From: Bdellovibrio bacteriovorus W | GTDB lineage: Bacteria; Bdellovibrionota; Bdellovibrionia; Bdellovibrionales; Bdellovibrionaceae | DNA: 64,000 nt | Direction: 5' to 3' | Assembly (NCBI GenBank): GCA_000525675.1 | Contig: CP002190.1 | Coordinates: forward strand, 1,488,001-1,552,000 | Shown: positions 1 through 64,000 of the stretch, piece by piece | Numbering within the stretch: position 1 is the first letter of the stretch | Layout: every line of letters begins with the position of its first letter | The notes under the pieces: model-generated | What the model saw: only the letters and a program-made list of their open reading frames with translations | Told to the model about the DNA's origin: nothing | Database searches by the model: none | Made by a program: the position numbers and the translations under genes

Positions 1-53
1 ATGTGAAAATCACTAAAGCCTTCCCGGCAGTTTTTAGAGGAGAAATGCTTTAA
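1..53 (+). CDS. C-terminal end of a gene entering from the left, possibly miaB
   Basis: An open frame runs in from the window edge and stops with TAA at 51-53. It reads VKITKAFPAVFRGEML at its end. A basic stretch followed by LRGEL-like residues is typical of the end of the TRAM domain of MiaB tRNA methylthiotransferases. In several deltaproteobacterial-type genomes miaB is followed by a DUF151 gene, which is what lies 3 nt downstream here. The identification rests on about 16 residues and gene order, so it is tentative. Confidence 0.4.
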   Translation, partial: VKITKAFPAVFRGEML

Positions 54-56
54 TCC

Positions 57-617
57 ATGAATGACGTATTGGATTTTTCAAAATTAGGATCACAGATCAT
101 TTTTTCTCAACCATCGGGAGAGGAAGAAGTTTTTCATCAAAAAGATTTGGTGAAGTTGATTCCCTATGGCCTTTCTGTCAGCAATGATGTGACTCGGCCG
201 TTTTTGCTTTTAAAGGATGAGGCTCATCAATACACTCTGCCTGTGGCAGTAAGTCCTATTGATGCAGGCGTGGTGCTTTCACAGACTAATGGTCAGACAC
301 TACAGTCTTCGCCTCATAAGTTTACAGCAATGCTATTAGAGTCAATGGGTATTGAGATCAAGCAAGCGGTCTTTGTTGAGATTCGTGGAGCTCATCAGTA
401 CTTGCGTCTTTATATGACTGGTAATCCTCAGGCGAGTTCGTTTAAGATTCGCGCCGATGAAGCAATGTCTCTTTGTATGTATCTGCAAGTTCCGATGTTT
501 GCGACGAAGGGTTATATTGGGCGATCACGTGTAATGAATGCGCAAGTTGAACAAAGTGCGATGCCGGCTTTTGATCAGTTCTTTGGAGCCGATCGAGGTT
601 CGGGTCTTTTAAATTAA
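57..617 (+). CDS. Bifunctional nuclease (BFN/DUF151) family protein
   Basis: A 186-residue protein whose residues ~35-155 follow the DUF151 pattern: a start like RPFLLLKDE followed by LPVAVSP, then a conserved PHKFTAMLLESMG helix, and a final block IRADEAMSLCMYLQVP matching the family's 'rpSDAiaLA...P' motif. Plant and bacterial members have been reported to have DNase/RNase activity; for most bacterial copies the role is unknown. The first ~30 residues are an extension beyond the core domain. The start lies 3 nt after the upstream stop codon and 13 nt after AGAGGAGA, so the gene is probably translated in one operon with the upstream (miaB-like) gene. A hairpin terminator follows. Confidence 0.75.
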   Translation: MNDVLDFSKLGSQIIFSQPSGEEEVFHQKDLVKLIPYGLSVSNDVTRPFLLLKDEAHQYTLPVAVSPIDAGVVLSQTNGQTLQSSPHKFTAMLLESMGIEIKQAVFVEIRGAHQYLRLYMTGNPQASSFKIRADEAMSLCMYLQVPMFATKGYIGRSRVMNAQVEQSAMPAFDQFFGADRGSGLLN

Positions 618-645
618 GTTAAAGCTGATTTTAGAAGTTTAAAGG

Positions 646-681
646 AAAAAGCCCTTTTCATGATGGAAAGGGCTTTTTTTA
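646..681. terminator. Bidirectional intrinsic terminator
   Basis: AAAAAGCCCTTT and AAAGGGCTTTTTTT form a stem with a short CATGATG-type loop, with A-runs on one side and T-runs on the other. It lies between two convergent genes (ends at 617 and 682) and can serve both strands. Confidence 0.85.
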
Positions 682-2163
682 TTAAACAAGGGTTGGCTCT
701 GGATTGATTTTCTGAAGAAGCAATTGCTCTTCTTCTTTCGTGTTTGTGACAATCATCAAGTCATCTTCAGACTCAAGCATAGTGCTCCCACGAGGGATGA
801 ACTTCTTTCCTTTGCGATTGATAAAAATAATCAAAATACCTTCAGGTAAGTTTAAATCCACCACATGTTTCCCAATCCATGGAGAATTAGGTGGAATTGG
901 GAATGAAAGAATATTTGCAAACGCGTTAATGTCCGTAGTCGGGGCCATGTGAGTAGCAGGGATTGACTCGGGAGTTTCTTTCGGAGTCTCAAGAAGGCCT
1001 AGCCAGCGTGCGACAGGCTTAATGGTAGAGCCCTGAAGGAGTACTGATGTGATAACGATAAAGAAGACGAGATTGAAAATGTAGTCAGCCTTTTGAGCTT
1101 TCGCCACAAATGGAAAAGTCGCCAAAATAATCGGTACAGATCCACGAAGGCCAACCCAAGATATAAGAAGCTTTTCCTTGAAATTGAATTTTGAAAAATA
1201 CATGAATACGAAGATCGTTGCAGGACGAGCTACGATAATAAGGAACGCAGAAATAAGAAGACCTTCACCAATCACTGGAGGAAGGCGCGACGGGAAAACC
1301 AGAAGCCCTAAGGTGATGAACATCGTAATTTGCATCAACCAAGCGATCCCATCGTGGAATATCATGGTTGAACGTTTGGAAACAAAGGATTGGTCAGAGA
1401 GGAAAATCCCGCAGATGTAAACTGCAAGGAAGCCATTGGCCCCCACCTTGTCGCTAAGAAGATATAAAAGCATGACAAGAGCTAGAGAAAGGACTGGGTA
1501 GAGACCTTCGTACTCAAGCTTGATGCGGTTAAATAGCCAACCCATAAGGCGCGCGGCAAAGAAACCAACAACACCCGCCATGATAAACTGAGTAACCACC
1601 TTTAAGGCCATGGCGGCGCCAGAAAATTCAGAAGTCTCCAGTAGCTGCAAGCAGAGCACTGTTAACATTACAGCCATGGGGTCATTCGAACCGGATTCAA
1701 ACTCTAAGAGGGGAGCGAGGTTGCCTTTGAGTTGCCCATGCTTGGTTCTAAGGGCTGCAAAGACGGCCGCGGCATCTGTGGAACTGATGATGCTGCCTAA
1801 GAGGAAGCTTTCAACCCAACTCCACTTTAAGAGCCAGTGTACAAAGACTCCGGTAATAACTGTGGTCAGAATTACACCGAAGGATGCTAGAACCAGTCCC
1901 GTTTTCATGATGGGGCGGATGCGTTTGATATTGGTGTCGAGTCCTCCAGAAAAGAGGATGTAAATGAGGGCGACCGTACCTAGACTTTGACTGAGAAGGG
2001 CGTTGTCGAAATAGATCCCACCAATTCCTTCAGAGCCTGCGAGCATTCCTAAAGCCAAAAAAACGATGAGCGAGGGGATTCCGTAGCCACCTAGCATCTT
2101 GCTCATGATGACGCTGACAAATAACAAAAGCGAAGCTATAAAGAAAGTCGTTTCAAAATCCAT
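682..2163 (-). CDS. nhaP2: Potassium/proton antiporter, CPA1 family with TrkA-C domain
   Basis: A 493-residue inner-membrane protein with about 12 hydrophobic segments in residues 5-390 and a soluble C-terminal part (about 400-485) that looks like a TrkA-C/RCK-C ligand-binding domain. The transport core is recognisable from SSTDAAAVFAALR and the following FESGSNDPMAV, which carry the acidic residues of the cation/proton exchange site in NhaP/CvrA-type antiporters. The length and the single regulatory C-domain fit NhaP2 (CvrA), which exchanges cytoplasmic K+ for H+. It is a single gene, convergent with the DUF151 gene and divergent from the carbonic anhydrase gene. Family assignment is firm; the transported ion is inferred from the family. 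Confidence 0.85.
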   Translation of the reverse strand: MDFETTFFIASLLLFVSVIMSKMLGGYGIPSLIVFLALGMLAGSEGIGGIYFDNALLSQSLGTVALIYILFSGGLDTNIKRIRPIMKTGLVLASFGVILTTVITGVFVHWLLKWSWVESFLLGSIISSTDAAAVFAALRTKHGQLKGNLAPLLEFESGSNDPMAVMLTVLCLQLLETSEFSGAAMALKVVTQFIMAGVVGFFAARLMGWLFNRIKLEYEGLYPVLSLALVMLLYLLSDKVGANGFLAVYICGIFLSDQSFVSKRSTMIFHDGIAWLMQITMFITLGLLVFPSRLPPVIGEGLLISAFLIIVARPATIFVFMYFSKFNFKEKLLISWVGLRGSVPIILATFPFVAKAQKADYIFNLVFFIVITSVLLQGSTIKPVARWLGLLETPKETPESIPATHMAPTTDINAFANILSFPIPPNSPWIGKHVVDLNLPEGILIIFINRKGKKFIPRGSTMLESEDDLMIVTNTKEEEQLLLQKINPEPTLV

Positions 2164-2236
2164 AATTAAATATCCATGCTGGGGCTGCTTTAAGCAAACG
2201 GATAAAAATTTTTGTTGTGAATGAAGAGAAGTTTAT

Positions 2237-2264
2237 TTGCTGCACTGGTTCTTGATGTTAAAAT
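2237..2264 (+). promoter_or_regulatory. Candidate sigma-70-type promoter for the carbonic anhydrase gene
   Basis: TTGCTG and TAAAAT separated by 16 nt, about 95 nt upstream of the start at 2360. Found by eye only; the match is moderate. Confidence 0.35.
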
Positions 2265-2359
2265 CACACAGAGTGTTAAGTACGAAAAAAAGTGAGAGAG
2301 TTTTTCTTCTGAGCAGCAAGAGTAAGAAACGACGATCTTAAAAGTAGAGAGAGAATTTT

Positions 2360-2866
2360 ATGAAAGTAAAAGCCCGAGGGAAAGAACCTGTCATTGGTAA
2401 AGAAGTTTTTCTTGCGGATAATTGTCGCATTATCAGTGATGTTGAAATTGGAGATAGATGCTCTATTTGGTACAACGTCGTGATCCGTGGAGACGTTATG
2501 CCAATTCGCATTGGCAACGAGGTTAATGTTCAAGATGGAAGTGTCATTCATGGAACCTTTGGAAAATGGGGAACTACTTTACATGACCGAGTCACAATTG
2601 GGCACTTAGCTATGCTTCATGGTTGTGAGATCGGGCGCGCGACTCTTGTGGGAATGGGTTCCATTGTTATGGATGGTGTTAAGATTGGCGAGCACTGTTT
2701 AATCGGAGCAGGATCTTTAGTGACGGAGGGAACTCAGATTCCGCCGCGCAGCCTTGTCGTGGGGCGTCCAGCTAAAGTGAAGCGTCCTTTAACGGATGAA
2801 GAGGTCGAGCTTTTAGAAAAGTCAGCGGATAACTACCTGCTCTATAAGACTTGGTACGAGGAATAG
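2360..2866 (+). CDS. Gamma-class carbonic anhydrase family protein (YrdA/PaaY-like)
   Basis: A 168-residue left-handed beta-helix protein. Residues ~10-135 are made of hexapeptide repeats ([LIV]-G-x-x-x-x), for example IGDRCSIWYNVVIRGD, IGNEVNVQDGSVIHG and IGEHCLIGAGSLV. The zinc-ligand histidines of the gamma class are present in VIHGT and in IGHLAMLHGC. The C-terminal helix (DEEVELLEKSADNYL) is typical of this family. It either hydrates CO2 or acts as a related metal-dependent hexapeptide enzyme; many members lack measurable activity. GAGAGA precedes the ATG. It is followed at 124 nt by guaB on the same strand, with no terminator seen between them. Confidence 0.85.
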   Translation: MKVKARGKEPVIGKEVFLADNCRIISDVEIGDRCSIWYNVVIRGDVMPIRIGNEVNVQDGSVIHGTFGKWGTTLHDRVTIGHLAMLHGCEIGRATLVGMGSIVMDGVKIGEHCLIGAGSLVTEGTQIPPRSLVVGRPAKVKRPLTDEEVELLEKSADNYLLYKTWYEE

Positions 2867-2989
2867 GAATCAAGAGGTTGAGCGAGGTCGTCTTGACCAA
2901 AACCTGACAGTCCAAAAAAGCATAGAAACGTTGAACTCTGTTTTTTTTCATTTCAGAATGAATAAACCTTTCGTTCACTGGAGATTTCT

Positions 2990-4450
2990 ATGGAAAAATC
3001 AATCCCCTATGCTTTGACCTTTGACGACATTTTACTGCTTCCGCAGTACTCAGAAATCACTCCAACGGATGTAGTGCCTCGATCTTTTTTCGCTCGAGGT
3101 ACTTACTTAAATACGCCGATCATTTCAGCTGCGATGGATACGGTGACAGAAAATCGTATTGCGCGCGTGATGGCTCAAAATGGTGGTCTAGGAATCATTC
3201 ATAAGAACCTAACAATCGATCAGCAAGTTCTGGAAGTTGAAAAAGTAAAAAAGTACGAAGCTGGAATGATTTTAGATCCCATCACTTTGGGGCCTGATAA
3301 TTTAGTTCAAGAAGCCGTGGACCTTATGGAGAAGTATTCCATCAGTGGTGTTCCTGTTACGGTCAACGGAAAACTTCAAGGGATCTTAACGAATCGCGAT
3401 TTGCGCTTTGAAGAAAATTTTAATCAGCCCATTAAAAATATCATGACCCATGAGAATCTCGTCACAGCTAAGATGGGAACAACTCTTGAGGAAGCAAAAA
3501 AGATTCTACAAAAAAATCGCATTGAAAAGCTTCCAGTGGTTGATGCGAACGGAAACCTAAAAGGGCTTATCACTATCAAGGATATTGAAAAAGCGAAAAA
3601 CTATCCTCAAGCGACCAAGGATGAGCATGGACGCCTCTTTGTAGGAGCTGCGGTAGGTGTTGGCGCAGATTCCAAAGACCGTGCAGAAGCTTTGATTGCA
3701 GCACAAGTAGATGTGATCTGTGTAGATACAGCTCACGGTCACTCTAAAAATGTGATGGAAATGGTGAAGTACATTTCTCAGAAGCATAAAGATGTGATTA
3801 TCGTTGCCGGAAATGTTGTAACAGCGGAGGCTACGGAAGCTTTAATGAAAGTGGGCGCTGATGTTGTAAAAGTCGGTGTTGGGCCTGGTAGTATCTGTAC
3901 TACGCGCGTGGTGGCGGGCGTCGGAATGCCGCAGATCTCTGCAATTGCGGAGTGTTCAAAAGTGGCGCGCTCTTTAGGGAAAACAATCATTGCAGATGGT
4001 GGAATTAAATACTCGGGCGATATCACCAAGGCTCTGGCGTTGGGAGCAAACTCTGTCATGGTTGGAAATCTTCTTGCGGGAGCGGAAGAATCTCCAGGAG
4101 AAACTATTTTATTCCAAGGGCGTACATACAAGGTTTACCGTGGCATGGGAAGCTTAGGGGCGATGGCAAGTGGTTCTAAAGATCGCTACGGGCAAATGGA
4201 TGTCGATACAGACAAATTAGTCCCAGAGGGGATTGAGGGTAAAGTTGCTTATAAAGGCCCGGCAGCACTTGTGATTCATCAACTTGTGGGTGGATTGAAG
4301 TCAGGCATGGGATATTTAGGCGCTTCTCATATTGAAGAACTTCAGAGTAAGGCAAAATATGTTCGCATCACTGCTTCTGGTCTTCGTGAATCTCATGTTC
4401 ATGATGTGAGCATCACAAAAGAAGCACCTAACTATAGACTTGAGAGATAA
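2990..4450 (+). CDS. guaB: Inosine-5'-monophosphate dehydrogenase
   Basis: Oxidises IMP to XMP with NAD+, the committed step of guanine nucleotide synthesis. The 486-residue length is standard. The N-terminal TIM-barrel half begins LTFDDILLLP; two CBS domains interrupt the barrel at ~95-205; the catalytic loop GPGSICTTR carries the nucleophile Cys303; and the NAD/IMP-binding region IADGGIKYSGDI and the mobile flap follow. GGAG stands 9 nt before the ATG. guaA begins 5 nt after the stop codon, so the two enzymes that turn IMP into GMP are cotranscribed. Confidence 0.98.
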   Translation: MEKSIPYALTFDDILLLPQYSEITPTDVVPRSFFARGTYLNTPIISAAMDTVTENRIARVMAQNGGLGIIHKNLTIDQQVLEVEKVKKYEAGMILDPITLGPDNLVQEAVDLMEKYSISGVPVTVNGKLQGILTNRDLRFEENFNQPIKNIMTHENLVTAKMGTTLEEAKKILQKNRIEKLPVVDANGNLKGLITIKDIEKAKNYPQATKDEHGRLFVGAAVGVGADSKDRAEALIAAQVDVICVDTAHGHSKNVMEMVKYISQKHKDVIIVAGNVVTAEATEALMKVGADVVKVGVGPGSICTTRVVAGVGMPQISAIAECSKVARSLGKTIIADGGIKYSGDITKALALGANSVMVGNLLAGAEESPGETILFQGRTYKVYRGMGSLGAMASGSKDRYGQMDVDTDKLVPEGIEGKVAYKGPAALVIHQLVGGLKSGMGYLGASHIEELQSKAKYVRITASGLRESHVHDVSITKEAPNYRLER

Positions 4451-4455
4451 CTTCT

Positions 4456-5973
4456 ATGCGTGGCTTTATTATTATTGATTTTGGATCACAGTTTACACAG
4501 CTTATCGCACGTCGTTTACGTGATTTAGGGTATTACTCTGAAATTCATTCTTATAAAATCTCAACGGATGAAATTCGCAAGAAACAACCTTTTGGAATTA
4601 TCTTAAGTGGTGGTCCGAACTCTGTTTTTTCTGAAAAGTCTGCGCAAAAGAATGTTGCTGAACTTGGCGAGATCGCCCCTGTTTTGGGTATTTGTTATGG
4701 CTTGCAGTTGATGGTTCATCAGCTTGGTGGCGAGGTTAGGAAAACCACCTCTCCAGAGTATGGCCGACAAGAAATTCAATGGCAAAAAAGCCTCGGAAAT
4801 ATCCCGAAGTCTCACTCTGTTTGGATGAGTCACGGAGATGAGATCGTGCGTTTGCCTGAAGGGTTTGAGGTCTATGCAAAATCCTCTAATGGGCATATTG
4901 CCGCGATTGGAAAAGATCACTTCTTAGCTCTGCAATTTCATGCAGAAGCTGCGCACACAGAGTATGGCGTTGACATCTTTAAGCACTTCGCCGCAGAGAT
5001 GTGTAAGGCTGAGCGCAATTGGTCAGCCCCTGAGATTAAAAATCTCCTCATTCAAGAGGTGCGCGCCAAGGTTGGCGATCACGATCACGTGCTTGTGGCA
5101 TTAAGTGGCGGTGTTGATTCTTCGGTGGTAGCGACGTTACTCACTGAAACTCTTGGTGCAGACAGGGTTCACTGTGTCTTTGTGGACACGGGACTTTTGC
5201 GTAAGAATGAGTACGAAGAGGTCATGACTCAATATCAAAAGTTCGGCCTGAATGTAAAAGGTATTAATGCCAAGAAAGAATTCCTTTCTGCCTTAGCTGG
5301 TAAGATAGATCCAGAGCAAAAGCGAAAAACAATTGGTGGACTTTTTATTGAGATCTTCGAAAAAAGTTACGATAAAAGCTTGCCGATTAAATGGTTAGCG
5401 CAAGGAACTGTCTATCCAGATGTGATTGAGAGTGTTTCCTTTGATGGCACAGTCACTATTAAGTCCCATCATAATGTGGGTGGGTTACCAGCGAAAATGA
5501 ACTTGGGTCTGGTGGAGCCAGTGAGAGAGCTATTTAAGGATGAAGTTAGAGCTTTAGGAAAAGAACTGGGGCTCCCGGAAAAAATGCTTTGGCGCCATCC
5601 ATTTCCAGGGCCAGGTCTTGCGATCCGTGTTTTAGGAGAAGTGACTGAAGAAAAGCTCAATATCATGAAAGAAGCAGACGCTATTTTTATTTCTGAGCTT
5701 CGAGAACATGGACTTTATGGAAAGATGTTTCAGGCATTTTGTGTTTTATTGCCTGTAAAAACTGTGGGTGTTCAAAACGATCAGCGCACCTATGAATATG
5801 TGCTGTCTTTACGAGCAGTCTCTTCCAGTGATGGGATGACCGCAGACTGGTATCCGTTTGAGTTTGAATTCCTTCGAAAAGTATCAAATATGATCACAAA
5901 TCAAGTCCAAGGGGTGAATCGCGTTGTTTATGACGTCACAAGCAAACCTCCAGGAACTATTGAGTGGGAATAG
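4456..5973 (+). CDS. guaA: GMP synthase (glutamine-hydrolysing)
   Basis: Aminates XMP to GMP using ATP and glutamine-derived ammonia. The 505 residues hold a class I glutamine amidotransferase (about 1-190; nucleophile Cys80 in GICYGLQLM; the His/Glu pair in LQFHAEAAHTEYG), an ATP pyrophosphatase P-loop (LSGGVDSSV, from residue 216) and the C-terminal dimerisation domain ending KPPGTIEWE, as in the family. It directly follows guaB with a 5-nt gap. The next gene (dnaE) appears to have its own promoter at 6018-6046. Confidence 0.98.
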   Translation: MRGFIIIDFGSQFTQLIARRLRDLGYYSEIHSYKISTDEIRKKQPFGIILSGGPNSVFSEKSAQKNVAELGEIAPVLGICYGLQLMVHQLGGEVRKTTSPEYGRQEIQWQKSLGNIPKSHSVWMSHGDEIVRLPEGFEVYAKSSNGHIAAIGKDHFLALQFHAEAAHTEYGVDIFKHFAAEMCKAERNWSAPEIKNLLIQEVRAKVGDHDHVLVALSGGVDSSVVATLLTETLGADRVHCVFVDTGLLRKNEYEEVMTQYQKFGLNVKGINAKKEFLSALAGKIDPEQKRKTIGGLFIEIFEKSYDKSLPIKWLAQGTVYPDVIESVSFDGTVTIKSHHNVGGLPAKMNLGLVEPVRELFKDEVRALGKELGLPEKMLWRHPFPGPGLAIRVLGEVTEEKLNIMKEADAIFISELREHGLYGKMFQAFCVLLPVKTVGVQNDQRTYEYVLSLRAVSSSDGMTADWYPFEFEFLRKVSNMITNQVQGVNRVVYDVTSKPPGTIEWE

Positions 5974-6017
5974 GCAATTGATGCGCCGAGTGAATATGTG
6001 AGGAACAGGGCCTTTTA

Positions 6018-6046
6018 TTGCTCCGTCCAATGGACTAAGATATGAA
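6018..6046 (+). promoter_or_regulatory. Candidate promoter of dnaE, giving a leaderless mRNA
   Basis: TTGCTC, a 17-nt spacer and TATGAA end only 6 nt before the dnaE ATG at 6053. Transcription would start at or next to the A of the ATG. No Shine-Dalgarno sequence precedes the ATG. Confidence 0.5.
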
Positions 6047-6052
6047 ATTATC

Positions 6053-9000
6053 ATGTCTTTTGTACACTTACACGTTCACTCTGAATACTCTCTTTTAGAG
6101 GCTGCTTGTCGAGTTAAGGCCATTGCAAAACAGGCCAAAGCTTTCGAGATGCCAGCTGTCGCTTTAACTGATAACGGCAATATGTTTGCGGCGGTGGAGT
6201 TTGCCTTCGCTTGTAAAGACAATGGCGTAAAACCTCTTTTAGGTCTTGATGCTTATATAGCTCCGGGCTCACGTCATGAAAAGAAGCAAGATCGTGATCA
6301 GATCAATGTTGGTCCTCGTCGTTTGGTTTTCTTAGCGCAAAATACTGATGGTTATCGCAATCTCTGTAAGCTTTCATCCATTGGCTATCAAGAAGGCTTC
6401 TATTGGAAGCCACGCATCGACTACGAAGTGATTCAAGAGCATTCAGATAATTTGATCTGCTTAACCGGCGGTCTACGTGGTGAGGTGGCTGAGGCGTTTT
6501 TGCGTGAAGGTCCGGAAGCTGCTTTAGAAAAAATTCGTAATCTAAAAAAAAATCTTTGATGATCGTCTTTATTTAGAGATGTGTCGTACTGGTGTTCCTG
6601 AGTGGGATCAGATCAATCCGTTTTTGCTTGAGGCTTCAAAAATCACGGGAGTTCCGGTTGTAGCGTCCAACGATGTTCACTATATGACTCAGGATGATCA
6701 ATTAGCTCAAGAGGTTTTGATCTGCATTGGTTCGAATAAAACTTTAGGCGATGAGTCGCGCTTTCGTTTAGGTACGGACGAGTTTTACTTTAAAAAACCC
6801 GAGCAGATGATTGAATTGTTCTCAGATGTTCCTGAGGCTATTTCAAACACTCTGCAAATTGCAGAACGTTGTGATGTAAAATTTAAATTGAAAGATGATG
6901 CTGGAAAGCCCATCTATCATTTGCCGACATTTCCTACGGAAGATGGCGTCTCTTTAAAAGATGATATCGCTAGAAAATCTCGAGAGGGATTGCTTGAAAG
7001 ATTTAAAGAGGCAGAGGCGCGTGGTGAAGCCGTGCCGATGGAGAAACGTCCCGACTATGACACTCGTTTAGATTATGAATTGGGCATCATTGATCGCATG
7101 GGCTTTAACGGGTACTTCCTTATCGTCCAAGACTTCATTAACTGGGCAAAAAATAACAACATTCCTGTCGGTCCAGGCCGTGGATCGGGAGCAGGTTCCT
7201 TAGTCGCTTATTGTTTGCGTATTACGGATTTAGATCCTTTACCAAATTTTCTTCTCTTTGAGCGTTTCTTGAATCCTGAGCGTATTTCGATGCCGGACTT
7301 CGATATCGACTTCTGTCAGGATCGACGTCAGGAAGTGATTCAGTACGTAACTCAAAAATATGGCCAGCAATCAGTTTCGCAAATTATTACCTACGGAAAG
7401 TTACAAACCCGTGCTGCGATTAAAGACGTGGGGCGTGTTTTAGGAATGACCTTCCCAGAAGTGGATGCGGTGACGAAGTTGATTCCTGATAAGTTGGGAA
7501 TCACTCTTAAAGAATCTCTTGAGATGGAACCGCGTATTTCTGAGATGATGGAAATGAATCCGACAGTGGCAACGCTGATGGATCTTGCGCAAAGAATTGA
7601 AGGTATGGTTCGCCATGCGGGGATTCATGCGGCGGGGGTCATTATAGCCGATGGACAACTCGTTACACATGCACCTCTTTATAAGGGTGCTGATGGGGAA
7701 CAAGTTGTTCAGTATGATATGAAGCATGCTGAGAAAATCGGACTTATTAAGTTCGACTTCTTAGGTCTAAAGACTCTCACTCATATTAATCACGCTTTGA
7801 AGTTGATTAAGAAGAACCGCAATAAGACTATAACTTCTCAGCAAATCCCTATGAATGACGAACCCACTTTTGAGATGATGTCACGAGGAGATACGGCGGG
7901 GATTTTTCAGTTCGAGGGTGAGGGTATCACGGATGCCACTCGTAAAATCCGCCCTTCAAGTTTTGCTGATATTACGGCGATCACTTCTTTGTATCGTCCA
8001 GGTCCGATGGCCAATATTCCTGATTTTACGGATCGTAAACACGGCAAAGCCCCCGTTGAATATCTCTTAGATGATACTCGTGAGGTCCTTGAAGAGACCT
8101 ATGGTATCATGGTCTATCAAGAGCAAGTTATGGGTATTGCCTCTCGCATCGCTGGGTACTCTCTCGGTGAAGCCGATATGCTTCGTCGTGCGATGGGTAA
8201 GAAAATTAAAGAAGAGATGGATCAGCACCGCGAACGCTTTATGAAGGGTGCTGTTGAAAGAGGGCATGACAAGAGTCGCTCTTCCGATCTGTTTGATTTA
8301 ATGTATAAGTTTGCGGACTACGGATTTAATAAATCCCATGCTGCTGCCTATTCTGTTGTGACTCTCCAAACGGCATGGTTGAAGTGTCACTATGCCGCCG
8401 AGTTCTTTGCTGCGCTCTTAAGTACGGAGCTCAATGATACTGATAAAATCGTCAAATACTCTAAGGACGCCACAAAGCGTGGGATCGTCGTTAAGCCTCC
8501 GCACGTCAACTTCTCGGACTATCTCTTTGACGTTCGTGGTGAAGATATTTACTTCGGCCTTGGAGCTATTAAAGGTGTTGGTCAAGGTGCTGTTGAGGCG
8601 ATCATTGAAGCCCGTGAATCATTGCCGGCAAAGAAGTTTGATAGTCTTGATGAGTTTTTTAATACCGTAGATCTTCGTCGCGTGAACAAAAAAGTTATTG
8701 AGTGTTTGATTAAAGCTGGAGCCTTTGATGGTTTTGGTGATGCTCACCGTGCGCAACTGATTGCTGGTTATCAAAAATATTTGGACCGTGCTTTAGGCCT
8801 TCAAAAAGACCGTGAAGTGGGGCAGGCATCACTCTTTGATTTAGGACCAGGGACCGAAACCGTTGTGCAAATGCCAGATGTTAAACCTTGGACTCGATCA
8901 GCCTCCTTATCTTATGAAAAGGAAGTGCTTGGATTTTACCTTAGTGATCACCCGCTAAAAGGCTTTGATACCCTTTCTGAATTATGGACCACTTGTAAAA

Positions 9001-9596
9001 TCATAGATCTACCAGCTCAGATGCCTGCGGAGGGAACTCCAGAGGCTGAAGCTTTAAAAGCTGCTAAAAAGGACTGGAAAAACCGTGATGCCGCTAAAAA
9101 GCGTGTGATCGTATCGGGCCTTATCACAGAGATGCGCGAGCTTATTACTAAAAAAGGGACTCGCATGGCATTTGCCAAGGTAGAGGATCTCACTGGAGCC
9201 TGCGAGTTGGTGGTTTTCCCCGATTCTTTTGCGCGGTTTGAGATGCAGCTCCGTGAAGAGCGCCCTGTTTTAGTAGCGGGCGGGCTTGAAGTCGAGGAAG
9301 GGGTTGCAAAAATCATGGTTGATAACGTAGCTCCCCTTGAAGAAATGCTGGGAAAGACCAAGTTAATGGTTTTCAAGCTAGATAAAATTGATCCTGATCG
9401 GTATTCGAGTTTACAATCAGTATTGAATGAGCACCCGGGTAAAACCAAGGTAAGCCTTGAGATTGATATGCCGGAGCTTGAGAGAAGAGTTTTACTAGAT
9501 ACTCCGAACTTAGATGGAGTGCTGGTAGATAATAATTTCTTTGAAAGTATTCATTCTCTTTTTGGACGAACTGACTTTATCGAGTTGAGAAGCTAA
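6053..9596 (+). CDS. dnaE: DNA polymerase III alpha subunit, reading frame broken at an A9 run
   Basis: Replicative polymerase catalytic subunit. It is read in two frames: 6053-6559 (PHP domain start, HLHVHSEYSLLE) and then the frame continuing to 9596. At 6544-6552 there is a run of nine A. Removing one A joins the frames exactly: after LKK the sequence becomes IFDDRLYLEMCRTG, a normal PHP-domain continuation, and the whole protein is 1180 residues, the usual DnaE length. Later landmarks are all intact: GPGRGSGAGS, the catalytic palm PDFDIDFCQDRR, the beta-clamp motif QASLFDL near residue 940, and an OB fold (VIVSGLITEMRE). Either the A9 run is a sequencing or assembly error, or the cell corrects it by slippage, because dnaE is essential. 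The start has no SD and a -10 box 6 nt upstream. Confidence 0.93.
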
Positions 9597-9650
9597 TAGA
9601 GTCGATTTGTAGCAATGAAGCTTTAAAGAAATGTCATGGAGAGGACAGAA

Positions 9651-10826
9651 GTGAAATTTCTAAAATCCATTTTTCTAGTATGTGCGTTGTTGATGATGGC
9701 TTCTACAGGTTTTACTCAACAAGGCGAGTTGGTAGATCGCAGTTTTGCTGGTTCGTCTAAGGCGAAGACTCCGCAAGAGGCGAGAAAAGAAATTCAGGAT
9801 GAGGCCGCAAAAGCCGTTTCTGAAGAAATCATTAAAGACTTAATCGGTGAAGAGCGTTTTTCTAAGAATCGTTCTGTCATTCAAAATAAAGTTATTAAGA
9901 ACTCAGCGAAGTACATTCCGTTTTCGAAACCTTCCCAACTTCAACAGAAGGATGAAGAGTTTTCGATGTCTGTTGAGATGAAAGTTTCTTTGCGCGATCT
10001 GAAACAGATCTTGCAAGATAACGCTCTTTTAAGCTCTACAGATGATATTCCTGTGGCCCTACCGGTTATTACCATTGTTGATCGCGTTCAGGGGAAAAGT
10101 TATCGCTGGTGGAATCCAAGTGAAAGAGAAGATCAGGCTTTCTTGACAAAAGAAGGTCGCGTTCTTGAAGACGGTCTGCGCACAGCTTTTTCTAAAAGCA
10201 ATTTTTATGTTCTTAAGCCCATCGAAGCATCTTTGGGAAATCGTATTCCTAATGATTTTAAAAATGATCGCGTCAATGCAGATGATGCCCAATTTTTATC
10301 TCAATACTTCTCAGCGCCTTTATTGATGGATGGAGTGATTCAATTCCAGAAGTCAGATAAGGATCGCAACTTCCGTATTGATGTGCGCCTATCGGTAATT
10401 CAGGTCAGTAATGGACGTGCAATTGCAGACGTATCAAGAAGGTATGAGACAGAGTCTGGACCTTTTGAGCGTGTAATAGATAAAAAATTTCGCGAAATTA
10501 TCGAATTAGCAAGTGCTGACCTAAGTTCGCAAGTTTTAGAGGCTTGGCAGCGTGGATCTTTGGGAACATCGGTATTGCGAATCACTTTGCGCGGTAAAGG
10601 AGCACCTGCGGCTACAGAGCAAGTGAAAGAAAGAATTCGCTCGCAGATCACGCAGATCAAAAGTATTCGTGAGCGTATGGTAACAGCGGATTCTGTGAGC
10701 TTTGAAGTGGATACATCAGCTTCTCCGGAAGAAATTACTGGTCGTATCGAAGCTTTGGATTTTGAAGGAAAAAAATTAGGGAAGATTTCTGAAAATCGAG
10801 ACGAAATCGTTCTGCAGTGGAGATAA
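9651..10826 (+). CDS. Exported protein with FlgT N-domain-like region
   Basis: A 391-residue protein with a signal peptide (KFLKSIFLVCALLMMASTG, cleaved near FTQQ). The start is placed at GTG 9651 because GGAGAGG lies 7 nt before it; an in-frame ATG at 9636 would overlap that SD. Residues ~30-130 (a helix rich in Ala and charged residues, then a block ending SLRDLKQIL) resemble the N-terminal domain of FlgT and similar envelope proteins, in which an 'EARKEIQDEAAKAVSEEII'-like helix follows a short strand. The remainder is unrecognised. The stop is followed 1 nt later by a lipoprotein gene with a FlgT C-domain-like end, so the two probably work together at the outer membrane or flagellar base. 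The function is inferred. Confidence 0.55.
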   Translation: MKFLKSIFLVCALLMMASTGFTQQGELVDRSFAGSSKAKTPQEARKEIQDEAAKAVSEEIIKDLIGEERFSKNRSVIQNKVIKNSAKYIPFSKPSQLQQKDEEFSMSVEMKVSLRDLKQILQDNALLSSTDDIPVALPVITIVDRVQGKSYRWWNPSEREDQAFLTKEGRVLEDGLRTAFSKSNFYVLKPIEASLGNRIPNDFKNDRVNADDAQFLSQYFSAPLLMDGVIQFQKSDKDRNFRIDVRLSVIQVSNGRAIADVSRRYETESGPFERVIDKKFREIIELASADLSSQVLEAWQRGSLGTSVLRITLRGKGAPAATEQVKERIRSQITQIKSIRERMVTADSVSFEVDTSASPEEITGRIEALDFEGKKLGKISENRDEIVLQWR

Positions 10827-10827
10827 T

Positions 10828-11754
10828 ATGAGAATTCTATCAACCCTTCTATCAGCTCTTTTTTTTGTTTCCTGCGTAGCCATTGATCGCGGAGGACCTT
10901 CTTTACGCCGTGATATTCGCGATGTGGATCAGCAGACACGAAGTGATGATGGAACGCCTAGAAAGCGCATGATCGTTTTGCCCTTCCTAGATCCTTCAGA
11001 GAAAAGACCTGAGGAACTTCGCAATAAAGCTCGCGCGGCTTTTATTTTAGATCTCAATCGCACTGGAGAGATCATTGCCTTAGATAGCCGTGATTTAAAG
11101 CTCGATCTTTCGAAGATGATGTCTGGAGATCAATACAAGCTGAACGAGATTGCAAAACAAGCGCAAACTCTGGGTGCAAATGCCGTTCTTGAAGGGCGTA
11201 TCTTAGATATTCGCATCAAGCGAAAAGCTGATAACGTGGGAATTGTACGTCATCTAGCTACAGAGTTTGAAGTCGTGGCTCAGGTGCGAGTTGTAACGGG
11301 ACGAACAGGTAAAGAAGTATTCAACACAGTAAAAACCGTGACCGTAGAAGAACAAGGTGTGCGTGTTGCTGAAAGAGTTGAAACGGATAAGTTTCTTGCG
11401 AACAATCCGGATATGATTCAAATGATCGTGAAAGATGCATTCTTAGATTTCACACCTCAGATCCTTGCGGCCTTAGAAAAGGTTTCTTGGGAAGGGCGAA
11501 TCGCAGCCATTAACGGAGACCGTATTTACCTGAACGTGGGACGTATTTCTGGTTTGCGTGTAGGGGATCTTTTAAAAGTCACAGAAAACGGTGACGATGT
11601 GTTTGACCCAGAAAGCGGTTCACATATTGGTCGAGTTCCCGGAAGACTTAAAGGAACCCTAGAGATTGTAAGTTATTTTGGTAACGATGGATCGATTGCA
11701 GTGATTCATTCAGGTTCAGGGTTTCGCGAAAATGATCGCGTTGAGCTTTACTAG
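10828..11754 (+). CDS. Lipoprotein with CsgG/FlgT-like domains
   Basis: A 308-residue lipoprotein: the signal peptide ends in the lipobox FVSC, giving an acylated Cys16. Residues ~45-200 (RKRMIVLPFLDPSEKR, then a helix and a ranking of strands) follow the fold of CsgG/FlgT middle-type domains, which start with a 'vaVlpF.d' strand. Residues ~220-308 (GRISGLRVGDLLKV, then DPESGSHIGRV and FRENDRVELY) match the FlgT C-terminal SH3-like domain that sits on the flagellar H-ring in Vibrio. It overlaps functionally with the preceding exported protein (1-nt gap). Bdellovibrio relatives have sheathed polar flagella, so a basal-body role is attractive but not shown. Confidence 0.6.
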   Translation: MRILSTLLSALFFVSCVAIDRGGPSLRRDIRDVDQQTRSDDGTPRKRMIVLPFLDPSEKRPEELRNKARAAFILDLNRTGEIIALDSRDLKLDLSKMMSGDQYKLNEIAKQAQTLGANAVLEGRILDIRIKRKADNVGIVRHLATEFEVVAQVRVVTGRTGKEVFNTVKTVTVEEQGVRVAERVETDKFLANNPDMIQMIVKDAFLDFTPQILAALEKVSWEGRIAAINGDRIYLNVGRISGLRVGDLLKVTENGDDVFDPESGSHIGRVPGRLKGTLEIVSYFGNDGSIAVIHSGSGFRENDRVELY

Positions 11755-11776
11755 GTAATTTACTCAAAAAGAAATT

Positions 11777-12280
11777 CTACTCAAAGGCCGTCTTTCCGAT
11801 GGCCTTTTGTGCTTTTAGGGCTCCACCGCAGCCGACCATAGGAAAATATCGAGTCATTTTATTTTTATAAAACGAGTGGGCGATTGTCATTTCATTCACT
11901 TCAGAGCTGTAGTTGCCTGCGAAGACAGCTTCGCCTTTTGGAGAAGTGATCACATAAAATGGTGGAACGAGTTCGCTAAACTCACCAAAGAGTCTCTCGC
12001 GATTCAGACGGCGCGAGGTGAAGCCTCGGTTGTTAAATTCCTTTTCATGGGTAACGAAGCTACCTATGTAAGCGATGTTTTCAACAAACTCAGACGAAGC
12101 ATTGCGATCCAATAAATAGTCAGAGATCGCTCTGCTATCATCAGACGATAGATCCAAGACGTGGGTGATAGTCCACTTCTCGGGAGTGTCGAATAAAAAA
12201 ACATATGTTCCCTGAATAAGAGTCATGCCAGCAAGACAGGCCAATACCCAAACGAACAAAAAGCCAGTGTATTTATGCAT
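11777..12280 (-). CDS. Hypothetical membrane-anchored protein
   Basis: Not recognised. From the ATG at 12280 the 167-residue product begins with a hydrophobic segment (residues ~5-30, FLFVWVLACLAGMTLIQG) that is a signal anchor or uncleaved signal peptide. The rest is a small soluble domain with a PPFYVITSPKGEAVFAG strand pair and a C-terminal MVGCGGALKAQKAIG block that loosely recalls thioredoxin-fold ends, but I see no CxxC. In-frame starts at 12289 and 12349 are possible; none has a clear SD. The gene is convergent with the FlgT-like operon. Confidence 0.5.
   Translation of the reverse strand: MHKYTGFLFVWVLACLAGMTLIQGTYVFLFDTPEKWTITHVLDLSSDDSRAISDYLLDRNASSEFVENIAYIGSFVTHEKEFNNRGFTSRRLNRERLFGEFSELVPPFYVITSPKGEAVFAGNYSSEVNEMTIAHSFYKNKMTRYFPMVGCGGALKAQKAIGKTAFE
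11782..11809 (+). terminator. Hairpin terminator inside the end of the opposing gene
   Basis: AAAGGCC (11783-11789) pairs with GGCCTTTT (11801-11808), followed by a short T-run. It lies inside the last codons of the minus-strand gene ending at 11777 and would stop the plus-strand operon ending at 11754. Confidence 0.45.
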
Positions 12281-12454
12281 CAAACACATTCTTGTATGAA
12301 AATGAGCAAATCGACAGTTACTTTTGTGTAATAGACTGGCGTTGGGCATTTAGAGAATAGTTCAGGTCTTTGGTTGAAGACTTTAGACTTTGTTAAATTA
12401 GAGAAAAAACTCTAGAATTTCAGGGAGTTATATGGCCTTCGAGGCTTAAATAAA

Positions 12455-12484
12455 TTGAACTCGGTCATCGGAGGTTCGTATAAT
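12455..12484 (+). promoter_or_regulatory. Promoter of the thiolase gene
   Basis: TTGAAC, an 18-nt spacer and a perfect TATAAT, 46 nt upstream of the ATG at 12530. Confidence 0.55.
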
Positions 12485-12529
12485 ATTGAAGTTGCATAAG
12501 ACTATATACTTTTCAATTTGGGAGGTCCA

Positions 12530-13813
12530 ATGCGTGCCAATCAGAAAATGAGACCCGTTGCTATCTTAGCAGGATCAAGAACACCATTTACAAAATCTTC
12601 TGGTCTTTATTCTCGAACGTCGAACAAAGATTTGATGATCGCCACTTTGCGCGACTTGGTGGCAAAGACAAATCTTCAGGGCGAAGTTTTAGGCGATGTG
12701 GCCCTAGGCGCCGTGATGAAAAATGCCTCTGATTGGAATATGGCGCGTGAAAGTGTTTTAAGCTCAGGCCTTGATCCACACACTCCTGGGTATGATGTGC
12801 AAAGAGCCTGTGGGACTGGCCTAGAAACATCTGTGCACATAGCTCTTAAGATTGCTGCTGGACAGATGGAGAGTGGAATCGGCGGCGGAACAGATACGAA
12901 CAGTGATATTGTTGGGGTGCTTTCCCATGAGTTCACCTGGTCGATGATGGAGATGCAGAATGAAAAAACACTGGGTGGAAAGTTAAAGCGCCTGGCGCAA
13001 CTTAGACCCTCGGATTTAAAGCCTCGTTTTCCGAATGTACAAGAGCCCCGCACGGGACTCTCTATGGGAGAGCACTGTGAGTTGATGGTGAAGGATTGGA
13101 AAATCACCCGTGAAGCTCAAGATGAATTAGCTTACTTGAGTCATATGAATGCAGCTAAAGCTTATGATGCAGGATTCTTCAAGGATCTAGTGTTTGAGTT
13201 TAAAGGAGTCAAGAAAGACACGTTCTTAAGACCTGATACGACCATCGAAAAGCTTGCTAAGTTAAAACCTGCTTTTGATAAAACCGGAACGGGAACTCTG
13301 ACCGCTGGAAACTCCACTCCTTTAACGGATGGAGCTTCTGCAGTTCTTCTTGGCAGCGAGGAGTTTGCAAAGAAGCATGATCTCCCAGTAATGGCTTACT
13401 TGGTAGATGCAGACTACGCAGCCGTTGATTATGTAAATGGCGAGGGTCTTTTGATGGCACCCACAAGAGCTGTGGCTCAGCTCTTAAAAAGAAACAATCT
13501 GACTTTGCAAGATTTTGATTATTATGAAATCCATGAAGCTTTTGCGGGCCAAGTGCTCTGTACTTTAAAAGCGTGGGAAGATGAAGAGTATTGTCGAACT
13601 AAACTCGGAGCAGAGAAAGCATTAGGTTCTATTGATCGTTCTAAATTGAATGTGAATGGAAGCAGCTTGGCCTTAGGGCACCCCTTTGCTGCCACAGGCG
13701 GAAGAATACTTGCGACGGCAGCAAAACTGCTTAAAGAAAAAGGCAGTGGACGAGTTTTGATTTCTATCTGTACTGCAGGTGGAATGGGTGTTGTGGCGAT
13801 CGTTGAAAGATAG
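12530..13813 (+). CDS. Acetyl-CoA acyltransferase (thiolase), FadI-like
   Basis: Cleaves 3-ketoacyl-CoA (or condenses acetyl-CoA). The 427-residue protein has the complete thiolase catalytic set: the nucleophile Cys94 in QRACGTGLE, the His in the HEAFAGQVL motif and the second Cys in ICTAGGMG near the C-terminus, plus the NVNGSSLALGHPFAATG signature. Length and spacing fit the longer FadI/trifunctional-beta branch better than PhaA. The start is the ATG at 12530, 5 nt after GGGAGG; an upstream TTG at 12518 would overlap that site. The hydrolase gene begins 3 nt downstream, so they share an mRNA. It probably serves fatty-acid degradation, perhaps of prey lipids (inference). Confidence 0.9.
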   Translation: MRANQKMRPVAILAGSRTPFTKSSGLYSRTSNKDLMIATLRDLVAKTNLQGEVLGDVALGAVMKNASDWNMARESVLSSGLDPHTPGYDVQRACGTGLETSVHIALKIAAGQMESGIGGGTDTNSDIVGVLSHEFTWSMMEMQNEKTLGGKLKRLAQLRPSDLKPRFPNVQEPRTGLSMGEHCELMVKDWKITREAQDELAYLSHMNAAKAYDAGFFKDLVFEFKGVKKDTFLRPDTTIEKLAKLKPAFDKTGTGTLTAGNSTPLTDGASAVLLGSEEFAKKHDLPVMAYLVDADYAAVDYVNGEGLLMAPTRAVAQLLKRNNLTLQDFDYYEIHEAFAGQVLCTLKAWEDEEYCRTKLGAEKALGSIDRSKLNVNGSSLALGHPFAATGGRILATAAKLLKEKGSGRVLISICTAGGMGVVAIVER

Positions 13814-13816
13814 GAT

Positions 13817-14674
13817 ATGGATTTGTCTGTTGCGCAAAAATTATGGTTATTAAGAGTGCGAGTGGCTTCGGTGGTTTTCCCCAGACGCTCTGCTCAGTGG
13901 GCGGAGGAAATTTTTTTAACGCCGCAAAGAGTTCAACGACCAGATTCTGAACGACTTTGGTTTGATAATGCTCGCAAGAAAACATTATCGGGCGGCATAG
14001 CTTCTTATGAGTGGGGTCCGGAAGCAGGGCCTATTGTACTTTTAGTTCATGGCTGGAGTGGTCGTGGCACTCAATTAGGGGCCTTTGCAGAGGTCTTAGT
14101 TAAACGTGGCTACCGTGTCGTGGCGATTGATGGGCCAGCTCATGGGGCCTCTCTGGGAGAGCAAACCAACGTAGGGCAGTTTTCGAACTGTATAGTGCAA
14201 GTTCAAAAAGAGTTGGGACCCTTTGAAGCCGTGGTCGCGCATTCATTTGGAGCTGGTTGTTCTGTGCTGGCGGTCATCAAGGGAATGCAAGCCAAAAAAT
14301 TGGTTCTTATTGCAGGTCCTTCGCACTATGAAAAAGTCATCCAGAACTTTTTGCGCATGCTTAAGATGACCGAGAAGGCCGAAAGATTTTTTTACGAAAG
14401 TCTTGAGAGAAAAGTGGGGATGAAAGCTTCTGATATGAATGTCGGAGCTTTAGGGCATGAGGTACTGAAAGATCACTTGCGTGTGATGGTAGTACATGAT
14501 CGAGATGATAAAGAAGTTCCTTTCTCTGCAGCAATGGCTATTCAGACTGCGTGGCCAGAGGTTCAGGTTTTTGAAACTATGGGACTTGGGCATAGAAGAA
14601 TTTTAAAAAATCCTGAAGTGGCATTAAAAGTCGCTCAGTTTATTTCTGAAGAAGCATCGGAGGCTTTACAGTGA
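13817..14674 (+). CDS. Alpha/beta hydrolase
   Basis: A 285-residue cytoplasmic hydrolase with the full triad: nucleophile Ser in AHSFGAG (~residue 143), Asp in VVHDRDDKEVPF and His in GLGHRR. The oxyanion-hole region LLVHGWSGRG and the strand GYRVVAIDGPAHGAS complete the fold. There is no signal peptide. It is cotranscribed with the thiolase (3-nt gap) and overlaps the rhodanese gene by 4 nt (GTGA). The substrate is unknown; ester or thioester hydrolysis linked to acyl-CoA metabolism is one reading of the context. Confidence 0.85.
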   Translation: MDLSVAQKLWLLRVRVASVVFPRRSAQWAEEIFLTPQRVQRPDSERLWFDNARKKTLSGGIASYEWGPEAGPIVLLVHGWSGRGTQLGAFAEVLVKRGYRVVAIDGPAHGASLGEQTNVGQFSNCIVQVQKELGPFEAVVAHSFGAGCSVLAVIKGMQAKKLVLIAGPSHYEKVIQNFLRMLKMTEKAERFFYESLERKVGMKASDMNVGALGHEVLKDHLRVMVVHDRDDKEVPFSAAMAIQTAWPEVQVFETMGLGHRRILKNPEVALKVAQFISEEASEALQ

Positions 14675-14987
14675 AATATCTATTGAGTTTATTATTTGTA
14701 TTCTTGGCTGTCCCCGCATTAGCAAAAACGGTCGTCTTAGATGTTCGCACGCCAGAGGAATATGCCGAGGGGCATGTGGCTGGATCTTTAAATATTGATG
14801 TGACGAATAAAGACTTTGCGAAAAAATTAAAGAGCTAAATAAAGCAGACACTTATAAGATCTATTGCCGCTCTGGAAAAAGAGCTGGCAGGGCTTTGGAT
14901 GAAATGAAGACTCTAGGTTTTAAGGATTTGGAGAACCTTGGGGGATACGAAGATGCTCGTAAGACCCTTGAGAAAAAGGCTCCTTAA
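14671..14987 (+). pseudogene. Exported rhodanese-like protein, frame-broken
   Basis: GTG at 14671 (GGAGG upstream, 4-nt overlap with the hydrolase) starts a signal peptide (KYLLSLLFVFLAVPALA) followed by VVLDVRTPEEYAEGHVAGS, a rhodanese start. The frame stops at 14836-14838. Adding one A to the A6 run at 14821-14826 restores it: KKIKELNKADTYKIYCRSG, with the active-site loop CRSGKRAG, then LENLGGYED and a stop at 14985-14987 (about 105 residues, PspE-like, complete). So this is a whole gene with a single-base deletion, either real or a sequencing error. It would be a periplasmic single-domain sulfurtransferase. Confidence 0.8.
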
Positions 14988-15049
14988 TCCATTAAAATGT
15001 GATTGCCACGCTCTGGGGGATCGGTTAATAATAGATTTTCTTCAAGAAT

Positions 15050-15125
15050 GGTCTCTTAGCGCAGTTGGTAGCGCGTTTCCTTGACATGGAAGAGGTCACT
15101 GGTTCGAGTCCAGTAGAGACCACCA
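15050..15125 (+). tRNA. tRNA-Val (anticodon GAC)
   Basis: A full cloverleaf: acceptor GGTCTCT/AGAGACC, D-arm GCGC AGTTGGTA GCGC, anticodon stem TTTCC/GGAAG with loop TTGACAT, and T-arm ACTGG TTCGAGT CCAGT. The anticodon GAC reads GUC/GUU valine codons. The 3' CCA is encoded. Confidence 0.96.
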
Positions 15126-15263
15126 TTTTTCTTCGTTATAGCTTATAAATCTCCCCCTTCATTGGCACTTTATCGAGTGACAAAAGTTAAGTTCAGCCAA
15201 GTTCAATCTAGTTTTGCATTGATTGTATTTCTAAATGTTTCCAAAATATTTTCGGAGGTTCAG

Positions 15264-15878
15264 ATGATTGATTTTTACACAGCAGCGACCCCTAATGGTC
15301 AGAAGGTTTCCTTGATGCTTCATGAGTTGGGCGTTGAGTTTAAAGAGCACAAAGTAAATTTAGCAGCTAACGAGCAGAAAACTCCTGAGTTTTTAAAGAT
15401 GAATCCGAATGGCAGAATTCCTGTGATCGTGGATCACGAAGGACCTTTTGGAAAAAAACAAACGGTCTTTGAGAGTGGAGCTATTTTATATTATCTAGCT
15501 GAAAAGTATGGCCGTTTTTTTGGTAATAACTTGAGTGAAAAAGCGGTTGCCATGGAGTGGGTGATGTTCCAGATGGCGGGAATTGGGCCTATGTTCGGAA
15601 ATCTTTATTACGGCAAGAACTCGTTAAAACCTTTCAATCCAGCCTATGTAGCACGTTTTCATAAGGAGTCCGCGAGATTGATCTCTGTCATGGAGATGCG
15701 TTTGCGTGAGACGACTTATTTAGCGGGGCATGCTTATACCATTGCTGATATGACTACATACCCTTGGATACGTGCTATGGGCGGAATGTCGCCTGAGCTT
15801 CTTAACGAAGCCCCTGCGGTTCGTCGCTGGATGGCGGCGATTGCAGATCGCCCTGCGGTAAAGAAGGCTCTGGCTTAA
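15264..15878 (+). CDS. Glutathione S-transferase family protein (nu-class-like)
   Basis: A 204-residue two-domain GST. The thioredoxin-like N-domain begins IDFYTAATPNGQKVSLMLHE, where the TPNGQK block is typical of the YghU/YfcG (nu, Ure2p-like) class, whose catalytic residue is the Thr/Asn here rather than Ser/Cys. NPNGRIPVIVD carries the cis-Pro and FESGAILYYLAEKYG the glutathione-binding Glu-Ser. The all-helical C-domain ends DRPAVKKALA. The start is ATG 15264 after CGGAGG; the frame stays open further upstream but without an SD. The 3' end overlaps the convergent ttcA by 77 nt. Confidence 0.88.
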   Translation: MIDFYTAATPNGQKVSLMLHELGVEFKEHKVNLAANEQKTPEFLKMNPNGRIPVIVDHEGPFGKKQTVFESGAILYYLAEKYGRFFGNNLSEKAVAMEWVMFQMAGIGPMFGNLYYGKNSLKPFNPAYVARFHKESARLISVMEMRLRETTYLAGHAYTIADMTTYPWIRAMGGMSPELLNEAPAVRRWMAAIADRPAVKKALA

Positions 15879-16647
15879 GTCCTTTAAAATCCCACAGCTC
15901 TTGGTCCATCAACTGACTTGGTTTGATGTTGCTAAGAGCTGTCTGGATGGATGCGTAAATATTAGGAATTTCTTTTTCCAAATCACGCACAAGTTTTTTA
16001 ATTCTCTGTCTTTTAAGGCCATCTTGAGAACCACAAAGATTGCACGGAATAATCGGGATCTCCCAAGCGGCTCCAAGTTCTTCAATATCTCTTTCCGACA
16101 CGTAACATAATGGGCGCACTAAAATATTTCTACCATCGTCAGAGCGAAGTTTCGCCGGCATAGCTGCAGTCGTTCCAATATAGAATTGATTTAATAGTGC
16201 CGTATGGACGATGTCGTCTCTATGATGCCCAAGGGCCATTTTTGTAAATTTATTATCGTAGGCAAAGTCATAGAGAATAGCACGACGAAGGCGAGAACAA
16301 AGAGAGCAGTAAGTCGCCCCTTGAATTTTTTCTTTAACGATAGAGTAAGTGTCACGCTCTAATACATGCAGACGAACCCCGAGGTTCTCAATCCATTCTT
16401 TAAAACGAGTGGCATCAAAACCAGGTTGCTTTTGATCTAAGATGGCCGCTTCAAGAACGAACTTTCTTTCAGAGCGTTTTTGAATTTCAGTCAAGAGTGC
16501 CAGAAGAATGCTAGAGTCTTTTCCTCCAGACACGCAGACCATGATCTTGTCGCCGTCTTCAATCATATTGAAGTCGTTCAGTGCTTGAACAATTTGTTTA
16601 CGCAGTTTGACTGCTAAGGGATGATTAAAATCAGGAGTGTTTTTCAT
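15802..16647 (-). CDS. ttcA: tRNA 2-thiocytidine biosynthesis protein TtcA
   Basis: Adds sulfur to cytidine-32 of tRNA using ATP and a 4Fe-4S cluster. The PP-loop SGGKDS is at ~40, and the cluster-binding Cys pairs CSLC (~117) and CNLCGS (~203) are present, with GHHRDD between them. The core ends near residue 255; the last ~25 residues are Pro/Ser-rich and are simply the antisense of the GST gene's C-terminal coding, so they may be a dispensable extension. It is 281 residues long. It overlaps the upstream mscS-type gene by 17 nt, implying coupled translation. Confidence 0.93.
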   Translation of the reverse strand: MKNTPDFNHPLAVKLRKQIVQALNDFNMIEDGDKIMVCVSGGKDSSILLALLTEIQKRSERKFVLEAAILDQKQPGFDATRFKEWIENLGVRLHVLERDTYSIVKEKIQGATYCSLCSRLRRAILYDFAYDNKFTKMALGHHRDDIVHTALLNQFYIGTTAAMPAKLRSDDGRNILVRPLCYVSERDIEELGAAWEIPIIPCNLCGSQDGLKRQRIKKLVRDLEKEIPNIYASIQTALSNIKPSQLMDQELWDFKGLKPEPSLPQGDLQSPPSSDEPQGLR

Positions 16648-17686
16648 GGTGCTGACTCTTATCTGAAATATCTAAGACTTGTCGAGATAATTTAATATTG
16701 GCTTGGTAAAGAGCCTCAATGCACTTTGAATAGACCTTATCGCCAATGCCAAATTGAGCGCCATAGGCATCGATAAAGTAATAAATCTTCACTTCTACCC
16801 AATGTTCATTGGCGTCGCTGATATAAGCTCCAGGGGAAGGGATTCCGCGGATCTCGCCAATACCGGCAACGGTTTTTTCAAGAATCTGCTTGGCCAAGTC
16901 GATATTTTCACCATAGGCAATTTTAAAGATCTGACGACGCACGATAGGGCTCTCTGGCGGAGAGAAGTTAGAGATCATGGCATTGGCCATAAAACGATTA
17001 GAGAGCGTTATAAGCTCTTCAGAGAAGCCTACTAAGGTTGTTGAGCGCCAAGTGATCTCTTTGACTTGCCCCGTGGTTTTTTGCAAGCCACTGGCTACTT
17101 CAAGCCAGTCTCCAATTTCAAAATTTCGATCGACCTGTAAGGATATCCCCGCAAAGAGATTTCCCAAGGTATCCTGAAGCGCAAGACCTAGAATGACCGA
17201 AGCTGCGGCCGATGTTGCTAAAAGAGGACCAACCTCTAAACCAAAAACTCGTGCAATCCCCCAGAATAACAACACGGTGGAGAGCAAAAGAGAGAAAATA
17301 TTCACAAGCAGGAGCGGGACCCCGTGCTTCATAGAGCCTAAAAAAAGATATTGTAGGACTATAAGGCGGCAACTACGAACAAAGACAATATTCCCCCATA
17401 GGAAGGCGAGCAGGGCGATGTAGGGGGTGACTTTTCCAAAGCCCGCGATCTTGGCCTCAGACGTTTGTAAGAAGATGAAAGTCGCGTAGAGGAAGCTTAA
17501 AATCACGTAGTGACGCATCAGTCGATTGAAGTGATGGCGCAATTTACGATGTCTGTCCTCTGAAGCTTCCTGTAAAAAGAATCGATAAAAAATCCAGGTT
17601 AGAGCAATTAGAAGACCTAAAAGTATAAAAGCCTCTAATTCTAAAATTCCATAAAGTGCTTCGATATTGATGAACTTATCTGCCAT
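16631..17686 (-). CDS. Mechanosensitive ion channel, MscS family
   Basis: A 351-residue inner-membrane channel with four or five hydrophobic segments in residues 10-190. The pore-lining TM3 and the start of the beta-domain are clear: SAAASVILGLALQDTLGN followed by LFAGISLQVDRNF and IGDWLEV, the family hallmark. The cytoplasmic vestibule follows (TTLVGFSEELITLSNRFM). It releases solutes on hypo-osmotic shock, a stress a predator meets on entering or leaving prey (inference). GAGGGA lies upstream of the ATG. Cotranscribed with ttcA. Confidence 0.9.
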   Translation of the reverse strand: MADKFINIEALYGILELEAFILLGLLIALTWIFYRFFLQEASEDRHRKLRHHFNRLMRHYVILSFLYATFIFLQTSEAKIAGFGKVTPYIALLAFLWGNIVFVRSCRLIVLQYLFLGSMKHGVPLLLVNIFSLLLSTVLLFWGIARVFGLEVGPLLATSAAASVILGLALQDTLGNLFAGISLQVDRNFEIGDWLEVASGLQKTTGQVKEITWRSTTLVGFSEELITLSNRFMANAMISNFSPPESPIVRRQIFKIAYGENIDLAKQILEKTVAGIGEIRGIPSPGAYISDANEHWVEVKIYYFIDAYGAQFGIGDKVYSKCIEALYQANIKLSRQVLDISDKSQHHEKHS

Positions 17687-17796
17687 GGCGAATTCCCTCA
17701 GTCGTAAAGCCAGTATAGTGACGAAGTTCTAGGCTAGTCGAGTCTAAAAGTAATTTTTGGGGTCAATCTTGAGCACGAGCTTCCGATACGCCCTCT

Positions 17797-19338
17797 ATGA
17801 AAACGAAAATCTCGATGTTAATTGGAATGATGGCGCTGTCAGCGTGTGCCCCGCAAAGCAACTTTCAGTTGAAAGATATCGCATCTCAGACGGTGGAAGA
17901 CATAGCTTGTCAGAATTCAACAATGGAAACAAAACTCTGGGATGGTCTAAAGGACTATCTTCTGGAACAAAAGCAGCTTCCAGACGTGTCTGTGTTGCGC
18001 AATGCAATGATCGGTGAAGTTTCAGCAATGTCTGCGACTTCAGGCAGCGACGATACTTCTTCAAGGCAGCTTAAAGAAGAGCTAATCAATCTCGTGGATG
18101 TGATTCTTCGCGAAGCACCCGAGGGCGAAAGAGTCGAGACTCCCGAAGAACTTTTAATGTTGATCTCTGCTATTGATGTTGGAGATCGCTCCACAGTTTT
18201 TAGAGATTACTTACAAACCAAGGTTCGCCGTCAGTTTGATCGCGTTCAGCTATCAGCAAAGTCAGCAAACTTGGTATGCCCTCCGGGTTCTGAAGATAAG
18301 GAAAATGGGCAACAAGGAGGAGGAGTTGAAGAGATTCCTTCCGAAGAGGTGCCATTTGAACCACAAAAGTCGGGATACGATTATCATCGTGCCCAGGCTT
18401 TAAACTCTGGTTTACCTTTAGCGGCGTTCGGTGGACGCTGGGCTTTTGCAACAGCCTACCAGAGTTGTCAAAGTGTTCAGCTACCTTCGATGAACGCGCA
18501 AACTCCAAATGTAGCGGGGATTCAGATCACAGGAAAGCACTCCGATGGTGTCGGCAGCAAGCGTATGATCGCAAGTCTTTCGCAAGTTCAAAGCTCCCAT
18601 TACTACGTTCGTGATATGCGTACGTACGGACAAGGTTGCTTTAATGTGCGTGAGAATCCATTGATTTATGATTACGGTGGAAAGCCTTCAGCAACTACAG
18701 CAACAGATTCTCCAATTGATCTTTTTAAAAACAATGGTAGCGGTACGAGTGTTTTAGGTATCGACTGCTCGGCGTATGTGTTTTCATCCTTAGCGACTGT
18801 GGGGCTTCGCCTTAAAGAGGGTCGCGCTTTGAAAGCATCTGACTCTTGGGCCTGGGGATCGACATCCTATGTTGAGCCAGAGAAAAATGGTCTTACATGT
18901 TTATCTAAGATTTCTGTAACTTCTAGTAAGACTATTCAGCCTGGTGACATTGTGGCTGTCAGTGGTCACGTACTATTGATTGATAAAATGGGTGACGATC
19001 CTTTCGGGCTTCGCTCTGCGCGCACAGAGTCTGACTGTTCAAAAATCACTTCGGACTCATTTGATTTTTCTGTTGGTCAAAGTTCGCCAAGTAAAAATGG
19101 AATTGGTATTAATTTTTTCGAGGCAAGAAATTACCTTCCAACAAGTGCTAAATTTAAAACAGGTTTGGAGAAGTATGCATACTATGCTTGTCTAGCAAAG
19201 GTGAAGGGTGGGTCTTACACTCCTAACCTTGGGACACTCTCTGTGGTTCGCCACAAAGGAACTGCGGCTTGTACCGCACCTCGAGTAAAAATGGTCCGCG
19301 AAAGCTGTATTGAGAGCTGTTCAAGCTTGCAGCGCTAA
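17797..19338 (+). CDS. Lipoprotein with C-terminal NlpC/P60-like domain
   Basis: A 513-residue lipoprotein: the signal peptide ends LSAC (Cys17). The first ~150 residues are helical and charged, ending in a Gly/Glu-rich linker. The C-terminal half has an NlpC/P60-like Cys-His pair: Cys324 in GIDCSAYVFSS and His391 in VAVSGHVLLID, in the right order and spacing for the papain-like fold that cleaves peptidoglycan stem peptides. A YDYHRAQALNSG block before it is unrecognised. There are extra cysteines near the C-terminus (CTAPR, ESCIESC), probably disulfides. No SD precedes the ATG. Confidence 0.65.
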   Translation: MKTKISMLIGMMALSACAPQSNFQLKDIASQTVEDIACQNSTMETKLWDGLKDYLLEQKQLPDVSVLRNAMIGEVSAMSATSGSDDTSSRQLKEELINLVDVILREAPEGERVETPEELLMLISAIDVGDRSTVFRDYLQTKVRRQFDRVQLSAKSANLVCPPGSEDKENGQQGGGVEEIPSEEVPFEPQKSGYDYHRAQALNSGLPLAAFGGRWAFATAYQSCQSVQLPSMNAQTPNVAGIQITGKHSDGVGSKRMIASLSQVQSSHYYVRDMRTYGQGCFNVRENPLIYDYGGKPSATTATDSPIDLFKNNGSGTSVLGIDCSAYVFSSLATVGLRLKEGRALKASDSWAWGSTSYVEPEKNGLTCLSKISVTSSKTIQPGDIVAVSGHVLLIDKMGDDPFGLRSARTESDCSKITSDSFDFSVGQSSPSKNGIGINFFEARNYLPTSAKFKTGLEKYAYYACLAKVKGGSYTPNLGTLSVVRHKGTAACTAPRVKMVRESCIESCSSLQR

Positions 19339-19368
19339 AAAAAATGGCGATAAACTTTTAGTCACGGT

Positions 19369-19407
19369 GACGCTTTTGGGTCTGATTTTACGACTCAAAA
19401 GCGTTTA
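19369..19407 (+). terminator. Hairpin after the NlpC/P60-like gene
   Basis: GACGCTTTTGgGTC pairs with GACtCAAAAGCGT across a 9-nt loop and is followed by TTTAAAA. The stem is long; the T-tract is short. Confidence 0.55.
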
Positions 19408-19495
19408 AAATGAACGCCATAGATTCGCAACCCTCTCTAAAAAAATAATTTTATTCTTCAAGTTTTTTCATGGAAGCTATGCTATAAATTCTTCT

Positions 19496-20167
19496 ATGAA
19501 AAAACTATTCGCCATCACAATCGGACTCAGTTTATTAACAAGTGCTGCCTTTGCCTCGAATGCAAAGAACACTAAATATAGCTATTGCGAAGATATCCGC
19601 CGAGTAGACAGTCTTTTAGATCGCTCTCGTGAAAGTGTGGATAGGCTTCTTGCTGAAAAGATTCAGATTGAGCGCATTGTAGTTTCTAAGGATCGCAAAG
19701 AGTTGTATCTAATATCTGGCGATACGATGGTTCGCTATTATCCAGTAGCATTTGGTTTTAGCCCCTTTGGTCATAAGCAGTTTGAAGGCGATGGCAGAAC
19801 TCCTGAGGGGTTGTACTACATCGACTATAAGAATCCACAGAGTCAGTTTACAAAGAGTCTCCATGTGTCCTATCCGAATAAAGGAGATCTATCTTTTGCA
19901 AAATCAAAGGGTAAATCTGCTGGAGGCGATATCATGGTTCACGGGCTTCCAAGTGATGATCGCAAACGCCAGTTAATCAGTAAGATTCATCCAATGAATT
20001 GGACTCAAGGTTGTATTGCAGTTAACAATGAGCAAATGGAAGAGATCTACGCTCTTGTTAAAACGAACACGCTCATTGAGATTTGTGCCTCTTCTACAGA
20101 GCCGCCAAAGCGTGTAGGAGCTGAAGAGTCTGAGGAAGATAACAAGATCACCATTCCAGCAAAATAG
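19496..20167 (+). CDS. L,D-transpeptidase (YkuD domain), exported
   Basis: A 223-residue protein with a signal peptide cleaved after FAS. The YkuD domain spans ~60-200 and carries His149 (MVHGLP) and the catalytic Cys173 in TQGCIAVNN; the YafK-like subgroup has this short spacing. Such enzymes make 3-3 peptidoglycan cross-links or attach proteins to the wall, and Bdellovibrio relatives use several on their own and prey walls. The acidic C-terminal tail (EESEEDNK) is outside the domain. A TATAAA box ends 7 nt before the ATG and there is no SD, so the mRNA may be leaderless. A strong terminator follows. Confidence 0.9.
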   Translation: MKKLFAITIGLSLLTSAAFASNAKNTKYSYCEDIRRVDSLLDRSRESVDRLLAEKIQIERIVVSKDRKELYLISGDTMVRYYPVAFGFSPFGHKQFEGDGRTPEGLYYIDYKNPQSQFTKSLHVSYPNKGDLSFAKSKGKSAGGDIMVHGLPSDDRKRQLISKIHPMNWTQGCIAVNNEQMEEIYALVKTNTLIEICASSTEPPKRVGAEESEEDNKITIPAK

Positions 20168-20194
20168 CCATCTGAAGGCCAATGTTGCGTTTTT

Positions 20195-20226
20195 AAAAGG
20201 CTCCCAAGCGGGGGCCTTTTTATTTT
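20195..20226 (+). terminator. Intrinsic terminator
   Basis: AAAAGGC-CCC and GGGGGCCTTTTT form a G+C-rich stem followed by TATTTTTT, 28 nt after the L,D-transpeptidase stop. Confidence 0.85.
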
Positions 20227-20529
20227 TTCACCCCATTAAGTGAATATAATCCAAAGACCCTCTAGGGTTGCGCGGGTGCGGAGCTGCCCCTGTCCTCGCA
20301 CTGAACTCCTATCCTTGCGGCCTTCCTTAAAAAAATCCCTACTAGACCTTGGTTTTAATCCCTAAACAAAAGTTCCTCAGTTTGTGTAAGTTCGCATAGA
20401 ATTTGTATTGAAATGAGACACTGCATGACTCCAGAGCACACGACAAACGTCAAGGTGAGTGGGTAAGTAGTGATTCTTGTTAAAGAACTTTTGCTGTGTA
20501 CCGAAAAGATTCAAAAGCATGAGGTCATT
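20227..20529. other. Gene-free stretch upstream of a large exported protein
   Basis: No ORF with a plausible start and no RNA gene that I recognise. It holds a G+C-rich block at about 20265-20325 (GCGCGGGTGCGGAGC and a partner CCTCGCAC that can form a short stem) inside otherwise AT-rich DNA; a small RNA or leader is possible but there is no clear terminator for one. Confidence 0.4.
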
Positions 20530-22335
20530 ATGAATTGGATGTTGAGATCAGTATCTTTAATCAAGAGCGCCGCTGTGTGTGTCTCTATGGCGACGATGTG
20601 TATTGCACCCGTTGCTCAAGGGGCTGCCGCCGCTAATCAAAAGAGTTTGATCAGTCAGTATTTAAAAGAAACAGGATTAACAACGAAGAAAATGACAGTC
20701 GGAGAATTCTGGCAGTCAGTTCGTCACGTATATCCTCCAACTCTGCAAAAACAAATGGATGCGTGGGTTTCTTTAAATCGTAATGAGCTTATGCCAAAAG
20801 TTGAAGCCACAAGCTTCAAAGACAGCAATGGCAATGAGCAAGTGCGCTTGACTCTAACTAAAGACAACCAATCTACGACTCTCACATTCACAGACGACGA
20901 GGATAAACCTCTACGTGTGAATAACGTATCGTTAACTCGCAAAGAGCTTCTGAACTATAATAAGTTCAACGACATTGCTCGTAAGATCTCTAAAAATGAT
21001 CCTGTTGTTGGTAAGGCTTTAAAAACGGGCCAACAAAAACCTCTGCTTACAAATCCAGTTCTTTCTGCTAACGAATACCGCAAACTATCGCCACGCCAAC
21101 GTGCTGAGTACATGGTTCGTATGCGTGCTGCCATGGAAGCTGCTGATAAGGTTTATAGAGTTCGTTATGGTGTGAAAACAGCCTTCCAACAGCCTACGAA
21201 TAAATACGAGTTCGCTCTTCAGTTCCTATTTGGTGATAGTGTTACAGCAGGTGCCCTAACAGGAAAGCCATGTATCATAGCCGGCTACATCTCTAAATAC
21301 GGGGAAGGCGATTCATGTGGTAGTGACTATCAACGTGGACCACTGAATGCAGACTTATCTCGTCAGATGAAGTCATCGGGCGCTAGCTGTGGCGGACAAG
21401 CTGCTTGTAATCCTTTAGTGTATGGATACTCTCCAAACGGTAATGCGTTTTGCGTACCTTCTAGTGAAGTTCAATATGCGACTCGCTTTTGTGACGGTAA
21501 ATCTCCTGTTAGAACAGCAGAAGATAAAAAACGTATCGTTGAGTCTTACCTTAAGCACCAAGGTAAAGACGTAAATCTAAGACTGAACGAAGAAGGCAAA
21601 ATTCCTGAAGAGCAAATGAAAGATGTTGAGCCATTCTTAAAAGATCTTGGTTCACTTATCAGCAAAGCTTCAGCCGAGTGTCAGCAAGAACCATTAGTAA
21701 AAATTAAAAAAGCTCGTGAAGAGCAAAATGATGCGTGTTCTGTTTTAGAAACTCGTATGTTCTCATTGCAAACTTTTGCAGTTGCGCCAGAGCCTCCGGC
21801 TCCGCCAGCGCCATTGCCGAATCCGCCGACACAAACTTGTAACGACAATATGCCAGGCACAACAAAGGACAGCGAAGGTAACTGTGCGTGTCCAGCAGGA
21901 CAACGTCCGGGCGAAGGTGGAATCTGCGTAGTGATCGAAGCTGATGGTGGCGGAGATTTACCAGGTGGTAAAACTGGCAAAGTTGCAGAAGAGTGTGGTT
22001 TCTGGTGTCGCAATAAAAACTGGATTGTTCCAGTGGGTGCGGGCTTAGTCGGTCTTGGTTTGTTCTGGTTGCTAATGAAAAAAGGCAATAAGTCTAAATC
22101 ATCGACTCCAGAGTATGTGCCACCAGCTCCAGTCCCAGAGCCGGATTCTCCAAATCCGCCAACGACGACTCCACCAGTGGTAGAGCCGCCGCCAGCACCA
22201 ACGTGTGCTTCACCAAATACTCTGGTGAATGGAATTTGTACGCCGCCAGTGATTGTAACACCTCCACCAGTGGATAATTCTTCGGAGGGAGGCTCTAAGA
22301 TTGAAGAGCCAGGACGCGGAACCGGGGTTCGATAA
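20530..22335 (+). CDS. Large exported protein with one TM segment and Pro-rich tail
   Basis: Not recognised as a named family. From ATG 20530 (GAGGT upstream) the 601-residue product has a signal peptide (SLIKSAAVCVSMATMCIAP, cut near AQGAAA), a ~400-residue charged domain with scattered cysteines (CGSDYQRGP, CGGQAACNPLVYGYSP), then a Cys module (TCNDNMPGTTKDSEGNCACP), a Gly-rich linker, a single TM helix (~500-520, IVPVGAGLVGLGLFWLLM) and a KKGNKSK stop-transfer. The tail of ~90 residues is rich in Pro and ends with a second short Cys module (CASPNTLVNGIC). If the signal is cleaved, the Pro-rich tail faces the cytoplasm, odd for a Cys module. It stands alone, followed at 31 nt by the RDD gene. 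Confidence 0.6.
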   Translation: MNWMLRSVSLIKSAAVCVSMATMCIAPVAQGAAAANQKSLISQYLKETGLTTKKMTVGEFWQSVRHVYPPTLQKQMDAWVSLNRNELMPKVEATSFKDSNGNEQVRLTLTKDNQSTTLTFTDDEDKPLRVNNVSLTRKELLNYNKFNDIARKISKNDPVVGKALKTGQQKPLLTNPVLSANEYRKLSPRQRAEYMVRMRAAMEAADKVYRVRYGVKTAFQQPTNKYEFALQFLFGDSVTAGALTGKPCIIAGYISKYGEGDSCGSDYQRGPLNADLSRQMKSSGASCGGQAACNPLVYGYSPNGNAFCVPSSEVQYATRFCDGKSPVRTAEDKKRIVESYLKHQGKDVNLRLNEEGKIPEEQMKDVEPFLKDLGSLISKASAECQQEPLVKIKKAREEQNDACSVLETRMFSLQTFAVAPEPPAPPAPLPNPPTQTCNDNMPGTTKDSEGNCACPAGQRPGEGGICVVIEADGGGDLPGGKTGKVAEECGFWCRNKNWIVPVGAGLVGLGLFWLLMKKGNKSKSSTPEYVPPAPVPEPDSPNPPTTTPPVVEPPPAPTCASPNTLVNGICTPPVIVTPPPVDNSSEGGSKIEEPGRGTGVR

Positions 22336-22343
22336 AGAACCCC
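22324..22343 (+). other. Hairpin across the stop codon region
   Basis: GGGGTTC (22324-22330) and GAACCCC (22337-22343) form a perfect 7-bp stem with loop GATAAA that contains the stop codon TAA. No T-run follows, so it is not a normal terminator; it could protect the upstream mRNA end. Confidence 0.4.
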
Positions 22344-22366
22344 CTCTCTAAGGATGGATAGGGTCT

Positions 22367-23014
22367 ATGATCATTGATAAAGAAAAAAACAGATCAAATA
22401 TTGATCCTTCTAATTCAAAAAGGGCTCCTCTGAAAAGAGAAGCCCCTTTTCCGTTAAAGGGGCCGACTCGTCGCAAGGGTCCACTCAAGCCTCATCAGCC
22501 TCAGGATATTCGTGCACTCTTTAAAAAGGGTGGAATGCAGTTTGATCAAAATACCGGATTTCAAGGTGGTCCCTCAGCGAAGCGCAAAGGTTATCGCTTG
22601 GCTTGGTGGTCTGTTTTGGCAAGCTTCATTGATGCTTTGATTTTGATCTCTGGTAGCAGTTTATTTCTGGTTTCCTTTTCATTGGTGATGAAAAGCTCTC
22701 TTGGAAGTGTTGTCGGACAGGTTGTAAATCAACAGTCCGGGATGGCGCTCTACGCCCAAGTCTTGCTTGCGTTTGCGTGGCTTTATCTCATCGTCGTTCG
22801 TAGTGTGATGGGTTCAACTATTGGAGAGTGGGCTTGTGATTTGCGTCTAGGGCAGCCTCATGAGCGCTTGCAGGCTAACTATATTCTTAAAGTTGTCTTA
22901 AGAAGCACAGTCATTCTGGCTACTGGTGTGGTGACCCTACCAATTCTATCGATGCTTTCAGGTAGGGATATTCCGGGAAAACTTTCGGGATTAAAGCTCT
23001 TCTCTTTGAAGTAA
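22367..23014 (+). CDS. RDD family membrane protein
   Basis: A 215-residue protein. The N-terminal ~80 residues are basic, Pro-rich and disordered (KRAPLKREAPFPLKGPTRRK). Residues ~80-210 form the RDD module: three or four TM helices with the hallmark Arg/Asp positions (ASFIDALILISG in TM1, VMGSTIGEWACDLRL after TM2). RDD proteins are poorly defined; some have been linked to ion transport. AAGGATGG precedes the ATG. The end overlaps the convergent methyltransferase gene by 24 nt. Confidence 0.75.
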   Translation: MIIDKEKNRSNIDPSNSKRAPLKREAPFPLKGPTRRKGPLKPHQPQDIRALFKKGGMQFDQNTGFQGGPSAKRKGYRLAWWSVLASFIDALILISGSSLFLVSFSLVMKSSLGSVVGQVVNQQSGMALYAQVLLAFAWLYLIVVRSVMGSTIGEWACDLRLGQPHERLQANYILKVVLRSTVILATGVVTLPILSMLSGRDIPGKLSGLKLFSLK

Positions 23015-24181
23015 ACCGATCACTTCAAAATGTTGAGTTTGTGGGAATTGATCAATCAGAGCAATTTTCTTTAAAGAGTATCCAAATTCTTTAAGTCGCC
23101 CTAAGTCCACTGCCATCGACTCCGGAAAGCACGACATATATAGAAAATATGGCGGCCTTTCGTTCAAACTTAAATCTGCTAGCGGATTAAGAAAATTCAT
23201 CAATCCCGAGCGAGGCGGATTGGCCAAGATCAGATCGAAGTCCCTAAAGCTTTGTTGGATTTTTCTTTGAAAATCACCCCTAAAAATTTGAATCTTCTCT
23301 TTCAAGTTTGCGACAGAGGAAGGTAAATGTTGAAGACTCATCTCCAGCCCCTCAAGGGCAAGTTGATCAATCTCACAGGCCAACAGGCTCTTGGCAAACA
23401 TTGCTGCCGGAAGGGTGAGGTTGCCAATTCCAGAACCAAATTCAATCACCCGTGGTTGGTCGATCTCTTTAATCCATTGCTGAATTAGATCCGTGATCAG
23501 GCGGTTGGCTTGGTGGCTGGGTTGCGTGAAGCTTGCTACTTGGCAAAACAACGCGAGTTCTTGATCTCCACCCCAGGTTGAAAACCATGGAAGGTGCTGA
23601 GGGTCTTTTAGTTTTAACCCTTCCGGAGTCGACGTTAGAACTTTTCGACGCTGCCCCATCTCGATAAAGGCTTTGCTTAAGAGAGACTTCAGAATGCTTT
23701 CTTCATCGAGTAGTTTTTTTATATCCACATTCGCACAATCAATCCAAACACCCCATTCACCCTTTGGCGAAACACGCAGGCGAAAGGATGCTTTTTCTAG
23801 GGGCCAGCGGATCTTGCGAAACTCACTATAAAATTCTTGAAGGCGTGGAGAGAGTTGCGGACAGTAGGGGAGGTCTAAAATTTCTCGAGAATCGACTCTA
23901 TAAAGCCCTAAACGCCCGTTTTGCCATGAAAAATCCAGACGATCTCGTAATCCTTCAGGGCCTGCCGAAAGAGCCTCGAAAGGAATATTGGACTCCTCAG
24001 TAATGACAAGGGACGAAAGAAGTAGACTCAAGAAGGTTTGTTTTTTAAGGTTCAATTGGTCTTGATAGTTCAGTTCAAAACTATGGCAGCCTGAGCACTC
24101 TTTGAGGCTTTTGCATTGGAATATAAAATTTTTGTCATAGTTATTAAATTTTGAGTGAATCGACATTCTCTGCTTGCTCAA
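22991..24181 (-). CDS. Class I SAM-dependent RNA methyltransferase, RlmD/TrmA type
   Basis: A 396-residue m5U-type RNA methyltransferase. The N-terminal 4Fe-4S cysteines are seen in CKSLKECSGC with a further Cys upstream/downstream. The SAM motif is RVIEFGSGIGNLTLPA (~245), the catalytic/substrate loop is LANPPRSGL, and the C-terminal signature is LYMSCFPESMAVDL followed by DQFPQTQHFEVIGLL, which matches the family's 'YVSCNP...DxFPxTxHxE'. The Cys in MSCFP is the nucleophile. The target (23S U747/U1939 or tRNA U54) cannot be chosen from sequence alone. The N-terminal TRAM domain seems absent. Confidence 0.85.
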   Translation of the reverse strand: MSKQRMSIHSKFNNYDKNFIFQCKSLKECSGCHSFELNYQDQLNLKKQTFLSLLLSSLVITEESNIPFEALSAGPEGLRDRLDFSWQNGRLGLYRVDSREILDLPYCPQLSPRLQEFYSEFRKIRWPLEKASFRLRVSPKGEWGVWIDCANVDIKKLLDEESILKSLLSKAFIEMGQRRKVLTSTPEGLKLKDPQHLPWFSTWGGDQELALFCQVASFTQPSHQANRLITDLIQQWIKEIDQPRVIEFGSGIGNLTLPAAMFAKSLLACEIDQLALEGLEMSLQHLPSSVANLKEKIQIFRGDFQRKIQQSFRDFDLILANPPRSGLMNFLNPLADLSLNERPPYFLYMSCFPESMAVDLGRLKEFGYSLKKIALIDQFPQTQHFEVIGLLQREEL

Positions 24182-24234
24182 TATATCTGGCTGTTATAGT
24201 TGAAGTTTTACTTTATCAGGTCTTGGAGTTTTAG

Positions 24235-24666
24235 GTGAGAGTTTTATTACTTTTTGCAATTCTTGTATTTTCAAGTTTGTCTGTATTTTCAGCTAATAAC
24301 AATCCGTGGATGCGTTCTTGTCGGATTGAACAAGGGCAGTTTTGGTTGGTGAAAGCTCAACAAGAGTTGGCTCTTTGCCTTTTTGATGACGCCGCTATTG
24401 GGGCAGAGACTTTGTTTCTCTATAAAACCAATCAGAAGAAACCACTGGCGGTTGCTGCCTATCTAAACCGTGAATCTGCAGCTACTCGCGGTGGCGTGTG
24501 TGGTACATACGGTGCTGAATTGTTAGAAGCTAGAGACAGCCAAGGTCAGTCATTCAATCTTTGTAAGTTCCAAGACGGCTCTTTGATTGAAGAAACGACT
24601 CTTTGGCTAGGTCCAGACTCTGGAAGCACTGATGCTTTAGATAAAGCACTTTCTACAAAGTACTAA
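24235..24666 (+). CDS. Small exported protein with two similar halves
   Basis: A 143-residue protein starting at GTG 24235 (GGAG upstream) with a signal peptide ending VFS. The mature part repeats a unit: LCLFDDAAIGAETLFLY in the first half and LCKFQDGSLIEETTLWLG in the second. The second resembles the DUF333 (haemolysin-type) motif C-x-F-x-DGS. The four mature cysteines suggest disulfides. Function unknown. A terminator that overlaps the opposing gene follows. Confidence 0.55.
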   Translation: MRVLLLFAILVFSSLSVFSANNNPWMRSCRIEQGQFWLVKAQQELALCLFDDAAIGAETLFLYKTNQKKPLAVAAYLNRESAATRGGVCGTYGAELLEARDSQGQSFNLCKFQDGSLIEETTLWLGPDSGSTDALDKALSTKY

Positions 24667-24671
24667 AATCT

Positions 24672-25304
24672 CTAAATTTTTTGAGAATCATCTTGAAGCG
24701 CCAGTATGCAAGTACTGGCGTCTTTTTTTATCCCATCCTCAATATGCAAGTCCCTGTCTGTAAATCCTAAAGTCACATGGGGATAGAACTCCTCAGGATC
24801 AAAACTTGCCGGATTTCCACCTCTTGAAGTGAAGAGGTTGTGCAGGCGGTGACGAATCTCATAGGCCTTTTCTGAATCCACAACGACGTAATAGGTCCTC
24901 ATTTGTGAATTGACCTGAGACTTGCCGACACAAGTGGGTTTATAGCTAAGTTTTTCAATATTCTGAGTTTGAAGAAACTGAATGATCTCTTTCTCGCTCA
25001 ATTTTTGCTTAAGAGCCTTCATTTCAGGCGGTGTGATAAGAGTTAAGTGGGCCTCACCGCGATGTTTGAGTTCGAGGCTTTCTTGAACTTCAACGGCCGA
25101 GCGAAGTTTTTCATAAGCCGTGTAAGGTAAGTCCAATGAAACATAAGTGTTTTTGAAATATGGAGCGGTCTCTGAAGCGATTCCTCTTTGCGCACGGAAA
25201 AGCTCTTTCTCAGAGTACTTTACCATGGGAATTCCTCTCTGTGGGGGAGTGGCGCAGGCAGCTAATGAAACTGAAATGATAATGCCGTGAAAGAAGCGCA
25301 TCAT
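24672..25304 (-). CDS. Lipoprotein 2H phosphoesterase-like protein
   Basis: A 210-residue protein with a lipoprotein signal peptide ending in LAAC (acylated Cys17). It carries two His-x-Thr motifs, HLTLITP (~79) and HVTLGFT (~178), about 100 residues apart, the signature of the 2H phosphoesterase fold (LigT, 2'-5' RNA ligase, cyclic phosphodiesterases). The second is preceded by EFYPHVT as usual in this fold. Family members act on 2',3'-cyclic or 2'-5' phosphodiesters, in the cytoplasm; here the signal puts the protein at the envelope. The start is ATG 25304 because the two preceding methionine-free codons extend past the signal; 25337 is a weaker choice. Divergent from the M28 gene. Confidence 0.65.
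   Translation of the reverse strand: MMRFFHGIIISVSLAACATPPQRGIPMVKYSEKELFRAQRGIASETAPYFKNTYVSLDLPYTAYEKLRSAVEVQESLELKHRGEAHLTLITPPEMKALKQKLSEKEIIQFLQTQNIEKLSYKPTCVGKSQVNSQMRTYYVVVDSEKAYEIRHRLHNLFTSRGGNPASFDPEEFYPHVTLGFTDRDLHIEDGIKKDASTCILALQDDSQKI
24697..24729 (+). terminator. Terminator inside the opposing gene's end
   Basis: CGCCAGTA (24699-24706) pairs with TACTGGCG (24713-24720), followed by TCTTTTTTT. It ends the plus-strand gene at 24666 but lies within the C-terminal codons of the minus-strand gene. Confidence 0.8.
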
Positions 25305-25327
25305 AATCCAACTTTCCCTTCCAAATG

Positions 25328-25356
25328 TTGACTTCAAAGGATGACACTTCTAGGCT
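25328..25356 (+). promoter_or_regulatory. Promoter of the M28 peptidase gene, probably leaderless
   Basis: TTGACT, a 17-nt spacer and TAGGCT end 9 nt before the ATG at 25366. The -35 is nearly consensus. No SD lies before the ATG. Confidence 0.55.
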
Positions 25357-25365
25357 ACACGCACT

Positions 25366-28281
25366 ATGAAAAAAGTGAAAGTTCTTCTTACAAGTGCCTG
25401 CATTTTCTCGGTTATTTCCTGTCAATTTAAGGAATCAAAACCCGTAAAATCTCATTTCGCGACGTCTGCTCAAGTAGGTGGTTTCATCAATGAACCCAAT
25501 AAGCTTGTTAGCGATGTTCGTCAGCTCACTTTTGTGGGACCGAAGTCTGGAGAGGGTTACTTCTCACCAGATGGAACGAAAATGATCTTTCAAAGCGAAA
25601 GAGAACCTGGAAATCCGTTCTATCAGATCTACATTATGGATTTAGTTTCTGGAAATACTCATAGAGTGTCCCCAGGTCATGGAAAAACAACTTGTGGCTG
25701 GATTCATCCAAACATGAAAAGAGTCATGTACTCTTCAACACATTTGGATCCAGAAACTAAAAAGAAGACTGCTGAAGAGTTTGAAAGTCGCAAGAACCCA
25801 GTGAAGGGTCGCTACGCTTGGAGCTTTGATGAAAACTACGACATCTTTACGTCGGATATTGATGGAAAAAACATTCGTCGCCTAACCAAAGAAAAAGGCT
25901 ACGATGCGGAAGGCTCTTACTCTCCGGATGGACAGTGGATTGCCTTTGCTTCTAATAGAGCTGGCTACACTGAAAAACTCGAAGGCGAAGATAAGAAGCT
26001 TTTTGAACAGGACCCTTCGTACATGATGGATATTTACATCATGAAGGCAGATGGTACGGAGGTGCGCCGCCTAACGACTTCTAAAGGTTACGATGGCGGG
26101 CCATTCTTTAGCGCTGACGGAAAGAAAATTACTTGGAGAAGATTTGCTCCGAATGGATCTACCGCAGAGATTTTCACAATGAATGTCGACGGTTCAGATC
26201 AAAAGCAAGTAACTCGCTTGAAGTCTATGTCATGGGCACCGTATTTTCATCCATCAGGTGATTACATCATTTTCGGTTCAAGTGTTCTAGGATACTCGAA
26301 CTTTGAATTGTTCATTGTAGACACTGAGGGCAAAAGCGAGCCCGTTCGTGTGACTTTCGATGAAGGTTTTGATGGACTCCCAGTTTTCACTCCAGATGGG
26401 AACCAGTTATCTTGGACTCATAGAAACGAAAAGGGCGAATCTCAAATCATGATGTCGACTTGGGATGATGCTTTGGCGCGTAAGCTTTTAAAGCTTCCAG
26501 CGCAAGACCCTGCTAAGGGAGGTTTGCAGCCTGAGATTCGAGCAGAGGACGTGAAGAAATGGGTTCACTACCTAGCCTCTGAAGAAATGCAAGGCCGTGG
26601 CACAGGGACGGAAATTGAGAAAGTTTACTCTCAAAAAATTGCAGACCTCTTTAAGTCTTGGGGTCTAGTTGGAGCGGGTGACAAAGGAAGCTTCTTTCAG
26701 AAGTTCGAATTCACTTCAGGTGTAGAGCTTGGAGAGAAGAATTCACTTGAAGTCGTTGGTTCATTTGAGCGTAAGTATGAACTTTCTAAGAGTTTTGAAC
26801 CCCTTTCTCTTTCAAAATCTGGAGACGTGAGAGAAGCGCCAATTGTGTTTGCCGGGTATGGGATTAAAGCTCCAGCTTCTGACAAACAAGTAGAGTACAA
26901 TTCTTACGCTGGCAGTGATGTGAATGGAAAATGGGTGATTGTACTTAATGATCTGCCTGGAAATATCCCTTCACAGCGTCGCCATTACCTGAATCTTTAC
27001 TCTCGCCTTCAGCATAAAATCACAGTGGCAAAAAACGCAGGTGCTGTTGGTTTGATTCTTGTGAATGGACCAGAGTCTGGTATTCGCGATCAGTTTGGAA
27101 AAGTGAAATTTGAAGGATCTCTTTCAGAAAACAATTTAGCTGTTGTTAAACTCTCAAGTTTGGCAGCTCAAGAACTCTTAAAGTACGCAGGTCAAGATCT
27201 ACTTACTTTGCAAAAGAAGTTAGACAAAGGGGAGTCTTTAGAGCCTATCGCAATTCCCTCTGCCTATATGAAGGCGAGCGTTGATCTGAAGTTTAAAAAA
27301 TCTATTGGCACTAACGTCGTGGCAAAGTTGCCAGTTGCGAATGCAGCTTCTTCAGTCATGGTAGGCGCCCATGGCGATCATCTTGGTCATGGACAATTCG
27401 GAAACAGTCTTGCTAAAGGCAGCGAGGGCGGAAAAACTCACTTCGGTGCTGATGACAATGCCTCAGGTGTAGCGGGAGTGATGGAACTTGCCCACTATTA
27501 TGCAGATCTTAAGAAAAAGAATCCTCGCGCACTTCAGAAGAATATCTATTTTGCGATTTGGTCGGGTGAAGAACTAGGCAATCTAGGCTCGGGTCATTTT
27601 GTAAAAGCGATGAAGCCCTATGGAATCACGACTTACTTCAATATGGATATGATTGGACGTCTTGATCAAAGACTCTTTGTGCAAGGTCTAGGCTCTGGAG
27701 ATAATCTAGTGCGCTTTGCTGAAGAAGTGGGAGTTCGCACAGGGGTGCCTTTAACGGTGCAAGAAGATCCGCATCTACCAACAGACTCTCTATCATTTTA
27801 TATGGCAGGAGTTCCGACGGTGAACTTCTTTACAGGCTCCCATGGTGAATATCACACACCTAGAGACACGGCGGAATTGGTTAATTACGCGGGCGTTGCT
27901 CGAGTACTGGATGTTGTAAAATCCTTTATGAACATGATGATTGATACAAAAATCTCCATGGTAAAATACGTAAAGGTCGCAAGTGCCCAGAACAATCTAG
28001 AAGGCAGATCCTTCCGTGTGTTCCTTGGAACGATCCCAGACTACTCACAAGAAGGTGTTAAGGGGGTTCGCGTAAGTGGTGCCTCTAAAGGAAGCCCTGC
28101 TGAAAAAGCCGGAGTTCAAGAAAAAGACATCATTACAGAGTTCGACGGTATTAAAATCGAGAACCTTTATGACTACGTTTACACTCTTCAAGCTGTGAAG
28201 CCGAATAAAGAGACCACGATGAAGGTCTTAAGAAGCGGAAAAGAAATGGTTTTAAAAATCACTCCGCAACTCAAAGAATAG
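25366..28281 (+). CDS. Lipoprotein: TolB-type propeller + PA + M28 peptidase + PDZ
   Basis: A 971-residue lipoprotein (lipobox VISC, Cys19). In order: a six-bladed PD40/TolB-like propeller (35-385; blades show FSPDGTKMIFQSE, YSPDGQWIAFASN, FSADGKKITW); an M28 peptidase start (~400) with a PA insert (~490-625); the zinc site from ~665: HGDH, GADDNASG, WSGEELG, NMDMIG and SHGEYHTP; then a PDZ domain (870-965; KGSPAEKAGVQEKDIITEFDG) that resembles those of HtrA. The zinc ligands look complete, so it should be an active aminopeptidase at the outer membrane or periplasm. Propeller plus peptidase in one chain occurs in other bacteria. A strong terminator follows. Confidence 0.9.
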   Translation: MKKVKVLLTSACIFSVISCQFKESKPVKSHFATSAQVGGFINEPNKLVSDVRQLTFVGPKSGEGYFSPDGTKMIFQSEREPGNPFYQIYIMDLVSGNTHRVSPGHGKTTCGWIHPNMKRVMYSSTHLDPETKKKTAEEFESRKNPVKGRYAWSFDENYDIFTSDIDGKNIRRLTKEKGYDAEGSYSPDGQWIAFASNRAGYTEKLEGEDKKLFEQDPSYMMDIYIMKADGTEVRRLTTSKGYDGGPFFSADGKKITWRRFAPNGSTAEIFTMNVDGSDQKQVTRLKSMSWAPYFHPSGDYIIFGSSVLGYSNFELFIVDTEGKSEPVRVTFDEGFDGLPVFTPDGNQLSWTHRNEKGESQIMMSTWDDALARKLLKLPAQDPAKGGLQPEIRAEDVKKWVHYLASEEMQGRGTGTEIEKVYSQKIADLFKSWGLVGAGDKGSFFQKFEFTSGVELGEKNSLEVVGSFERKYELSKSFEPLSLSKSGDVREAPIVFAGYGIKAPASDKQVEYNSYAGSDVNGKWVIVLNDLPGNIPSQRRHYLNLYSRLQHKITVAKNAGAVGLILVNGPESGIRDQFGKVKFEGSLSENNLAVVKLSSLAAQELLKYAGQDLLTLQKKLDKGESLEPIAIPSAYMKASVDLKFKKSIGTNVVAKLPVANAASSVMVGAHGDHLGHGQFGNSLAKGSEGGKTHFGADDNASGVAGVMELAHYYADLKKKNPRALQKNIYFAIWSGEELGNLGSGHFVKAMKPYGITTYFNMDMIGRLDQRLFVQGLGSGDNLVRFAEEVGVRTGVPLTVQEDPHLPTDSLSFYMAGVPTVNFFTGSHGEYHTPRDTAELVNYAGVARVLDVVKSFMNMMIDTKISMVKYVKVASAQNNLEGRSFRVFLGTIPDYSQEGVKGVRVSGASKGSPAEKAGVQEKDIITEFDGIKIENLYDYVYTLQAVKPNKETTMKVLRSGKEMVLKITPQLKE

Positions 28282-28294
28282 AGTTACAACTTCA

Positions 28295-28329
28295 AAGAGC
28301 CAGAGATCAACTCTGGCTCTTTTTTTTTC
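28295..28329 (+). terminator. Strong intrinsic terminator
   Basis: AAGAGCCAGAG and CTCTGGCTCT pair around loop ATCAA, followed by TTTTTTTTT. Confidence 0.92.
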
Positions 28330-28465
28330 TTCAAAATTTCTGAAAAGTTTTTTTAGAAAGTGTTTGGAATGTTAGATTTTGAATTAGAAATCTTCCCACT
28401 GTTTAACAATGCCTTAATACAAGCACACAGCATCAAAACCAAATCTGGACTCGCTCTCCTTTAAC

Positions 28466-28494
28466 CCTCTGTGGTCTTATAAGAGTCATAGAGG
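28466..28494 (+). other. Imperfect hairpin next to a ribosome-binding site
   Basis: CCTCT (28466-28470) can pair with AGAGG (28490-28494), and the centre TCTTATAAGA is self-complementary. AGAGG overlaps the SD sequence GAGGAGGAAGAGG used by the gene at 28510, so folding would partly hide it. Confidence 0.35.
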
Positions 28495-28509
28495 AGGAAG
28501 AGGTCATTC

Positions 28510-28911
28510 ATGTCCACGCTGGTTGCTGATTTTAAAAAATATCAAAAAAAAGAAAGAACTTTAACTGTTGCTATAGTTCTTGCCTCAGTAGCTGCGCCCA
28601 TTGCCTCTTCTGTTCTTTTAAATATGAAAGTGGACTGGGTCTACGCACTCCTAGTAGGAGTTTCATTCCTAGCCATTGCTGTGTGGTTTCACCTTGTGAG
28701 ATCGAAAGTTTCTCAACGTTTAATCGTTAAGTACGAGGCTTTGGATATTGGGTCTGTTCTTGCTAAGAAAATCTCAACGGCTACAAATCATCAAAAGTTT
28801 GTTATTACGAATACAGGCTATAATCACTTTTATATTCGCTGCCTAAACACAGGTGAACAGTCTTTGGTATCTAAGCACCGTGTTCGTGAAGATTTCGATA
28901 TCGCGAATTAG
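28510..28911 (+). CDS. Hypothetical protein with two TM helices
   Basis: Not recognised. The 133 residues have a basic N-terminal (KKYQKKER), two close TM helices (~20-40, ~45-65) and a ~65-residue C-terminal domain that could be a small beta-structure (KFVITNTGYNHFYIRC). GAGGAGGAAGAGG precedes the ATG. It is a single gene, followed on the same strand by the esterase gene. Confidence 0.6.
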   Translation: MSTLVADFKKYQKKERTLTVAIVLASVAAPIASSVLLNMKVDWVYALLVGVSFLAIAVWFHLVRSKVSQRLIVKYEALDIGSVLAKKISTATNHQKFVITNTGYNHFYIRCLNTGEQSLVSKHRVREDFDIAN

Positions 28912-28999
28912 TTGTCATATCGCAAGCAATAATTAAATTTCCATATTGAAAATTGATCTACTCATGCCTCTCGGTTCAACTGAGATTCGAGGGGTTTTT

Positions 29000-29872
29000 A
29001 TGAGGGACTTGCGAAAGTATTTTCTATTACTATTTCTTCTTTTCCCACTAAATAAGGCGAGTGCCCATCAACCTTTATTTTTTAAGTATCATCGCTTCCA
29101 TTGCGCTAAGACAGTGACCAGCGGCCTACCTGTGGAGTACTGCTATCGAGATGCTTCCGTAGTGAATAGTCCTGATGTGATTTACTTTTTCCATGCCCAC
29201 GGAGGCAGTGCTAAATCCTGGCAAAGACAAATTCCAGGCACGTATATCATTCAATCTTTTCTAGATGCCCGAGGCTATCGCCCTCAGATTATTAGCATTT
29301 CTTTAGGAGAAGAATGGGCGCTGACGCCGAATTCTCTTTTGATGAGTGTCTTTAAGGATAAGATTTTTCCCTTCGTCGAGAACGCAGTGATAAAGGGGAA
29401 GAAGATTCGCAAGAGGCATCTTATTGCTCAGTCCATGGGGGGATTGACGGCAGTAAATCTTGCGCTTTCGCAGCCCGAAAAGTTCTCAAGAGTGGCCTTG
29501 ATGTGCCCAGCCTTAGCGACGTTAAGTCCGCATAGCTCCGAAGAAGAAATTCAGCGCTACAAGAAAAAATACTTTCTCAGAGATGAAATGCTCGAAAAAC
29601 TTCTGCGTCTATCGAAAATGATTTTCCCCACAAAAGAGACATGGAGTAGTGAGAATGTTCTATCTGTACTTTCTCAAACCAAAAATGCAAACCACCTCAA
29701 ATTTTATCTGACTATAGGCAGATACGATGGATATGGCTTCCTAGAGGGGGTTGAAAAATTCTATCGTCTAGCAAATCAAAAAGGAATGCGTTCAGTGAAG
29801 AAGGTTGTTCCTGGAGGCCACTGCGCTTTCAGTCATCGCGGAACCGCAAAGTTTATTTTAGGAGAACTGTAA
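29000..29872 (+). CDS. Exported alpha/beta hydrolase (esterase-like)
   Basis: A 290-residue protein with a signal peptide (LLLFLLFPLNKASA). The start is ATG 29000 after CGAGGGG; an in-frame TTG at 28946 is less likely. The oxyanion region is IYFFHAHGGSAKSW, the nucleophile Ser is in AQSMGGLTAV (~150) and the catalytic His in VPGGHCAFS; the Asp is probably in IGRYDG. It resembles esterase D-like enzymes. Exported, it could attack prey envelope esters (inference). It overlaps the KH gene by 1 nt (TAATG). Confidence 0.8.
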   Translation: MRDLRKYFLLLFLLFPLNKASAHQPLFFKYHRFHCAKTVTSGLPVEYCYRDASVVNSPDVIYFFHAHGGSAKSWQRQIPGTYIIQSFLDARGYRPQIISISLGEEWALTPNSLLMSVFKDKIFPFVENAVIKGKKIRKRHLIAQSMGGLTAVNLALSQPEKFSRVALMCPALATLSPHSSEEEIQRYKKKYFLRDEMLEKLLRLSKMIFPTKETWSSENVLSVLSQTKNANHLKFYLTIGRYDGYGFLEGVEKFYRLANQKGMRSVKKVVPGGHCAFSHRGTAKFILGEL

Positions 29873-30180
29873 TGGATGACATGGATTTCTATGAGCCCTC
29901 GGGAAGTCACAAAAAGACGAATGTAGATCTTGAAGCCTATCGTGAAGAAGTGAGGACTCTTATAGAGCACATCGTGAAGCTTCTGGTTGATTCTCCGGCG
30001 GAAGTTATCGTGACAACTTATCTGGGACCTAAGACGACAGTCTTTCGAATATCCTGTGCCATTGAAGATGTGGGGCAGGTTATTGGAACTCAAGGTAAAA
30101 CGATTATGGGCCTACGCTCTGTGGTGCATGCTATGACGGCTCGAATTGGGATTCGCTCCATCGTTGAGCTGCCTGTCTAG
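29872..30180 (+). CDS. khpA: KH-domain RNA-binding protein (KhpA-like)
   Basis: A 102-residue protein, a single type II KH domain (30-100) with the nucleic-acid loop GTQG in GQVIGTQGKTI. The N-terminal ~25 residues are charged. The size and the AVEVIV-type strand before the KH loop fit KhpA, which with KhpB binds RNA and affects cell division and translation in several bacteria. It overlaps the esterase stop by one base, so the two are translationally coupled, an unexpected pairing; khpA more often follows rpsP. Confidence 0.75.
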   Translation: MDDMDFYEPSGSHKKTNVDLEAYREEVRTLIEHIVKLLVDSPAEVIVTTYLGPKTTVFRISCAIEDVGQVIGTQGKTIMGLRSVVHAMTARIGIRSIVELPV

Positions 30181-30203
30181 ACTTAAGGACTGCTGGAAAA
30201 ACC

Positions 30204-30240
30204 TGAAAAAGCTAAACAATAAAGACTCGCTTTTTCCTTA
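30204..30240 (+). terminator. Probable terminator after khpA
   Basis: GAAAAAGC (30205-30212) pairs with GCTTTTTC (30229-30236) across a 16-nt loop, followed by a short T-run. The loop is long, so confidence is moderate. Confidence 0.4.
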
Positions 30241-30255
30241 AAATGTAGCAATCTC

Positions 30256-30274
30256 TTTTAGAATTTCTCTAAAA
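30256..30274. promoter_or_regulatory. Small palindrome upstream of the fibre operon
   Basis: TTTTAGA and TCTAAAA around ATTTC, 34 nt before the GTG at 30308. It could be an operator or a leader hairpin. Confidence 0.35.
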
Positions 30275-30275
30275 A

Positions 30276-30321
30276 TTCCGAATAAATATCGAGAACTGGA
30301 GCGTCTTGTGTTTATTCGGAA
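30276..30321 (+). repeat. 11-bp inverted repeat enclosing the SD and start codon
   Basis: TTCCGAATAAA (30276-30286) and TTTATTCGGAA (30311-30321) are perfect inverted copies 24 nt apart. The space between them holds GGAG (30298-30301) and the GTG start (30308-30310). In mRNA this would be an 11-bp stem with the SD and GTG in its loop. Confidence 0.75.
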
Positions 30322-31105
30322 CATTTCTTTGCTAGGACTAGCTTATTTTCTTCTTGGTATCGGTGATATCAATAGCGGCTATCGTTTAAATCCTGGCGAA
30401 GAGCTGGTGGTCATTGCGGGAGCTAGTTGCCAAGCTCTTACAAATCTAGATAGTAGCAAAAGTTATTTCATTCCTACAAAGTCTGCAGCTGAACGCACCA
30501 GTCTTACAAATATCTCTCTACCTAAATTGATTGTCTCAACCTGCCCATCGACGTGTAAAGAAATACTCACTCAAGGTCGAAGTCGCGGAAGTGGTAATTA
30601 TCAATTACTGATGCCAGGCATGAGTCTTCAATCCGTGTATTGTGATATGTCAACGGCCGGAGGCGGCTGGACTCTCGTCACATATTCCCGCGGTGTTTCA
30701 CCTGCGGTCATCACAAAAGATATCTTCGTAAATCCAGTCAATACTGCTTGGTTAACAGATCGGTCAACAGCAGGTCGATTTGCTTCACTTGGAGCTGAAG
30801 TCTTTTCCAAGAGAGTGGGCTCCACAGATGGAATGTTTGTCTCAAGTGTTTATGGGGGAGGCGCTCCTTATATTGATCTAGCCATGGGACCTTGGAACTA
30901 CGATGTCGTTAAATGCACAGGCAATTTGAGACATACAAGCAGAACTGCAGGATGCCCTGGGCAAAATGCCAATGATAACTACAACTCAGCAGACTATTTA
31001 AATTTAACGGTTGATGGGGGGATGATCGGCATTGTTCCCAGCTATGGCCCAGAGCTCTGCTACAGCGGTCTAGGTAATTGTAACTTTGAGTTTTACTTGA
31101 GGTAA
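30308..31105 (+). CDS. Exported protein with fibrinogen-like GGGWT domain
   Basis: A 265-residue protein starting at GTG (GGAG 6 nt upstream). The N-terminal ~20 residues are a signal peptide (ISLLGLAYFLLGIG). Residues ~85-265 start with a Cys-rich SCPSTCKEILTQGRS-type entry and contain VYCDMSTAGGGWTLVTYS, the motif of bacterial fibrinogen-like 'GGGWT' proteins, which are surface lectin-like or adhesive. Later cysteines (CTGNLRH, GCPGQNA, ELCYSGLGNC) are paired as in such folds. It is the first gene of an operon with a small lipoprotein and an S74 fibre, so it may be an accessory or tip protein of the fibre (inference). Confidence 0.7.
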   Translation: MFIRNISLLGLAYFLLGIGDINSGYRLNPGEELVVIAGASCQALTNLDSSKSYFIPTKSAAERTSLTNISLPKLIVSTCPSTCKEILTQGRSRGSGNYQLLMPGMSLQSVYCDMSTAGGGWTLVTYSRGVSPAVITKDIFVNPVNTAWLTDRSTAGRFASLGAEVFSKRVGSTDGMFVSSVYGGGAPYIDLAMGPWNYDVVKCTGNLRHTSRTAGCPGQNANDNYNSADYLNLTVDGGMIGIVPSYGPELCYSGLGNCNFEFYLR

Positions 31106-31110
31106 CGGAG

Positions 31111-31392
31111 ATGAAGCTTTTAACTTTGCTCTTATTTATTTTAATGACCTCAGCTTGCGAAATGAGCGCGCGCCTTAGTTCTTTGGATATCCCGAAAGAT
31201 CTCAGGCCTCCTCAGAAGCCTTCTCCCAGTCCAGAGAGCTTCATCAGCAACAGAACACTCACGAGTACCGAAAATAATTATAAAGTCGATTCAAGTATTG
31301 GTGAAATTTTACCTAAGGTTCAGCAGACCACAGAGGATCAGTATAAAGTTTATATCTCCGCCCAAGGGGTTATATTTTCGGAGTCACTATGA
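31111..31392 (+). CDS. Small lipoprotein of the fibre operon
   Basis: A 93-residue lipoprotein: lipobox TSAC (Cys16), then a Pro-rich linker (RPPQKPSPSPESF) and a short tail in which two stretches resemble each other (STENNYKVDSSIGE and TTEDQYKVYISAQG). The ATG lies 5 nt after the upstream stop, and its own stop overlaps the fibre ATG by 4 nt (ATGA). It may anchor the fibre to the outer membrane (inference). No family recognised. Confidence 0.6.
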   Translation: MKLLTLLLFILMTSACEMSARLSSLDIPKDLRPPQKPSPSPESFISNRTLTSTENNYKVDSSIGEILPKVQQTTEDQYKVYISAQGVIFSESL

Positions 31393-34300
31393 AAAAACAA
31401 ATCCTGCACGTTTCAAAATTTGTTTTATTTTTATGTGTCTTTCTTTTGAAGGCAGTCAGCGCTTCTGCAAATCAAGAGATCACCTTTCAAGGAAGAATCT
31501 TAAAGCCAGACGGATATGCTTTAAAATCAAACTCGGTTCTTTTTGAAGTTATGATTCTTTCTAAAAATGAATGCGTTTTATACTCTGAAAATCATCGCCT
31601 CGATCTGTCTGTTTCCGAGGGTGTTTTTGCATTGAAGGTGGGTAACACTTCAGCGACGGATGTGAATAATAAAGCGGGTACTGAACTTAGCTCTGTCTTT
31701 GATAATCAGAAAACTCTCAATGGTCTTTCAGGGGGAGCTTCCTGTACAGGTCAGTATATTCCAACTGCAGGCGACACTCGTCGAGTCTTGGTTAGATTTA
31801 TTGATGAAAATAATCTACCAATGAATCCACAAACTATCACGAACTCAAATATTTCCTACGTTCCCTATGCGATGAGTTCATCATCTGTTGCTGGTTTTAA
31901 ACCTGAAAATCTTCTTCGCGTTTCTAATGAAAATCTTGCTCCCTTAACATTGCTTCAGTATCAAGAGTTTCTAAAACTTCTCAATGGCTCTTCAACACAG
32001 TTTGTGAGCCCATCAGATTCTCGTTTGACAGACTCAAGAGCTCCGACAGGGACTGCCAATGGAGATTTAAGTGGGTCTTATCCCAATCCAAGTGTTGCCA
32101 AAATTCAAGGCCAAAGCATTGCCGCGACAACTCCTCTAGATGGTCAGGTGCTTCAATGGTCTGCGGGTCTCTGGACTCCAAAAACTCTTCCTGCTGCAAG
32201 TAACGGAACAGTAACTGCCGTTAGCAGCACAAACAGCTACTTAACAGTAAATACTCCGAATTCAACTCCATCCTTAACCCTAAATGTAGGACAAGTTGCA
32301 AACACGGTGGCTGCTGGGGATGATGCGCGCTTCACAAACTCTCGCGCACCTACGGGAGCAGCGTCTGGGGATCTTTCTGGAAACTATCCAGCTCCAACAA
32401 TTGCGAGCCTTCAAGGGAAAGTTCTAGATGTTGCAGCGCCCGTTGAAGACACTTATCTACAGTTTAAAAATAATAAGTGGCAAGGTGTAGCTCTAGATAT
32501 TTCAGATGTGGGCGGAGTCGCAACCCTTCTTTCGGGCTATGTAAAGACCACGGACCTTACGACGACTTTAAATTCTTACACAACTCAATCAGCCCTGCAT
32601 ACGACACTGTCTTCTGCTCAATGTGCTGTTCATCAAGTACCTTCGTATAACGCCACAACAAAAGCTTTCGAATGTAAATCTATTAATACATCTATTGTTG
32701 GAGATGTTTCCGGAACACTCGCAGCAGCAAGTGTTGATAAAATTAAAGGTATTGAAGTCGACCTGACGGATGTTGCTGAAGGAAAAATTCTTAAACATAT
32801 CGGCGGCAAATGGGTTGCAGCCGATGATGCTAATACCATCCCTGGAGCCGCTGTGACGTCCGTAACCGCTGGTGGAGGGTTGTTGCTCAATGGAACTGCT
32901 GGTGGCAGCATCACCTCCACTGGTACTTTGAGTGTGAACGTCGGGACCTCTACGGGGCAAATTCTCCAATTCTCACAAGATAATAAACTTCCTGCCATCG
33001 ATGGAAGTGCTTTAACAAATCTTGCGGTGGCCAACCTCACTGGGACTCTGCCTATTTCTAAAGGCGGGACGGGGGCAACATCGGCATCTACTGCCTTTGA
33101 GGCTCTTTCCCCACTTACGACAAAAGGGGATCTCTTAGCACGTTCTACAGCGGGCTCCGTGAGATTACCCGCCGCAGTGGCAGACTATAAATATCTACGC
33201 ACCAACTCAAGCACCACCACTGGTCTTGAGTATGGGGATGTGGTTGCTACCGATGTTACAGGGGTGATTGGCACCGGAGTCGTTTATAAAACTGGAACTG
33301 GTTATGCCTCTCGTGGATTATCATCTGATCTTGTAGATCTTGGAACCACAATCGGAGTCGTCGCCGGAACCGTGGCTAATGGAATTTTTAGATTGCCTGC
33401 TGATGGTAAAGTTCCCATGGCGAATCTCAACACTGGAACGGGTTCCGGGCAAATTCCACTTTTGAATGCTTCTGGAAAAGTGCCGACGAGTTTACTAGAC
33501 ACAGGCACTACAAATGGACAAATTCCTCTTATTGGAGCTGGAAATAAAATCTCAACAGCGTTGCTTGATACTGGTACAACGAATGGACAACTTGTCACTG
33601 TTGGCGTCGGAAATAAAATTCCGACAAGTCTTATTGATACTGGAACCACAGCAAATAAAATTCCACAACTTGATGGTACGGGAAAACTGCCAAGTTCAGT
33701 GATCCCTGCGGGCCCTTGGGTTTTAGCAAGTCCTAAACTTTACCATGTCGCTGGTACACCAGGCACAGAGCGTGTGGGTATTGGTACCATTGATCCCAAG
33801 GCTAACTTGAGTATTGAAGGGGATGGAATCACAGGTTTTCAATTTAAAACTCGTGGGGCCTTGCCAGTAGACACTTTAAACTTAAGTTTTATAAATAATA
33901 TGGATGCCACTGGGGATTTTTGGATTTCTAAGGGGGATTCAGCAACTACAGCCCCTGTTGCAAGTGATAAATTATTTAAAATAACCAATGAAGGTGTCGT
34001 TGAGATCTTTGCGCAAATGGTTCAAGCGGGTAATGATAAATCCGGAATTCTTGGGTTAAAAACAAAACCTTCAAGTATTGGTGGTACTCGTGATGAAGTA
34101 TCTTTAGAATTCTATGCAGAAAAAGCCAATATAAATAGCTTAACCGGTTTTGTAGGTTATGAAAATCATCCACAATTTGACTTGATGCTGATGAATAGAC
34201 ATACAAGCGGCGCACTCATTCTGGGTACTAAAAACAATCATCATTTCTATATGGACTCCACAGGGAAAATTGGCATAGGGAATTCTGCACCCACAGAAAA

Positions 34301-34769
34301 GCTTGAAGTCACTGGCAACATTAAAGCCGGAACCATGTATGCAGCCGAGTATCTTTATACCTCTGATGCGCGCTTAAAGAAGAACATTCGCACATTTGAA
34401 AAATCCTTAGATATCTTAGAGCTTCTTCGCGGTGTTAGATTTGATTGGAAAGATTCTAACAAACCAGCCGTCGGCTTCATCGCACAAGAAGTTGAATCGG
34501 TAGTCCCTGAACTTGTAAATACTCATCCAGTAACAGGTCAAAAATCTGTGCAATATGGAAATATCACAGCGATTTTAGTGGAAGCTTTAAAACAAGAAGT
34601 TAAAGAAAGAAAAATAGCCTCTGTTCAATGTGAAAATGAAATCACAGAACTAAACCACGAAGTTCAAAAGAAAAATGAAACTCTAAAATCTCAAGTTCAT
34701 GCGTTAGAAATTGAGAATCGCGAACTGAAGCAAAGATTAGAAAGAATCGAAAAGGCTTTGGGATATTAA
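31389..34769 (+). CDS. Phage-tail-fibre-like trimeric adhesin with S74 self-cleaving chaperone
   Basis: A 1126-residue exported fibre. Signal peptide to ~27 (ALLKAVSASA). Residues ~30-190 are a conserved head (EITFQGRILKPDGYALKS...). The shaft (~195-780) is full of tail-fibre motifs: PTGTANGDLSGSYPNPS, repeated as PTGAASGDLSGNYPAPT, and GGTGATSASTAFEALSP. Four to five 23-residue repeats lie at ~670-770. A tip-like region (~790-990) follows. The C-terminal peptidase S74/intramolecular chaperone domain starts at Ser992 in SDARLKKNI, with the Ser-Lys pair intact, and runs through WKDSNKPAVGFIAQEVE, ending in a coiled coil. This is the architecture of the mosaic adhesive trimer fibres described in Bdellovibrio bacteriovorus. 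No phage structural genes are near. Confidence 0.85.
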   Translation: MKKQILHVSKFVLFLCVFLLKAVSASANQEITFQGRILKPDGYALKSNSVLFEVMILSKNECVLYSENHRLDLSVSEGVFALKVGNTSATDVNNKAGTELSSVFDNQKTLNGLSGGASCTGQYIPTAGDTRRVLVRFIDENNLPMNPQTITNSNISYVPYAMSSSSVAGFKPENLLRVSNENLAPLTLLQYQEFLKLLNGSSTQFVSPSDSRLTDSRAPTGTANGDLSGSYPNPSVAKIQGQSIAATTPLDGQVLQWSAGLWTPKTLPAASNGTVTAVSSTNSYLTVNTPNSTPSLTLNVGQVANTVAAGDDARFTNSRAPTGAASGDLSGNYPAPTIASLQGKVLDVAAPVEDTYLQFKNNKWQGVALDISDVGGVATLLSGYVKTTDLTTTLNSYTTQSALHTTLSSAQCAVHQVPSYNATTKAFECKSINTSIVGDVSGTLAAASVDKIKGIEVDLTDVAEGKILKHIGGKWVAADDANTIPGAAVTSVTAGGGLLLNGTAGGSITSTGTLSVNVGTSTGQILQFSQDNKLPAIDGSALTNLAVANLTGTLPISKGGTGATSASTAFEALSPLTTKGDLLARSTAGSVRLPAAVADYKYLRTNSSTTTGLEYGDVVATDVTGVIGTGVVYKTGTGYASRGLSSDLVDLGTTIGVVAGTVANGIFRLPADGKVPMANLNTGTGSGQIPLLNASGKVPTSLLDTGTTNGQIPLIGAGNKISTALLDTGTTNGQLVTVGVGNKIPTSLIDTGTTANKIPQLDGTGKLPSSVIPAGPWVLASPKLYHVAGTPGTERVGIGTIDPKANLSIEGDGITGFQFKTRGALPVDTLNLSFINNMDATGDFWISKGDSATTAPVASDKLFKITNEGVVEIFAQMVQAGNDKSGILGLKTKPSSIGGTRDEVSLEFYAEKANINSLTGFVGYENHPQFDLMLMNRHTSGALILGTKNNHHFYMDSTGKIGIGNSAPTEKLEVTGNIKAGTMYAAEYLYTSDARLKKNIRTFEKSLDILELLRGVRFDWKDSNKPAVGFIAQEVESVVPELVNTHPVTGQKSVQYGNITAILVEALKQEVKERKIASVQCENEITELNHEVQKKNETLKSQVHALEIENRELKQRLERIEKALGY
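33405..33710 (+). repeat. Tandem 69-bp (23-residue) repeats in the fibre gene
   Basis: Four near copies: units such as GKVPTSLLDTGTTNGQIPL, then NKISTALLDTGTTNGQLVT and NKIPTSLIDTGTTANKIPQ, each with DTGTT at the same position. They make up part of the fibre shaft and can vary in number by recombination. Confidence 0.75.
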
Positions 34770-35053
34770 TCTTAAAAATCTTCAAGCGAGTTTCAATAGA
34801 CCTGATCTTCAGGAATAATTTGAAAATGGAGCTTTGAGCGAAATAAACTCTAAAGCAGTTAAAAAGCTTACTAGTAGAGGGTTCCACGCAAAAACACATT
34901 CTTCTGATAAGTTATATTATGTAACATACGATATATGGTTTTTTCCATAGAACCAGATTATATGCGATCTGAGGGTCTTTAAATCATCTAAATCTCTGAG
35001 TTTCCATCATAGATTTAACTCCATTCAGGGTTTGAAATTCCGATAAGCTCTTT

Positions 35054-37384
35054 ATGCCTGCGCGTTCATTGAGGTCTGCAAATTTAAAGCTCTTATTCTT
35101 ACTGATTTGCAGTTTGTTTTTGTTCGCGTGTACAAATCGCGAACTCCCACAGGTTTTAACTCTTAAAAGCCAAGTCTTTAAAGCTGATATTCAAGGACCT
35201 TTTCCTGAATCTGGTGGATCAACAACAAGCTTTTCCTGGCACATCAATTACCCACCGAATTTTCGCGTCGATTTAAGCTATGATCATGTCCAAATCCTTG
35301 GATCTTCTATCGAAGGCTGTCAAATTGAAGATATTTCTGGAGATCTTCAGCGCCGAGTTGTCTCAATACGAGGCTGTGAGGCTAAGAATGCCTCAGTATC
35401 CATCCAAATAGCATCAGGAAGCGCCACACAAGGTGGAGATTTTGCTCCTGTCATAAGGGGTTTTAGAGAGGCTAAATTAAAAGGGGATTTGAAGGTCGAT
35501 TTTTCCTCGTCTGCACCCGCTTTAAATAATTTATCGACCATTCCCCTTCGCTTAATCACTTCAAATCCTTTACTGAAATTGGATCTGAATCATTTTGTTT
35601 TAAAAAATACATCTTTGAAGAAGTTAGAAAAAGTTTCTGACTTTGAATGGGCCTTAGAAATAGAGCCTGTTTCTGATGGAGAATTGAAAGTTTCACTTCC
35701 AGAACAAACTCTTTTAGATATTTTTGGAAGCTCCAATGAACTGGCTGAAATTGAGTTTCAATCAGATCGGACTTCACCGTTTATTATGATAAGCAGAAAA
35801 ACTCCCTATGATACAATCACATTGGGCCAAAAAGTTTCTTGGAAGCTTGAAGTCAGTGATTCATCGGGCGCGCACTTTGATCTTCCAAATGCATCCATAA
35901 GCCTTAAGGGAGATCCAGATAGCTGTCAGTACCACTGGAAAGTCGTAGGAGCTTATACGGAAATCACAATCGAAGACTGTAAAAGTTATGGCGAAGTCTG
36001 GTTTGAAATAGGCGCAGGTTCTGCGGTCGATAATGCCGGTAATGCATCCGTCCCAACGACTTCTGAAAAGATCAAAGTGCTTGAGCCTGAGAATCCGTTT
36101 TTTGCCAATCAATTATTTATAACAAAATGGGATACGTCTTTAGAATCCAATGCCGAGCCCAGCAATCAAATTACAATTCCTCTAGATCTTAGTAAGTCCT
36201 ATAACTTTAGAATCGACTGGGGCGATGGCACTCATGAAAATATAACCAATACCGCACAAAATCCTTTAGGACGCTCTCTCTCGCATATCTATCCGACCTC
36301 TGGAATCTATACAGTTAAGATGATTGGTCAGATTCCCCGCCTTTCGTTTAAAGAAAATTCGAAGAGCCAAAATAAACTTTTGAGAGTTGAACAATGGGGA
36401 TCTAACGAGTGGGAAAGCATGGCTCACATGTTTTTCTATGCGAGGAATTTTGAATTAAGCGCTTACGATCGACCCAATTTGTCTCAAGTGACTGATATGT
36501 CGAGTATGTTTGAAGGAGCTATTAAATTTAATAGTTTTATCGGACTTTGGGATACTTCAAACATCAATAACATGAATTCAATGTTTAAATATGCTCAAGA
36601 GTTCAATGAATATATTGGTGATTGGAACACTTCAAATGTCACCGACATGGCTAGTATGTTTGAAAGCGCTCGTAAATTCGATCAAGTCATCACCCACTGG
36701 AATACTAAGAATGTCATTACAATGAATTCGATGTTCCTCAATGCAACAGCTTTCAATCAAGACATTGGCTTGTGGGACACGAGCTCAGTCCGGGATATGT
36801 CGAGTATGTTTGAAGCCGCATCCATGTTTAACTCCGATATTGGTGATTGGGACACCTCGCAAGTTAAATCCTTCTCTGGGATGTTTAGTTACGCTTCTAA
36901 ATTTAATCAATATATCGGAGACTGGAATACCCAGAATTCGCAAGACATGAGTGCGATGTTTTCAGCCGCTCTGGCTTTTAATACTTATATCGGAAAATGG
37001 AAAACCGAGAATGTTAAGAATATGAGTTCCATGTTCCGTGATGCCACCTCATTTAACGACGAGTTTATAGGTAATTGGGATGTCTCAAAGGTTGAAGATA
37101 TGTCGCATATGTTTGAAGGCGCGACTTTGTTTAATCAAAACCTTAACAACTGGAACGTTGGCACGGTCAAAAACATGAATTCGATGTTCGCACGAACGGC
37201 AAACTTCAACCAATACATTGGTACATGGGATGTTTCTCAAGTTCTTTCTATGAATTCGATGTTTCAAAACAGTAAGAAATTTAATCAAAATCTAAGTGGT
37301 TGGATGGTGAATTTAAATGTCACCTCAGTTAATTTTGCAAGCGGTGCCACAAGCTGGACAGCTCCAAAACCGGCCTTCCCTTAA
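35054..37384 (+). CDS. Surface lipoprotein: PKD-like domain plus BspA-type (DUF285) repeats
   Basis: A 776-residue lipoprotein (lipobox FLFAC). The first ~350 residues are two or three beta-sandwich units (GSTTSFSWHINYPP..., then a cadherin/Ig-like DSSGAHFDLPNASISLKG). A PKD-like domain lies at ~375-430 (RIDWGDGTHENI ... SGIYTVKMIG). From ~475 to 770 run about eleven 25-residue DUF285 repeats of the form W-[DN]-T-S-x-V-x-x-M-x-S-M-F-x-x-A-x-x-F-N-x-x-I. The BspA family binds host proteins or other bacteria in pathogens; here a prey- or surface-binding role is possible. GATAAG lies 6 nt before the ATG and there is no SD. It is convergent with the next gene (4-nt overlap). Confidence 0.8.
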   Translation: MPARSLRSANLKLLFLLICSLFLFACTNRELPQVLTLKSQVFKADIQGPFPESGGSTTSFSWHINYPPNFRVDLSYDHVQILGSSIEGCQIEDISGDLQRRVVSIRGCEAKNASVSIQIASGSATQGGDFAPVIRGFREAKLKGDLKVDFSSSAPALNNLSTIPLRLITSNPLLKLDLNHFVLKNTSLKKLEKVSDFEWALEIEPVSDGELKVSLPEQTLLDIFGSSNELAEIEFQSDRTSPFIMISRKTPYDTITLGQKVSWKLEVSDSSGAHFDLPNASISLKGDPDSCQYHWKVVGAYTEITIEDCKSYGEVWFEIGAGSAVDNAGNASVPTTSEKIKVLEPENPFFANQLFITKWDTSLESNAEPSNQITIPLDLSKSYNFRIDWGDGTHENITNTAQNPLGRSLSHIYPTSGIYTVKMIGQIPRLSFKENSKSQNKLLRVEQWGSNEWESMAHMFFYARNFELSAYDRPNLSQVTDMSSMFEGAIKFNSFIGLWDTSNINNMNSMFKYAQEFNEYIGDWNTSNVTDMASMFESARKFDQVITHWNTKNVITMNSMFLNATAFNQDIGLWDTSSVRDMSSMFEAASMFNSDIGDWDTSQVKSFSGMFSYASKFNQYIGDWNTQNSQDMSAMFSAALAFNTYIGKWKTENVKNMSSMFRDATSFNDEFIGNWDVSKVEDMSHMFEGATLFNQNLNNWNVGTVKNMNSMFARTANFNQYIGTWDVSQVLSMNSMFQNSKKFNQNLSGWMVNLNVTSVNFASGATSWTAPKPAFP
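36474..37300 (+). repeat. About eleven 75-bp repeats encoding DUF285 units
   Basis: Each 25-codon unit encodes a Trp-Asn/Asp-Thr start and a MxSMF core (for example WNTSNVTDMASMFESARKF, WDTSSVRDMSSMFEAASMF). Unit sequence is diverged at the DNA level, so these are old copies. Confidence 0.85.
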
Positions 37385-38739
37385 ACATCAAAAGATCTTC
37401 CCATCTTTGGAATTTCAACGCTTAAGCCAAGTTCTGATTCAATCTTTTGCGCAAGCTCCTTTGCAGCATTAAGTTCGCCATGAACTAAAAACACTTTCTT
37501 CGGTGCTTCTTTTGCACTCTGTATCCACTTTAAAAGCTCGCTTTGGTCAGCATGGGCAGAGAATGAATCTGCTGGAATAATTTTACTTTTAATTTCATGG
37601 AACTGACCGTGAATTTTTATTTCGCGTTTTCCTTCCAACAGATCTCGACCACGCGTACCTGGACTTTGGAACCCAGCTAAAAGAATCCTGTTTTTTGCAT
37701 AACCACCAAAAGCCTTGAGGTGATGTAAGACTCGGCCGCCTGTAAGCATGCCGCTAGCTGCGATAATAACCATGGGTCTTTGATGGGATTGATTTAAATC
37801 CTTTGAAGCTTCCGATGTTTTCACAGAGTGAATCTCTGACATCACTTCTGCAAACTGACCTCGACCCAACTTGTGAAATGGGTAATATTTTTCATAAAGA
37901 GCGCAAGCATCCGAACCCATCGGTGAATTAAAATAGACGGGGACTGTTGCTGGTATCTCCCCGTTTCTTTTTAATTCTACAATTTCATAGAGAATATTCT
38001 GTGACCGCCCGACTGAAAAACTTGGAATTAAAAGCACTCCCCGATCTTTAGCTACAGCTAGGATTTCTTCTTTTAAAACTTCTTTCGAGCTGACAGCAGA
38101 GTGATTTTTATGTCCATAGGTAGATTCCATCACCAACATATCAACCCCTTGAGGAGCCTCTGGCGGCGGCATCAAGGGATCTTCGTAACGTCCTAGATCA
38201 CCAGAAAAGTAAACACTCTTTTTACCATTAGAAATCCAAGCCGAGGCAGCTCCCAAAATATGTCCCGCCATAAAGAATCTTGCCTGCAAAGTTCCAATCT
38301 GAAATTCCTCTTTTAGATCCACAGTTACAAAATGTTCAAGAACCTTTTCCGCATCTTCCACCGTGTAAAGAGGGAGCGCTGGACTGTGCTTGGAGAAACC
38401 TTTTTTATTAGCGTACTCGGCATCTTCTTCCTGAATTTTTGCTGAGTCTAAAAGAATCAAACGAGTCAAAGCCGCTGTGGGTTCTGTGCAGAAAATCGGC
38501 CCCTTAAAGCCTTCACGCACTAAGATCGGTAAGGCCCCGCAATGATCCAAATGGGCATGAGTTAATATCACTGCATCAATTTGACTGACGTGAAAATCAA
38601 ACTCCAGCCAGTTCATCTCTCGCAGCTCTTTAAGTCCTTGAAACATTCCGCAATCCACAAGAATTTGCGTATTTTCATCTTGAACAAGAAACTTAGAACC
38701 TGTGACGGTTTCTGCTGCGCCTAAAAAATGAACTCTCAT
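37381..38739 (-). CDS. MBL-fold beta-CASP RNA-processing-type hydrolase
   Basis: A 452-residue metallo-beta-lactamase-fold protein of the CPSF/RNA-specificity group. The zinc site HAHLDH is at ~57-62, followed by MAGHILG, YFSGDLG and STYGHKNH, then the beta-CASP insert (FFSVGRSQ..., PSFSVGRSQNILYEI) and the RNA-specificity region (IIAASGMLTGGRVLHHL, SFSAHADQ) with motif His residues near the C-terminus. Related proteins are exonuclease/endonuclease types acting on RNA or DNA. ATG 38739 with GGAGG 5 nt away is the start; 38757 is less likely. Its 3' end overlaps the BspA-like gene by 4 nt. Confidence 0.88.
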   Translation of the reverse strand: MRVHFLGAAETVTGSKFLVQDENTQILVDCGMFQGLKELREMNWLEFDFHVSQIDAVILTHAHLDHCGALPILVREGFKGPIFCTEPTAALTRLILLDSAKIQEEDAEYANKKGFSKHSPALPLYTVEDAEKVLEHFVTVDLKEEFQIGTLQARFFMAGHILGAASAWISNGKKSVYFSGDLGRYEDPLMPPPEAPQGVDMLVMESTYGHKNHSAVSSKEVLKEEILAVAKDRGVLLIPSFSVGRSQNILYEIVELKRNGEIPATVPVYFNSPMGSDACALYEKYYPFHKLGRGQFAEVMSEIHSVKTSEASKDLNQSHQRPMVIIAASGMLTGGRVLHHLKAFGGYAKNRILLAGFQSPGTRGRDLLEGKREIKIHGQFHEIKSKIIPADSFSAHADQSELLKWIQSAKEAPKKVFLVHGELNAAKELAQKIESELGLSVEIPKMGRSFDV

Positions 38740-38895
38740 GGAAGCCTCCAGATCCAATATATTAGCTCTAAAAGGGCGTGTTTTCCAAAGAGCTTTCTTG
38801 ACGCAAACCTAATAGTTTTAAGAGTGCTTTTTCTTTGTTTTAACTAACAAGTTTGGATAGTGTTGGGGCGATTTTTCAAAATCGAGGGGGCTTTG

Positions 38896-39663
38896 ATGAA
38901 ATCAGTTTTATTGCTTTCTTTAGCAGTCGTATTGGGCGGTTTAGGTTGTCAGGCAGGGGATAAATCTCCAGCGACTCCCCGTCTTAGTATCCAAAAAAAA
39001 ATTCAAAACGAACGCAATCAGTATCCAGCCCATTGGTGGAAAGAAGTTCCTCGTGAAGAGGCCAAAACTTGGGAAATCCTTCCTCAAGACGCAGGTCTTG
39101 GCGAGGTCGTCTTAAGCAAGCGCAACGAGTTGGGTCTTTTATCAAACTTTTCAGATCGCTCTTTTGTGTTTCACGGTAAGTGTTACTCCACAGTAGAAGG
39201 TTACTGGCAGATGATGAAGTATCCAGAGACTTCGGATGATCCACGTTGGAAATGGGCTCGTCAGTGGAAGTACACTCGTGATCAAGTGGCAGAGATGAAT
39301 GGTTACAGCGCAAAAAGTGCCGGCAACTATGCTAACTTTTTGATGGATAAAAACGACGCAAACTTTGTAAGCTTTGAAGGAGAGTTCTTCACCTTTGCGA
39401 CAAGCACTCCAGAAAAACACTATGCTTTGATTTACGCAGCTCTGGTTGAAAAAATCCGTCAAAACAAAGATGTCTATGATGTTCTGATGCAAACCAATGA
39501 TCTTGTTTTAAAGCCAGACCACGGGATCTCTGAAAGATCTCCTCGCGAGTGGCATTACAATTTGCTATGGATGGATATTCGCGAGGACATTAAAGCCGGT
39601 CGCCTAAGTCTTGAGTCTTCAGAAGATCTTTCTCTAAAAACTTGTAAATCCGTTCGCTATTAA
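38896..39663 (+). CDS. Lipoprotein with NADAR domain
   Basis: A 255-residue protein. ATG 38896 follows GAGGGGG; the start gives a lipoprotein signal (LLSLAVVLGGLGC, Cys18). The NADAR (RibA-like N-glycosidase) domain occupies ~75-235: LGLLSNFSDRSFVFHGK with a following SVEGYWQMMKYP-type block (the Glu in TVEGYWQ is the expected catalytic residue) and a C-terminal DHGISERSPREWHYNLL. NADAR proteins hydrolyse N-glycosidic bonds in ADP-ribosylated or aminouracil compounds, in the cytoplasm. A membrane-lipid-anchored, exported copy is unusual. It starts an operon: the PLP enzyme begins 1 nt after its stop. Confidence 0.72.
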   Translation: MKSVLLLSLAVVLGGLGCQAGDKSPATPRLSIQKKIQNERNQYPAHWWKEVPREEAKTWEILPQDAGLGEVVLSKRNELGLLSNFSDRSFVFHGKCYSTVEGYWQMMKYPETSDDPRWKWARQWKYTRDQVAEMNGYSAKSAGNYANFLMDKNDANFVSFEGEFFTFATSTPEKHYALIYAALVEKIRQNKDVYDVLMQTNDLVLKPDHGISERSPREWHYNLLWMDIREDIKAGRLSLESSEDLSLKTCKSVRY

Positions 39664-39664
39664 C

Positions 39665-40852
39665 ATGATTGATTTTTCTCAAGACTTTCAAAGAAAAGAT
39701 CCAAGTCTGATTAATATCAATAATGGCACCTTGGGGCTTTGCCCAGATGTTGTTATTGATGCGCAAATCGAAGAGTTAAAGAAATACGAATTCAACACCT
39801 CGGCTTCTTTGGGTGGTTCATGGCCAAGACTTTGGGAGGTGCAAAAGCAGCTTGGGTTGTTTTTAAATGCAAGCCCCGAGGATTTGTTTTTAAGACCCAA
39901 TATTACCGTTGTCCTCAATGATTTAATCATAGGATTAACTCTGCCGGCAAAGTCCGAGATTCTGTCTTTTGAATTTGAATACGGGGCTATTGTTAATATC
40001 TTAAAGAAGAAATGCGAAGATGATTCTTTAAGTTTAAGACTTCTTAAAGCAGATCTTTTATTAAAGCCACGAACCTCTAAGAACGACTTTTTAAACTATC
40101 TAGAATCTGAACTTCGTCCAGAAACAAAACTTGTAGTTATCAGTCATATTTTCACAGGCACAGGTCACTGCGTGCCTTTGGTTGAGATTCAAAAGCTTCT
40201 TACAAGTAAAGGCATTCTCTTGATCGTTGATGGAGCCCACGGCCCTGGTGCGATGAATATCGACTTTGAAAATGAACTGAAAGATTTAGATTTTTATTCT
40301 GGGAATCTCCACAAGTGGACGATGGGACCTAAGGGAACCGCTTTTGGCTGGGTGAACCCCTCCAAACAGCACTTATTAAAACCCTTGATGGCTTCATGGA
40401 CCTATTACCCAGATATTCCCGTGCACTATCAAATGTTTTCCCATGCAGGAAGCTTTGCTTCGCGGATGCTCTGGTCTCATTCACAGGCTTTTTCTGCTTA
40501 CTTTGCTTTAGAAAAATGCTTTAGCTATTGGAATCGATACGGAAAAGAAGTTCTCTTTCAGGAGATTCAAAAAAGAGCCCAGTGGATTTCCAAAGAATTA
40601 GGGGCTGCAGGCTTAGTCCATACAACTTATGAGCAGGAAGAGTTTGTCTCCCCGTTGTTATGTTACAAGCTCGAGCAGTTTGATGAATCACTTTTTAAAA
40701 GACTTCTTCTGGAGCTTAATGGCGTGCGCGTGCAGATTGGCCGCCCACAAGTTCCAGATCATCAGTTTTTAAGAATCTCAGCGCATATACACAATACTCA
40801 AGCAGAGCTCGCACAAGCCGTGGAGTGTTTAAAACTTGCGATTAAAAAATAA
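39665..40852 (+). CDS. Class V aminotransferase-fold PLP enzyme
   Basis: A 395-residue PLP-dependent enzyme of the class V/isopenicillin-N epimerase-like group. The cofactor Lys is in SGNLHKWTMGPKG, preceded by the Asp of LLIVDGAHGPGA that pairs with the pyridine nitrogen; the N-terminal ININNGTLGLCPDVV holds a Gly/Asn substrate-side turn. Reaction unknown; racemase, desulfurase-like or aminotransferase functions are all possible. It is 1 nt after the NADAR stop and 12 nt before the OsmC gene; cytoplasmic (no signal). Confidence 0.82.
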   Translation: MIDFSQDFQRKDPSLININNGTLGLCPDVVIDAQIEELKKYEFNTSASLGGSWPRLWEVQKQLGLFLNASPEDLFLRPNITVVLNDLIIGLTLPAKSEILSFEFEYGAIVNILKKKCEDDSLSLRLLKADLLLKPRTSKNDFLNYLESELRPETKLVVISHIFTGTGHCVPLVEIQKLLTSKGILLIVDGAHGPGAMNIDFENELKDLDFYSGNLHKWTMGPKGTAFGWVNPSKQHLLKPLMASWTYYPDIPVHYQMFSHAGSFASRMLWSHSQAFSAYFALEKCFSYWNRYGKEVLFQEIQKRAQWISKELGAAGLVHTTYEQEEFVSPLLCYKLEQFDESLFKRLLLELNGVRVQIGRPQVPDHQFLRISAHIHNTQAELAQAVECLKLAIKK

Positions 40853-40864
40853 AGGATATCTTTC

Positions 40865-41272
40865 ATGGTAAAAATGACGGCAATTTATGAAGGCGAAAAA
40901 CACTGTGAGATCACGCACGGCCCTTCAGGCTCTATTATCCACACAGACGCTCCTAAGGACAACAACGGCAAGGGTGAGGCTTTCTCCCCGACAGATCTTT
41001 TAGGTGCTGCTATGGGCGGCTGTATGCTGACTGTGATGTCTATTGTGGCTGAACGTGATGGCGTCGATCTAAAGGGTTCAAAAGTCGAGGTAGAAAAAGA
41101 AATGGGTACGAATCCCCGCCGCATCGTTAAGTTGAACGTGGTTCTTCGTCTGCCAAAAGCTATTCCTGCAGATTACAGACAGAAGCTTGAAAACACGGCG
41201 ATGACTTGTCCTGTGAAACAAAGTGTTCACCCCGATATGCAAGTGCCGGTGGAGTTTGTTTACGATATCTAG
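40865..41272 (+). CDS. OsmC family protein
   Basis: A 135-residue OsmC/YhfA-type protein. It holds the two redox cysteines: GAAMGGCMLTVMSI (~57) and AMTCPVKQSVHPD (~117), the peroxidatic and resolving Cys of OsmC/Ohr. Some YhfA-like members lack peroxidase activity. It is the third gene of the NADAR-PLP operon, so the operon links an exported glycosidase, a PLP enzyme and a thiol peroxidase or redox protein. Confidence 0.9.
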   Translation: MVKMTAIYEGEKHCEITHGPSGSIIHTDAPKDNNGKGEAFSPTDLLGAAMGGCMLTVMSIVAERDGVDLKGSKVEVEKEMGTNPRRIVKLNVVLRLPKAIPADYRQKLENTAMTCPVKQSVHPDMQVPVEFVYDI

Positions 41273-41350
41273 ATTTTATAAATGGAGTAATCTGTCTCAC
41301 TTTGAAACGGAATACCCCGACTCTGATACGACTTTAGTTAAGGGCATCTC

Positions 41351-41369
41351 CTGTCTAACCCCTAAACAG
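41351..41369. other. Short inverted repeat in the gap before the next gene
   Basis: CTGTCTAACCCCTAAACAG is a near-palindrome (CTGT-TA ... TA-ACAG). Also ATTCGCGAAT at 41374-41383 is a perfect palindrome. No T-run follows; these may be operators. Confidence 0.35.
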
Positions 41370-41477
41370 CTGCATTCGCGAATTGGCATTTGTAAACATT
41401 AAGACTTCTTAAAGTCCACGTAACGTGCTTTTAAGCGGTACGCGGCTTGCTTTTTCATAATCTTCGAAGAGGTAGAT

Positions 41478-42560
41478 ATGAAAAAAGCCATCCACTTTAA
41501 GTGGTATTTTTCGTTTTTGTTCTTAATGATCGGATCTTCTGCAAACGCTGCAGAGATGTGCCGCCATATCTTTCACACCCCAGAGGTGATGATTAGAGAT
41601 GTGGACTTTGGTTTAAACCGCACCAGCCGAGTTAAATCATTAAGAGTTCCTGAAGAGCTTTCCAATTACTCCACTATTAAGTCAGAGCTTTGGAAAGCTA
41701 TGGATACCTTACCGGCTAAACGCCGCGCTGAAGTGGATCACCTTCTTCTTTCGGTCGAATTTTTTGACTACACTCATACAGCCAGAGAAATTGTTCCAGC
41801 TTTTCTAGAAGGCAAAAAAACTTCCTTTAACTTCACACGACTGTACGATGTTCAAGGAGAGAAAACCGCAGCTCCTTATAATGGCTTCGTATCAGCTCGT
41901 GATTTCTTAATTCAAAAGCAGCCTCCAGTCACAGCTGAGCTCTTATTCCAGCTTCATGCTCGCATTATGGAAGGCGGCGTGGAGGGGGTTGGTAAAGGAG
42001 ATCTTGGAGCTATACGCCATCAGCACTGGATGGGAAATGTTGCCGGAGAGTTCCGCATCACACCTCGGGAAAAGGCTGTGATTGAAGAGAACCCTTATCT
42101 TTCTTTTCAACATTTAAAAACGTCGCAAAGCCATCTCAAGGAAAGCACTTGGAACAAGATCACCATTTGGGGTGAAAAACGTGGAATGCGTCTTGAGAAC
42201 CAAGACCCGACATTAATTGAAGGTCGCATTCACTATCCGTTCGTTTTAACTCCAAAACTTGAAACAATTCGCCTGATTGAAAAATCACATCCTGAACTCT
42301 TTAAAGAGATCATGGCTTATCGTGAGAAAAACAAACCAGACATCAATGGTGCGGGTCCTGAAGCTCTCGAGAGAAAATTTACCAAGGCTTTGGTTGAAGA
42401 AAGATTTGATAGATTTCTAAAAGAAAAGTCTAAGCTCGGCGAAATCCGCATCGGTAAGAACGAACATCGTTATAGGGAGTTCTTACTCCCCCATCCATTC
42501 CTGAAACCCCGCTTTAAGGGCCTCTTCGAGATCTTTACGATCGATTTCATAGACATTTGA
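41478..42560 (+). CDS. Exported protein of unknown function
   Basis: Not recognised. The 360-residue product has a signal peptide cut after ANA (residue ~25). In the middle, TAELLFQLHARIMEGGVEG followed by GKGDLGAIRHQHWMGN recalls the N-terminal part of Fic domains (helix, then 'Gk-x-R'), but no HPFxxGNGR motif is in the right place, so I do not call it Fic. The C-terminus (from ~335) overlaps the convergent lipoprotein gene by 78 nt; the final ~26 residues may be read-through of the opposing gene. The SD is GAGG before ATG. Confidence 0.5.
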   Translation: MKKAIHFKWYFSFLFLMIGSSANAAEMCRHIFHTPEVMIRDVDFGLNRTSRVKSLRVPEELSNYSTIKSELWKAMDTLPAKRRAEVDHLLLSVEFFDYTHTAREIVPAFLEGKKTSFNFTRLYDVQGEKTAAPYNGFVSARDFLIQKQPPVTAELLFQLHARIMEGGVEGVGKGDLGAIRHQHWMGNVAGEFRITPREKAVIEENPYLSFQHLKTSQSHLKESTWNKITIWGEKRGMRLENQDPTLIEGRIHYPFVLTPKLETIRLIEKSHPELFKEIMAYREKNKPDINGAGPEALERKFTKALVEERFDRFLKEKSKLGEIRIGKNEHRYREFLLPHPFLKPRFKGLFEIFTIDFIDI

Positions 42561-42863
42561 ATTTCCCGTTGGGGAGCCACAAACTTGGATCCTCATCATT
42601 CCGTCGTTTTGGTTTTTAGCTGAATAAACTTTGATTTTCCCCAATTGCTTTTGCATCTCTTCAACAGGGATTAACTTCCCTTGTCCACACTGAAGTGTGC
42701 CATCAGGTTTATGAATTTTAATTCGATTGGATGCAGAACTTTCCACTTCGGTTGCCTCCGTCGCTGGTAATGCTGGAGCTACTTTCTTTTGAGAGCGGCA
42801 ATTGCCTTGCGCACAAGCTCCAAGAATAAATGCGAAAGAAAGATTCACAAGAATTTTAAACAT
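42483..42863 (-). CDS. Lipoprotein, hypothetical
   Basis: A 126-residue lipoprotein (lipobox LGAC, Cys17). The mature part has a Cys-Ser-rich start (CAQGNCRSQKK), a linker and a ~75-residue domain with two Cys (LQCGQGK, QVCGSPTG). It begins 19 nt downstream of bamB's stop on the same strand, so it is the last gene of the yfgM-bamB operon; a role in the envelope is inferred only. The 3' end overlaps the convergent gene by 78 nt. Confidence 0.6.
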   Translation of the reverse strand: MFKILVNLSFAFILGACAQGNCRSQKKVAPALPATEATEVESSASNRIKIHKPDGTLQCGQGKLIPVEEMQKQLGKIKVYSAKNQNDGMMRIQVCGSPTGNSNVYEIDRKDLEEALKAGFQEWMGE

Positions 42864-42882
42864 AAGAACACACTCCTATATC

Positions 42883-44037
42883 TTAGAAATACGGCGAGCG
42901 AATCCAGCCTGCATCAATAGCATAGAGATTGGCTTCACCTGAAATGAAGTAAATACGATTATTTTCTTCATCCACTTGTGGAGTTGATAAAATCCCTCGA
43001 CCTGGCTCAAAAGAACCCAGCTCTTTACCATTTGCAGGATCCAAGAAGCGCAAACTCCCTTGAGATTCACCAAAAACAAGAGCGCCCTTAAATGTACGAA
43101 CTCCTGTCGCGATCCCCTCATTGAGTTTATAGCTCCAGATTTTATCGCCGTTGTTCTTATTCAGCGACCAAACTTCTCCATTGGTTGTTGGGTAAATCAA
43201 ACGATCTCCCACCAAAGTCACGCCGCTATAACCACCACCATCTACGCGCCAAAGGATTTCTCCTTTATCCACAGAGACAGCATAAAGTTTGTCATCATAT
43301 CCTGCGATATATAGGTTTTTCCCATCAATCACAGCCGCCGCATCGATATCTCTAAATCTCTTATTACGATTTAATTGAAGTTCCCACTGAACAGATCCAG
43401 ATTGGGCATTCAGAGCGACTAAAGCTCCGTCAGAGAAACCCACATAGAGAACTCCGTTTTGCAGGACAGGACGGCTGCCTCCACGAATAGAGAACTGCGA
43501 TGTGTCCTGACGCGAGTACAGCCAAATCTGACGACCCGTCGCTGCATCTAGCGCATAAAAAACGTTATTTCCGGCTAAGAAATAAACAACACCATCAGCA
43601 AGTAAAGGAGCTGCTAAGTTTTCGGCTTTTGTCGGGAAAGACCATTGAATTTTCCCTGTAGAGGCTTCAAGAGAGTAAAACTCTCCATCACTAGCGCCTA
43701 CAAAAAGACGGTCTTTAATATGCGTTGCGCTTGGCTCAACACCATTTTGAATTGGAAGCTTCCAGACAAGCTGGCCCGTGACTTTGTCATAGCCAGAAAT
43801 CCCATCCATTCCGTTACCTTGAACAACCAAATCGCCCACAATCTGTGGAGTCATGCGATTGATCTTACGGAATCCAAGATTATCGTGATCTGTGGTTTGG
43901 CGAATCCAAGCCGTTTTCACTTGGTATTCACGCTTGCTGTTGTTCTTGGAACTCCACTTCTCTAAACCACTTTGAACACTAGCACAGGCAGATAGAGATA
44001 ATACAGCCGTAGCAAGAACAACAGAACGAATCATCAT
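42883..44037 (-). CDS. bamB: Outer-membrane assembly lipoprotein BamB
   Basis: A 384-residue lipoprotein (lipobox LSAC) with an eight-bladed PQQ-type propeller: repeated blade ends such as DGEFYSLEASTGKIQWSF, NVFYALDAATGRQIWLYS and GALVALNAQSGSVQWEL. BamB is a scaffold of the BAM complex that inserts beta-barrel proteins. The gene before it is the YfgM-like partner of SecYEG/BamB, the order found in gamma-proteobacteria, though der does not follow here. Confidence 0.9.
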   Translation of the reverse strand: MMIRSVVLATAVLSLSACASVQSGLEKWSSKNNSKREYQVKTAWIRQTTDHDNLGFRKINRMTPQIVGDLVVQGNGMDGISGYDKVTGQLVWKLPIQNGVEPSATHIKDRLFVGASDGEFYSLEASTGKIQWSFPTKAENLAAPLLADGVVYFLAGNNVFYALDAATGRQIWLYSRQDTSQFSIRGGSRPVLQNGVLYVGFSDGALVALNAQSGSVQWELQLNRNKRFRDIDAAAVIDGKNLYIAGYDDKLYAVSVDKGEILWRVDGGGYSGVTLVGDRLIYPTTNGEVWSLNKNNGDKIWSYKLNEGIATGVRTFKGALVFGESQGSLRFLDPANGKELGSFEPGRGILSTPQVDEENNRIYFISGEANLYAIDAGWIRSPYF

Positions 44038-44049
44038 AAATCCAAACCC

Positions 44050-44850
44050 TTAAAGATTCTGCTTAGCTTTTAAAAGACGAAGATATTTTTGAGCTTCACG
44101 AGAAGCTGTGAAATCTGTCGACTCGCCATTGCTATTTCCAACCTCTTGATAAGCCTGTTCAGCTTTTGCAAGGTCGTTCATAGATTCATAACACAATCCC
44201 ATACGAAGCTTTGTTTCGTCGTGGGCAAATGCTAGAGCTTTGTTATTAACCACATTTTGCCAAGACATCACAGCAGATTGACAGTCTCCATCTGCAGACT
44301 TTGCATTCCCCATTTGTATGAACACAAGAGCTGTTAGCATGTCTTTCTTATCAAGGCCTTTTTCAACCTTCTCAAGAGCTGCTAAAGCTTTATCGTTCAT
44401 TTTATAGTTCATGTAGATTTCGCTCAAATTCAAAGCTGCCATCTGAGCGGCTCTAGTTTGAGGATTTGTTTGGATAAAGCCTTCAAAGTTCGCCACTTCA
44501 GTGCCGTAATCTTTTTCAAGATCACCCGTAGGCTTCTTTTTTAGAGCTTCAGCTTCCGCTTTTTTATCTTTGTTTTGAGTCGCCATCATCACAGCGCGAT
44601 CAGCTTCTTCGAAGCCTCTCTTTTTCTCGCTGTATGCTTTTTCTAAAAGAAAATAGCTTTCTTGATGAGCAATTTCTTTTTTCTCAGTTGTATAAGAAAT
44701 AATAGAGTAAATTACGCCTACGGCGATAAAAACTCCAAGAACCGCAAAAACGATTTTTGAATGACCCGCTGTCCAAACAAAACCTTTACGAAGTGTTTCA
44801 GTCATTTGATCTGGAGATTTTAAATCTTCTTTAGAAATTTTGATGCTCAA
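44050..44850 (-). CDS. YfgM-like TPR protein
   Basis: A 266-residue protein with one N-terminal TM helix (30-55, IVFAVLGVFIAVGVIYSI) and TPR-like helices after ~120 (AAQMAALNLSEIYMNYKM, AFAHDETKLRMGLCYESM). YfgM binds SecYEG and chaperones in the periplasm. The 12-nt gap to bamB and the conserved order support the call. GAGGG precedes the start. Confidence 0.8.
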   Translation of the reverse strand: MSIKISKEDLKSPDQMTETLRKGFVWTAGHSKIVFAVLGVFIAVGVIYSIISYTTEKKEIAHQESYFLLEKAYSEKKRGFEEADRAVMMATQNKDKKAEAEALKKKPTGDLEKDYGTEVANFEGFIQTNPQTRAAQMAALNLSEIYMNYKMNDKALAALEKVEKGLDKKDMLTALVFIQMGNAKSADGDCQSAVMSWQNVVNNKALAFAHDETKLRMGLCYESMNDLAKAEQAYQEVGNSNGESTDFTASREAQKYLRLLKAKQNL

Positions 44851-44988
44851 AGTGTTTCCCTCGCTGCCAATTTGCTTTTAAGGAATTATTGTTCTTTGGT
44901 CGAGTTTTCTTGTCAATACAAAAGCTTACGGCGGCAAAGAGACACAGACATCCTCAAAGGGCCTCTTCGCCAAGCTGCAGCGAAAAAA

Positions 44989-46560
44989 TTAACTTACTTT
45001 CTCATTTCCAAAGACGATGAGTTTTAAAGAGGCCGCTGAAGACTTCAGAGACTCTGACTGCTGAGCCAACTCCTCGGCCGCACTTGCCGTAGAGACAGAA
45101 GCGGCCGCGTTTTTCTGAGTGACCTGATCTAATTCATTCAAAACATGACTCATTTGCTGTAAGCCTTGGCTTTGCTCTTGTGACGCACTGGCAATTTCCT
45201 CTGCAAGTACGGATACAGATTTTGCCGCCTCTGCAAATTGGCCAATATTTCTTTCTAATTTTTCAGCATCATCATAGCTTTTTTGAATTTTGCGATTGTT
45301 CTCTTTAAGCACCACAGCAATATCCTTAGCAGAACTCGCGCTGCGCACCGCAAGGCTTCTCACAGCTTCTGCAACGACCGCAAAACCTTTTCCATGCTCA
45401 CCAGCGCGGGAAGCTTCCACGGCCGCGTTTAGCGACAATAAATTGATCTGAAATGCAAGATCATCAATCACATCTGTAAATTGCTGGATTCGTTTTGCAT
45501 CGGTGGCCACCTCATCCAGGGACTGAAGCAGTTTTTTCATTTCAGATTCACCTAATTGTGCCCGTGTGCGCATCCCGTGAGCCAGTTCTGCCGTCTTTTT
45601 CGCACTCTGTGCATTAAGATCCACCATCGCACTCAATTCTTCCATAGAAGCGACAGTTTCCTCCAGAGAACTTGCTTGCTCCGTAGAGGTGGTTGAAAGA
45701 GATTGCGATGAAGTCGCTACTTTCTCTGAAGCTGATGTCAAATGCCCACCTGATTCTGCTAGACAACGGGTGATGGTCTGTAAGACATGAACGACCTTAT
45801 TGAGCATTAAAAAAGCAATCAAACAGGCGAGCATTCCTCCCAGAACAATAAAGAACACCAGCATTGTCGTAGAGGTAAAACTTCCCGTTTCCGCAGCAAG
45901 GGCTTTTTGCACAATCGCCACGTCATTGGAAATCGCAAATACTCCGTGAAGCTTTCCATCCTTCCAGTTCTCCATGGGATAACCTAAAATATCCATCCCA
46001 TTTCCCCAAGGGCTTGAAGCCGGATCTCCGTGACAAGTCAGACAGCCATTGCTTTCAGCTAAGCGCACGGGGCGATAAACCACGACCCTCTGTGGAGTGG
46101 AAGATACGATCTCCTCAAGTTCAGGATCCAAGAGAAATTGATTAAAGATTTTTTGCTCTTCTAAAGTAGCTTTATTTTCCAAGCGACGAGGCTCATCCGA
46201 AAAAACTCTAAAAGAATAATACTCCTTCTCTGAATTTTCGGAACCAATTTTCATAGCAGCAAAAACAGGAACCTGCTGAAGCACGAGTTTTTTATCTTCG
46301 TCTGTCATGTCTTCATGGGTTTTATACTTGGTCGTAAATTGATCGACGATGGACTTTAAGCCCCCTTGATTAGCAACGTATCTAGAGGCCACATCTAGCC
46401 GCGAGTGAATTGTGCGCGACTTATTCACTAAACCTTTAAGATTGTCTTTATTGCTGAAATGAATCGACGTTAAAAGCGCGATACAAGCACAGATCACGCT
46501 TGTTAGTAAAACCACGCCAATAATTTTCGCACGCATACTCCACTGAAACGCCCCAAACAT
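44989..46560 (-). CDS. Methyl-accepting chemotaxis protein with c-type-heme-like sensor
   Basis: A 523-residue chemoreceptor. TM1 ~10-30; a periplasmic sensor (~35-230) of the DUF3365/Tll0287 type with Cys173-LT-Cys176-His177 in NGCLTCHGDP, a covalent-heme motif; TM2 ~235-260; no clear HAMP, then the signalling coiled coil with INLLSLNAAVEASRAGEHG (the conserved hairpin tip) and methylation helices around (TEQASSLEETVASMEE). The heme could bind NO, O2 or CO or sense redox. GAGGGGG precedes the ATG. It is a single gene. Confidence 0.9.
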   Translation of the reverse strand: MFGAFQWSMRAKIIGVVLLTSVICACIALLTSIHFSNKDNLKGLVNKSRTIHSRLDVASRYVANQGGLKSIVDQFTTKYKTHEDMTDEDKKLVLQQVPVFAAMKIGSENSEKEYYSFRVFSDEPRRLENKATLEEQKIFNQFLLDPELEEIVSSTPQRVVVYRPVRLAESNGCLTCHGDPASSPWGNGMDILGYPMENWKDGKLHGVFAISNDVAIVQKALAAETGSFTSTTMLVFFIVLGGMLACLIAFLMLNKVVHVLQTITRCLAESGGHLTSASEKVATSSQSLSTTSTEQASSLEETVASMEELSAMVDLNAQSAKKTAELAHGMRTRAQLGESEMKKLLQSLDEVATDAKRIQQFTDVIDDLAFQINLLSLNAAVEASRAGEHGKGFAVVAEAVRSLAVRSASSAKDIAVVLKENNRKIQKSYDDAEKLERNIGQFAEAAKSVSVLAEEIASASQEQSQGLQQMSHVLNELDQVTQKNAAASVSTASAAEELAQQSESLKSSAASLKLIVFGNEKVS

Positions 46561-46801
46561 AAGTCCCCCTCAAATCGAGAGACATGGTCATTCCAAATTC
46601 CGGAACACACAAGGCTTTGTTTTTCGTCAGAGATGCAGATCTCTCTGCGGACAATTTCAAAACATGGAACGAGAATAAAAATTGACTCGAGATTTTGAGG
46701 AGCCCACTCTGCTGCGTTCAAAAAATGACTACACAAATAATTCAAAAAAAGACTTACTTCATTTGCTTATTTCAAGAGCATTTATAAACAAACTTCAATA
46801 T

Positions 46802-46834
46802 AAAAAAAGGAGAGCTTAAGACTCTCCTTTTTTC
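46802..46834 (-). terminator. Terminator after argS
   Basis: GGAGAG and CTCTCC pair around CTTAAGA, flanked by A- and T-runs; functional toward the minus strand after argS (stop at 46836) and also toward the plus strand. Confidence 0.85.
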
Positions 46835-46835
46835 T

Positions 46836-48584
46836 CTACATTCTTTCAGGGGCTGGGATGCCGATCAGTGCAAGCCCTTGTTGAAGGGTGTTGCCGACCG
46901 CTTTCGACAAAGCCAATCTGGCATGGCGAAGATTTTCTTCTTTCTCATTCCCAATTGGGCATTCATGATAGAAGACATTAAACTTCTTAGCTAGGTCATA
47001 GACGTATGAACAAACAGAAGCCGGCTTGTATTGCTCAGCCGCATTTGCAAGGACCGTATTAAAACCACTCATAAACTGCATCAATGCGCGCTCAGAAGGA
47101 TGAGTTAATAGAGACCAATCCACAGACTTCTTAGAGTCAAAATCAAATTTTCTGACTAAGCTAGAGATTCGTGCAAAAGAGTACTGAACAAATGGTCCAG
47201 ACTCACCGTCTAGCTTTAACCATTCATCCATGTCGAATACGATTTTCTTATTCGTATCCATCTTTAACATTCCGTAAAAGATCGCACCCTTGGCAACTTG
47301 CTCTGCCGTTTTCTGAATCTCTTCTTGAGTCCATTCATTTTCATAACGACTTAGGTAGCGAGTCTTCACGTGATTTTCCATATTGTTCACTAAGGCCATC
47401 AGAGGAACAATATTCCCCTTGCGAGAGCTCATAGCTCCATCTGGAAGTTCGACGTAGTTATACTGCAAATGGAAGCAGTTTTTTGCTTGCTCAAAGCCTA
47501 AAATATCCAAAACACGGAAGACCTGTTTAAAGTGCAAAGCTTGGCGCATATCTACTACGTAGATTGATTTCTCTATCTGTACATCTTCAAATTTATGCTT
47601 TGCTAACAATAAATCTTTCGTGGCGTAAAGCCCTGTTCCATCCGACTTCAAGAGCATGCAAAAGCCCAGCTTTTCTTGCTCTAGATTCATCCCGATAGCG
47701 CCCTCAGATTTTTCAAGCTTCCCTTGAGCATAAAGCTCTTTCACCCACTGCGTGGATGGAGCGTCCATCTCAGACTCAAAATACCACTCATCAAATTCAA
47801 CATCCGCCCACTTATAGACCTTCTTCATAAGATCGATAGACCACTGGCGAGTCTCTTTCCATAGGTCGTAGTACTCACCTTGCGCGGACTCAAGTTGCTG
47901 CAGAATAGCTGTTAACTCTTGGCGATTGATCGCCTCTTGAGGCGTGCCGTTTTGGTCTTCCAAAAGAAGATTTGCCTTCGAGTACATCGATCCCAACCAC
48001 TCACCCTTACCAGTCTCAGGGGCAGCTTCCTGATTGTGTTTCTTCATATACCAAAGACATTTAGCAACGTGAGTGCCCATATCTCCTGGGAAAGTCGAGG
48101 CAACGATGTTGCGCCCACCATAGCGAAGCATTCTTACTAAAGAATCCCCAAGGCAAAGATTACGCATATGTCCAACGTGCAATTCTTTGTGTGTATTGGG
48201 CTGAGAGTACTCAATCATAGTTTTAGGAGCTTCATCCATAAGGCGTTTTTTAAAAAACTCTCCATTAAGGATTTCAGATAAAACTCTTTTACCATGAGCT
48301 TCAGAACTAAAAGTTAAGTTCAAATACGGCCCTGCCGCTTCAGCCTTAATAAGATCGCTGTCCTTATTAATATGTTGAGCAAGTTCTCCAGAGATCATGG
48401 GAGGGGCTTTTTTTAGGTTTTTAGCTAAAACAAAACATCCGAAAGCCAAATCACCCATCTCTGGATTTGGTGGCTCTACTAAAAACTTATAAACTTCATC
48501 TTCAGACATTTCAGCGTTGAGCTTAGAAATAGCTTCGGAGATTTTTTGCGTGGCTAAAAGTCGAATTGCATCGTGCTTAATCAT
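46836..48584 (-). CDS. argS: Arginyl-tRNA synthetase
   Basis: Charges tRNA-Arg. The 582 residues are the usual length. The class I HIGH motif appears as HVGHMRNL (~137), the KMSKS-equivalent as AMSSRKGNI, and the Arg-tRNA N-terminal domain (1-90) with the DALR anticodon domain at the end (YSFARISSLVRKF, then AVGNTLQQGLALIGI). It overlaps the upstream HTH gene by 4 nt, an operon link that is not general for argS. Confidence 0.96.
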   Translation of the reverse strand: MIKHDAIRLLATQKISEAISKLNAEMSEDEVYKFLVEPPNPEMGDLAFGCFVLAKNLKKAPPMISGELAQHINKDSDLIKAEAAGPYLNLTFSSEAHGKRVLSEILNGEFFKKRLMDEAPKTMIEYSQPNTHKELHVGHMRNLCLGDSLVRMLRYGGRNIVASTFPGDMGTHVAKCLWYMKKHNQEAAPETGKGEWLGSMYSKANLLLEDQNGTPQEAINRQELTAILQQLESAQGEYYDLWKETRQWSIDLMKKVYKWADVEFDEWYFESEMDAPSTQWVKELYAQGKLEKSEGAIGMNLEQEKLGFCMLLKSDGTGLYATKDLLLAKHKFEDVQIEKSIYVVDMRQALHFKQVFRVLDILGFEQAKNCFHLQYNYVELPDGAMSSRKGNIVPLMALVNNMENHVKTRYLSRYENEWTQEEIQKTAEQVAKGAIFYGMLKMDTNKKIVFDMDEWLKLDGESGPFVQYSFARISSLVRKFDFDSKKSVDWSLLTHPSERALMQFMSGFNTVLANAAEQYKPASVCSYVYDLAKKFNVFYHECPIGNEKEENLRHARLALSKAVGNTLQQGLALIGIPAPERM

Positions 48585-49171
48585 AAACCCTTCCAGAACA
48601 GAATAAGAGCCAAACCAGAAATAGAAATTAAAGTGATCACTATAGACATCTTCCGCTGAAAATTCAGTTCTTTTTTTAAAGAACCTAATTCTTGCTCAAA
48701 ACGCCGTTTTTCCATGGAGAAATCAGCGATTTTTAGCTCTAAATCCTGCTGATTCTGCATCTCGGCTTCAAATTCTTCGCGCAGCTTTGATAATGCTTTT
48801 TGCGTCTGCGTTTCACTGTTTTGAGTAAGAAAATATTGATTCGTTAAACCAGGGATTTTTTCCTTCAAAGCCAAATACCACTGAAGAGCTCGCCAAATAT
48901 GCGGGGGCGCATCGCCCGATTTCATCCAACGAGTCCAACTCGATGGATCGACCAAAAGTAATTGAGCCATTTTTCTTTGCGATAAACCGAGCTCTAAACG
49001 GATGTATTCAAGGGTTCCGAGCTGCTTTTTTAAGACTTCAACTTGGGCCTCATAGTTCATCCTTAAAGAAGTCTTTGATCGAACAGAGAGGTTTAAATCC
49101 CCCCCTTCAAAGCCATCTAAAGCACTCGCGAGATCTTCGTTTAAAACCTCTGTTTCAAGCTCCATATTCAT
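48581..49171 (-). CDS. HTH protein with coiled coil and C-terminal TM anchor
   Basis: A 196-residue protein. The start is ATG 49171 with GGAG 8 nt before; other upstream starts lack SD. Residues ~55-105 are an XRE-like helix-turn-helix (EYIRLELGLSQRKMAQLLL with SSWTRWMKSG as the recognition part). Residues ~120-170 form a charged coiled coil and the last ~20 residues are a single TM helix (MSIVITLISISGLALILFW), so the protein is tail-anchored. A membrane-bound DNA-binding protein would respond to a membrane-side signal. It is cotranscribed with argS; a symmetric operator-like site lies 30 nt upstream. Confidence 0.75.
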   Translation of the reverse strand: MNMELETEVLNEDLASALDGFEGGDLNLSVRSKTSLRMNYEAQVEVLKKQLGTLEYIRLELGLSQRKMAQLLLVDPSSWTRWMKSGDAPPHIWRALQWYLALKEKIPGLTNQYFLTQNSETQTQKALSKLREEFEAEMQNQQDLELKIADFSMEKRRFEQELGSLKKELNFQRKMSIVITLISISGLALILFWKGL

Positions 49172-49200
49172 ATATAACGCTCCGCACTCAGTATATAGAC

Positions 49201-49254
49201 TATTGCAAATCACAATATTAACGTTGCTATATGCAATATAATGCGTTGTGATTT
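49201..49254. promoter_or_regulatory. Operator-like inverted repeat upstream of the HTH gene
   Basis: AAATCACAA (49207-49215) and TTGTGATTT (49246-49254) are perfect inverted copies 30 bp apart; TATTGC (49201-49206) and GCAATA (49233-49238) form a second pair inside. Positioned 30-80 bp before the HTH gene's ATG, where an autoregulator would bind. Confidence 0.55.
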
Positions 49255-49356
49255 ACCAGTATGATGCTTTGAGGGGAGTCGACGGGTCAAGCTAAGTGTT
49301 TGATTCGACAAAGATTTTTCAAAAGGAAGGGCCCTATACCCCTATTTTCAAATTCA

Positions 49357-49384
49357 ACTAAAGCTTATAGTTATAAGCTTTAGT
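49357..49384. repeat. 28-bp palindrome
   Basis: ACTAAAGCTTATA and TATAAGCTTTAGT (13 bp each) with only GT between them, a perfect inverted repeat. Chance occurrence is unlikely. It has no T-run. It lies about 400 bp upstream of the recombinase gene. Confidence 0.8.
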
Positions 49385-49498
49385 ACTAAGTATATGTTTT
49401 TATTGGATATTATCTTTAACCGCGATCGGCGATTGATACTGATGTTATGCGTCTTTTCGGTTTTTTATCGGATTTATGGAATTAAAAAGTTACGCAGC

Positions 49499-49518
49499 CT
49501 GTGAGAAATATTCGCATT
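49499..49518 (+). repeat. Direct repeat copy 1 (recombinase-linked)
   Basis: CTGTGAGAAATATTCGCATT matches the second copy CTGTGAAAAATTATCGCATT at 49780-49799 in 17 of 20 positions. Confidence 0.5.
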
Positions 49519-49779
49519 ATAGTTTTTAAGTTTTATCTTCTTTTCGAATCAAGCAGGGCGCTTTAAACCCTCGGTTTTGGAGGCTTTAAGAAGTGTTTTT
49601 TTAGACGCCTTTTAGATCGATACTTTTCAGCCAGCTTTAAAGGCCCCGAAAAACCTCTTTTATTCGCCTCCACTCCCTAAGCTTTTTCGCTGTTTTCAGA
49701 AAAGTTAGAATATGGAGAAAAAAGCTAGGTTTTTTGAGCCTCCTTGAATAAAGCAATAAAAACGACTTTTTTGCCTCAT

Positions 49780-49799
49780 CTGTGAAAAATTATCGCATT
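49780..49799 (+). repeat. Direct repeat copy 2 (recombinase-linked)
   Basis: See copy 1 at 49499-49518. This copy overlaps the GTG at 49782, the first possible start codon of the recombinase gene, which suggests that the true start may be further in (ATG 49854 or 49866). Confidence 0.5.
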
Positions 49800-50399
49800 T
49801 TTAAAGATCTTCGAGTTTTGCAATATTCCTTGATATTTCATCGACTTATCTCAATGATAGCCAAAATGGCAAAGGCACCTCGGTATCAACTCAACAAAAA
49901 CAAATACTTACTCGAACCTGAAATGGATCGCTTACGTAAAATTCTTGTGGATTTTCAAGATAAGGATCCTCGCAATTGTTTGATGATTTGGATCGCTCTC
50001 AGAACCGGAGCTCGTGCCCAAGAAATCCTTAATATTCGCAAATCAGACCTAAACGCCTACGATGAAAGTATCTTTATCCGCGGAATCAAGGGATCGAACG
50101 ATCGCGAAATCCCCGTTCACAGCGATCTCTTCAGGCGTCTTGAGAGGTACGCAGCTCAACAGACAACAGAGTTGCTATTCCCAATCACCTACGACCGCCT
50201 TTATCAAATCTGGGGGCTTTACAGACCGATCCCTAAGAAGTTTCACGCCCTGAGGCACACTTTTGCTATCGAGCTTTATCGCAAAACGAAAGACCTGCGC
50301 CTTGTGCAGGTGGCGCTTGGGCATCGCAATATTACGAACACGATGATTTATGCTGACTATATTTACTCTCAACAAGAGCTTAGAAAGTTGATCCTATAG
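49782..50399 (+). CDS. Minimal tyrosine recombinase
   Basis: A single-domain tyrosine recombinase of up to 205 residues, without the usual N-terminal core-binding domain, like FimB-type invertases. The catalytic set is complete: Arg in LRTGARAQEIL (~85), Lys in GIKGSNDREIPVH, His-x-x-Arg in HALRHTFAIEL, His in ALGHRNI and the nucleophile Tyr190 in MIYADY. The start is uncertain: GTG 49782 lies within a direct repeat and lacks SD; ATG 49854 or 49866 also lack a clear SD. No excisionase or phage genes are near. It probably acts on short symmetric sites close by. Confidence 0.82.
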   Translation: MKNYRIFKDLRVLQYSLIFHRLISMIAKMAKAPRYQLNKNKYLLEPEMDRLRKILVDFQDKDPRNCLMIWIALRTGARAQEILNIRKSDLNAYDESIFIRGIKGSNDREIPVHSDLFRRLERYAAQQTTELLFPITYDRLYQIWGLYRPIPKKFHALRHTFAIELYRKTKDLRLVQVALGHRNITNTMIYADYIYSQQELRKLIL

Positions 50400-50412
50400 A
50401 TCGACGCCGTCG

Positions 50413-50450
50413 GAAAAATAAAAAAGGGCGAGTTTCTTACTCTCGCCCTT
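50413..50450 (-). terminator. Terminator between the recombinase gene and an exported protein
   Basis: AAGGGCGAG (50424-50432) pairs with CTCGCCCTT (50442-50450); the A-run at 50413-50425 is a T-run on the minus strand, so it serves the minus-strand gene ending at 50480. Confidence 0.85.
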
Positions 50451-50479
50451 GGTGATTCAAATAGATGGTTCGCGTGGAA

Positions 50480-50803
50480 TTAGAATTCGTTCGCGTTAAA
50501 CTCACTCGCCAATCTTTCAAATTGTCTTTTCTCTGAAGCTTTATGGTTGTTTTTAGTCTTACTAAAAGCCAAAGCTCCATCTTTTGTTGGAGAGTGATAA
50601 GACTTCCCAGAGCTTTCTACGACAACAATGCGTTGGCGAGGCTGTGGGCGTACTGTGTTTTTCTCAAGATTTCCCTGAACATTGGCATGAAGCTCACGTT
50701 GAGTCTTTACATTGTCTGCAATCAACGCGTTAAAGTCCGTAACCTTAGCAAAACCAACCGCTGGGAATAACGCTAGTAGAGTTGTTACGAATGCTTTTTT
50801 CAC
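50480..50803 (-). CDS. Small exported protein
   Basis: A 107-residue protein starting at GTG (AAGGAG upstream) with a signal peptide (TLLALFPAVGFA, cut before KVTD). The mature ~85 residues are charged and likely disordered (ADNVKTQRELHANVQGNL). Not recognised. A single gene with its own terminator. Confidence 0.55.
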   Translation of the reverse strand: MKKAFVTTLLALFPAVGFAKVTDFNALIADNVKTQRELHANVQGNLEKNTVRPQPRQRIVVVESSGKSYHSPTKDGALAFSKTKNNHKASEKRQFERLASEFNANEF

Positions 50804-50961
50804 TTCAATCTCCTTGGTTTAGATCTTCTCATCGACCTCTTGCTAATAATTAAAGCAAGCGAAGTGCCATGTTTTGCTAGGTCCATCTATCAACTCAATT
50901 GTTTTAAGCACGATCCAGTGAATACAAATCAGACAGGTGTCTAACACCAGGTGACATTGTC

Positions 50962-50990
50962 TTGATATGAAACGCCTTTCCCTCTAGTCT
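50962..50990 (+). promoter_or_regulatory. Candidate promoter of the ABC importer operon
   Basis: TTGATA, a 17-nt spacer and TAGTCT, 21 nt before the ATG at 51012. Just upstream, GGTGTCTAACACC (50936-50948) is a symmetric element that could be an operator. No TPP-riboswitch landmarks seen. Confidence 0.45.
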
Positions 50991-51011
50991 GAAAATCTAA
51001 TAGGAATAGCT

Positions 51012-51728
51012 ATGAGTATTGAAATTAAAGACCTCGACAAAAGCTTCGGCTCTAAGCAGGTCCTTAAAAATTTAAATCTATCTTTCAAAGAGGGAAGCTT
51101 CGTCAGCATTCTAGGAAGTTCGGGCTGTGGAAAATCCACACTTTTACGTCTCATTGCGGGACTTGAAACTCCTTCACGCGGCACCGTCTCTCTGACTCAA
51201 TCACCTATTAGTTATGTCTTTCAAGGCGCCAATCTTCTTCCGTGGAGAACGGCCCTTGAAAATGTCTTACTTCCATTGGAGCTAAAAAATGATTCTTCAA
51301 GATTGAACTTAGAAGAAGATGCTCTGGAAGCTCTTGAGAAAGTGCAGCTTCAACAAGCTGCCAAACTTTTCCCTCACGAACTCTCGGGTGGAATGCAGAT
51401 GCGGGTCTCCCTTGCTAGAGCTCTTGTGACAAAACCTAAAGTCCTACTGCTTGATGAACCCTTTGCAGCACTTGATGAACTCACTCGCTTTGAAATGCAA
51501 CGGCAACTCCTTGAACTGTGGCAAAGAGAAAGAATGAGTATTATATTTGTGACTCATTCTTTTTCGGAGGCCGCCTTTTTATCTGAGCGCATTGTGATGC
51601 TCAAAGCCCCAGGGCATATCTCTATGGATTTAGATCTTCAGTATTCTAGTCCGCGCGATGAAGCCTTCAGAACCTCTTTGGAACTTGCAGAGACGGTGCA
51701 CAAACTTTCAACGGAGCTTCGTCGATGA
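51012..51728 (+). CDS. ABC importer ATPase (SsuB/TauB-like)
   Basis: A 238-residue nucleotide-binding subunit. Walker A is GSSGCGKST (~37), the Q-loop SYVFQGANLLPW, signature LSGGMQMRVS, Walker B VLLLDEPFAALD and the switch His in FVTHSFSEA. The closest group is the SsuB/TauB/ThiZ set that pairs with NMT1-type binding proteins. The stop overlaps the permease start by 4 nt. Confidence 0.92.
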   Translation: MSIEIKDLDKSFGSKQVLKNLNLSFKEGSFVSILGSSGCGKSTLLRLIAGLETPSRGTVSLTQSPISYVFQGANLLPWRTALENVLLPLELKNDSSRLNLEEDALEALEKVQLQQAAKLFPHELSGGMQMRVSLARALVTKPKVLLLDEPFAALDELTRFEMQRQLLELWQRERMSIIFVTHSFSEAAFLSERIVMLKAPGHISMDLDLQYSSPRDEAFRTSLELAETVHKLSTELRR

Positions 51729-52462
51729 AAAAAATTTTTGCACCGTCGTTAGTTTTAATACTATCCATGGGACTTCTGGAGATTTTAGCTCTTAGTGGCT
51801 TTCTCAATCAAAGCCTTATCCCCGCTCCGAGCGATCTATTTAAGGTTCTCTTTGAAATGCCAGAGGAAATTCTTCAAGGAACTCAGGAAACACTTTTAAA
51901 CTCGTTTCTTGGTTTTTTACTCTCAGCAGTCTTTGGACTTTTAATTGCTTTTGTTTTTTCGCTCTCTAAAAATTTGCGAGATGCGATTTTGCCTTTTGCA
52001 GTTTTCTTTCAGACTGTTCCGATCATAGCCATTGCTCCACTTTTAGTTATTTATTTAGGTTTTGGTGCGCCGACCGTGATTGCTTCGGCCTTTATTGTTT
52101 CAATTTTTCCGATTATCGCAAATACATTGGTAGGACTCGAATCGTACCCAAAGGATCAATTGGATCTTTTTAAAATTTATAGAGCTTCACCATTTCAGAT
52201 CCTCTTTAAGCTAAAGCTTCCTTCGGCTTATCGCCATATCTATGCGGGTTTTAAAATTTCAGCGGGACTTTCGATCGTAGGCGTAATTGCCGGAGAATTT
52301 GTCGCAGGGGGCGGTCTTGGCGCGCTGATTGACTCTGCACGCACTCAGCAAAGAGTCGATATTGTCTTTGTTGCTTTATTTATCTTAGCTCTGATTGGTT
52401 TATTTTATCTAAGTGTTCTTGCTTTGTTGAACTTCACTATTTGCAAGAAAAGACCTCTTTAA
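51725..52462 (+). CDS. ABC importer permease
   Basis: A 245-residue permease with six TM helices and the EAA loop near VGLESYPKDQLDLFKIYRAS (~145-165), which contacts the ATPase. TM1 FAPSLVLILSMGLLEIL serves as a signal anchor. Overlaps the ATPase gene by 4 nt (ATGA) and precedes the binding protein by 13 nt, so all three are one transcript. Confidence 0.9.
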   Translation: MKKIFAPSLVLILSMGLLEILALSGFLNQSLIPAPSDLFKVLFEMPEEILQGTQETLLNSFLGFLLSAVFGLLIAFVFSLSKNLRDAILPFAVFFQTVPIIAIAPLLVIYLGFGAPTVIASAFIVSIFPIIANTLVGLESYPKDQLDLFKIYRASPFQILFKLKLPSAYRHIYAGFKISAGLSIVGVIAGEFVAGGGLGALIDSARTQQRVDIVFVALFILALIGLFYLSVLALLNFTICKKRPL

Positions 52463-52475
52463 AAGGAGTTTTATT

Positions 52476-53414
52476 ATGGTGAAAGCCTTTTCTAAATTTT
52501 TATTTTTAGCGATTCTTTTTTTCGCAAACCTCGTATTCTCAAAACCCCTCACTCTTGCTTTAAATTGGAAAGCAGAGCCTGAATTTGGCGGATTCTATAC
52601 CGCGCAGCTAGAAGGCATTTACAAAAAACATGGTTTAGATGTTAAAATTCTAGAGGGCGGATCTGGAACTCCCACTGTGCAAATGCTTGCTAACGGCAAA
52701 GTAGATTTTGCTATCGTCAGCGCCGATGAAATTATTATTTCGCAAGAGCGTAATCCAAAGAATAAATTAAAAGCTGTCTTTTCTGTTTACCACACATCTC
52801 CCCATATCATACTTACCCATGCCGAAAAGAACTACAGCAGCATTAAAGATGTATTTGCCTCTAAAGACACATTAGCTGTGCAATCAGGGCTTCCGTACTA
52901 TCAGTGGCTAGTAAAAACTCTCGGCAAGCCGCAGGCAAAAGTTGTTCCCTTCACGGGAGGCATCGCACACTTTCTGAATGATAAAAACTTTGCCCAACAA
53001 GGATTCATCACCACAGAACTTCTTGCAGCAGAAAAAACAGGTGCAAAAGTAAAACACTTCCTCATTGCTGATGCAGGCTACAACCCCTATCTCGTCGTTT
53101 TAGCCGTTAGAGAGAGTCTTTTAAAAGAAAAACCTGAGCTTGTTAAAAAACTTGTTCAGGCGGTGCGCGAAGGTTGGGAGGGATATTTAAAAGATCCTAC
53201 TAAAACCAATGCTGAGATCGCAAAACTCAATAAAGCCTTTGATCCAGAGATTCTAGAAAAAGCGGCTGAAATTCAAAAGCCCCTGATTCAATCCCCAGCG
53301 TCCCCTTTGGGCTCTATGACCCCTGAGCGCTGGAACACTCTGACGGAGCAGCTCAAATCCATTGGGTTGATTAAAGCGGCCCCAGAGGCCTCTAGTCTTT
53401 TTGAGAACCTATAA
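52476..53414 (+). CDS. Substrate-binding protein, NMT1/THI5-like
   Basis: A 312-residue exported protein (signal peptide ends VFS). The NMT1/THI5-like domain starts LALNWKAEPEFGGFYTAQ and includes GGSGTPTVQMLANGKVDFA; this domain binds pyrimidine precursors of thiamine or related riboflavin-type molecules in homologues. The operon holds no thi or rib genes, so the substrate is inferred only from the domain. Confidence 0.85.
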   Translation: MVKAFSKFLFLAILFFANLVFSKPLTLALNWKAEPEFGGFYTAQLEGIYKKHGLDVKILEGGSGTPTVQMLANGKVDFAIVSADEIIISQERNPKNKLKAVFSVYHTSPHIILTHAEKNYSSIKDVFASKDTLAVQSGLPYYQWLVKTLGKPQAKVVPFTGGIAHFLNDKNFAQQGFITTELLAAEKTGAKVKHFLIADAGYNPYLVVLAVRESLLKEKPELVKKLVQAVREGWEGYLKDPTKTNAEIAKLNKAFDPEILEKAAEIQKPLIQSPASPLGSMTPERWNTLTEQLKSIGLIKAAPEASSLFENL

Positions 53415-53587
53415 TAGACTCGCGTTTTAGTGAAAATTTCGATTTTTGATAAATTCTAAAGGAATTTTGATAGACTGCATTTTGAAAAACTGACCGCAAA
53501 AACTGCGGAGATCTTGACGAAGCGCCCCAATGCCAGTACAACAGCCCGTTCGTCCTCCGTTTAGTTTTGGGGAGGTAAGGAGTGCTT

Positions 53588-54142
53588 ATGAAAATCAAAC
53601 TGACTGAAGTTCCTGAAGAAGGCCGTGACTACCGCTGGTCTTCGAAAACCGGTGAAGCAAATGCCGTTTTGAAGGACATTATCGGACAAAACTCTTACGA
53701 GGCTGATTTCTTCATTCGTCCTTTAAACTCTCGTGATTTTGAAATGACGGGAAGAATCTCTACGAAGAGCCCAGAAGTTTGCTCTCGCTGCGGCCAAGAT
53801 ATTGATTTTCCAGTGAATTCTAAATTTCACGAGATCCTTATTCCGAAACAAAGCCAAGGGCGTACAGGTAAATACTCTAAAGTAAATCACGTGAGTGATC
53901 TGCCTGATTCAGGTCCTGAGTTCACAGAGTACGAAGACATGGTTTTTGATATGGGTGAGTATCTTCATGAAGTAGTCGCCCTAGCCATTCCTTTTAATCC
54001 AGTAGGATCTAAAGAGGACCACGGTGATTGTTCTTTCTATGACCCAACCAAGAAAGATCAAACCTTGATTTATGACGATGTAATGCCCGAAGAAGTAGCA
54101 AAAAACCCATTCGCTGCTCTAAAGGGTATCAAAATTAATTAA
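53588..54142 (+). CDS. YceD family (DUF177) protein
   Basis: A 184-residue protein next to rpmF, as in most bacteria, where yceD has been implicated in 23S rRNA or ribosome assembly. The start is ATG 53588 with AAGGAG 5 nt before. The DUF177 core has CSRCGQDIDFPV (a Cys pair), a central FTEYEDMVFDMGEYLHEVVAL and the acidic FYDPTKKDQ region. A promoter for rpmF lies downstream in the gap. Confidence 0.85.
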   Translation: MKIKLTEVPEEGRDYRWSSKTGEANAVLKDIIGQNSYEADFFIRPLNSRDFEMTGRISTKSPEVCSRCGQDIDFPVNSKFHEILIPKQSQGRTGKYSKVNHVSDLPDSGPEFTEYEDMVFDMGEYLHEVVALAIPFNPVGSKEDHGDCSFYDPTKKDQTLIYDDVMPEEVAKNPFAALKGIKIN

Positions 54143-54163
54143 ATTGTTGATTTTTATCATTCT

Positions 54164-54192
54164 TTGGTTAAATTAACGTGCTTTGCTAATAA
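54164..54192 (+). promoter_or_regulatory. Candidate promoter before rpmF
   Basis: TTGGTT, a 17-nt spacer and TAATAA, 22 nt upstream of the rpmF ATG at 54214. Confidence 0.45.
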
Positions 54193-54213
54193 TGACTTTA
54201 AAAGAGGTATGAA

Positions 54214-54399
54214 ATGCCAACTCCTAAGAAAAAGACATCTCGTTCAAAACGCGACATGCGCCGCGCTCACGATTTCCTAACTGCTCCAGCTGTTGCTGTT
54301 GAGAAAAAAACTGGCGAACTAGTTCGTCCACACGTTGCTAATAAAGGTGCTGATGGCGCTTTATATTACAAAGGTAAACAAATCACTGCAGCCAAGTAG
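54214..54399 (+). CDS. rpmF: Ribosomal protein L32
   Basis: A 61-residue bL32. The N-terminal sequence PTPKKKTSRSKRDMRRAH is diagnostic. This copy lacks the CxxC zinc cysteines seen in some L32 proteins, as is usual in many Gram-negatives. AAGAGGT precedes the ATG. The gene stands between yceD and fabH; plsX, which usually follows rpmF, is missing. Confidence 0.97.
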   Translation: MPTPKKKTSRSKRDMRRAHDFLTAPAVAVEKKTGELVRPHVANKGADGALYYKGKQITAAK

Positions 54400-54418
54400 G
54401 CTGTAGTAGGTGAAATCC

Positions 54419-55414
54419 ATGGCAGGAACATTTCGATCTCGAGTAGCAGGGATAGGCTCGTATCTTCCAGAGAAGGTTCTCACGAACCAAGATCTTGAAA
54501 AAATGGTTGATACGAATGATCAATGGATCGTCGAGCGCACTGGGATCGAAAGACGCCATTTGGCGGCTGAAGGTCAAGCCACATCAGACCTCAGCCTTGA
54601 AGCTTCTAAAAGAGCCCTCGAAGACGCAGGGCTCACAGCTCAAGACATTGACATGATTATTGTTGGAACCGTTACTGGAGACCGACAAATGCCTTCCACA
54701 GCTTGTTATCTACAAAGCAAACTGGGTTGCGGCAACATTATGGCCTTTGACCTGAATGCAGCTTGTTCTGGATTTCTCTATGGAATCTCCATCGCCGACC
54801 AATTCATTCGCACAGGTGTTTACAAAAACATTCTTGTAGTGGGTGCTGAGGTTCTTCATCGTTTCGTAAACTTTAAAGATCGCGAAACATGCATTCTGTT
54901 TGGAGATGGTGCGGGAGCATGGGTTCTTTCTCAAGCTAAAGCTGGAGAAACACAGATCATCGAATCTACCCACATGCACGCAGATGGCAACCTTGCAGAG
55001 TTACTCACTCTTCCTGGTGGCGGCAGCTTGATGCCTCAATCTCAAGAAGTTCTAGATAATAATCTTCAATTCGTCTCTATGAAGGGACGAGAAATCTTTA
55101 AAAACGCAGTTCGTACAATGGCACTTTGCTGTAAAGAAGCTCTCGCAGCTAATAACATTACAGCAGATCAAGTGGATTGGGTTGTTCCCCACCAAGCCAA
55201 TAAACGCATCGTCGAAGCGGTTGCTGACCACCTTGAGTTCCCAATGGAACGCATGATCGTTTACTTGCACGAAACTGGTAACACTTCGTCTGCCTCTATT
55301 CCCCTAGCCTTTGACTGGGCTCAGAAAAACGGAAAGATCAAACGTGGGCAAACAATCCTTCTCACGGCTTTCGGTGCGGGACTCACTTCAGGCAGCGTAC
55401 TACTGAGGTACTAA
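54419..55414 (+). CDS. fabH: 3-oxoacyl-ACP synthase III
   Basis: Starts fatty-acid elongation by condensing acetyl-CoA with malonyl-ACP. A 331-residue KAS III with Cys116 in NAACSGFLYG, His258 in PHQANKR and Asn ~288 in ETGNTSSAS. The start is ATG 54419 (AGGTGA upstream); a GTG at 54410 is less likely. It is 19 nt after rpmF, and fabD starts 3 nt after its stop. Confidence 0.96.
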   Translation: MAGTFRSRVAGIGSYLPEKVLTNQDLEKMVDTNDQWIVERTGIERRHLAAEGQATSDLSLEASKRALEDAGLTAQDIDMIIVGTVTGDRQMPSTACYLQSKLGCGNIMAFDLNAACSGFLYGISIADQFIRTGVYKNILVVGAEVLHRFVNFKDRETCILFGDGAGAWVLSQAKAGETQIIESTHMHADGNLAELLTLPGGGSLMPQSQEVLDNNLQFVSMKGREIFKNAVRTMALCCKEALAANNITADQVDWVVPHQANKRIVEAVADHLEFPMERMIVYLHETGNTSSASIPLAFDWAQKNGKIKRGQTILLTAFGAGLTSGSVLLRY

Positions 55415-55417
55415 ATA

Positions 55418-56392
55418 ATGTTTACACTTGTTTTTCCGGGACAAGGAAGCCAGCAACCTGGCATGGGCCGTTTTTTATTCGAAAACTTCAAAGTAGCTCA
55501 AGAAACTTTTGAAGAAGCTTCCGATGCATTGAAACAAGACATGAAGGCTCTTTGTTTTGAGGGCTCTGAAGCTGATCTGGCTCTGACAGAAAATACTCAA
55601 CCTGCACTTCTCTTAGTCTCCACAGCTACCCAAAGAGTCTTGGCCAATGACTTTGGAATCAAAGCACACTCTGCTGCAGGCCACTCAATTGGTGAGTATG
55701 CAGCTCTTGTCGCTGCAGGTGTTTTACCATTCGCTGACGGCATGAAGGCGGTTCGTACACGCGGCCAAGCCATGCAATCCGCTGTTCCAGTAGGACAAGG
55801 TGGCATGGTGGCGGTTCTTGGATTAGAACCAGAGCAAGTTGCAACTCTTTGCGAATACACTGTTAAAAATTCTGGTCATGGTCCTCTTTCGGCTGCGAAC
55901 TTCAATAGCCCTGGGCAAATTGTGATTTCTGGCTCTATGAACGCCATCAATTGGCTAAAAGATAACTTCAAGCCAGAAGTTATTTTCACAGAAGCTCCAC
56001 GCCGTGCGAAGTTGATCCCACTAACGGTTTCAGCCCCGTTTCACTGTGAAATGATGAAGCCTGCTGAAGATAAAATGCGTGAAGTTTTAACTTCAATTGA
56101 ATTTAAGGACTCAGCTTTTCCAATCATTCAAAACTTCAATGCTAAAGCTGAGACTGAAGCTGCCACTCTGCGTGAAAATTTAATTCGTCAAGTTTCAGCT
56201 CCAGTTCTTTGGACTCAGAGCATGGAGACGCTAAAAGCGATGGGCCAAGCTCAAGTGATTGAATGCGGCGCTGGCAAGGTCATCCAAGGTCTTCTAAAGA
56301 AAATTGATGCTGATTTCTTCAAAGTTATGACGACCACATCGATGGAAGATATCAAATCTATTGAGGAATTTTTGAAAGCTTCGAGTCAATAA
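55418..56392 (+). CDS. fabD: Malonyl-CoA-ACP transacylase
   Basis: Moves malonate from CoA to ACP. A 324-residue enzyme with the Gln motif (FPGQGSQQPGMG) at the start, the catalytic Ser90 in GHSIGEYAA, and the His partner in VSAPFHCEMM (~207). Tight operon: 3 nt after fabH and 78 nt before fabG's start. Confidence 0.95.
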   Translation: MFTLVFPGQGSQQPGMGRFLFENFKVAQETFEEASDALKQDMKALCFEGSEADLALTENTQPALLLVSTATQRVLANDFGIKAHSAAGHSIGEYAALVAAGVLPFADGMKAVRTRGQAMQSAVPVGQGGMVAVLGLEPEQVATLCEYTVKNSGHGPLSAANFNSPGQIVISGSMNAINWLKDNFKPEVIFTEAPRRAKLIPLTVSAPFHCEMMKPAEDKMREVLTSIEFKDSAFPIIQNFNAKAETEAATLRENLIRQVSAPVLWTQSMETLKAMGQAQVIECGAGKVIQGLLKKIDADFFKVMTTTSMEDIKSIEEFLKASSQ

Positions 56393-56470
56393 AATCACTT
56401 GAGCTTTTACTTGAGTTCAGACAGAGTGTGCTCTGAAAACAACAGACTCTGTTTAAAAAAGGATTTTAAA

Positions 56471-57220
56471 ATGAGCGGAAAATCACTTCAAGGAAAGAAG
56501 ATTGTCGTCACTGGTGGAAGCCGTGGTATCGGCGCAGCCATTGTACAACTTCTTGCAGAAGAAGGTGCTCAAGTTGCTTTTACTTATTCTTCTCGTGAAG
56601 AATCAGCACAAAAAGTTCTCGAAAGTCTTTCTGGCGAAGGTCACTTCCATATCAAAATGAATATTGCAGACGAAGCCTCTGTTGCAGAAGCTACTGAAAC
56701 TATTTTCTCCAAGTGGCCTGAAGTCGACGGACTTGTGAACAATGCTGGTATCACAAAAGATCAACTTCTATTGCGCATGAAGGCCGAAGATTTTGATTCT
56801 GTTATCAATACAAATCTACGTGGTACTTTTTTAGTTACCAAAGCTTTTACAAAACCAATGATGAAGTCTCGCAAAGGCTCTATCGTAAATATCGTTTCCA
56901 TTATTGGCGAAATCGGTAACGCTGGTCAGGCAAACTATGCGGCTTCTAAAGCTGGTACGATTGCTTTCGGAAAGTCCGTAGCACAAGAACTTGCTTCACG
57001 TAATATTCGCGTGAACAACGTAGCTCCTGGCTTTATCGGAACTGAGATGACTGAAATCTTATCCGAAGAAGTAAAAGCAAAAATGCTTGAGAAGATTCCT
57101 TTAGGAAAAGTTGGCGAAGGTCGCGACATTGCTCAAGCAGTTAGATTTTTAGTCAGTGATGAATCGCAATACATCACGGGACACACGCTGGACGTAAACG
57201 GCGGCATGCACATGAATTAG
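56471..57220 (+). CDS. fabG: 3-oxoacyl-ACP reductase
   Basis: NADPH-dependent reductase of fatty-acid elongation. A 249-residue short-chain dehydrogenase: TGGSRGIGAAI (NADPH loop), NNAGITKD, the catalytic Tyr156 and Lys160 in NYAASKAG, and the VNNVAPGFIGTEM loop. The start is ATG 56471, after AAAGGA; the frame is open upstream without a start signal. Confidence 0.96.
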   Translation: MSGKSLQGKKIVVTGGSRGIGAAIVQLLAEEGAQVAFTYSSREESAQKVLESLSGEGHFHIKMNIADEASVAEATETIFSKWPEVDGLVNNAGITKDQLLLRMKAEDFDSVINTNLRGTFLVTKAFTKPMMKSRKGSIVNIVSIIGEIGNAGQANYAASKAGTIAFGKSVAQELASRNIRVNNVAPGFIGTEMTEILSEEVKAKMLEKIPLGKVGEGRDIAQAVRFLVSDESQYITGHTLDVNGGMHMN

Positions 57221-57335
57221 TTTTTAAAACCCATCGAGCTGACAATGAAGAATAGAGAGTTGTCTTTGTTTTTCAAATCACCGTCGGGATTTTTTAAAAT
57301 TGTTTTTAAAATAGATGAACGCATTAGGAGGAAAA

Positions 57336-57572
57336 ATGGCTATTCATCCAAAGGTAAAAGACATCATTGTTGAGCAACTTGGCGTAGATCCAGATAAAGT
57401 TAAAGCAGAAGCTTCTTTCATCGACGATCTAGGTGCAGACAGCCTTGATATCGTAGAGCTAGTTATGGCTATGGAAGAAGAATTCGACATCGAAATTCCA
57501 GACGAAGATGCTGAGAAGCTAAAAACAGTTCAAGACGTAGCTTCTTACCTTGAGAAAAAAGGAAAAGCTTAA
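57336..57572 (+). CDS. acpP: Acyl carrier protein
   Basis: A 78-residue ACP that carries the acyl chain on a phosphopantetheine attached to Ser36 ([12 protein letters not shown]). AGGAGG is 5 nt before ATG 57336, so the earlier in-frame ATG at 57315 is rejected. The C-terminus is acidic and helical as in ACPs. fabF begins 5 nt downstream. Confidence 0.97.
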
Positions 57573-57577
57573 TCAAT

Positions 57578-58846
57578 ATGAACTCCCGATTTGAACGCCC
57601 ATCAAAACCACAAAGAAGAGTTGTCGTAACTGGAGTTGGCGCTGTCACTCCACTTGGTAACACGATTGAAGAAAGCTGGTCTGCTGCCCTTAAGGGTCAG
57701 TCTGGTATCGCTCCAATCACCAAGTTCGATACGACTGGATTCGATGTTACTTTTGCTGGCGAAGTGAAAGGCTTTAATGCTGATCTCTACGTCGATAAAA
57801 AAGAGCAAAAGAAAATGGGCGAGTTTATTCACTACTCTATCGCAGCATCTAAAATGGCTATTGATATGGCTAAATTAGAACTGACAGAAGAAGTGAAGAA
57901 TCAAACGGGAGTGATTATCGGTGTTGGTATTGGTGGATTAGACATCATTGCCGACACTGCTGTTAAGCTTAAAGAGAGAGGACCTGGTCGTATCAGTCCT
58001 TTCTTTATTCCATCTGTTATTACAAACCTAGCAGCTGGACAAACATCTATCGCTCTTGGACTGAAAGGTCCAAACTACTCTGTAACATCCGCGTGCGCCT
58101 CTGGAGTTCACTCCATTGGAGACGCTGTTCGCTATATCCGCGACGGATTAACAGATGTGATGCTTGCTGGTGGTGCTGAGAGCACAATCTGCGGCCTTGC
58201 GGTAGGTGGTTTTGCAGCTATGCGCGCCCTTTCTACTCGTAACGATGCTCCTGAAAAAGCAAGCCGCCCATGGGATAAAGACCGTGATGGCTTCGTTCTA
58301 GCAGAAGGTGCAGCAATGCTTTGCCTTGAGTCCTTGGAGCACGCTCAAAAGCGCGGTGCCACGATTCTTTGTGAAGTGACTGGCTACGGTGCCACAGCAG
58401 ATGCCTTCCATATGACATCCCCAGCTCCTGAAGGAGAAGGTGGATACCAAGCAATGAAACAAGCTCTTAAAGACTCTGGCTTAGAAGCTCAAGATATCCA
58501 ATACGTAAACGCGCATGGAACCAGCACTCCAGTGGGTGATGGTCTTGAATCTGCGGCAATCAAAAGACTTCTGGGCGATCATGCTAAAAAAGTCTGGGTT
58601 TCTTCAACGAAGTCTATGACAGGCCACGCTCTGGGTGCTGCTGGTGCTATTGAATCTGCATTCTGTGTTATGGCAATTCGCGATCAGATCGTACCGCCAA
58701 CAATCAATCTTGAAAATCCAAGTGAAGACTGCGATCTTGATTATGTTCCAAACGAAGCTCGCAAAGGCAACATTGAGAACGTTATCAATAATAGCTTTGG
58801 ATTTGGTGGAACAAACGCATCTGTTATTTTCTCTAAATTAAAGTAG
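57578..58846 (+). CDS. fabF: 3-oxoacyl-ACP synthase II
   Basis: Elongates acyl-ACP with malonyl-ACP. A 422-residue KAS II with Cys173 in SACASGVHS, His ~313 in NAHGTSTPVGD and His ~349 in TGHALGAAG. It is 5 nt after acpP, and rpiB starts 6 nt after its stop, so the lipid genes continue into pentose metabolism. Confidence 0.97.
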   Translation: MNSRFERPSKPQRRVVVTGVGAVTPLGNTIEESWSAALKGQSGIAPITKFDTTGFDVTFAGEVKGFNADLYVDKKEQKKMGEFIHYSIAASKMAIDMAKLELTEEVKNQTGVIIGVGIGGLDIIADTAVKLKERGPGRISPFFIPSVITNLAAGQTSIALGLKGPNYSVTSACASGVHSIGDAVRYIRDGLTDVMLAGGAESTICGLAVGGFAAMRALSTRNDAPEKASRPWDKDRDGFVLAEGAAMLCLESLEHAQKRGATILCEVTGYGATADAFHMTSPAPEGEGGYQAMKQALKDSGLEAQDIQYVNAHGTSTPVGDGLESAAIKRLLGDHAKKVWVSSTKSMTGHALGAAGAIESAFCVMAIRDQIVPPTINLENPSEDCDLDYVPNEARKGNIENVINNSFGFGGTNASVIFSKLK

Positions 58847-58852
58847 GTCTTT

Positions 58853-59329
58853 ATGGTGGTATACGTAGGCTGCGATCATGCGGGTTTGGATTTAAAACTT
58901 AAAGTGATGGCAGCTATGCCCCATGTTCAATGGAAAGATATGGGGACCTATACGTCAGACTCCGTCGATTACCCCGACTATGCTAATAAAGTCTGCGAAG
59001 AGATTGTTAAAGTAGATCTTCAAAATAAAAAAGAACTTAAAGTAGATTCTAAAGATGGTTCCGCTATGGGGATTCTCATTTGCGGATCGGGCCAAGGTAT
59101 GGCTATTCGTGCGAATCGCTTTCCAAACATCCGTGCGGCTCTTTGCTGGAACGAAGAGATCGTTCATCTGTCTAGAGAGCACAACAACGCCAACATCCTG
59201 TGTCTTGGGGCGCGCTTTCTTTCCCCAGAACAAGCTGCTAAGATGATTGAAATTTTTCTTCAGACACCTTTTGCTGGCGGTCGCCATCAAGGTCGAGTGG
59301 ATAAATTATCAAGTGAACTTGGCTGCTAG
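58853..59329 (+). CDS. rpiB: Ribose-5-phosphate isomerase B
   Basis: Interconverts ribose-5-P and ribulose-5-P. A 158-residue RpiB: CDHAGLDLK near the start, SVDYPDYA, the active-site Cys in LICGSGQGMAIRANR and REHNNANILCLGAR. It has an extra ~15 residues (DLQNKKELKVDSKDG) before the CGSG block compared with the usual ~150. The gene follows fabF at 6 nt. Confidence 0.95.
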   Translation: MVVYVGCDHAGLDLKLKVMAAMPHVQWKDMGTYTSDSVDYPDYANKVCEEIVKVDLQNKKELKVDSKDGSAMGILICGSGQGMAIRANRFPNIRAALCWNEEIVHLSREHNNANILCLGARFLSPEQAAKMIEIFLQTPFAGGRHQGRVDKLSSELGC

Positions 59330-59389
59330 GATTTAAAGTATATCTTTAAACCTTATCACAATCTTAAAGATAACCTTGAGCGGCTTAGC

Positions 59390-59419
59390 TTGAAGAGTTT
59401 ACTTGTTAGCGGCTATGCT
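59390..59419 (+). promoter_or_regulatory. Candidate promoter of glyA
   Basis: TTGAAG, an 18-nt spacer and TATGCT, 65 nt before the ATG. The 10-mer GCTATGCTAT here also occurs at 19476-19485, just before the L,D-transpeptidase gene. Confidence 0.35.
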
Positions 59420-59434
59420 ATTTGAGATTTAATT

Positions 59435-59456
59435 TTAAGTATTAGTTTAAGTATTA
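59435..59456 (+). repeat. Two 10-bp direct repeats in the glyA leader
   Basis: TTAAGTATTA at 59435-59444 and 59447-59456, a 12-bp period, close to one helix turn; a possible regulator site. No glycine riboswitch landmarks were found. Confidence 0.4.
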
Positions 59457-59484
59457 ACTGTTTTTGCGAGTGTAAGGAGACACC

Positions 59485-60732
59485 ATGCATTTCACATCAC
59501 AACCTCTTTCACAAATTGATCCTGAAGTAACAGCTGCCATTGCGGCCGAATCAGAAAGACAACAATTTGGTCTGGAAATGATTGCTTCTGAAAACTACAC
59601 CTCTAAAGCGGTCATGGAAGCTCAAGGCTCTATCCTTACAAATAAGTATGCTGAAGGTTATCCTGGAAAACGTTACTACGGTGGTTGTGCTAACGTAGAC
59701 GTTGTAGAGACCTTAGCTATTGAAAGAGCAAAGAAACTCTTCGGAGCAGGCTTTGCCAACGTTCAACCACACTCTGGCTCTCAGGCCAATATGGCCGTTT
59801 ACCTAGCGGCATGTAAAGCTGGCGATACTATCATGGGGATGGATCTTTCCCATGGTGGTCACTTAACTCATGGTTCTCCAGTGAACTTCAGTGGTTTGCT
59901 TTTCAAAGCCGCTTCATACAAATTGGATGAGAAAACCGGTCGCCTTAATTACGACACTATTCGCGCCACTGCGAAAGAAGTTAAACCTCAGCTTTTAATT
60001 GCTGGTTACAGTGCATATCCAAGAACTTTGGATTTTGCAAAATTTAAAGAAATTGCTGACGAAGTGGGTGCGAAGCTTTTAGTGGATATGGCGCACTTTG
60101 CAGGGCTCGTGGCTTCTGGTCATCACCCGTCTCCAGTTCCTTATGCTGACTATATCACAACGACGACGCATAAAACTTTACGTGGCCCTCGTGGCGGTAT
60201 GATTCTTACGAACTCTGAAGAAAATGCGAAGACTATGAACTCCCGCATTTTCCCTGGTATTCAAGGGGGCCCTCTTGAGCATGTGATCGCTGGTAAAGCA
60301 GTGGCATTCGGTGAGGCTTTAAAACCTGAGTTTACAACTTACAGCGGTCACGTGATTGAAAACGCTAAAGTTCTTGCCGAAGCACTTCTATCTGAAGGCT
60401 TCAACCTTGTAACTGGTGGTACAGATAATCACTTGATCCTCATGGATTTGAGCGATCGTGAAATCACTGGAAAAGTGGCAGAACAAGTTCTAGACGAATC
60501 AGGAATCACTGTGAATAAAAACACAGTCCCGAACGAAAAACGTTCTCCATTTGTAACCAGCGGCATTCGCTTAGGAACACCGGCGCTTACAACTCGCGGA
60601 ATGGGTCCTTCAGAAATGAAGCAAATTGCAAAATGGATTTCTCAAGTTCTAAACAATGCGGACGACGCTGCTTTAAAAGCAAAAGTTCATGAGAGTGTTC
60701 GTGAGCTTTGCAAAAGCTTCCCGATTTACTAA
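59485..60732 (+). CDS. glyA: Serine hydroxymethyltransferase
   Basis: Converts serine and THF to glycine and methylene-THF. The 415-residue PLP enzyme has the Lys in [14 protein letters not shown], the tetrahydrofolate/PLP motif [17 protein letters not shown]-like start (residues 30-50) and [18 protein letters not shown] precedes the ATG. A terminator follows 36 nt after the stop. Confidence 0.97.
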
Positions 60733-60767
60733 GCAAGAATTGTGAAGACTTCGTTTTCACAACACCT

Positions 60768-60800
60768 AAGCCACTTGATAAATGTCGAGTGGCTTTTTTG
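60768..60800 (+). terminator. Terminator after glyA
   Basis: AAGCCACT (60768-60775) pairs with AGTGGCTTTTTT (60788-60799); the loop contains a smaller CTTG/CGAG-type extension. Confidence 0.85.
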
Positions 60801-60880
60801 ATGGAAGATAAGATGAACACTTAGGTTTATAGCCTAGTTTTCACTCTGAGATGTATTTACACGCCATTAGGCAATTTTCT

Positions 60881-60910
60881 TTGGGAATTCTTAAAGATTC
60901 TCTTTATAAT
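60881..60910 (+). promoter_or_regulatory. Promoter of the M23 peptidase gene, leaderless
   Basis: TTGGGA, an 18-nt spacer and a perfect TATAAT that ends 6 nt before the ATG at 60917. The region after it (TAACTT) has no SD, so transcription would start at the ATG. Confidence 0.65.
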
Positions 60911-60916
60911 TAACTT

Positions 60917-61471
60917 ATGAAGTACTTTTCCAAACCTATCACAAGAGTTTTCAGCCTTGTTTCATGTAGCGTGATTCTTGGTTCTTGTACGACATTCCAT
61001 ACGCCAATCTCTCGGGAGAACTTTTCGACTCCTTCCGGAGGTCCTGCTCCCCAAACAGGAGTTTCTAATGCTTCGGCGGACCCTGGCTTCCAATGGCCCG
61101 TTAATCGCGCCCGTATGACTCGTGGCTTTCTCCCAAACAAGAAACGCCCACATCTAGGGTTAGATCTCGCAGCACCCAAGGGAACGCCTATTCTGGCCTC
61201 TCAAGGGGGGACTGTAATCTATGCGGGGAGAGAGTTTCGTGGTTACGGAAAGATGGTTCTGATTGAATCCGGCTACGGCTGGGCAACCCTCTATGCCCAC
61301 TTTGATAAGATCCTGGTTTCAGAAGGTCAGAAAGTTCGTTCTGGAGAGATTATTGGAGAAATGGGGCGCACGGGAAGAGCCACTGGCGTTCATCTGCACT
61401 TTGAAATTCGCAAAAACCGCGGACCTATTGATCCTCTGCCGCTATTGCCAAAGTCTATTGCTAGTCGATAG
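60917..61471 (+). CDS. M23 (LytM-type) peptidase lipoprotein
   Basis: A 184-residue lipoprotein (lipobox LGSC, Cys24). The LytM domain (~55-175) has the zinc ligands His/Asp in PHLGLDLA and HLH in VHLHFEIR, plus YAHFDKIL, so it should be an active peptidoglycan endopeptidase or an amidase activator. The linker after the lipid is short. The mRNA is probably leaderless. It is a single gene with a bidirectional terminator behind it. Confidence 0.9.
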   Translation: MKYFSKPITRVFSLVSCSVILGSCTTFHTPISRENFSTPSGGPAPQTGVSNASADPGFQWPVNRARMTRGFLPNKKRPHLGLDLAAPKGTPILASQGGTVIYAGREFRGYGKMVLIESGYGWATLYAHFDKILVSEGQKVRSGEIIGEMGRTGRATGVHLHFEIRKNRGPIDPLPLLPKSIASR

Positions 61472-61521
61472 CCTCATTCAAAGCTTTAAAGACAGAAGTT
61501 TTAATAACAAAATCTAGAAAT

Positions 61522-61556
61522 AAAAAAAAGCAGCCTCGAAGGGCTGCTTTTTATTT
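61522..61556. terminator. Bidirectional terminator
   Basis: AAAGCAGCC and GGCTGCTTT around TCGAAG, with an A-run before and T-run after, between convergent genes ending at 61471 and 61579. Confidence 0.9.
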
Positions 61557-61578
61557 TATTCACTTTTCTTATTCTAAA

Positions 61579-62538
61579 TTAGAACAAGTTCAAGTTCGGT
61601 GAAAGAGCAACGTTTGTTCTGTCAGAGCGAATGTCTTTAGGAGTGAATTGTACGTTTGGATACAAGTAGATATCACGAGTCAATGAGATACCGATACCCA
61701 TAGATTGGTATGGCTCAAGTTGAACTAGATCCATTGTAGAGTACTTCGCAAATTGGAAGTAACCAAATACAGTTCTGAAAGAGAATCTGTCGTTGATGCT
61801 GTACTCAGCAAATGGGAATAGACCGATACCGTAGTCATAACGAGCACCAGCGAAGTCACCATTCTCAAGATCTTTATCGTAAGAAATAGAAGCACCTGCT
61901 TGCCACTTAGAAGTACCAAGGTCAGCCAAGAAGATTTGGCTTAAAGATACGTTACCAAGAAGTTTATAGTAATCAGTAGCGTCTTCAGTCGTGTAATGAG
62001 TGTAAGTAGCACTAGAGATCATTTGCATACCAAGCGCACGGTAACCGTGGCTGTAGTCTACGTATGGATCAGATACTTGGCTACGTTTTTGAGTTTTTCC
62101 AGTTTGAGAAGCGCGTGGATCTTTGAAATCCTTAGTGATGTCGCCTTCAAGTGGAGCCATGATAAGTACACCAGTACCTAGAGAAAGGTTTCCACCTTTA
62201 GATACACGGTAGTTCATACCAACGTTACCAGAAAGAGCTGTTAAAGACTCGATCGATGCAGACGCACGGTAGTTAGGACGGATTGAATCAAGTGGCTTCT
62301 CTAGAGATCCACCATTGTAACCAAGGCTAGACTTGAAAGAAAAAGCAGATTTAGAACCAAGAGTCGCACGCATACGAGCGTTTGTGATCTCCTGATCGAT
62401 ATCTTCTTTTTTCTCGTCAGATTTCTTTACATCAGAAACCTTTACTGAGCTTGTGTTTGCGCTTTGCTCTTCTGCGTTTGCAGAAACTGCGAACATAGAA
62501 CCTGCTAAAATCAGTGATAATAGAACTTGTGCTTTCAC
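61579..62538 (-). CDS. Outer-membrane beta-barrel protein
   Basis: A 319-residue exported protein starting at GTG 62538 (AAGGGG upstream). Signal peptide cut after ANA. The first ~35 mature residues are a Lys/Asp/Ser-rich linker; then alternating hydrophobic strands (SIESLTALSGNVGMNYRV, YDYGIGLFPFAEYSI, FRTVFGYFQFAKY) to a C-terminal Phe (LSPNLNLF), the BAM-recognised end of a beta-barrel. Ten to twelve strands fit. Substrate unknown. Confidence 0.75.
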   Translation of the reverse strand: MKAQVLLSLILAGSMFAVSANAEEQSANTSSVKVSDVKKSDEKKEDIDQEITNARMRATLGSKSAFSFKSSLGYNGGSLEKPLDSIRPNYRASASIESLTALSGNVGMNYRVSKGGNLSLGTGVLIMAPLEGDITKDFKDPRASQTGKTQKRSQVSDPYVDYSHGYRALGMQMISSATYTHYTTEDATDYYKLLGNVSLSQIFLADLGTSKWQAGASISYDKDLENGDFAGARYDYGIGLFPFAEYSINDRFSFRTVFGYFQFAKYSTMDLVQLEPYQSMGIGISLTRDIYLYPNVQFTPKDIRSDRTNVALSPNLNLF

Positions 62539-62888
62539 TGTTTTCCCCTTCTTTGTGTTAATTATGTTTCTTTCAAAAACATTTTTTAAATCAAATCAAT
62601 CAAGACTTCGTTAAGAAGTCTTTTTACTCCCACCCAAAGTGGTCCCAAATTGGAATCACGGGAAGTTATAAAGCAAGTAAGGTGCCATGACTTTAGTCGC
62701 GTTACAACACCATTTGTAAAGTAAATATGAATTTTTGGATGGTTTTTTGATGAAAAAAGCGGCTAAAAGCCCTCTAGAAGCTACTTGAGGTTTTATTTCC
62801 AATGCGAGCTGGGGTCAAAAGGACTCTGATCTATAAAAAAGTAAAAACTATTCAGTAAAAACTTCAGCCTCTGGCACCACTCTTCTTT
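62539..62888. other. Gene-free stretch with one hairpin
   Basis: No gene seen. A hairpin AAGACTTC/GAAGTCTT with loop GTTAA (62602-62622), followed by TTT on the plus strand, lies in the 5' leader of the barrel gene, where it may act as a leader structure or stop plus-strand transcription. The rest is AT-rich with no other pattern. Confidence 0.4.
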
Positions 62889-64000
62889 CTAAATCGGATC
62901 CACAAAAATTTCTAAGATCTGACTATTATATGCATCTGAATTAAAGAATATATGAGAGTGCGTTCGCTGGATAGAGTTCCACACGCCCGTAGCTCCTACC
63001 AACCCTGGGGAGTGGTTCTTAAGCTGAGTCCCATCCGCCTTTACTGAGTATAGACTCAAGATACCATCTTTCGTTTGATCGGCTCGGAAGTAGAGTTTCT
63101 CGGACTGGGGGAATGTATAGATATCATAAATATCGGCGTAGCTGTTTAGCTCAATGAGCTTTCTTGATTCAGATCCATCCCATTTCACCGAGTAAAGGTC
63201 CCATTTCCCCAGTGTATCTATCAATCCCGTATAGACAATAGAGCGATTGGCATCCTCAAGTATTTTTACGGCCGCGCCGTTGTTGCCATTCACACTTCCG
63301 CCAGGGTAAGGACTTTTGCTAATTCTTCGCAGATCCGTACCGTCTAAATTCATGCTGAAGATTTCATAGACGTCGGGTCCCGTTTCACTCTGCACGATCC
63401 AGCGCTTATTAACACCCTCTTGAATGAAACTATAAAAAGAAGAATGAGATGCTGAATACAGAGAAGGATTCAGATCATAAAGTGTCTGATCGCTGATTCT
63501 ATATGAAACCAATCGACTGCGCCCATCAGTGACCCAATCCCCGACTACTAAAACATATTCCGAGTCATCAGAAAAAGAGCAGTTAGTACTGGTTCTTGCT
63601 GCATCGGTTGCTACTTTAATCAAATAATTTTTTCCAGCGGGGTCTAAGGCATTGGCCACATAAGACGCCAAGTGCTTAGCAGAAGTTCGATCCCCCCAAT
63701 AACAAACCCATTGAGAATCTGGAGAAATTTTAAAACCCGACATATCAATCGTATCAGCAATAGCCTGATTCAAAACCGTAGGACTTCCGGAGCCATCTGT
63801 GTTGATCTTGATGATCTCATACTTTTCATCTCTATTTAGATCCGCGCGCATAACGATATAACTTCCATCCGAAGAAAGGTCCCATGACAAGATATTCGTT
63901 AAGTGGGCTGTCGGTGGACTTAACTGAATTCCGCCAGTCCCATCAATCTTCACGGCATAGAAATAGAAATCCTTATCCGTTTCTGTGTTGGCGAGATAGA
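62889..64000 (-). CDS. TolB/PD40-type propeller protein (partial, start outside)
   Basis: The frame is open to the right edge of the window, so the start lies beyond 64000; a GTG at 63953 is only an internal codon (upstream codons read YLANTETDKDFYFY, in frame). At least 370 residues are visible: PD40 propeller blades with ISPDSQWVCYWGDR, YVLVVGDW and NLDGTDLRRISKS, which are close to the N-terminal propeller of the M28 protein at 25366. No peptidase domain is seen before the stop. A surface or periplasmic role is likely. Confidence 0.7.
   Translation of the reverse strand, partial: YLANTETDKDFYFYAVKIDGTGGIQLSPPTAHLTNILSWDLSSDGSYIVMRADLNRDEKYEIIKINTDGSGSPTVLNQAIADTIDMSGFKISPDSQWVCYWGDRTSAKHLASYVANALDPAGKNYLIKVATDAARTSTNCSFSDDSEYVLVVGDWVTDGRSRLVSYRISDQTLYDLNPSLYSASHSSFYSFIQEGVNKRWIVQSETGPDVYEIFSMNLDGTDLRRISKSPYPGGSVNGNNGAAVKILEDANRSIVYTGLIDTLGKWDLYSVKWDGSESRKLIELNSYADIYDIYTFPQSEKLYFRADQTKDGILSLYSVKADGTQLKNHSPGLVGATGVWNSIQRTHSHIFFNSDAYNSQILEIFVDPI

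Follow-up and report, generated by a model that had tools for sequence, protein, structure and literature searches.

Suggested base and tip partners, a lipoprotein and a lectin-like protein, of a MAT fibre in Bdellovibrio

Sequence comparisons suggest that a surface fibre of Bdellovibrio is served by two dedicated partners, a small lipoprotein at the fibre base and a lectin-like protein at the fibre tip. The three genes lie in a 64,000-nucleotide stretch of the chromosome of Bdellovibrio bacteriovorus W (assembly GCA_000525675.1, contig CP002190.1, positions 1,488,001 to 1,552,000), which is referred to here as the window and from whose first letter positions are counted. The linkage of the partners to such fibres is well supported, and the physical assembly of the three products is a hypothesis. 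On balance, we lean slightly towards the reading that the three genes specify one surface adhesin, in which the lipoprotein would serve the base and cleavage by the S74 domain would expose a YLYT end bearing the GGGWT head. The mosaic adhesive trimer (MAT) family to which the fibre belongs was already known; new are MAT fibres with two dedicated partners.

Inspection of the open reading frames (ORFs) confirmed the original prediction of three linked genes, which lie on the same strand with a 5-nt gap between the GGGWT and lipoprotein genes and a 4-nt overlap between the lipoprotein and fibre genes; co-transcription is inferred. The features of the locus are as follows.

30308..31105, + strand: GGGWT gene, secreted 265-aa protein (ORF, family models, alignment with relatives)
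30548..31102, + strand: GGGWT/fibrinogen-like domain, residues 81-265 (family model, alignment)
31111..31392, + strand: 93-aa lipoprotein gene of the MAT-linked twin-repeat family (ORF, family profile)
31156..31158, + strand: codon of the predicted lipidated Cys16 in MTSAC (family alignment)
31261..31302, + strand: lipoprotein repeat 1, TSTENNYKVDSSIG, residues 51-64 (family alignment)
31324..31368, + strand: lipoprotein repeat 2, QTTEDQYKVYISAQG, residues 72-86 (family alignment)
31389..34769, + strand: 1126-aa S74-type MAT fibre gene (ORF, family models)
31434..31889, + strand: MAT N-terminal domain, NF053851 Bdello_MAT_N, residues 16-167 (model, N-domain tree)
34350..34361, + strand: YLYT, residues 988-991, predicted mature fibre C-terminus and marker of the GGGWT link (alignment, pattern scan)
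34362..34517, + strand: Peptidase_S74 self-cleaving chaperone domain, residues 992-1043 (Pfam, S74 trees)

The source genome (G000) is complete (3.007 Mb) and belongs to the same genus as B. bacteriovorus, and the locus is flanked by ordinary chromosomal genes encoding a peptidase, an esterase, KhpA and a beta-lactamase-fold nuclease. On the same strand, 284 nt behind the fibre gene, a further gene (35054-37384, +) encodes a lipoprotein-like surface protein of 776 aa, in which many DUF285 (BspA-like) repeats accompany a PKD-like domain; it possibly forms part of the same surface-protein cluster. Chance could be excluded for the trio because two of the three proteins exceed the cut-offs of curated models and each pairing recurs in many genomes. 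The anticipated conservation of the linkage in relatives held for each pair and failed for the whole: relatives have either fibre-GGGWT or lipoprotein-fibre arrangements, and the order GGGWT-lipoprotein-fibre was, among the sequences searched, found in the window only. The trio was therefore rejected as a conserved operon.

According to the main text of Caulton et al. (2024, PMC10769870), Bdellovibrio relies chiefly on MAT fibres to recognise many prey. The B. bacteriovorus MATs described there resemble the window fibre in having a signal peptide, a conserved N-domain of about 130 aa (NF053851), a long repetitive stalk, an S74 subgroup with SDxxxK, and domains that double as interchangeable tips. 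They are presented in that text as single-gene fibres, whereas the window fibre has lipoprotein and GGGWT partner genes. The N-domain of the window fibre matches NF053851 with 104.5 bits (cut-off, 60), and its S74 end matches Pfam PF13884 with 59 bits (cut-off, 22), the SDxxxK motif being met by SDARLKK at residue 992; a coiled-coil-like tail follows the S74 domain up to residue 1126. Judged by these models, which bear out both the MAT type and the S74 domain with Ser992 and Lys that had been proposed, the fibre is a true MAT of the S74 subgroup, one of seven proteins with a MAT N-domain and one of three S74-ended fibres in its genome. Self-cleavage before Ser992 is predicted; trimerisation, self-cleavage and display on the predator surface, which the main text of PMC10769870 reports for other MATs, are inferred for this one.

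The S74 end and the N-domain of the fibre differ in their relatives. In BLAST searches with the S74 end (residues 986-1126), the best matches were only GGGWT-linked fibres (51-57% identity). In a tree built from 49 S74 domains, those linked to GGGWT (nine, that of the window included) formed one clade (support, 100/99), and when six Bacteriovoracaceae-type sequences were added, all 15 linked domains still formed one clade (SH-aLRT, 93); the window sequence sits on a long branch, which leaves its precise position within the clade uncertain. In the tree of MAT N-domains, the window fibre falls in a part in which 34 of 46 fibres have a lipoprotein upstream, the other GGGWT-linked fibres lie elsewhere, and one of them (in genome G015) lies in yet another place. 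This tree was made with FastTree from few columns, and the locus sample was enriched for lipoproteins. As far as these trees can be relied upon, no fewer than three N-domain backgrounds carry the pairing of S74 end and GGGWT protein, and the window fibre is chimeric, with a lipoprotein-type base, represented by its N-domain, joined to a GGGWT-type S74 end. A genome-contig scan with the window fibre as the query found no relative; the scan was repeated with the GGGWT alignment, which brought in the Bacteriovoracaceae.

In the 93-aa protein at the near end of this fibre, a signal peptide is accompanied by a lipobox-like sequence, MTSAC, with an atypical Thr at -3; the protein had no match among Pfam, NCBIfam or PHROGs models. 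It is predicted to be a lipoprotein from this pattern and from a Cys that is conserved in its family; lipidation is inferred. A family profile was built from six seeds, three from the source genome (the window protein being one of them) and three from relatives, and it retrieved members from many genomes of the order. Their alignment (56 sequences) contains the conserved Cys, a variable linker and two copies of T-x-x-x-Y-K-V, with the lipid-site Cys present in at least 90% of the sequences and followed mostly by Ser. The window protein, itself a seed, has the lipobox Cys, both repeats and an adjoining MAT gene. The family thus defined by two short repeats is apparently undescribed. Longer MAT-linked lipoproteins were also seen (L084/L171 in G025 and L263 in G097); that of G025 has an extra domain after the lipidated Cys and ahead of the twin repeats, which would fit a partner-binding role of the repeat end. 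The AlphaFold model of the window lipoprotein is of low confidence (pLDDT 63, pTM 0.25); it shows a signal helix followed by two hairpin-like strand pairs and is, like that of the GGGWT protein, too weak for structural claims.

The family is observed beside MAT genes in most cases. Of 61 members, 41 have a same-strand MAT gene no more than about 300 nt away: 27 lie directly upstream of it, 12 directly downstream and 2 between two MAT genes. Two loci (those of HD100 and L260) had been chosen for their nearby MATs and were left out of the unbiased count, which came to 39 of 59 lipoproteins picked by sequence alone, against an expectation of less than 1 under a rough model. About a third (19/61) had no MAT in the region examined, and some of these may serve MATs encoded elsewhere; in the source genome, one twin-repeat lipoprotein (L233, C1:2527584-2527841) has no nearby MAT gene. 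Three of the seven MAT genes of this genome are directly preceded by a lipoprotein gene, the two besides that of the window being located at 847 kb (with a 4-nt overlap) and 2087 kb.

The same arrangement was found in B. bacteriovorus HD100. Genome G004 was taken as this strain on the basis of its 843- and 627-aa ORFs, which have the published lengths of Bd2734 and Bd2740 and agree with their deposited structures (8okw and 8oks, respectively) in the crystallised tip regions, and of its 21 MAT N-domains, the number given in the main text of PMC10769870. In HD100, one lipoprotein gene shares 4 nt with the Bd2734 gene, the same overlap as in the window, and another precedes the Bd2740 gene. Out of six MATs tested by deletion in the work described in the same main text, it was the loss of these two that slowed predation or prey entry. 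A 210-aa lipoprotein that looks like a relative lies in the opposite orientation near a 626-aa MAT of HD100 whose length matches that of Bd2872. The surface element that binds the MAT N-domain still awaits identification, according to the main text of PMC10769870, in which no lipoprotein, operon or fibrinogen-like partner is mentioned; a literature search for a MAT-associated lipoprotein, limited to open-licence papers without supplements, returned nothing relevant.

A known precedent for such a gene pair is SadBA of Salmonella, in which a small lipoprotein gene also lies directly upstream of a trimeric adhesin gene and SadB promotes the surface display of SadA (PMC3953254). It is possible, though we do not favour it, that the MAT-linked lipoprotein is likewise a periplasmic helper of export or trimerisation, with the GGGWT protein still forming the tip. 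The gene order and size class are those of sadB-sadA, and the short repeat region is predicted poorly when modelled alone, as would be expected if it folded on a partner. However, the residue behind the lipidated Cys is Ser in most members of the family, and Ser in this position favours the outer membrane under the E. coli sorting rule; SadB, in contrast, carries Asp there and is a folded trimer of the inner membrane (PMC3953254). Family-model searches found no sequence relation of the window lipoprotein to SadB. SadA differs from the window fibre in being a type Vc autotransporter with its own barrel (PMC3953254). The Ser residue favours the outer membrane only in so far as the E. coli rule applies, which is not proven for Bdellovibrio, and an anchor and an export helper cannot be separated by sequence.

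At the other end of the trio, the GGGWT gene begins with GTG and encodes a signal peptide, an N-terminal domain of about 60 aa (..GYRL..FIPTKSA..) and one GGGWT domain ending in NCNFEFYLR. The protein matches NF040941 (GGGWT_bact) with 54.7 bits (cut-off, 30), and the YCDxxxxGGGW region is present; Pfam Fibrinogen_C is matched with only 22.7 bits (cut-off, 22) and over 45 residues. Its AlphaFold model is of low confidence (pLDDT 55, pTM 0.54), and a fold search with this model returned ficolins at TM 0.3-0.4 and an rmsd of about 9-10 Å, matches that count only because the sequence search agrees with them. Ficolins, intelectins and other fibrinogen-like lectins share the YCDMxxxGGGWT region and were matched by sequence and fold, but the match to the GGGWT protein is secure only over about 45-55 residues. 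These comparisons point to a ficolin-type fibrinogen-like lectin domain of which just the first third is secure. Relatives contain two to five GGGWT domains, those within the genus being proteins of about 480 aa with two; the window protein has kept the N-domain and only the C-terminal GGGWT domain (the type ending in FEFYLR), the first being missing.

GGGWT genes were found beside S74 fibre genes across the Bdellovibrionota, in agreement with what had been anticipated. In nine Bdellovibrio genomes, the GGGWT gene begins a few nucleotides after the end of an S74 MAT gene and always downstream of it. In six loci of Bacteriovoracaceae and relatives, a protein with two to four GGGWT motifs begins -17 to +1 nt from the end of the S74 fibre gene, and further cases of this type have up to five motifs. 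Most relatives have the GGGWT-linked fibre without an adjoining lipoprotein. In two Bdellovibrio MATs (G020, G021; L092 3625-6882, L091 1530-4745), the GGGWT domain is the C-terminal tip of the fibre protein itself, and several large non-MAT lipoproteins also end in GGGWT. In B. bacteriovorus kdesi (L281 7232-7936; also L049), a fibre is reduced to a coiled-coil end joined to an XRE-like regulator ORF, and the two GGGWT genes behind this remnant are intact. GGGWT genes also occur alone: in the source genome (L034, C1:1013537-1016471), a tandem pair of secreted proteins has two GGGWT domains each and no adjoining fibre, and stand-alone genes are found in G022, G024 and others. A search of the literature (open-licence papers, no supplements) returned nothing relevant on Bdellovibrio proteins of the GGGWT or fibrinogen-like type, which within that scope upholds the view that a GGGWT partner of these fibres was undescribed.

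The GGGWT link follows a particular type of S74 fibre. Directly before the catalytic serine, Y-L-[YT]-T is present in all 15 GGGWT-linked fibres, with Y, L and the final T invariant, and in none of 56 other S74 fibres. In a blind test, a DNA pattern for YLYTSDxR[LF]K was run across 369 Bdellovibrionota genomes, of which only 67 contain any GGGWT domain, and gave 23 hits, compared with none for the reversed pattern. One hit, in G214, reads YLYTTDDSFK in frame; it is not an S74 site and was discarded. Of the 22 real sites, 21 have a GGGWT domain alongside, within about 750 nt downstream in 20 cases and 3.7 kb upstream in the window. The sole exception, in G078, is a real S74 YLYT fibre without a GGGWT neighbour. 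It is followed by the gene for a 391-aa secreted protein (L391 5341-4166, - strand), whose product might serve as a head instead. Those multi-GGGWT proteins that lack an adjoining YLYT site proved to lie behind S74 fibres that have YEYT or YLTT. Related genomes are non-independent samples, so that p-values computed from such counts are not to be read at face value; the spread of the GGGWT-fibre link over two classes of the phylum, together with the rearranged order in the window, is a stronger argument.

This distribution bears on what the GGGWT protein does. It is unlikely to be an independent secreted lectin that is merely co-expressed with the fibre. Stand-alone genes such as those in G000, G022 and G024 would allow for that role, but so strict a link to a single S74 type, kept across two classes of the phylum with only a few nucleotides between the genes, and a partnership retained after rearrangement in the window, would not be expected of it. 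Less likely again is an assembly chaperone for the YLYT-type S74 fibre that is absent from the finished fibre. Phage tail fibres commonly have a downstream gene for a folding helper, such as T4 gp38 (PMC6851490), and the link does track the S74 type, which is the part involved in folding. However, S74 fibres already bring their own chaperone, one to five copies of an extracellular lectin-type domain are unexpected of a folding helper, and GGGWT serves two MATs, as well as unrelated large lipoproteins, as their C-terminal tip. Membership in a prophage or tailocin cluster can be virtually dismissed: the S74 end of the fibre resembles the distal subunits of phage long tail fibres and is common to many phage fibres, as is known for MATs, but only this end matches (PHROGs matches are confined to it), the N-domain is a bacterial MAT domain with a signal peptide, the partners are a lipoprotein and a GGGWT protein (the latter without a match in 50,697 phage genomes), and the neighbours are housekeeping genes with no phage genes near, so that a phage origin of the locus is refuted and the description of a fibre without a phage stands.

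The favoured reading of the locus as base factor, fibre and head draws on SadBA for the near end and on phage S16 gp37-gp38 for the far end. The S74 end matches S16 gp37 by sequence, and the S16 fibre tip (PDB 6F45) was the only solved structure found. S16 gp37 is presumably self-cleaved, which is in line with a chain longer than the structured part. The tip of mature gp37 carries the adhesin gp38, which is separately encoded and caps the end of a trimeric beta-helical fibre (PMC6851490), as is proposed here for the GGGWT protein. However, gp38 is a polyglycine-sandwich protein unrelated to GGGWT, and the window fibre, unlike that of S16, is bacterial and has a MAT N-domain and a lipoprotein partner. 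A tip of the gp37-gp38 type would therefore be an argument from likeness of working only, based on the linkage and the YLYT type, with binding inferred.

In the proposed assembly, the fibre would be exported from the predatory Bdellovibrio cell as a trimeric MAT, and the two repeats of the lipoprotein would most likely bind the MAT N-domain, either holding the fibre at the outer membrane or aiding its arrival there; anchoring is inferred. The S74 domain would fold the trimer and cut itself off before Ser992, leaving a mature C-terminus ending in YLYT, which could be the seat of a separate head. The GGGWT protein would dock on this end through its own N-terminal domain, the docking site again being inferred, and form a receptor-binding head whose fibrinogen-like domain is of a type that glycan-binding ficolins also have; glycan and prey binding are likewise inferred.

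Taken more widely, and only tentatively, predatory Bdellovibrionota may have fibre tips like those of T-even phages, in which YLYT, exposed by S74 self-cleavage, mounts an exchangeable and separately encoded ficolin-like head, and the twin-repeat lipoprotein may be the membrane element, long sought, by which the MAT N-domain is held. The lipoprotein family that travels with MAT genes provides a concrete candidate for that surface holder, and the GGGWT partner means that the tip of a MAT need not lie inside the fibre gene. The YLYT marker would predict from sequence alone which fibres carry such a head.

Follow-up and report, generated by a model that had tools for sequence, protein, structure and literature searches.

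The literature presents NADAR proteins as enzymes that erase guanine ADP-ribosylation inside cells, or as glycosidases of the riboflavin pathway. In Bdellovibrio bacteriovorus W a NADAR-family gene carries a predicted export signal, as do relatives in several phyla, which raises the question of what ADP-ribose or ribosyl chemistry occurs outside the cytoplasm. The locus was analysed within a window of 64,000 nucleotides, positions 1488001-1552000 of a single-contig 3.0-Mb genome. The preliminary description presented three co-directional reading frames, NADAR, PLP enzyme and OsmC, with gaps of 1 nt and 12 nt, and the coordinates bore this out (Table 1). Both neighbours also kept the identities given to them, the class V PLP enzyme scoring 77 bits with Pfam Aminotran_5 (cut-off 21.5) and the OsmC protein 52.2 bits with its Pfam model (cut-off 27.5).

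Table 1. Features of the cassette site in the window, and glycosylase-like genes near exported NADARs in other genomes (positions prefixed by locus).
Feature	Position	Strand	Basis
Beta-CASP metallo-hydrolase, left flank of cassette site	37381..38757	-	
Exported NADAR-family protein, probable lipoprotein, 255 aa, ATG start	38896..39663	+	ORF, fold match to solved NADARs, orthologues
NADAR signal sequence up to Cys18, weak G-L-G-C lipobox	38896..38949	+	Sequence; PROSITE-type pattern yes, strict consensus no
N-terminal block specific to the exported NADAR family, residues 43-66, YPxHWW...WEILPQ, before NADAR core	39022..39093	+	
NADAR Cys96	39181..39183	+	With Cys250, the only two cysteines past residue 44
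NADAR putative catalytic Glu101 in TVEGYWQ	39196..39198	+	Identity in alignment; aligns with E43 (oomycete enzyme)/E88 of PMC11543638
NADAR Lys108, putative equivalent of phosphate-binding K50/K95	39217..39219	+	Alignment (K50: oomycete enzyme); role from PMC11543638
NADAR Asp208-His209, putative last-strand catalytic position	39517..39522	+	Alignment
NADAR Cys250, in genus-specific C-terminal tail	39643..39645	+	
Class V PLP enzyme, 395 aa, K217 in HKWxxGPxG, cytoplasmic by appearance	39665..40852	+	
OsmC-family protein, local newcomer to cassette	40865..41272	+	Pfam; gene position across the genus
Truncated exported Fic-domain partner, 360 aa	41478..42560	+	Homology to full-length partners only over 41517-42482
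126-aa lipoprotein-like gene, right flank of cassette site	42483..42863	-	
BamB-like gene, after the 126-aa lipoprotein-like gene	42883-44037		
Glycosylase-like family, GQDxTH-type motif	L079:5464-7869, L080:4317-6884, L077:5273-7750, L110:4483-6561, L123:1-1452, L049:2055-4517		
Small intracellular-looking glycosylase-like relative	L058:4620-5429		

The NADAR assignment held for fold and active site and fell short of every profile cut-off. The window protein scored 18.8 bits with PF08719 (cut-off 35.1), 25.5 bits with TIGR02464 (equivalog cut-off 73.7) and 30.1 bits with its best Pfam match, PF08010 (Phage_30_3, cut-off 36). No PF08719 match at E 0.001 was found in the whole window genome, phmmer of the protein directly against the PDB gave only chance matches, and a defence library gave a single match of 19.4 bits. 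An AlphaFold2 model was generated from the window protein and 74 relatives (pLDDT 90.5). YbiA and an oomycete NADAR-ADP-ribose complex topped the Foldseek list obtained with this model. VIA-align gave Z values of 11.2 for 8bau (NADAR-ADP-ribose complex), 10.8 for YbiA (2b3w) and 10.0 for 8bat, the next chain after these three solved NADARs reaching only 2.9.

Active-site positions were read from an alignment of 111 rows, consisting of 109 family members (101 of them distinct) together with E. coli YbiA and T4 gp30.3, and leaving out four family proteins of at least 300 residues. The Glu of TVEGYWQ (E101), put forward as catalytic in the preliminary description, was identical in 111/111 rows, YbiA and gp30.3 included. 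The K108 position was Lys in 88 rows and Leu in 20; D208 and H209 were each kept in 107, their placing on the last strand depending on the alignment. PMC11543638 and PMC11125620 describe the Glu and Lys as active-site residues that most of the NADAR superfamily keeps, with a Glu, Asp or His on the last strand distinguishing the YbiA, BC4488 and phage gp30.3 groups. Section 2.1 of PMC11125620 reports that T4 gp30.3 hydrolyses guanosine-ADP-ribose in vitro. Judged from its last-strand Asp-His, the exported family appears nearest the phage gp30.3 group. As fold and residues match and the Pfam cut-offs are missed, the window protein is placed in a divergent branch of the superfamily and is no typical member.

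Ahead of the NADAR core, P44, W47, W59, E60 and P63 of the N-terminal block were invariant in a second alignment of relatives, which left out 6 of 80 proteins that were truncated, long or fused (L057, L061, L074, L076, L082 and L118). The block was not found in YbiA or T4 gp30.3. The C96/C250 pair was the only one past residue 44 in all nine distinct Bdellovibrio sequences and would suit an extracytoplasmic disulfide. Some relatives had other architectures. L074:7233-8654 and L082:7182-8603 each encode a 474-aa protein with the whole NADAR domain twice; in the first copy Asn replaces the last-strand His and the MLAYPE motif is altered. L118:853-2076 combines an exported NADAR with an N-terminal domain lacking a Pfam match, and L061:7923-8933 adds a C-terminal extension.

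Orthologues without a signal peptide had been named in the preliminary description as an argument against an exported protein. Of the 101 distinct relatives, 100 had a hydrophobic stretch before the PxxWW block that the family shares, under a loose limit over the first 60 residues that 442/797 control ORFs also passed and, for the proteins of the species-level collection, with start codons picked by a script favouring hydrophobic N-termini. Since controls often pass too, the argument for export is conservation at one fixed place rather than the raw count. The window lipobox, originally called clear, matched a PROSITE-type pattern coded for this analysis and missed a stricter consensus. Its conservation was partial, the PROSITE-type pattern occurring in 45/101 distinct relatives and the strict consensus in 7/9 NADARs of the genus. 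Judged by these N-termini, there is a conserved extracytoplasmic NADAR family, and its window member is probably lipid-anchored. No recognised description of an exported NADAR was returned by a search of the open-access literature with NADAR, YbiA and export terms, a scope outside which most subscription papers fall.

Relatives of the exported NADAR were present in 33/99 near genomes and 110/368 genomes of the phylum. The species-level genome collection contained 145 related stretches, and the 80 of these that were listed, on which all loci counts are based, came from Bdellovibrionota, Acidobacteriota, Verrucomicrobiota, Planctomycetota, Ignavibacteriota, Sumerlaeota and single MAGs labelled otherwise. 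The nine Bdellovibrio NADARs formed one clade (support 100) in a quick tree; this clade joined two Bacteriovoracaceae proteins (96) and not other members of its own family, a grouping that hints at lateral gain. A tblastn search of 50,697 phage records found no relatives, and viral contigs contained one 27%-identical stretch. The 80 listed loci were searched for a neighbour shared between phyla: bar NADAR itself, no cluster occurred in more than 8 loci, and in the example examined the ORF of the 8-locus cluster ran antisense to NADAR.

Conservation of the proposed trio was seen for the NADAR and PLP genes and failed for OsmC. Among 24 genomes of the genus, NADAR and PLP were present in the same 9 and missing from the same 15, and were adjacent in 9/9 carriers with gaps of 1-9 nt. 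The OsmC gene occurred in 24/24 genomes, was located elsewhere in the other 23, and was not in the cassette at the six other NADAR-positive loci read at length. As a core gene of the genus, standing beside NADAR-PLP in the window genome only, it was rejected as a cassette part. The gene next after OsmC, absent from the preliminary description, proved to be a truncated partner of the same cassette, a Fic-domain protein. NADAR, PLP enzyme and Fic protein were all three present in 9/24 genus genomes, and none of the three in the remaining 15. The NADAR/PLP/OsmC trio is not a system as named; the best-supported unit is NADAR, PLP enzyme and exported Fic protein, of which the window contains a decayed copy.

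The nearest solved chains to the PLP enzyme were L-cyst(e)ine C-S lyase and PvdN. The enzyme fell short of the PvdN-type model (NF051467, 75.8 bits against a cut-off of 650). A PLP-NADAR link beyond the genus gained no support: a PLP relative was found in 7/75 outside genomes, four of which also had a NADAR, on other contigs. The beta-CASP hydrolase formed the left flank of the cassette in six of the nine NADAR-positive genus genomes (window genome included), the others having another left flank. The 126-aa lipoprotein gene formed the right flank in six other NADAR-positive and four NADAR-negative loci read at length. In four NADAR-negative genomes (G001, G003, G007 and G018) the same site, beside the beta-CASP hydrolase, carried two different exported genes; in G008, G012 and G020, also NADAR-negative, the hydrolase had other neighbours. 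The two exported genes of one NADAR-negative Bdellovibrio (L170:5464-7812 and L170:7791-9518) encode 782 and 575 aa, the first matching a nucleoside-phosphorylase model below threshold (18.6 of 25.1 bits). Adjoining the cassette in the window, positions 35054-37384 encode a protein that resembles a lipoprotein and has five stretches of DUF285 repeats (455.9 bits).

The Fic partner, an exported protein of ∼770 residues, was full length in 8/9 NADAR-positive genus genomes, with two copies in G014. All nine homologues scanned passed the PF02661 cut-off of 24, with 24.7-41.2 bits. The window copy matched residues 15-335 of a 770-aa protein of B. bacteriovorus kdesi; its homology stops there, ahead of the Fic motif, which it lacks, and no further piece was found elsewhere in the window genome. 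Used as a query against the 15 NADAR-negative genus genomes, the window copy gave no match and a full-length partner at most weak Fic-motif stretches. Two homologues with long N-terminal regions of no assigned identity, of ∼1500-1590 aa, were noted at L214:6376-10980 and L215:1336-6105.

A conserved C-terminal domain of the partner was present in 50/368 genomes of the phylum. W51-R52-G53, S133, Q200 and E202 were invariant in 19/19 diverse relatives, mostly in YSTS and RQxE contexts. R52, S133 and Q200-x-E202 form what we take to be the R-S-E pattern of ADP-ribosyltransferases, and an ADP-ribosyltransferase is our guess for this domain. The C-terminus had no Pfam match to E 10 and only unrelated hits among PDB profiles; hhalign against six ADP-ribosyltransferase proteins gave probabilities of 0.1-0.3, no better than controls. 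An AlphaFold2 model of the domain (pLDDT 36) was unusable for fold search, and viral contigs contained no relative. PF01129 (ADP-ribosyltransferase) was found in 9/99 near genomes, none of this genus.

Across the phylum the exported NADAR was present in 38/50 genomes with the C-terminal domain and 72/318 without it, and in 17/22 against 41/159 when collapsed to genera; kinship is controlled down to genus rank, and the association is only partly freed of it. Inside family f12 the figures were 30/37 against 24/92 by genomes and 15/17 against 10/31 by genera (Fisher p = 0.0002). Outside f12 they were 8/15 against 48/224 (p = 0.009), all eight being Bdellovibrio. Outside the genus the two genes were close in only two genomes, with other genes between: ∼2 kb apart with two intervening ORFs in G145, and ∼3.8 kb with four in G153. 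In the 80 listed of 145 loci the domain lay in the NADAR flank only at the two Bdellovibrio ones.

The proposal we favour, quite possible though somewhat short of probable, is that the exported NADAR is the eraser or immunity half of a pair with the exported Fic effector; here we infer its activity, substrate and eraser role, the pairing and the ADP-ribosyltransferase C-terminus alike. The NADAR would be secreted, sit outside the cytoplasm, probably on a lipid anchor, and use Glu101, Lys108 and Asp208/His209 to hydrolyse an N-glycosidic bond in a substrate that is ADP-ribosylated, or ribosylated in a closely related way. In the Bdellovibrio cassette the Fic protein, with its ADP-ribosyltransferase-like C-terminus, would be the writer; alternatively it may be an effector from which the predator protects its own envelope. 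The window strain would have kept eraser and PLP gene beside a broken writer, as orphan immunity genes do. Eraser function is argued from the NADAR fold, the conservation of E101 and H209, the export signal, the all-or-none cassette and the co-occurrence, and also from the in vitro activity of gp30.3, the nearest named subfamily, and the other exported two-gene cassette at the same site in four NADAR-negative genomes. Against a writer-eraser pair stand the Leu at K108 in 20 of 111 rows, the want of ADP-ribosyltransferase support from Pfam, PDB profiles, hhalign and structure model alike, and the 72 NADAR carriers in the phylum without the partner C-terminal domain. The rarity of close gene pairs outside the genus, the near absence of the domain from NADAR flanks and the incomplete control for kinship weigh on the same side. 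Those 72, out of 110, together with the members in Acidobacteriota, Verrucomicrobiota, Planctomycetota and Ignavibacteriota, instead favour a general extracellular N-glycosidase acting on ribosylated bases or nucleotides from prey or environment, for scavenging or detoxification, with the Fic cassette one among several incidental neighbours.

The general N-glycosidase also draws on a second exported protein, with base-glycosylase features. A family of large uracil-DNA-glycosylase-like proteins with export-like N-termini lay next to the exported NADAR, or no more than a few kb away, in six distinct Bdellovibrionota lineages; its members have ∼690-860 aa (one, truncated by a contig end, has 484 aa), and the Pfam uracil-DNA-glycosylase cut-off was reached by two of five scanned and missed by three. 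In L079 the gene ends 53 nt upstream of NADAR on the same strand. A 269-aa relative in a seventh lineage, adjoining a Terriglobia NADAR, passes the cut-off. This neighbour favours a role in extracytoplasmic base or nucleotide chemistry, on a count confined to NADAR neighbourhoods. The all-or-none Fic linkage in Bdellovibrio and the within-family co-occurrence tell against an incidental cassette, and a general N-glycosidase is judged possible but rather doubtful. An envelope protein that keeps the NADAR fold for binding or structure but is no hydrolase would agree with the sub-cut-off scores, the variable K108 and the missing WGDG-type loop of YbiA; with E101 in every row and D208 and H209 in nearly all, this is quite improbable. 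That NADAR, PLP enzyme and OsmC form one redox-linked envelope pathway, as first proposed from their common direction and short gaps, is very improbable indeed given the genus-wide distribution of OsmC and the absence, by eye, of an export signal from the PLP and OsmC proteins.

Under the eraser-writer reading, a writer working on NAD or ATP beyond the cytoplasm would need its cofactor from prey, or delivery into prey. It is unlikely, if conceivable, that predators use a complete extracytoplasmic system in which an exported Fic and ADP-ribosyltransferase protein modifies prey or envelope and the NADAR lipoprotein reverses the modification, protecting the predator. Were it so, the widespread lone exported NADARs would serve at the envelope as immunity to exported writers of this kind. 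In a predator growing within other bacteria, the Fic cassette offers a concrete partner for tests.

Four known systems were compared with the locus. Phage gp30.3-type NADARs (PF08010, T4 30.3) share the SNFA..PF...G...EGF.Q..K stretch and the last-strand His, whereas the window family is exported, carries the PxxWW/WEILPQ N-terminal block and has Asp ahead of the His. E. coli YbiA, the riboflavin-intermediate N-glycosidase (TIGR02464, 2b3w), shares the fold and the spacing of catalytic Glu and Lys, and differs in having no export signal, a WGDG loop and a last-strand Glu. Fic/Doc adenylyltransferases (PF02661) share the HPxxNGNGRTxR motif with the full-length partner, which differs in being exported, ∼770 aa long and extended by the conserved C-terminal domain, while the window copy ends before the motif. 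None of the cassette neighbours identified by Pfam is a DarT. The DarT1-associated NADAR antitoxins and YbiA-YarT pairs (PMC11543638, PMC11125620) likewise place a NADAR near an ADP-ribosylating protein, here only suspected; those pairs act intracellularly, whereas in Bdellovibrio both proteins bear export signals and the partner includes a Fic domain.
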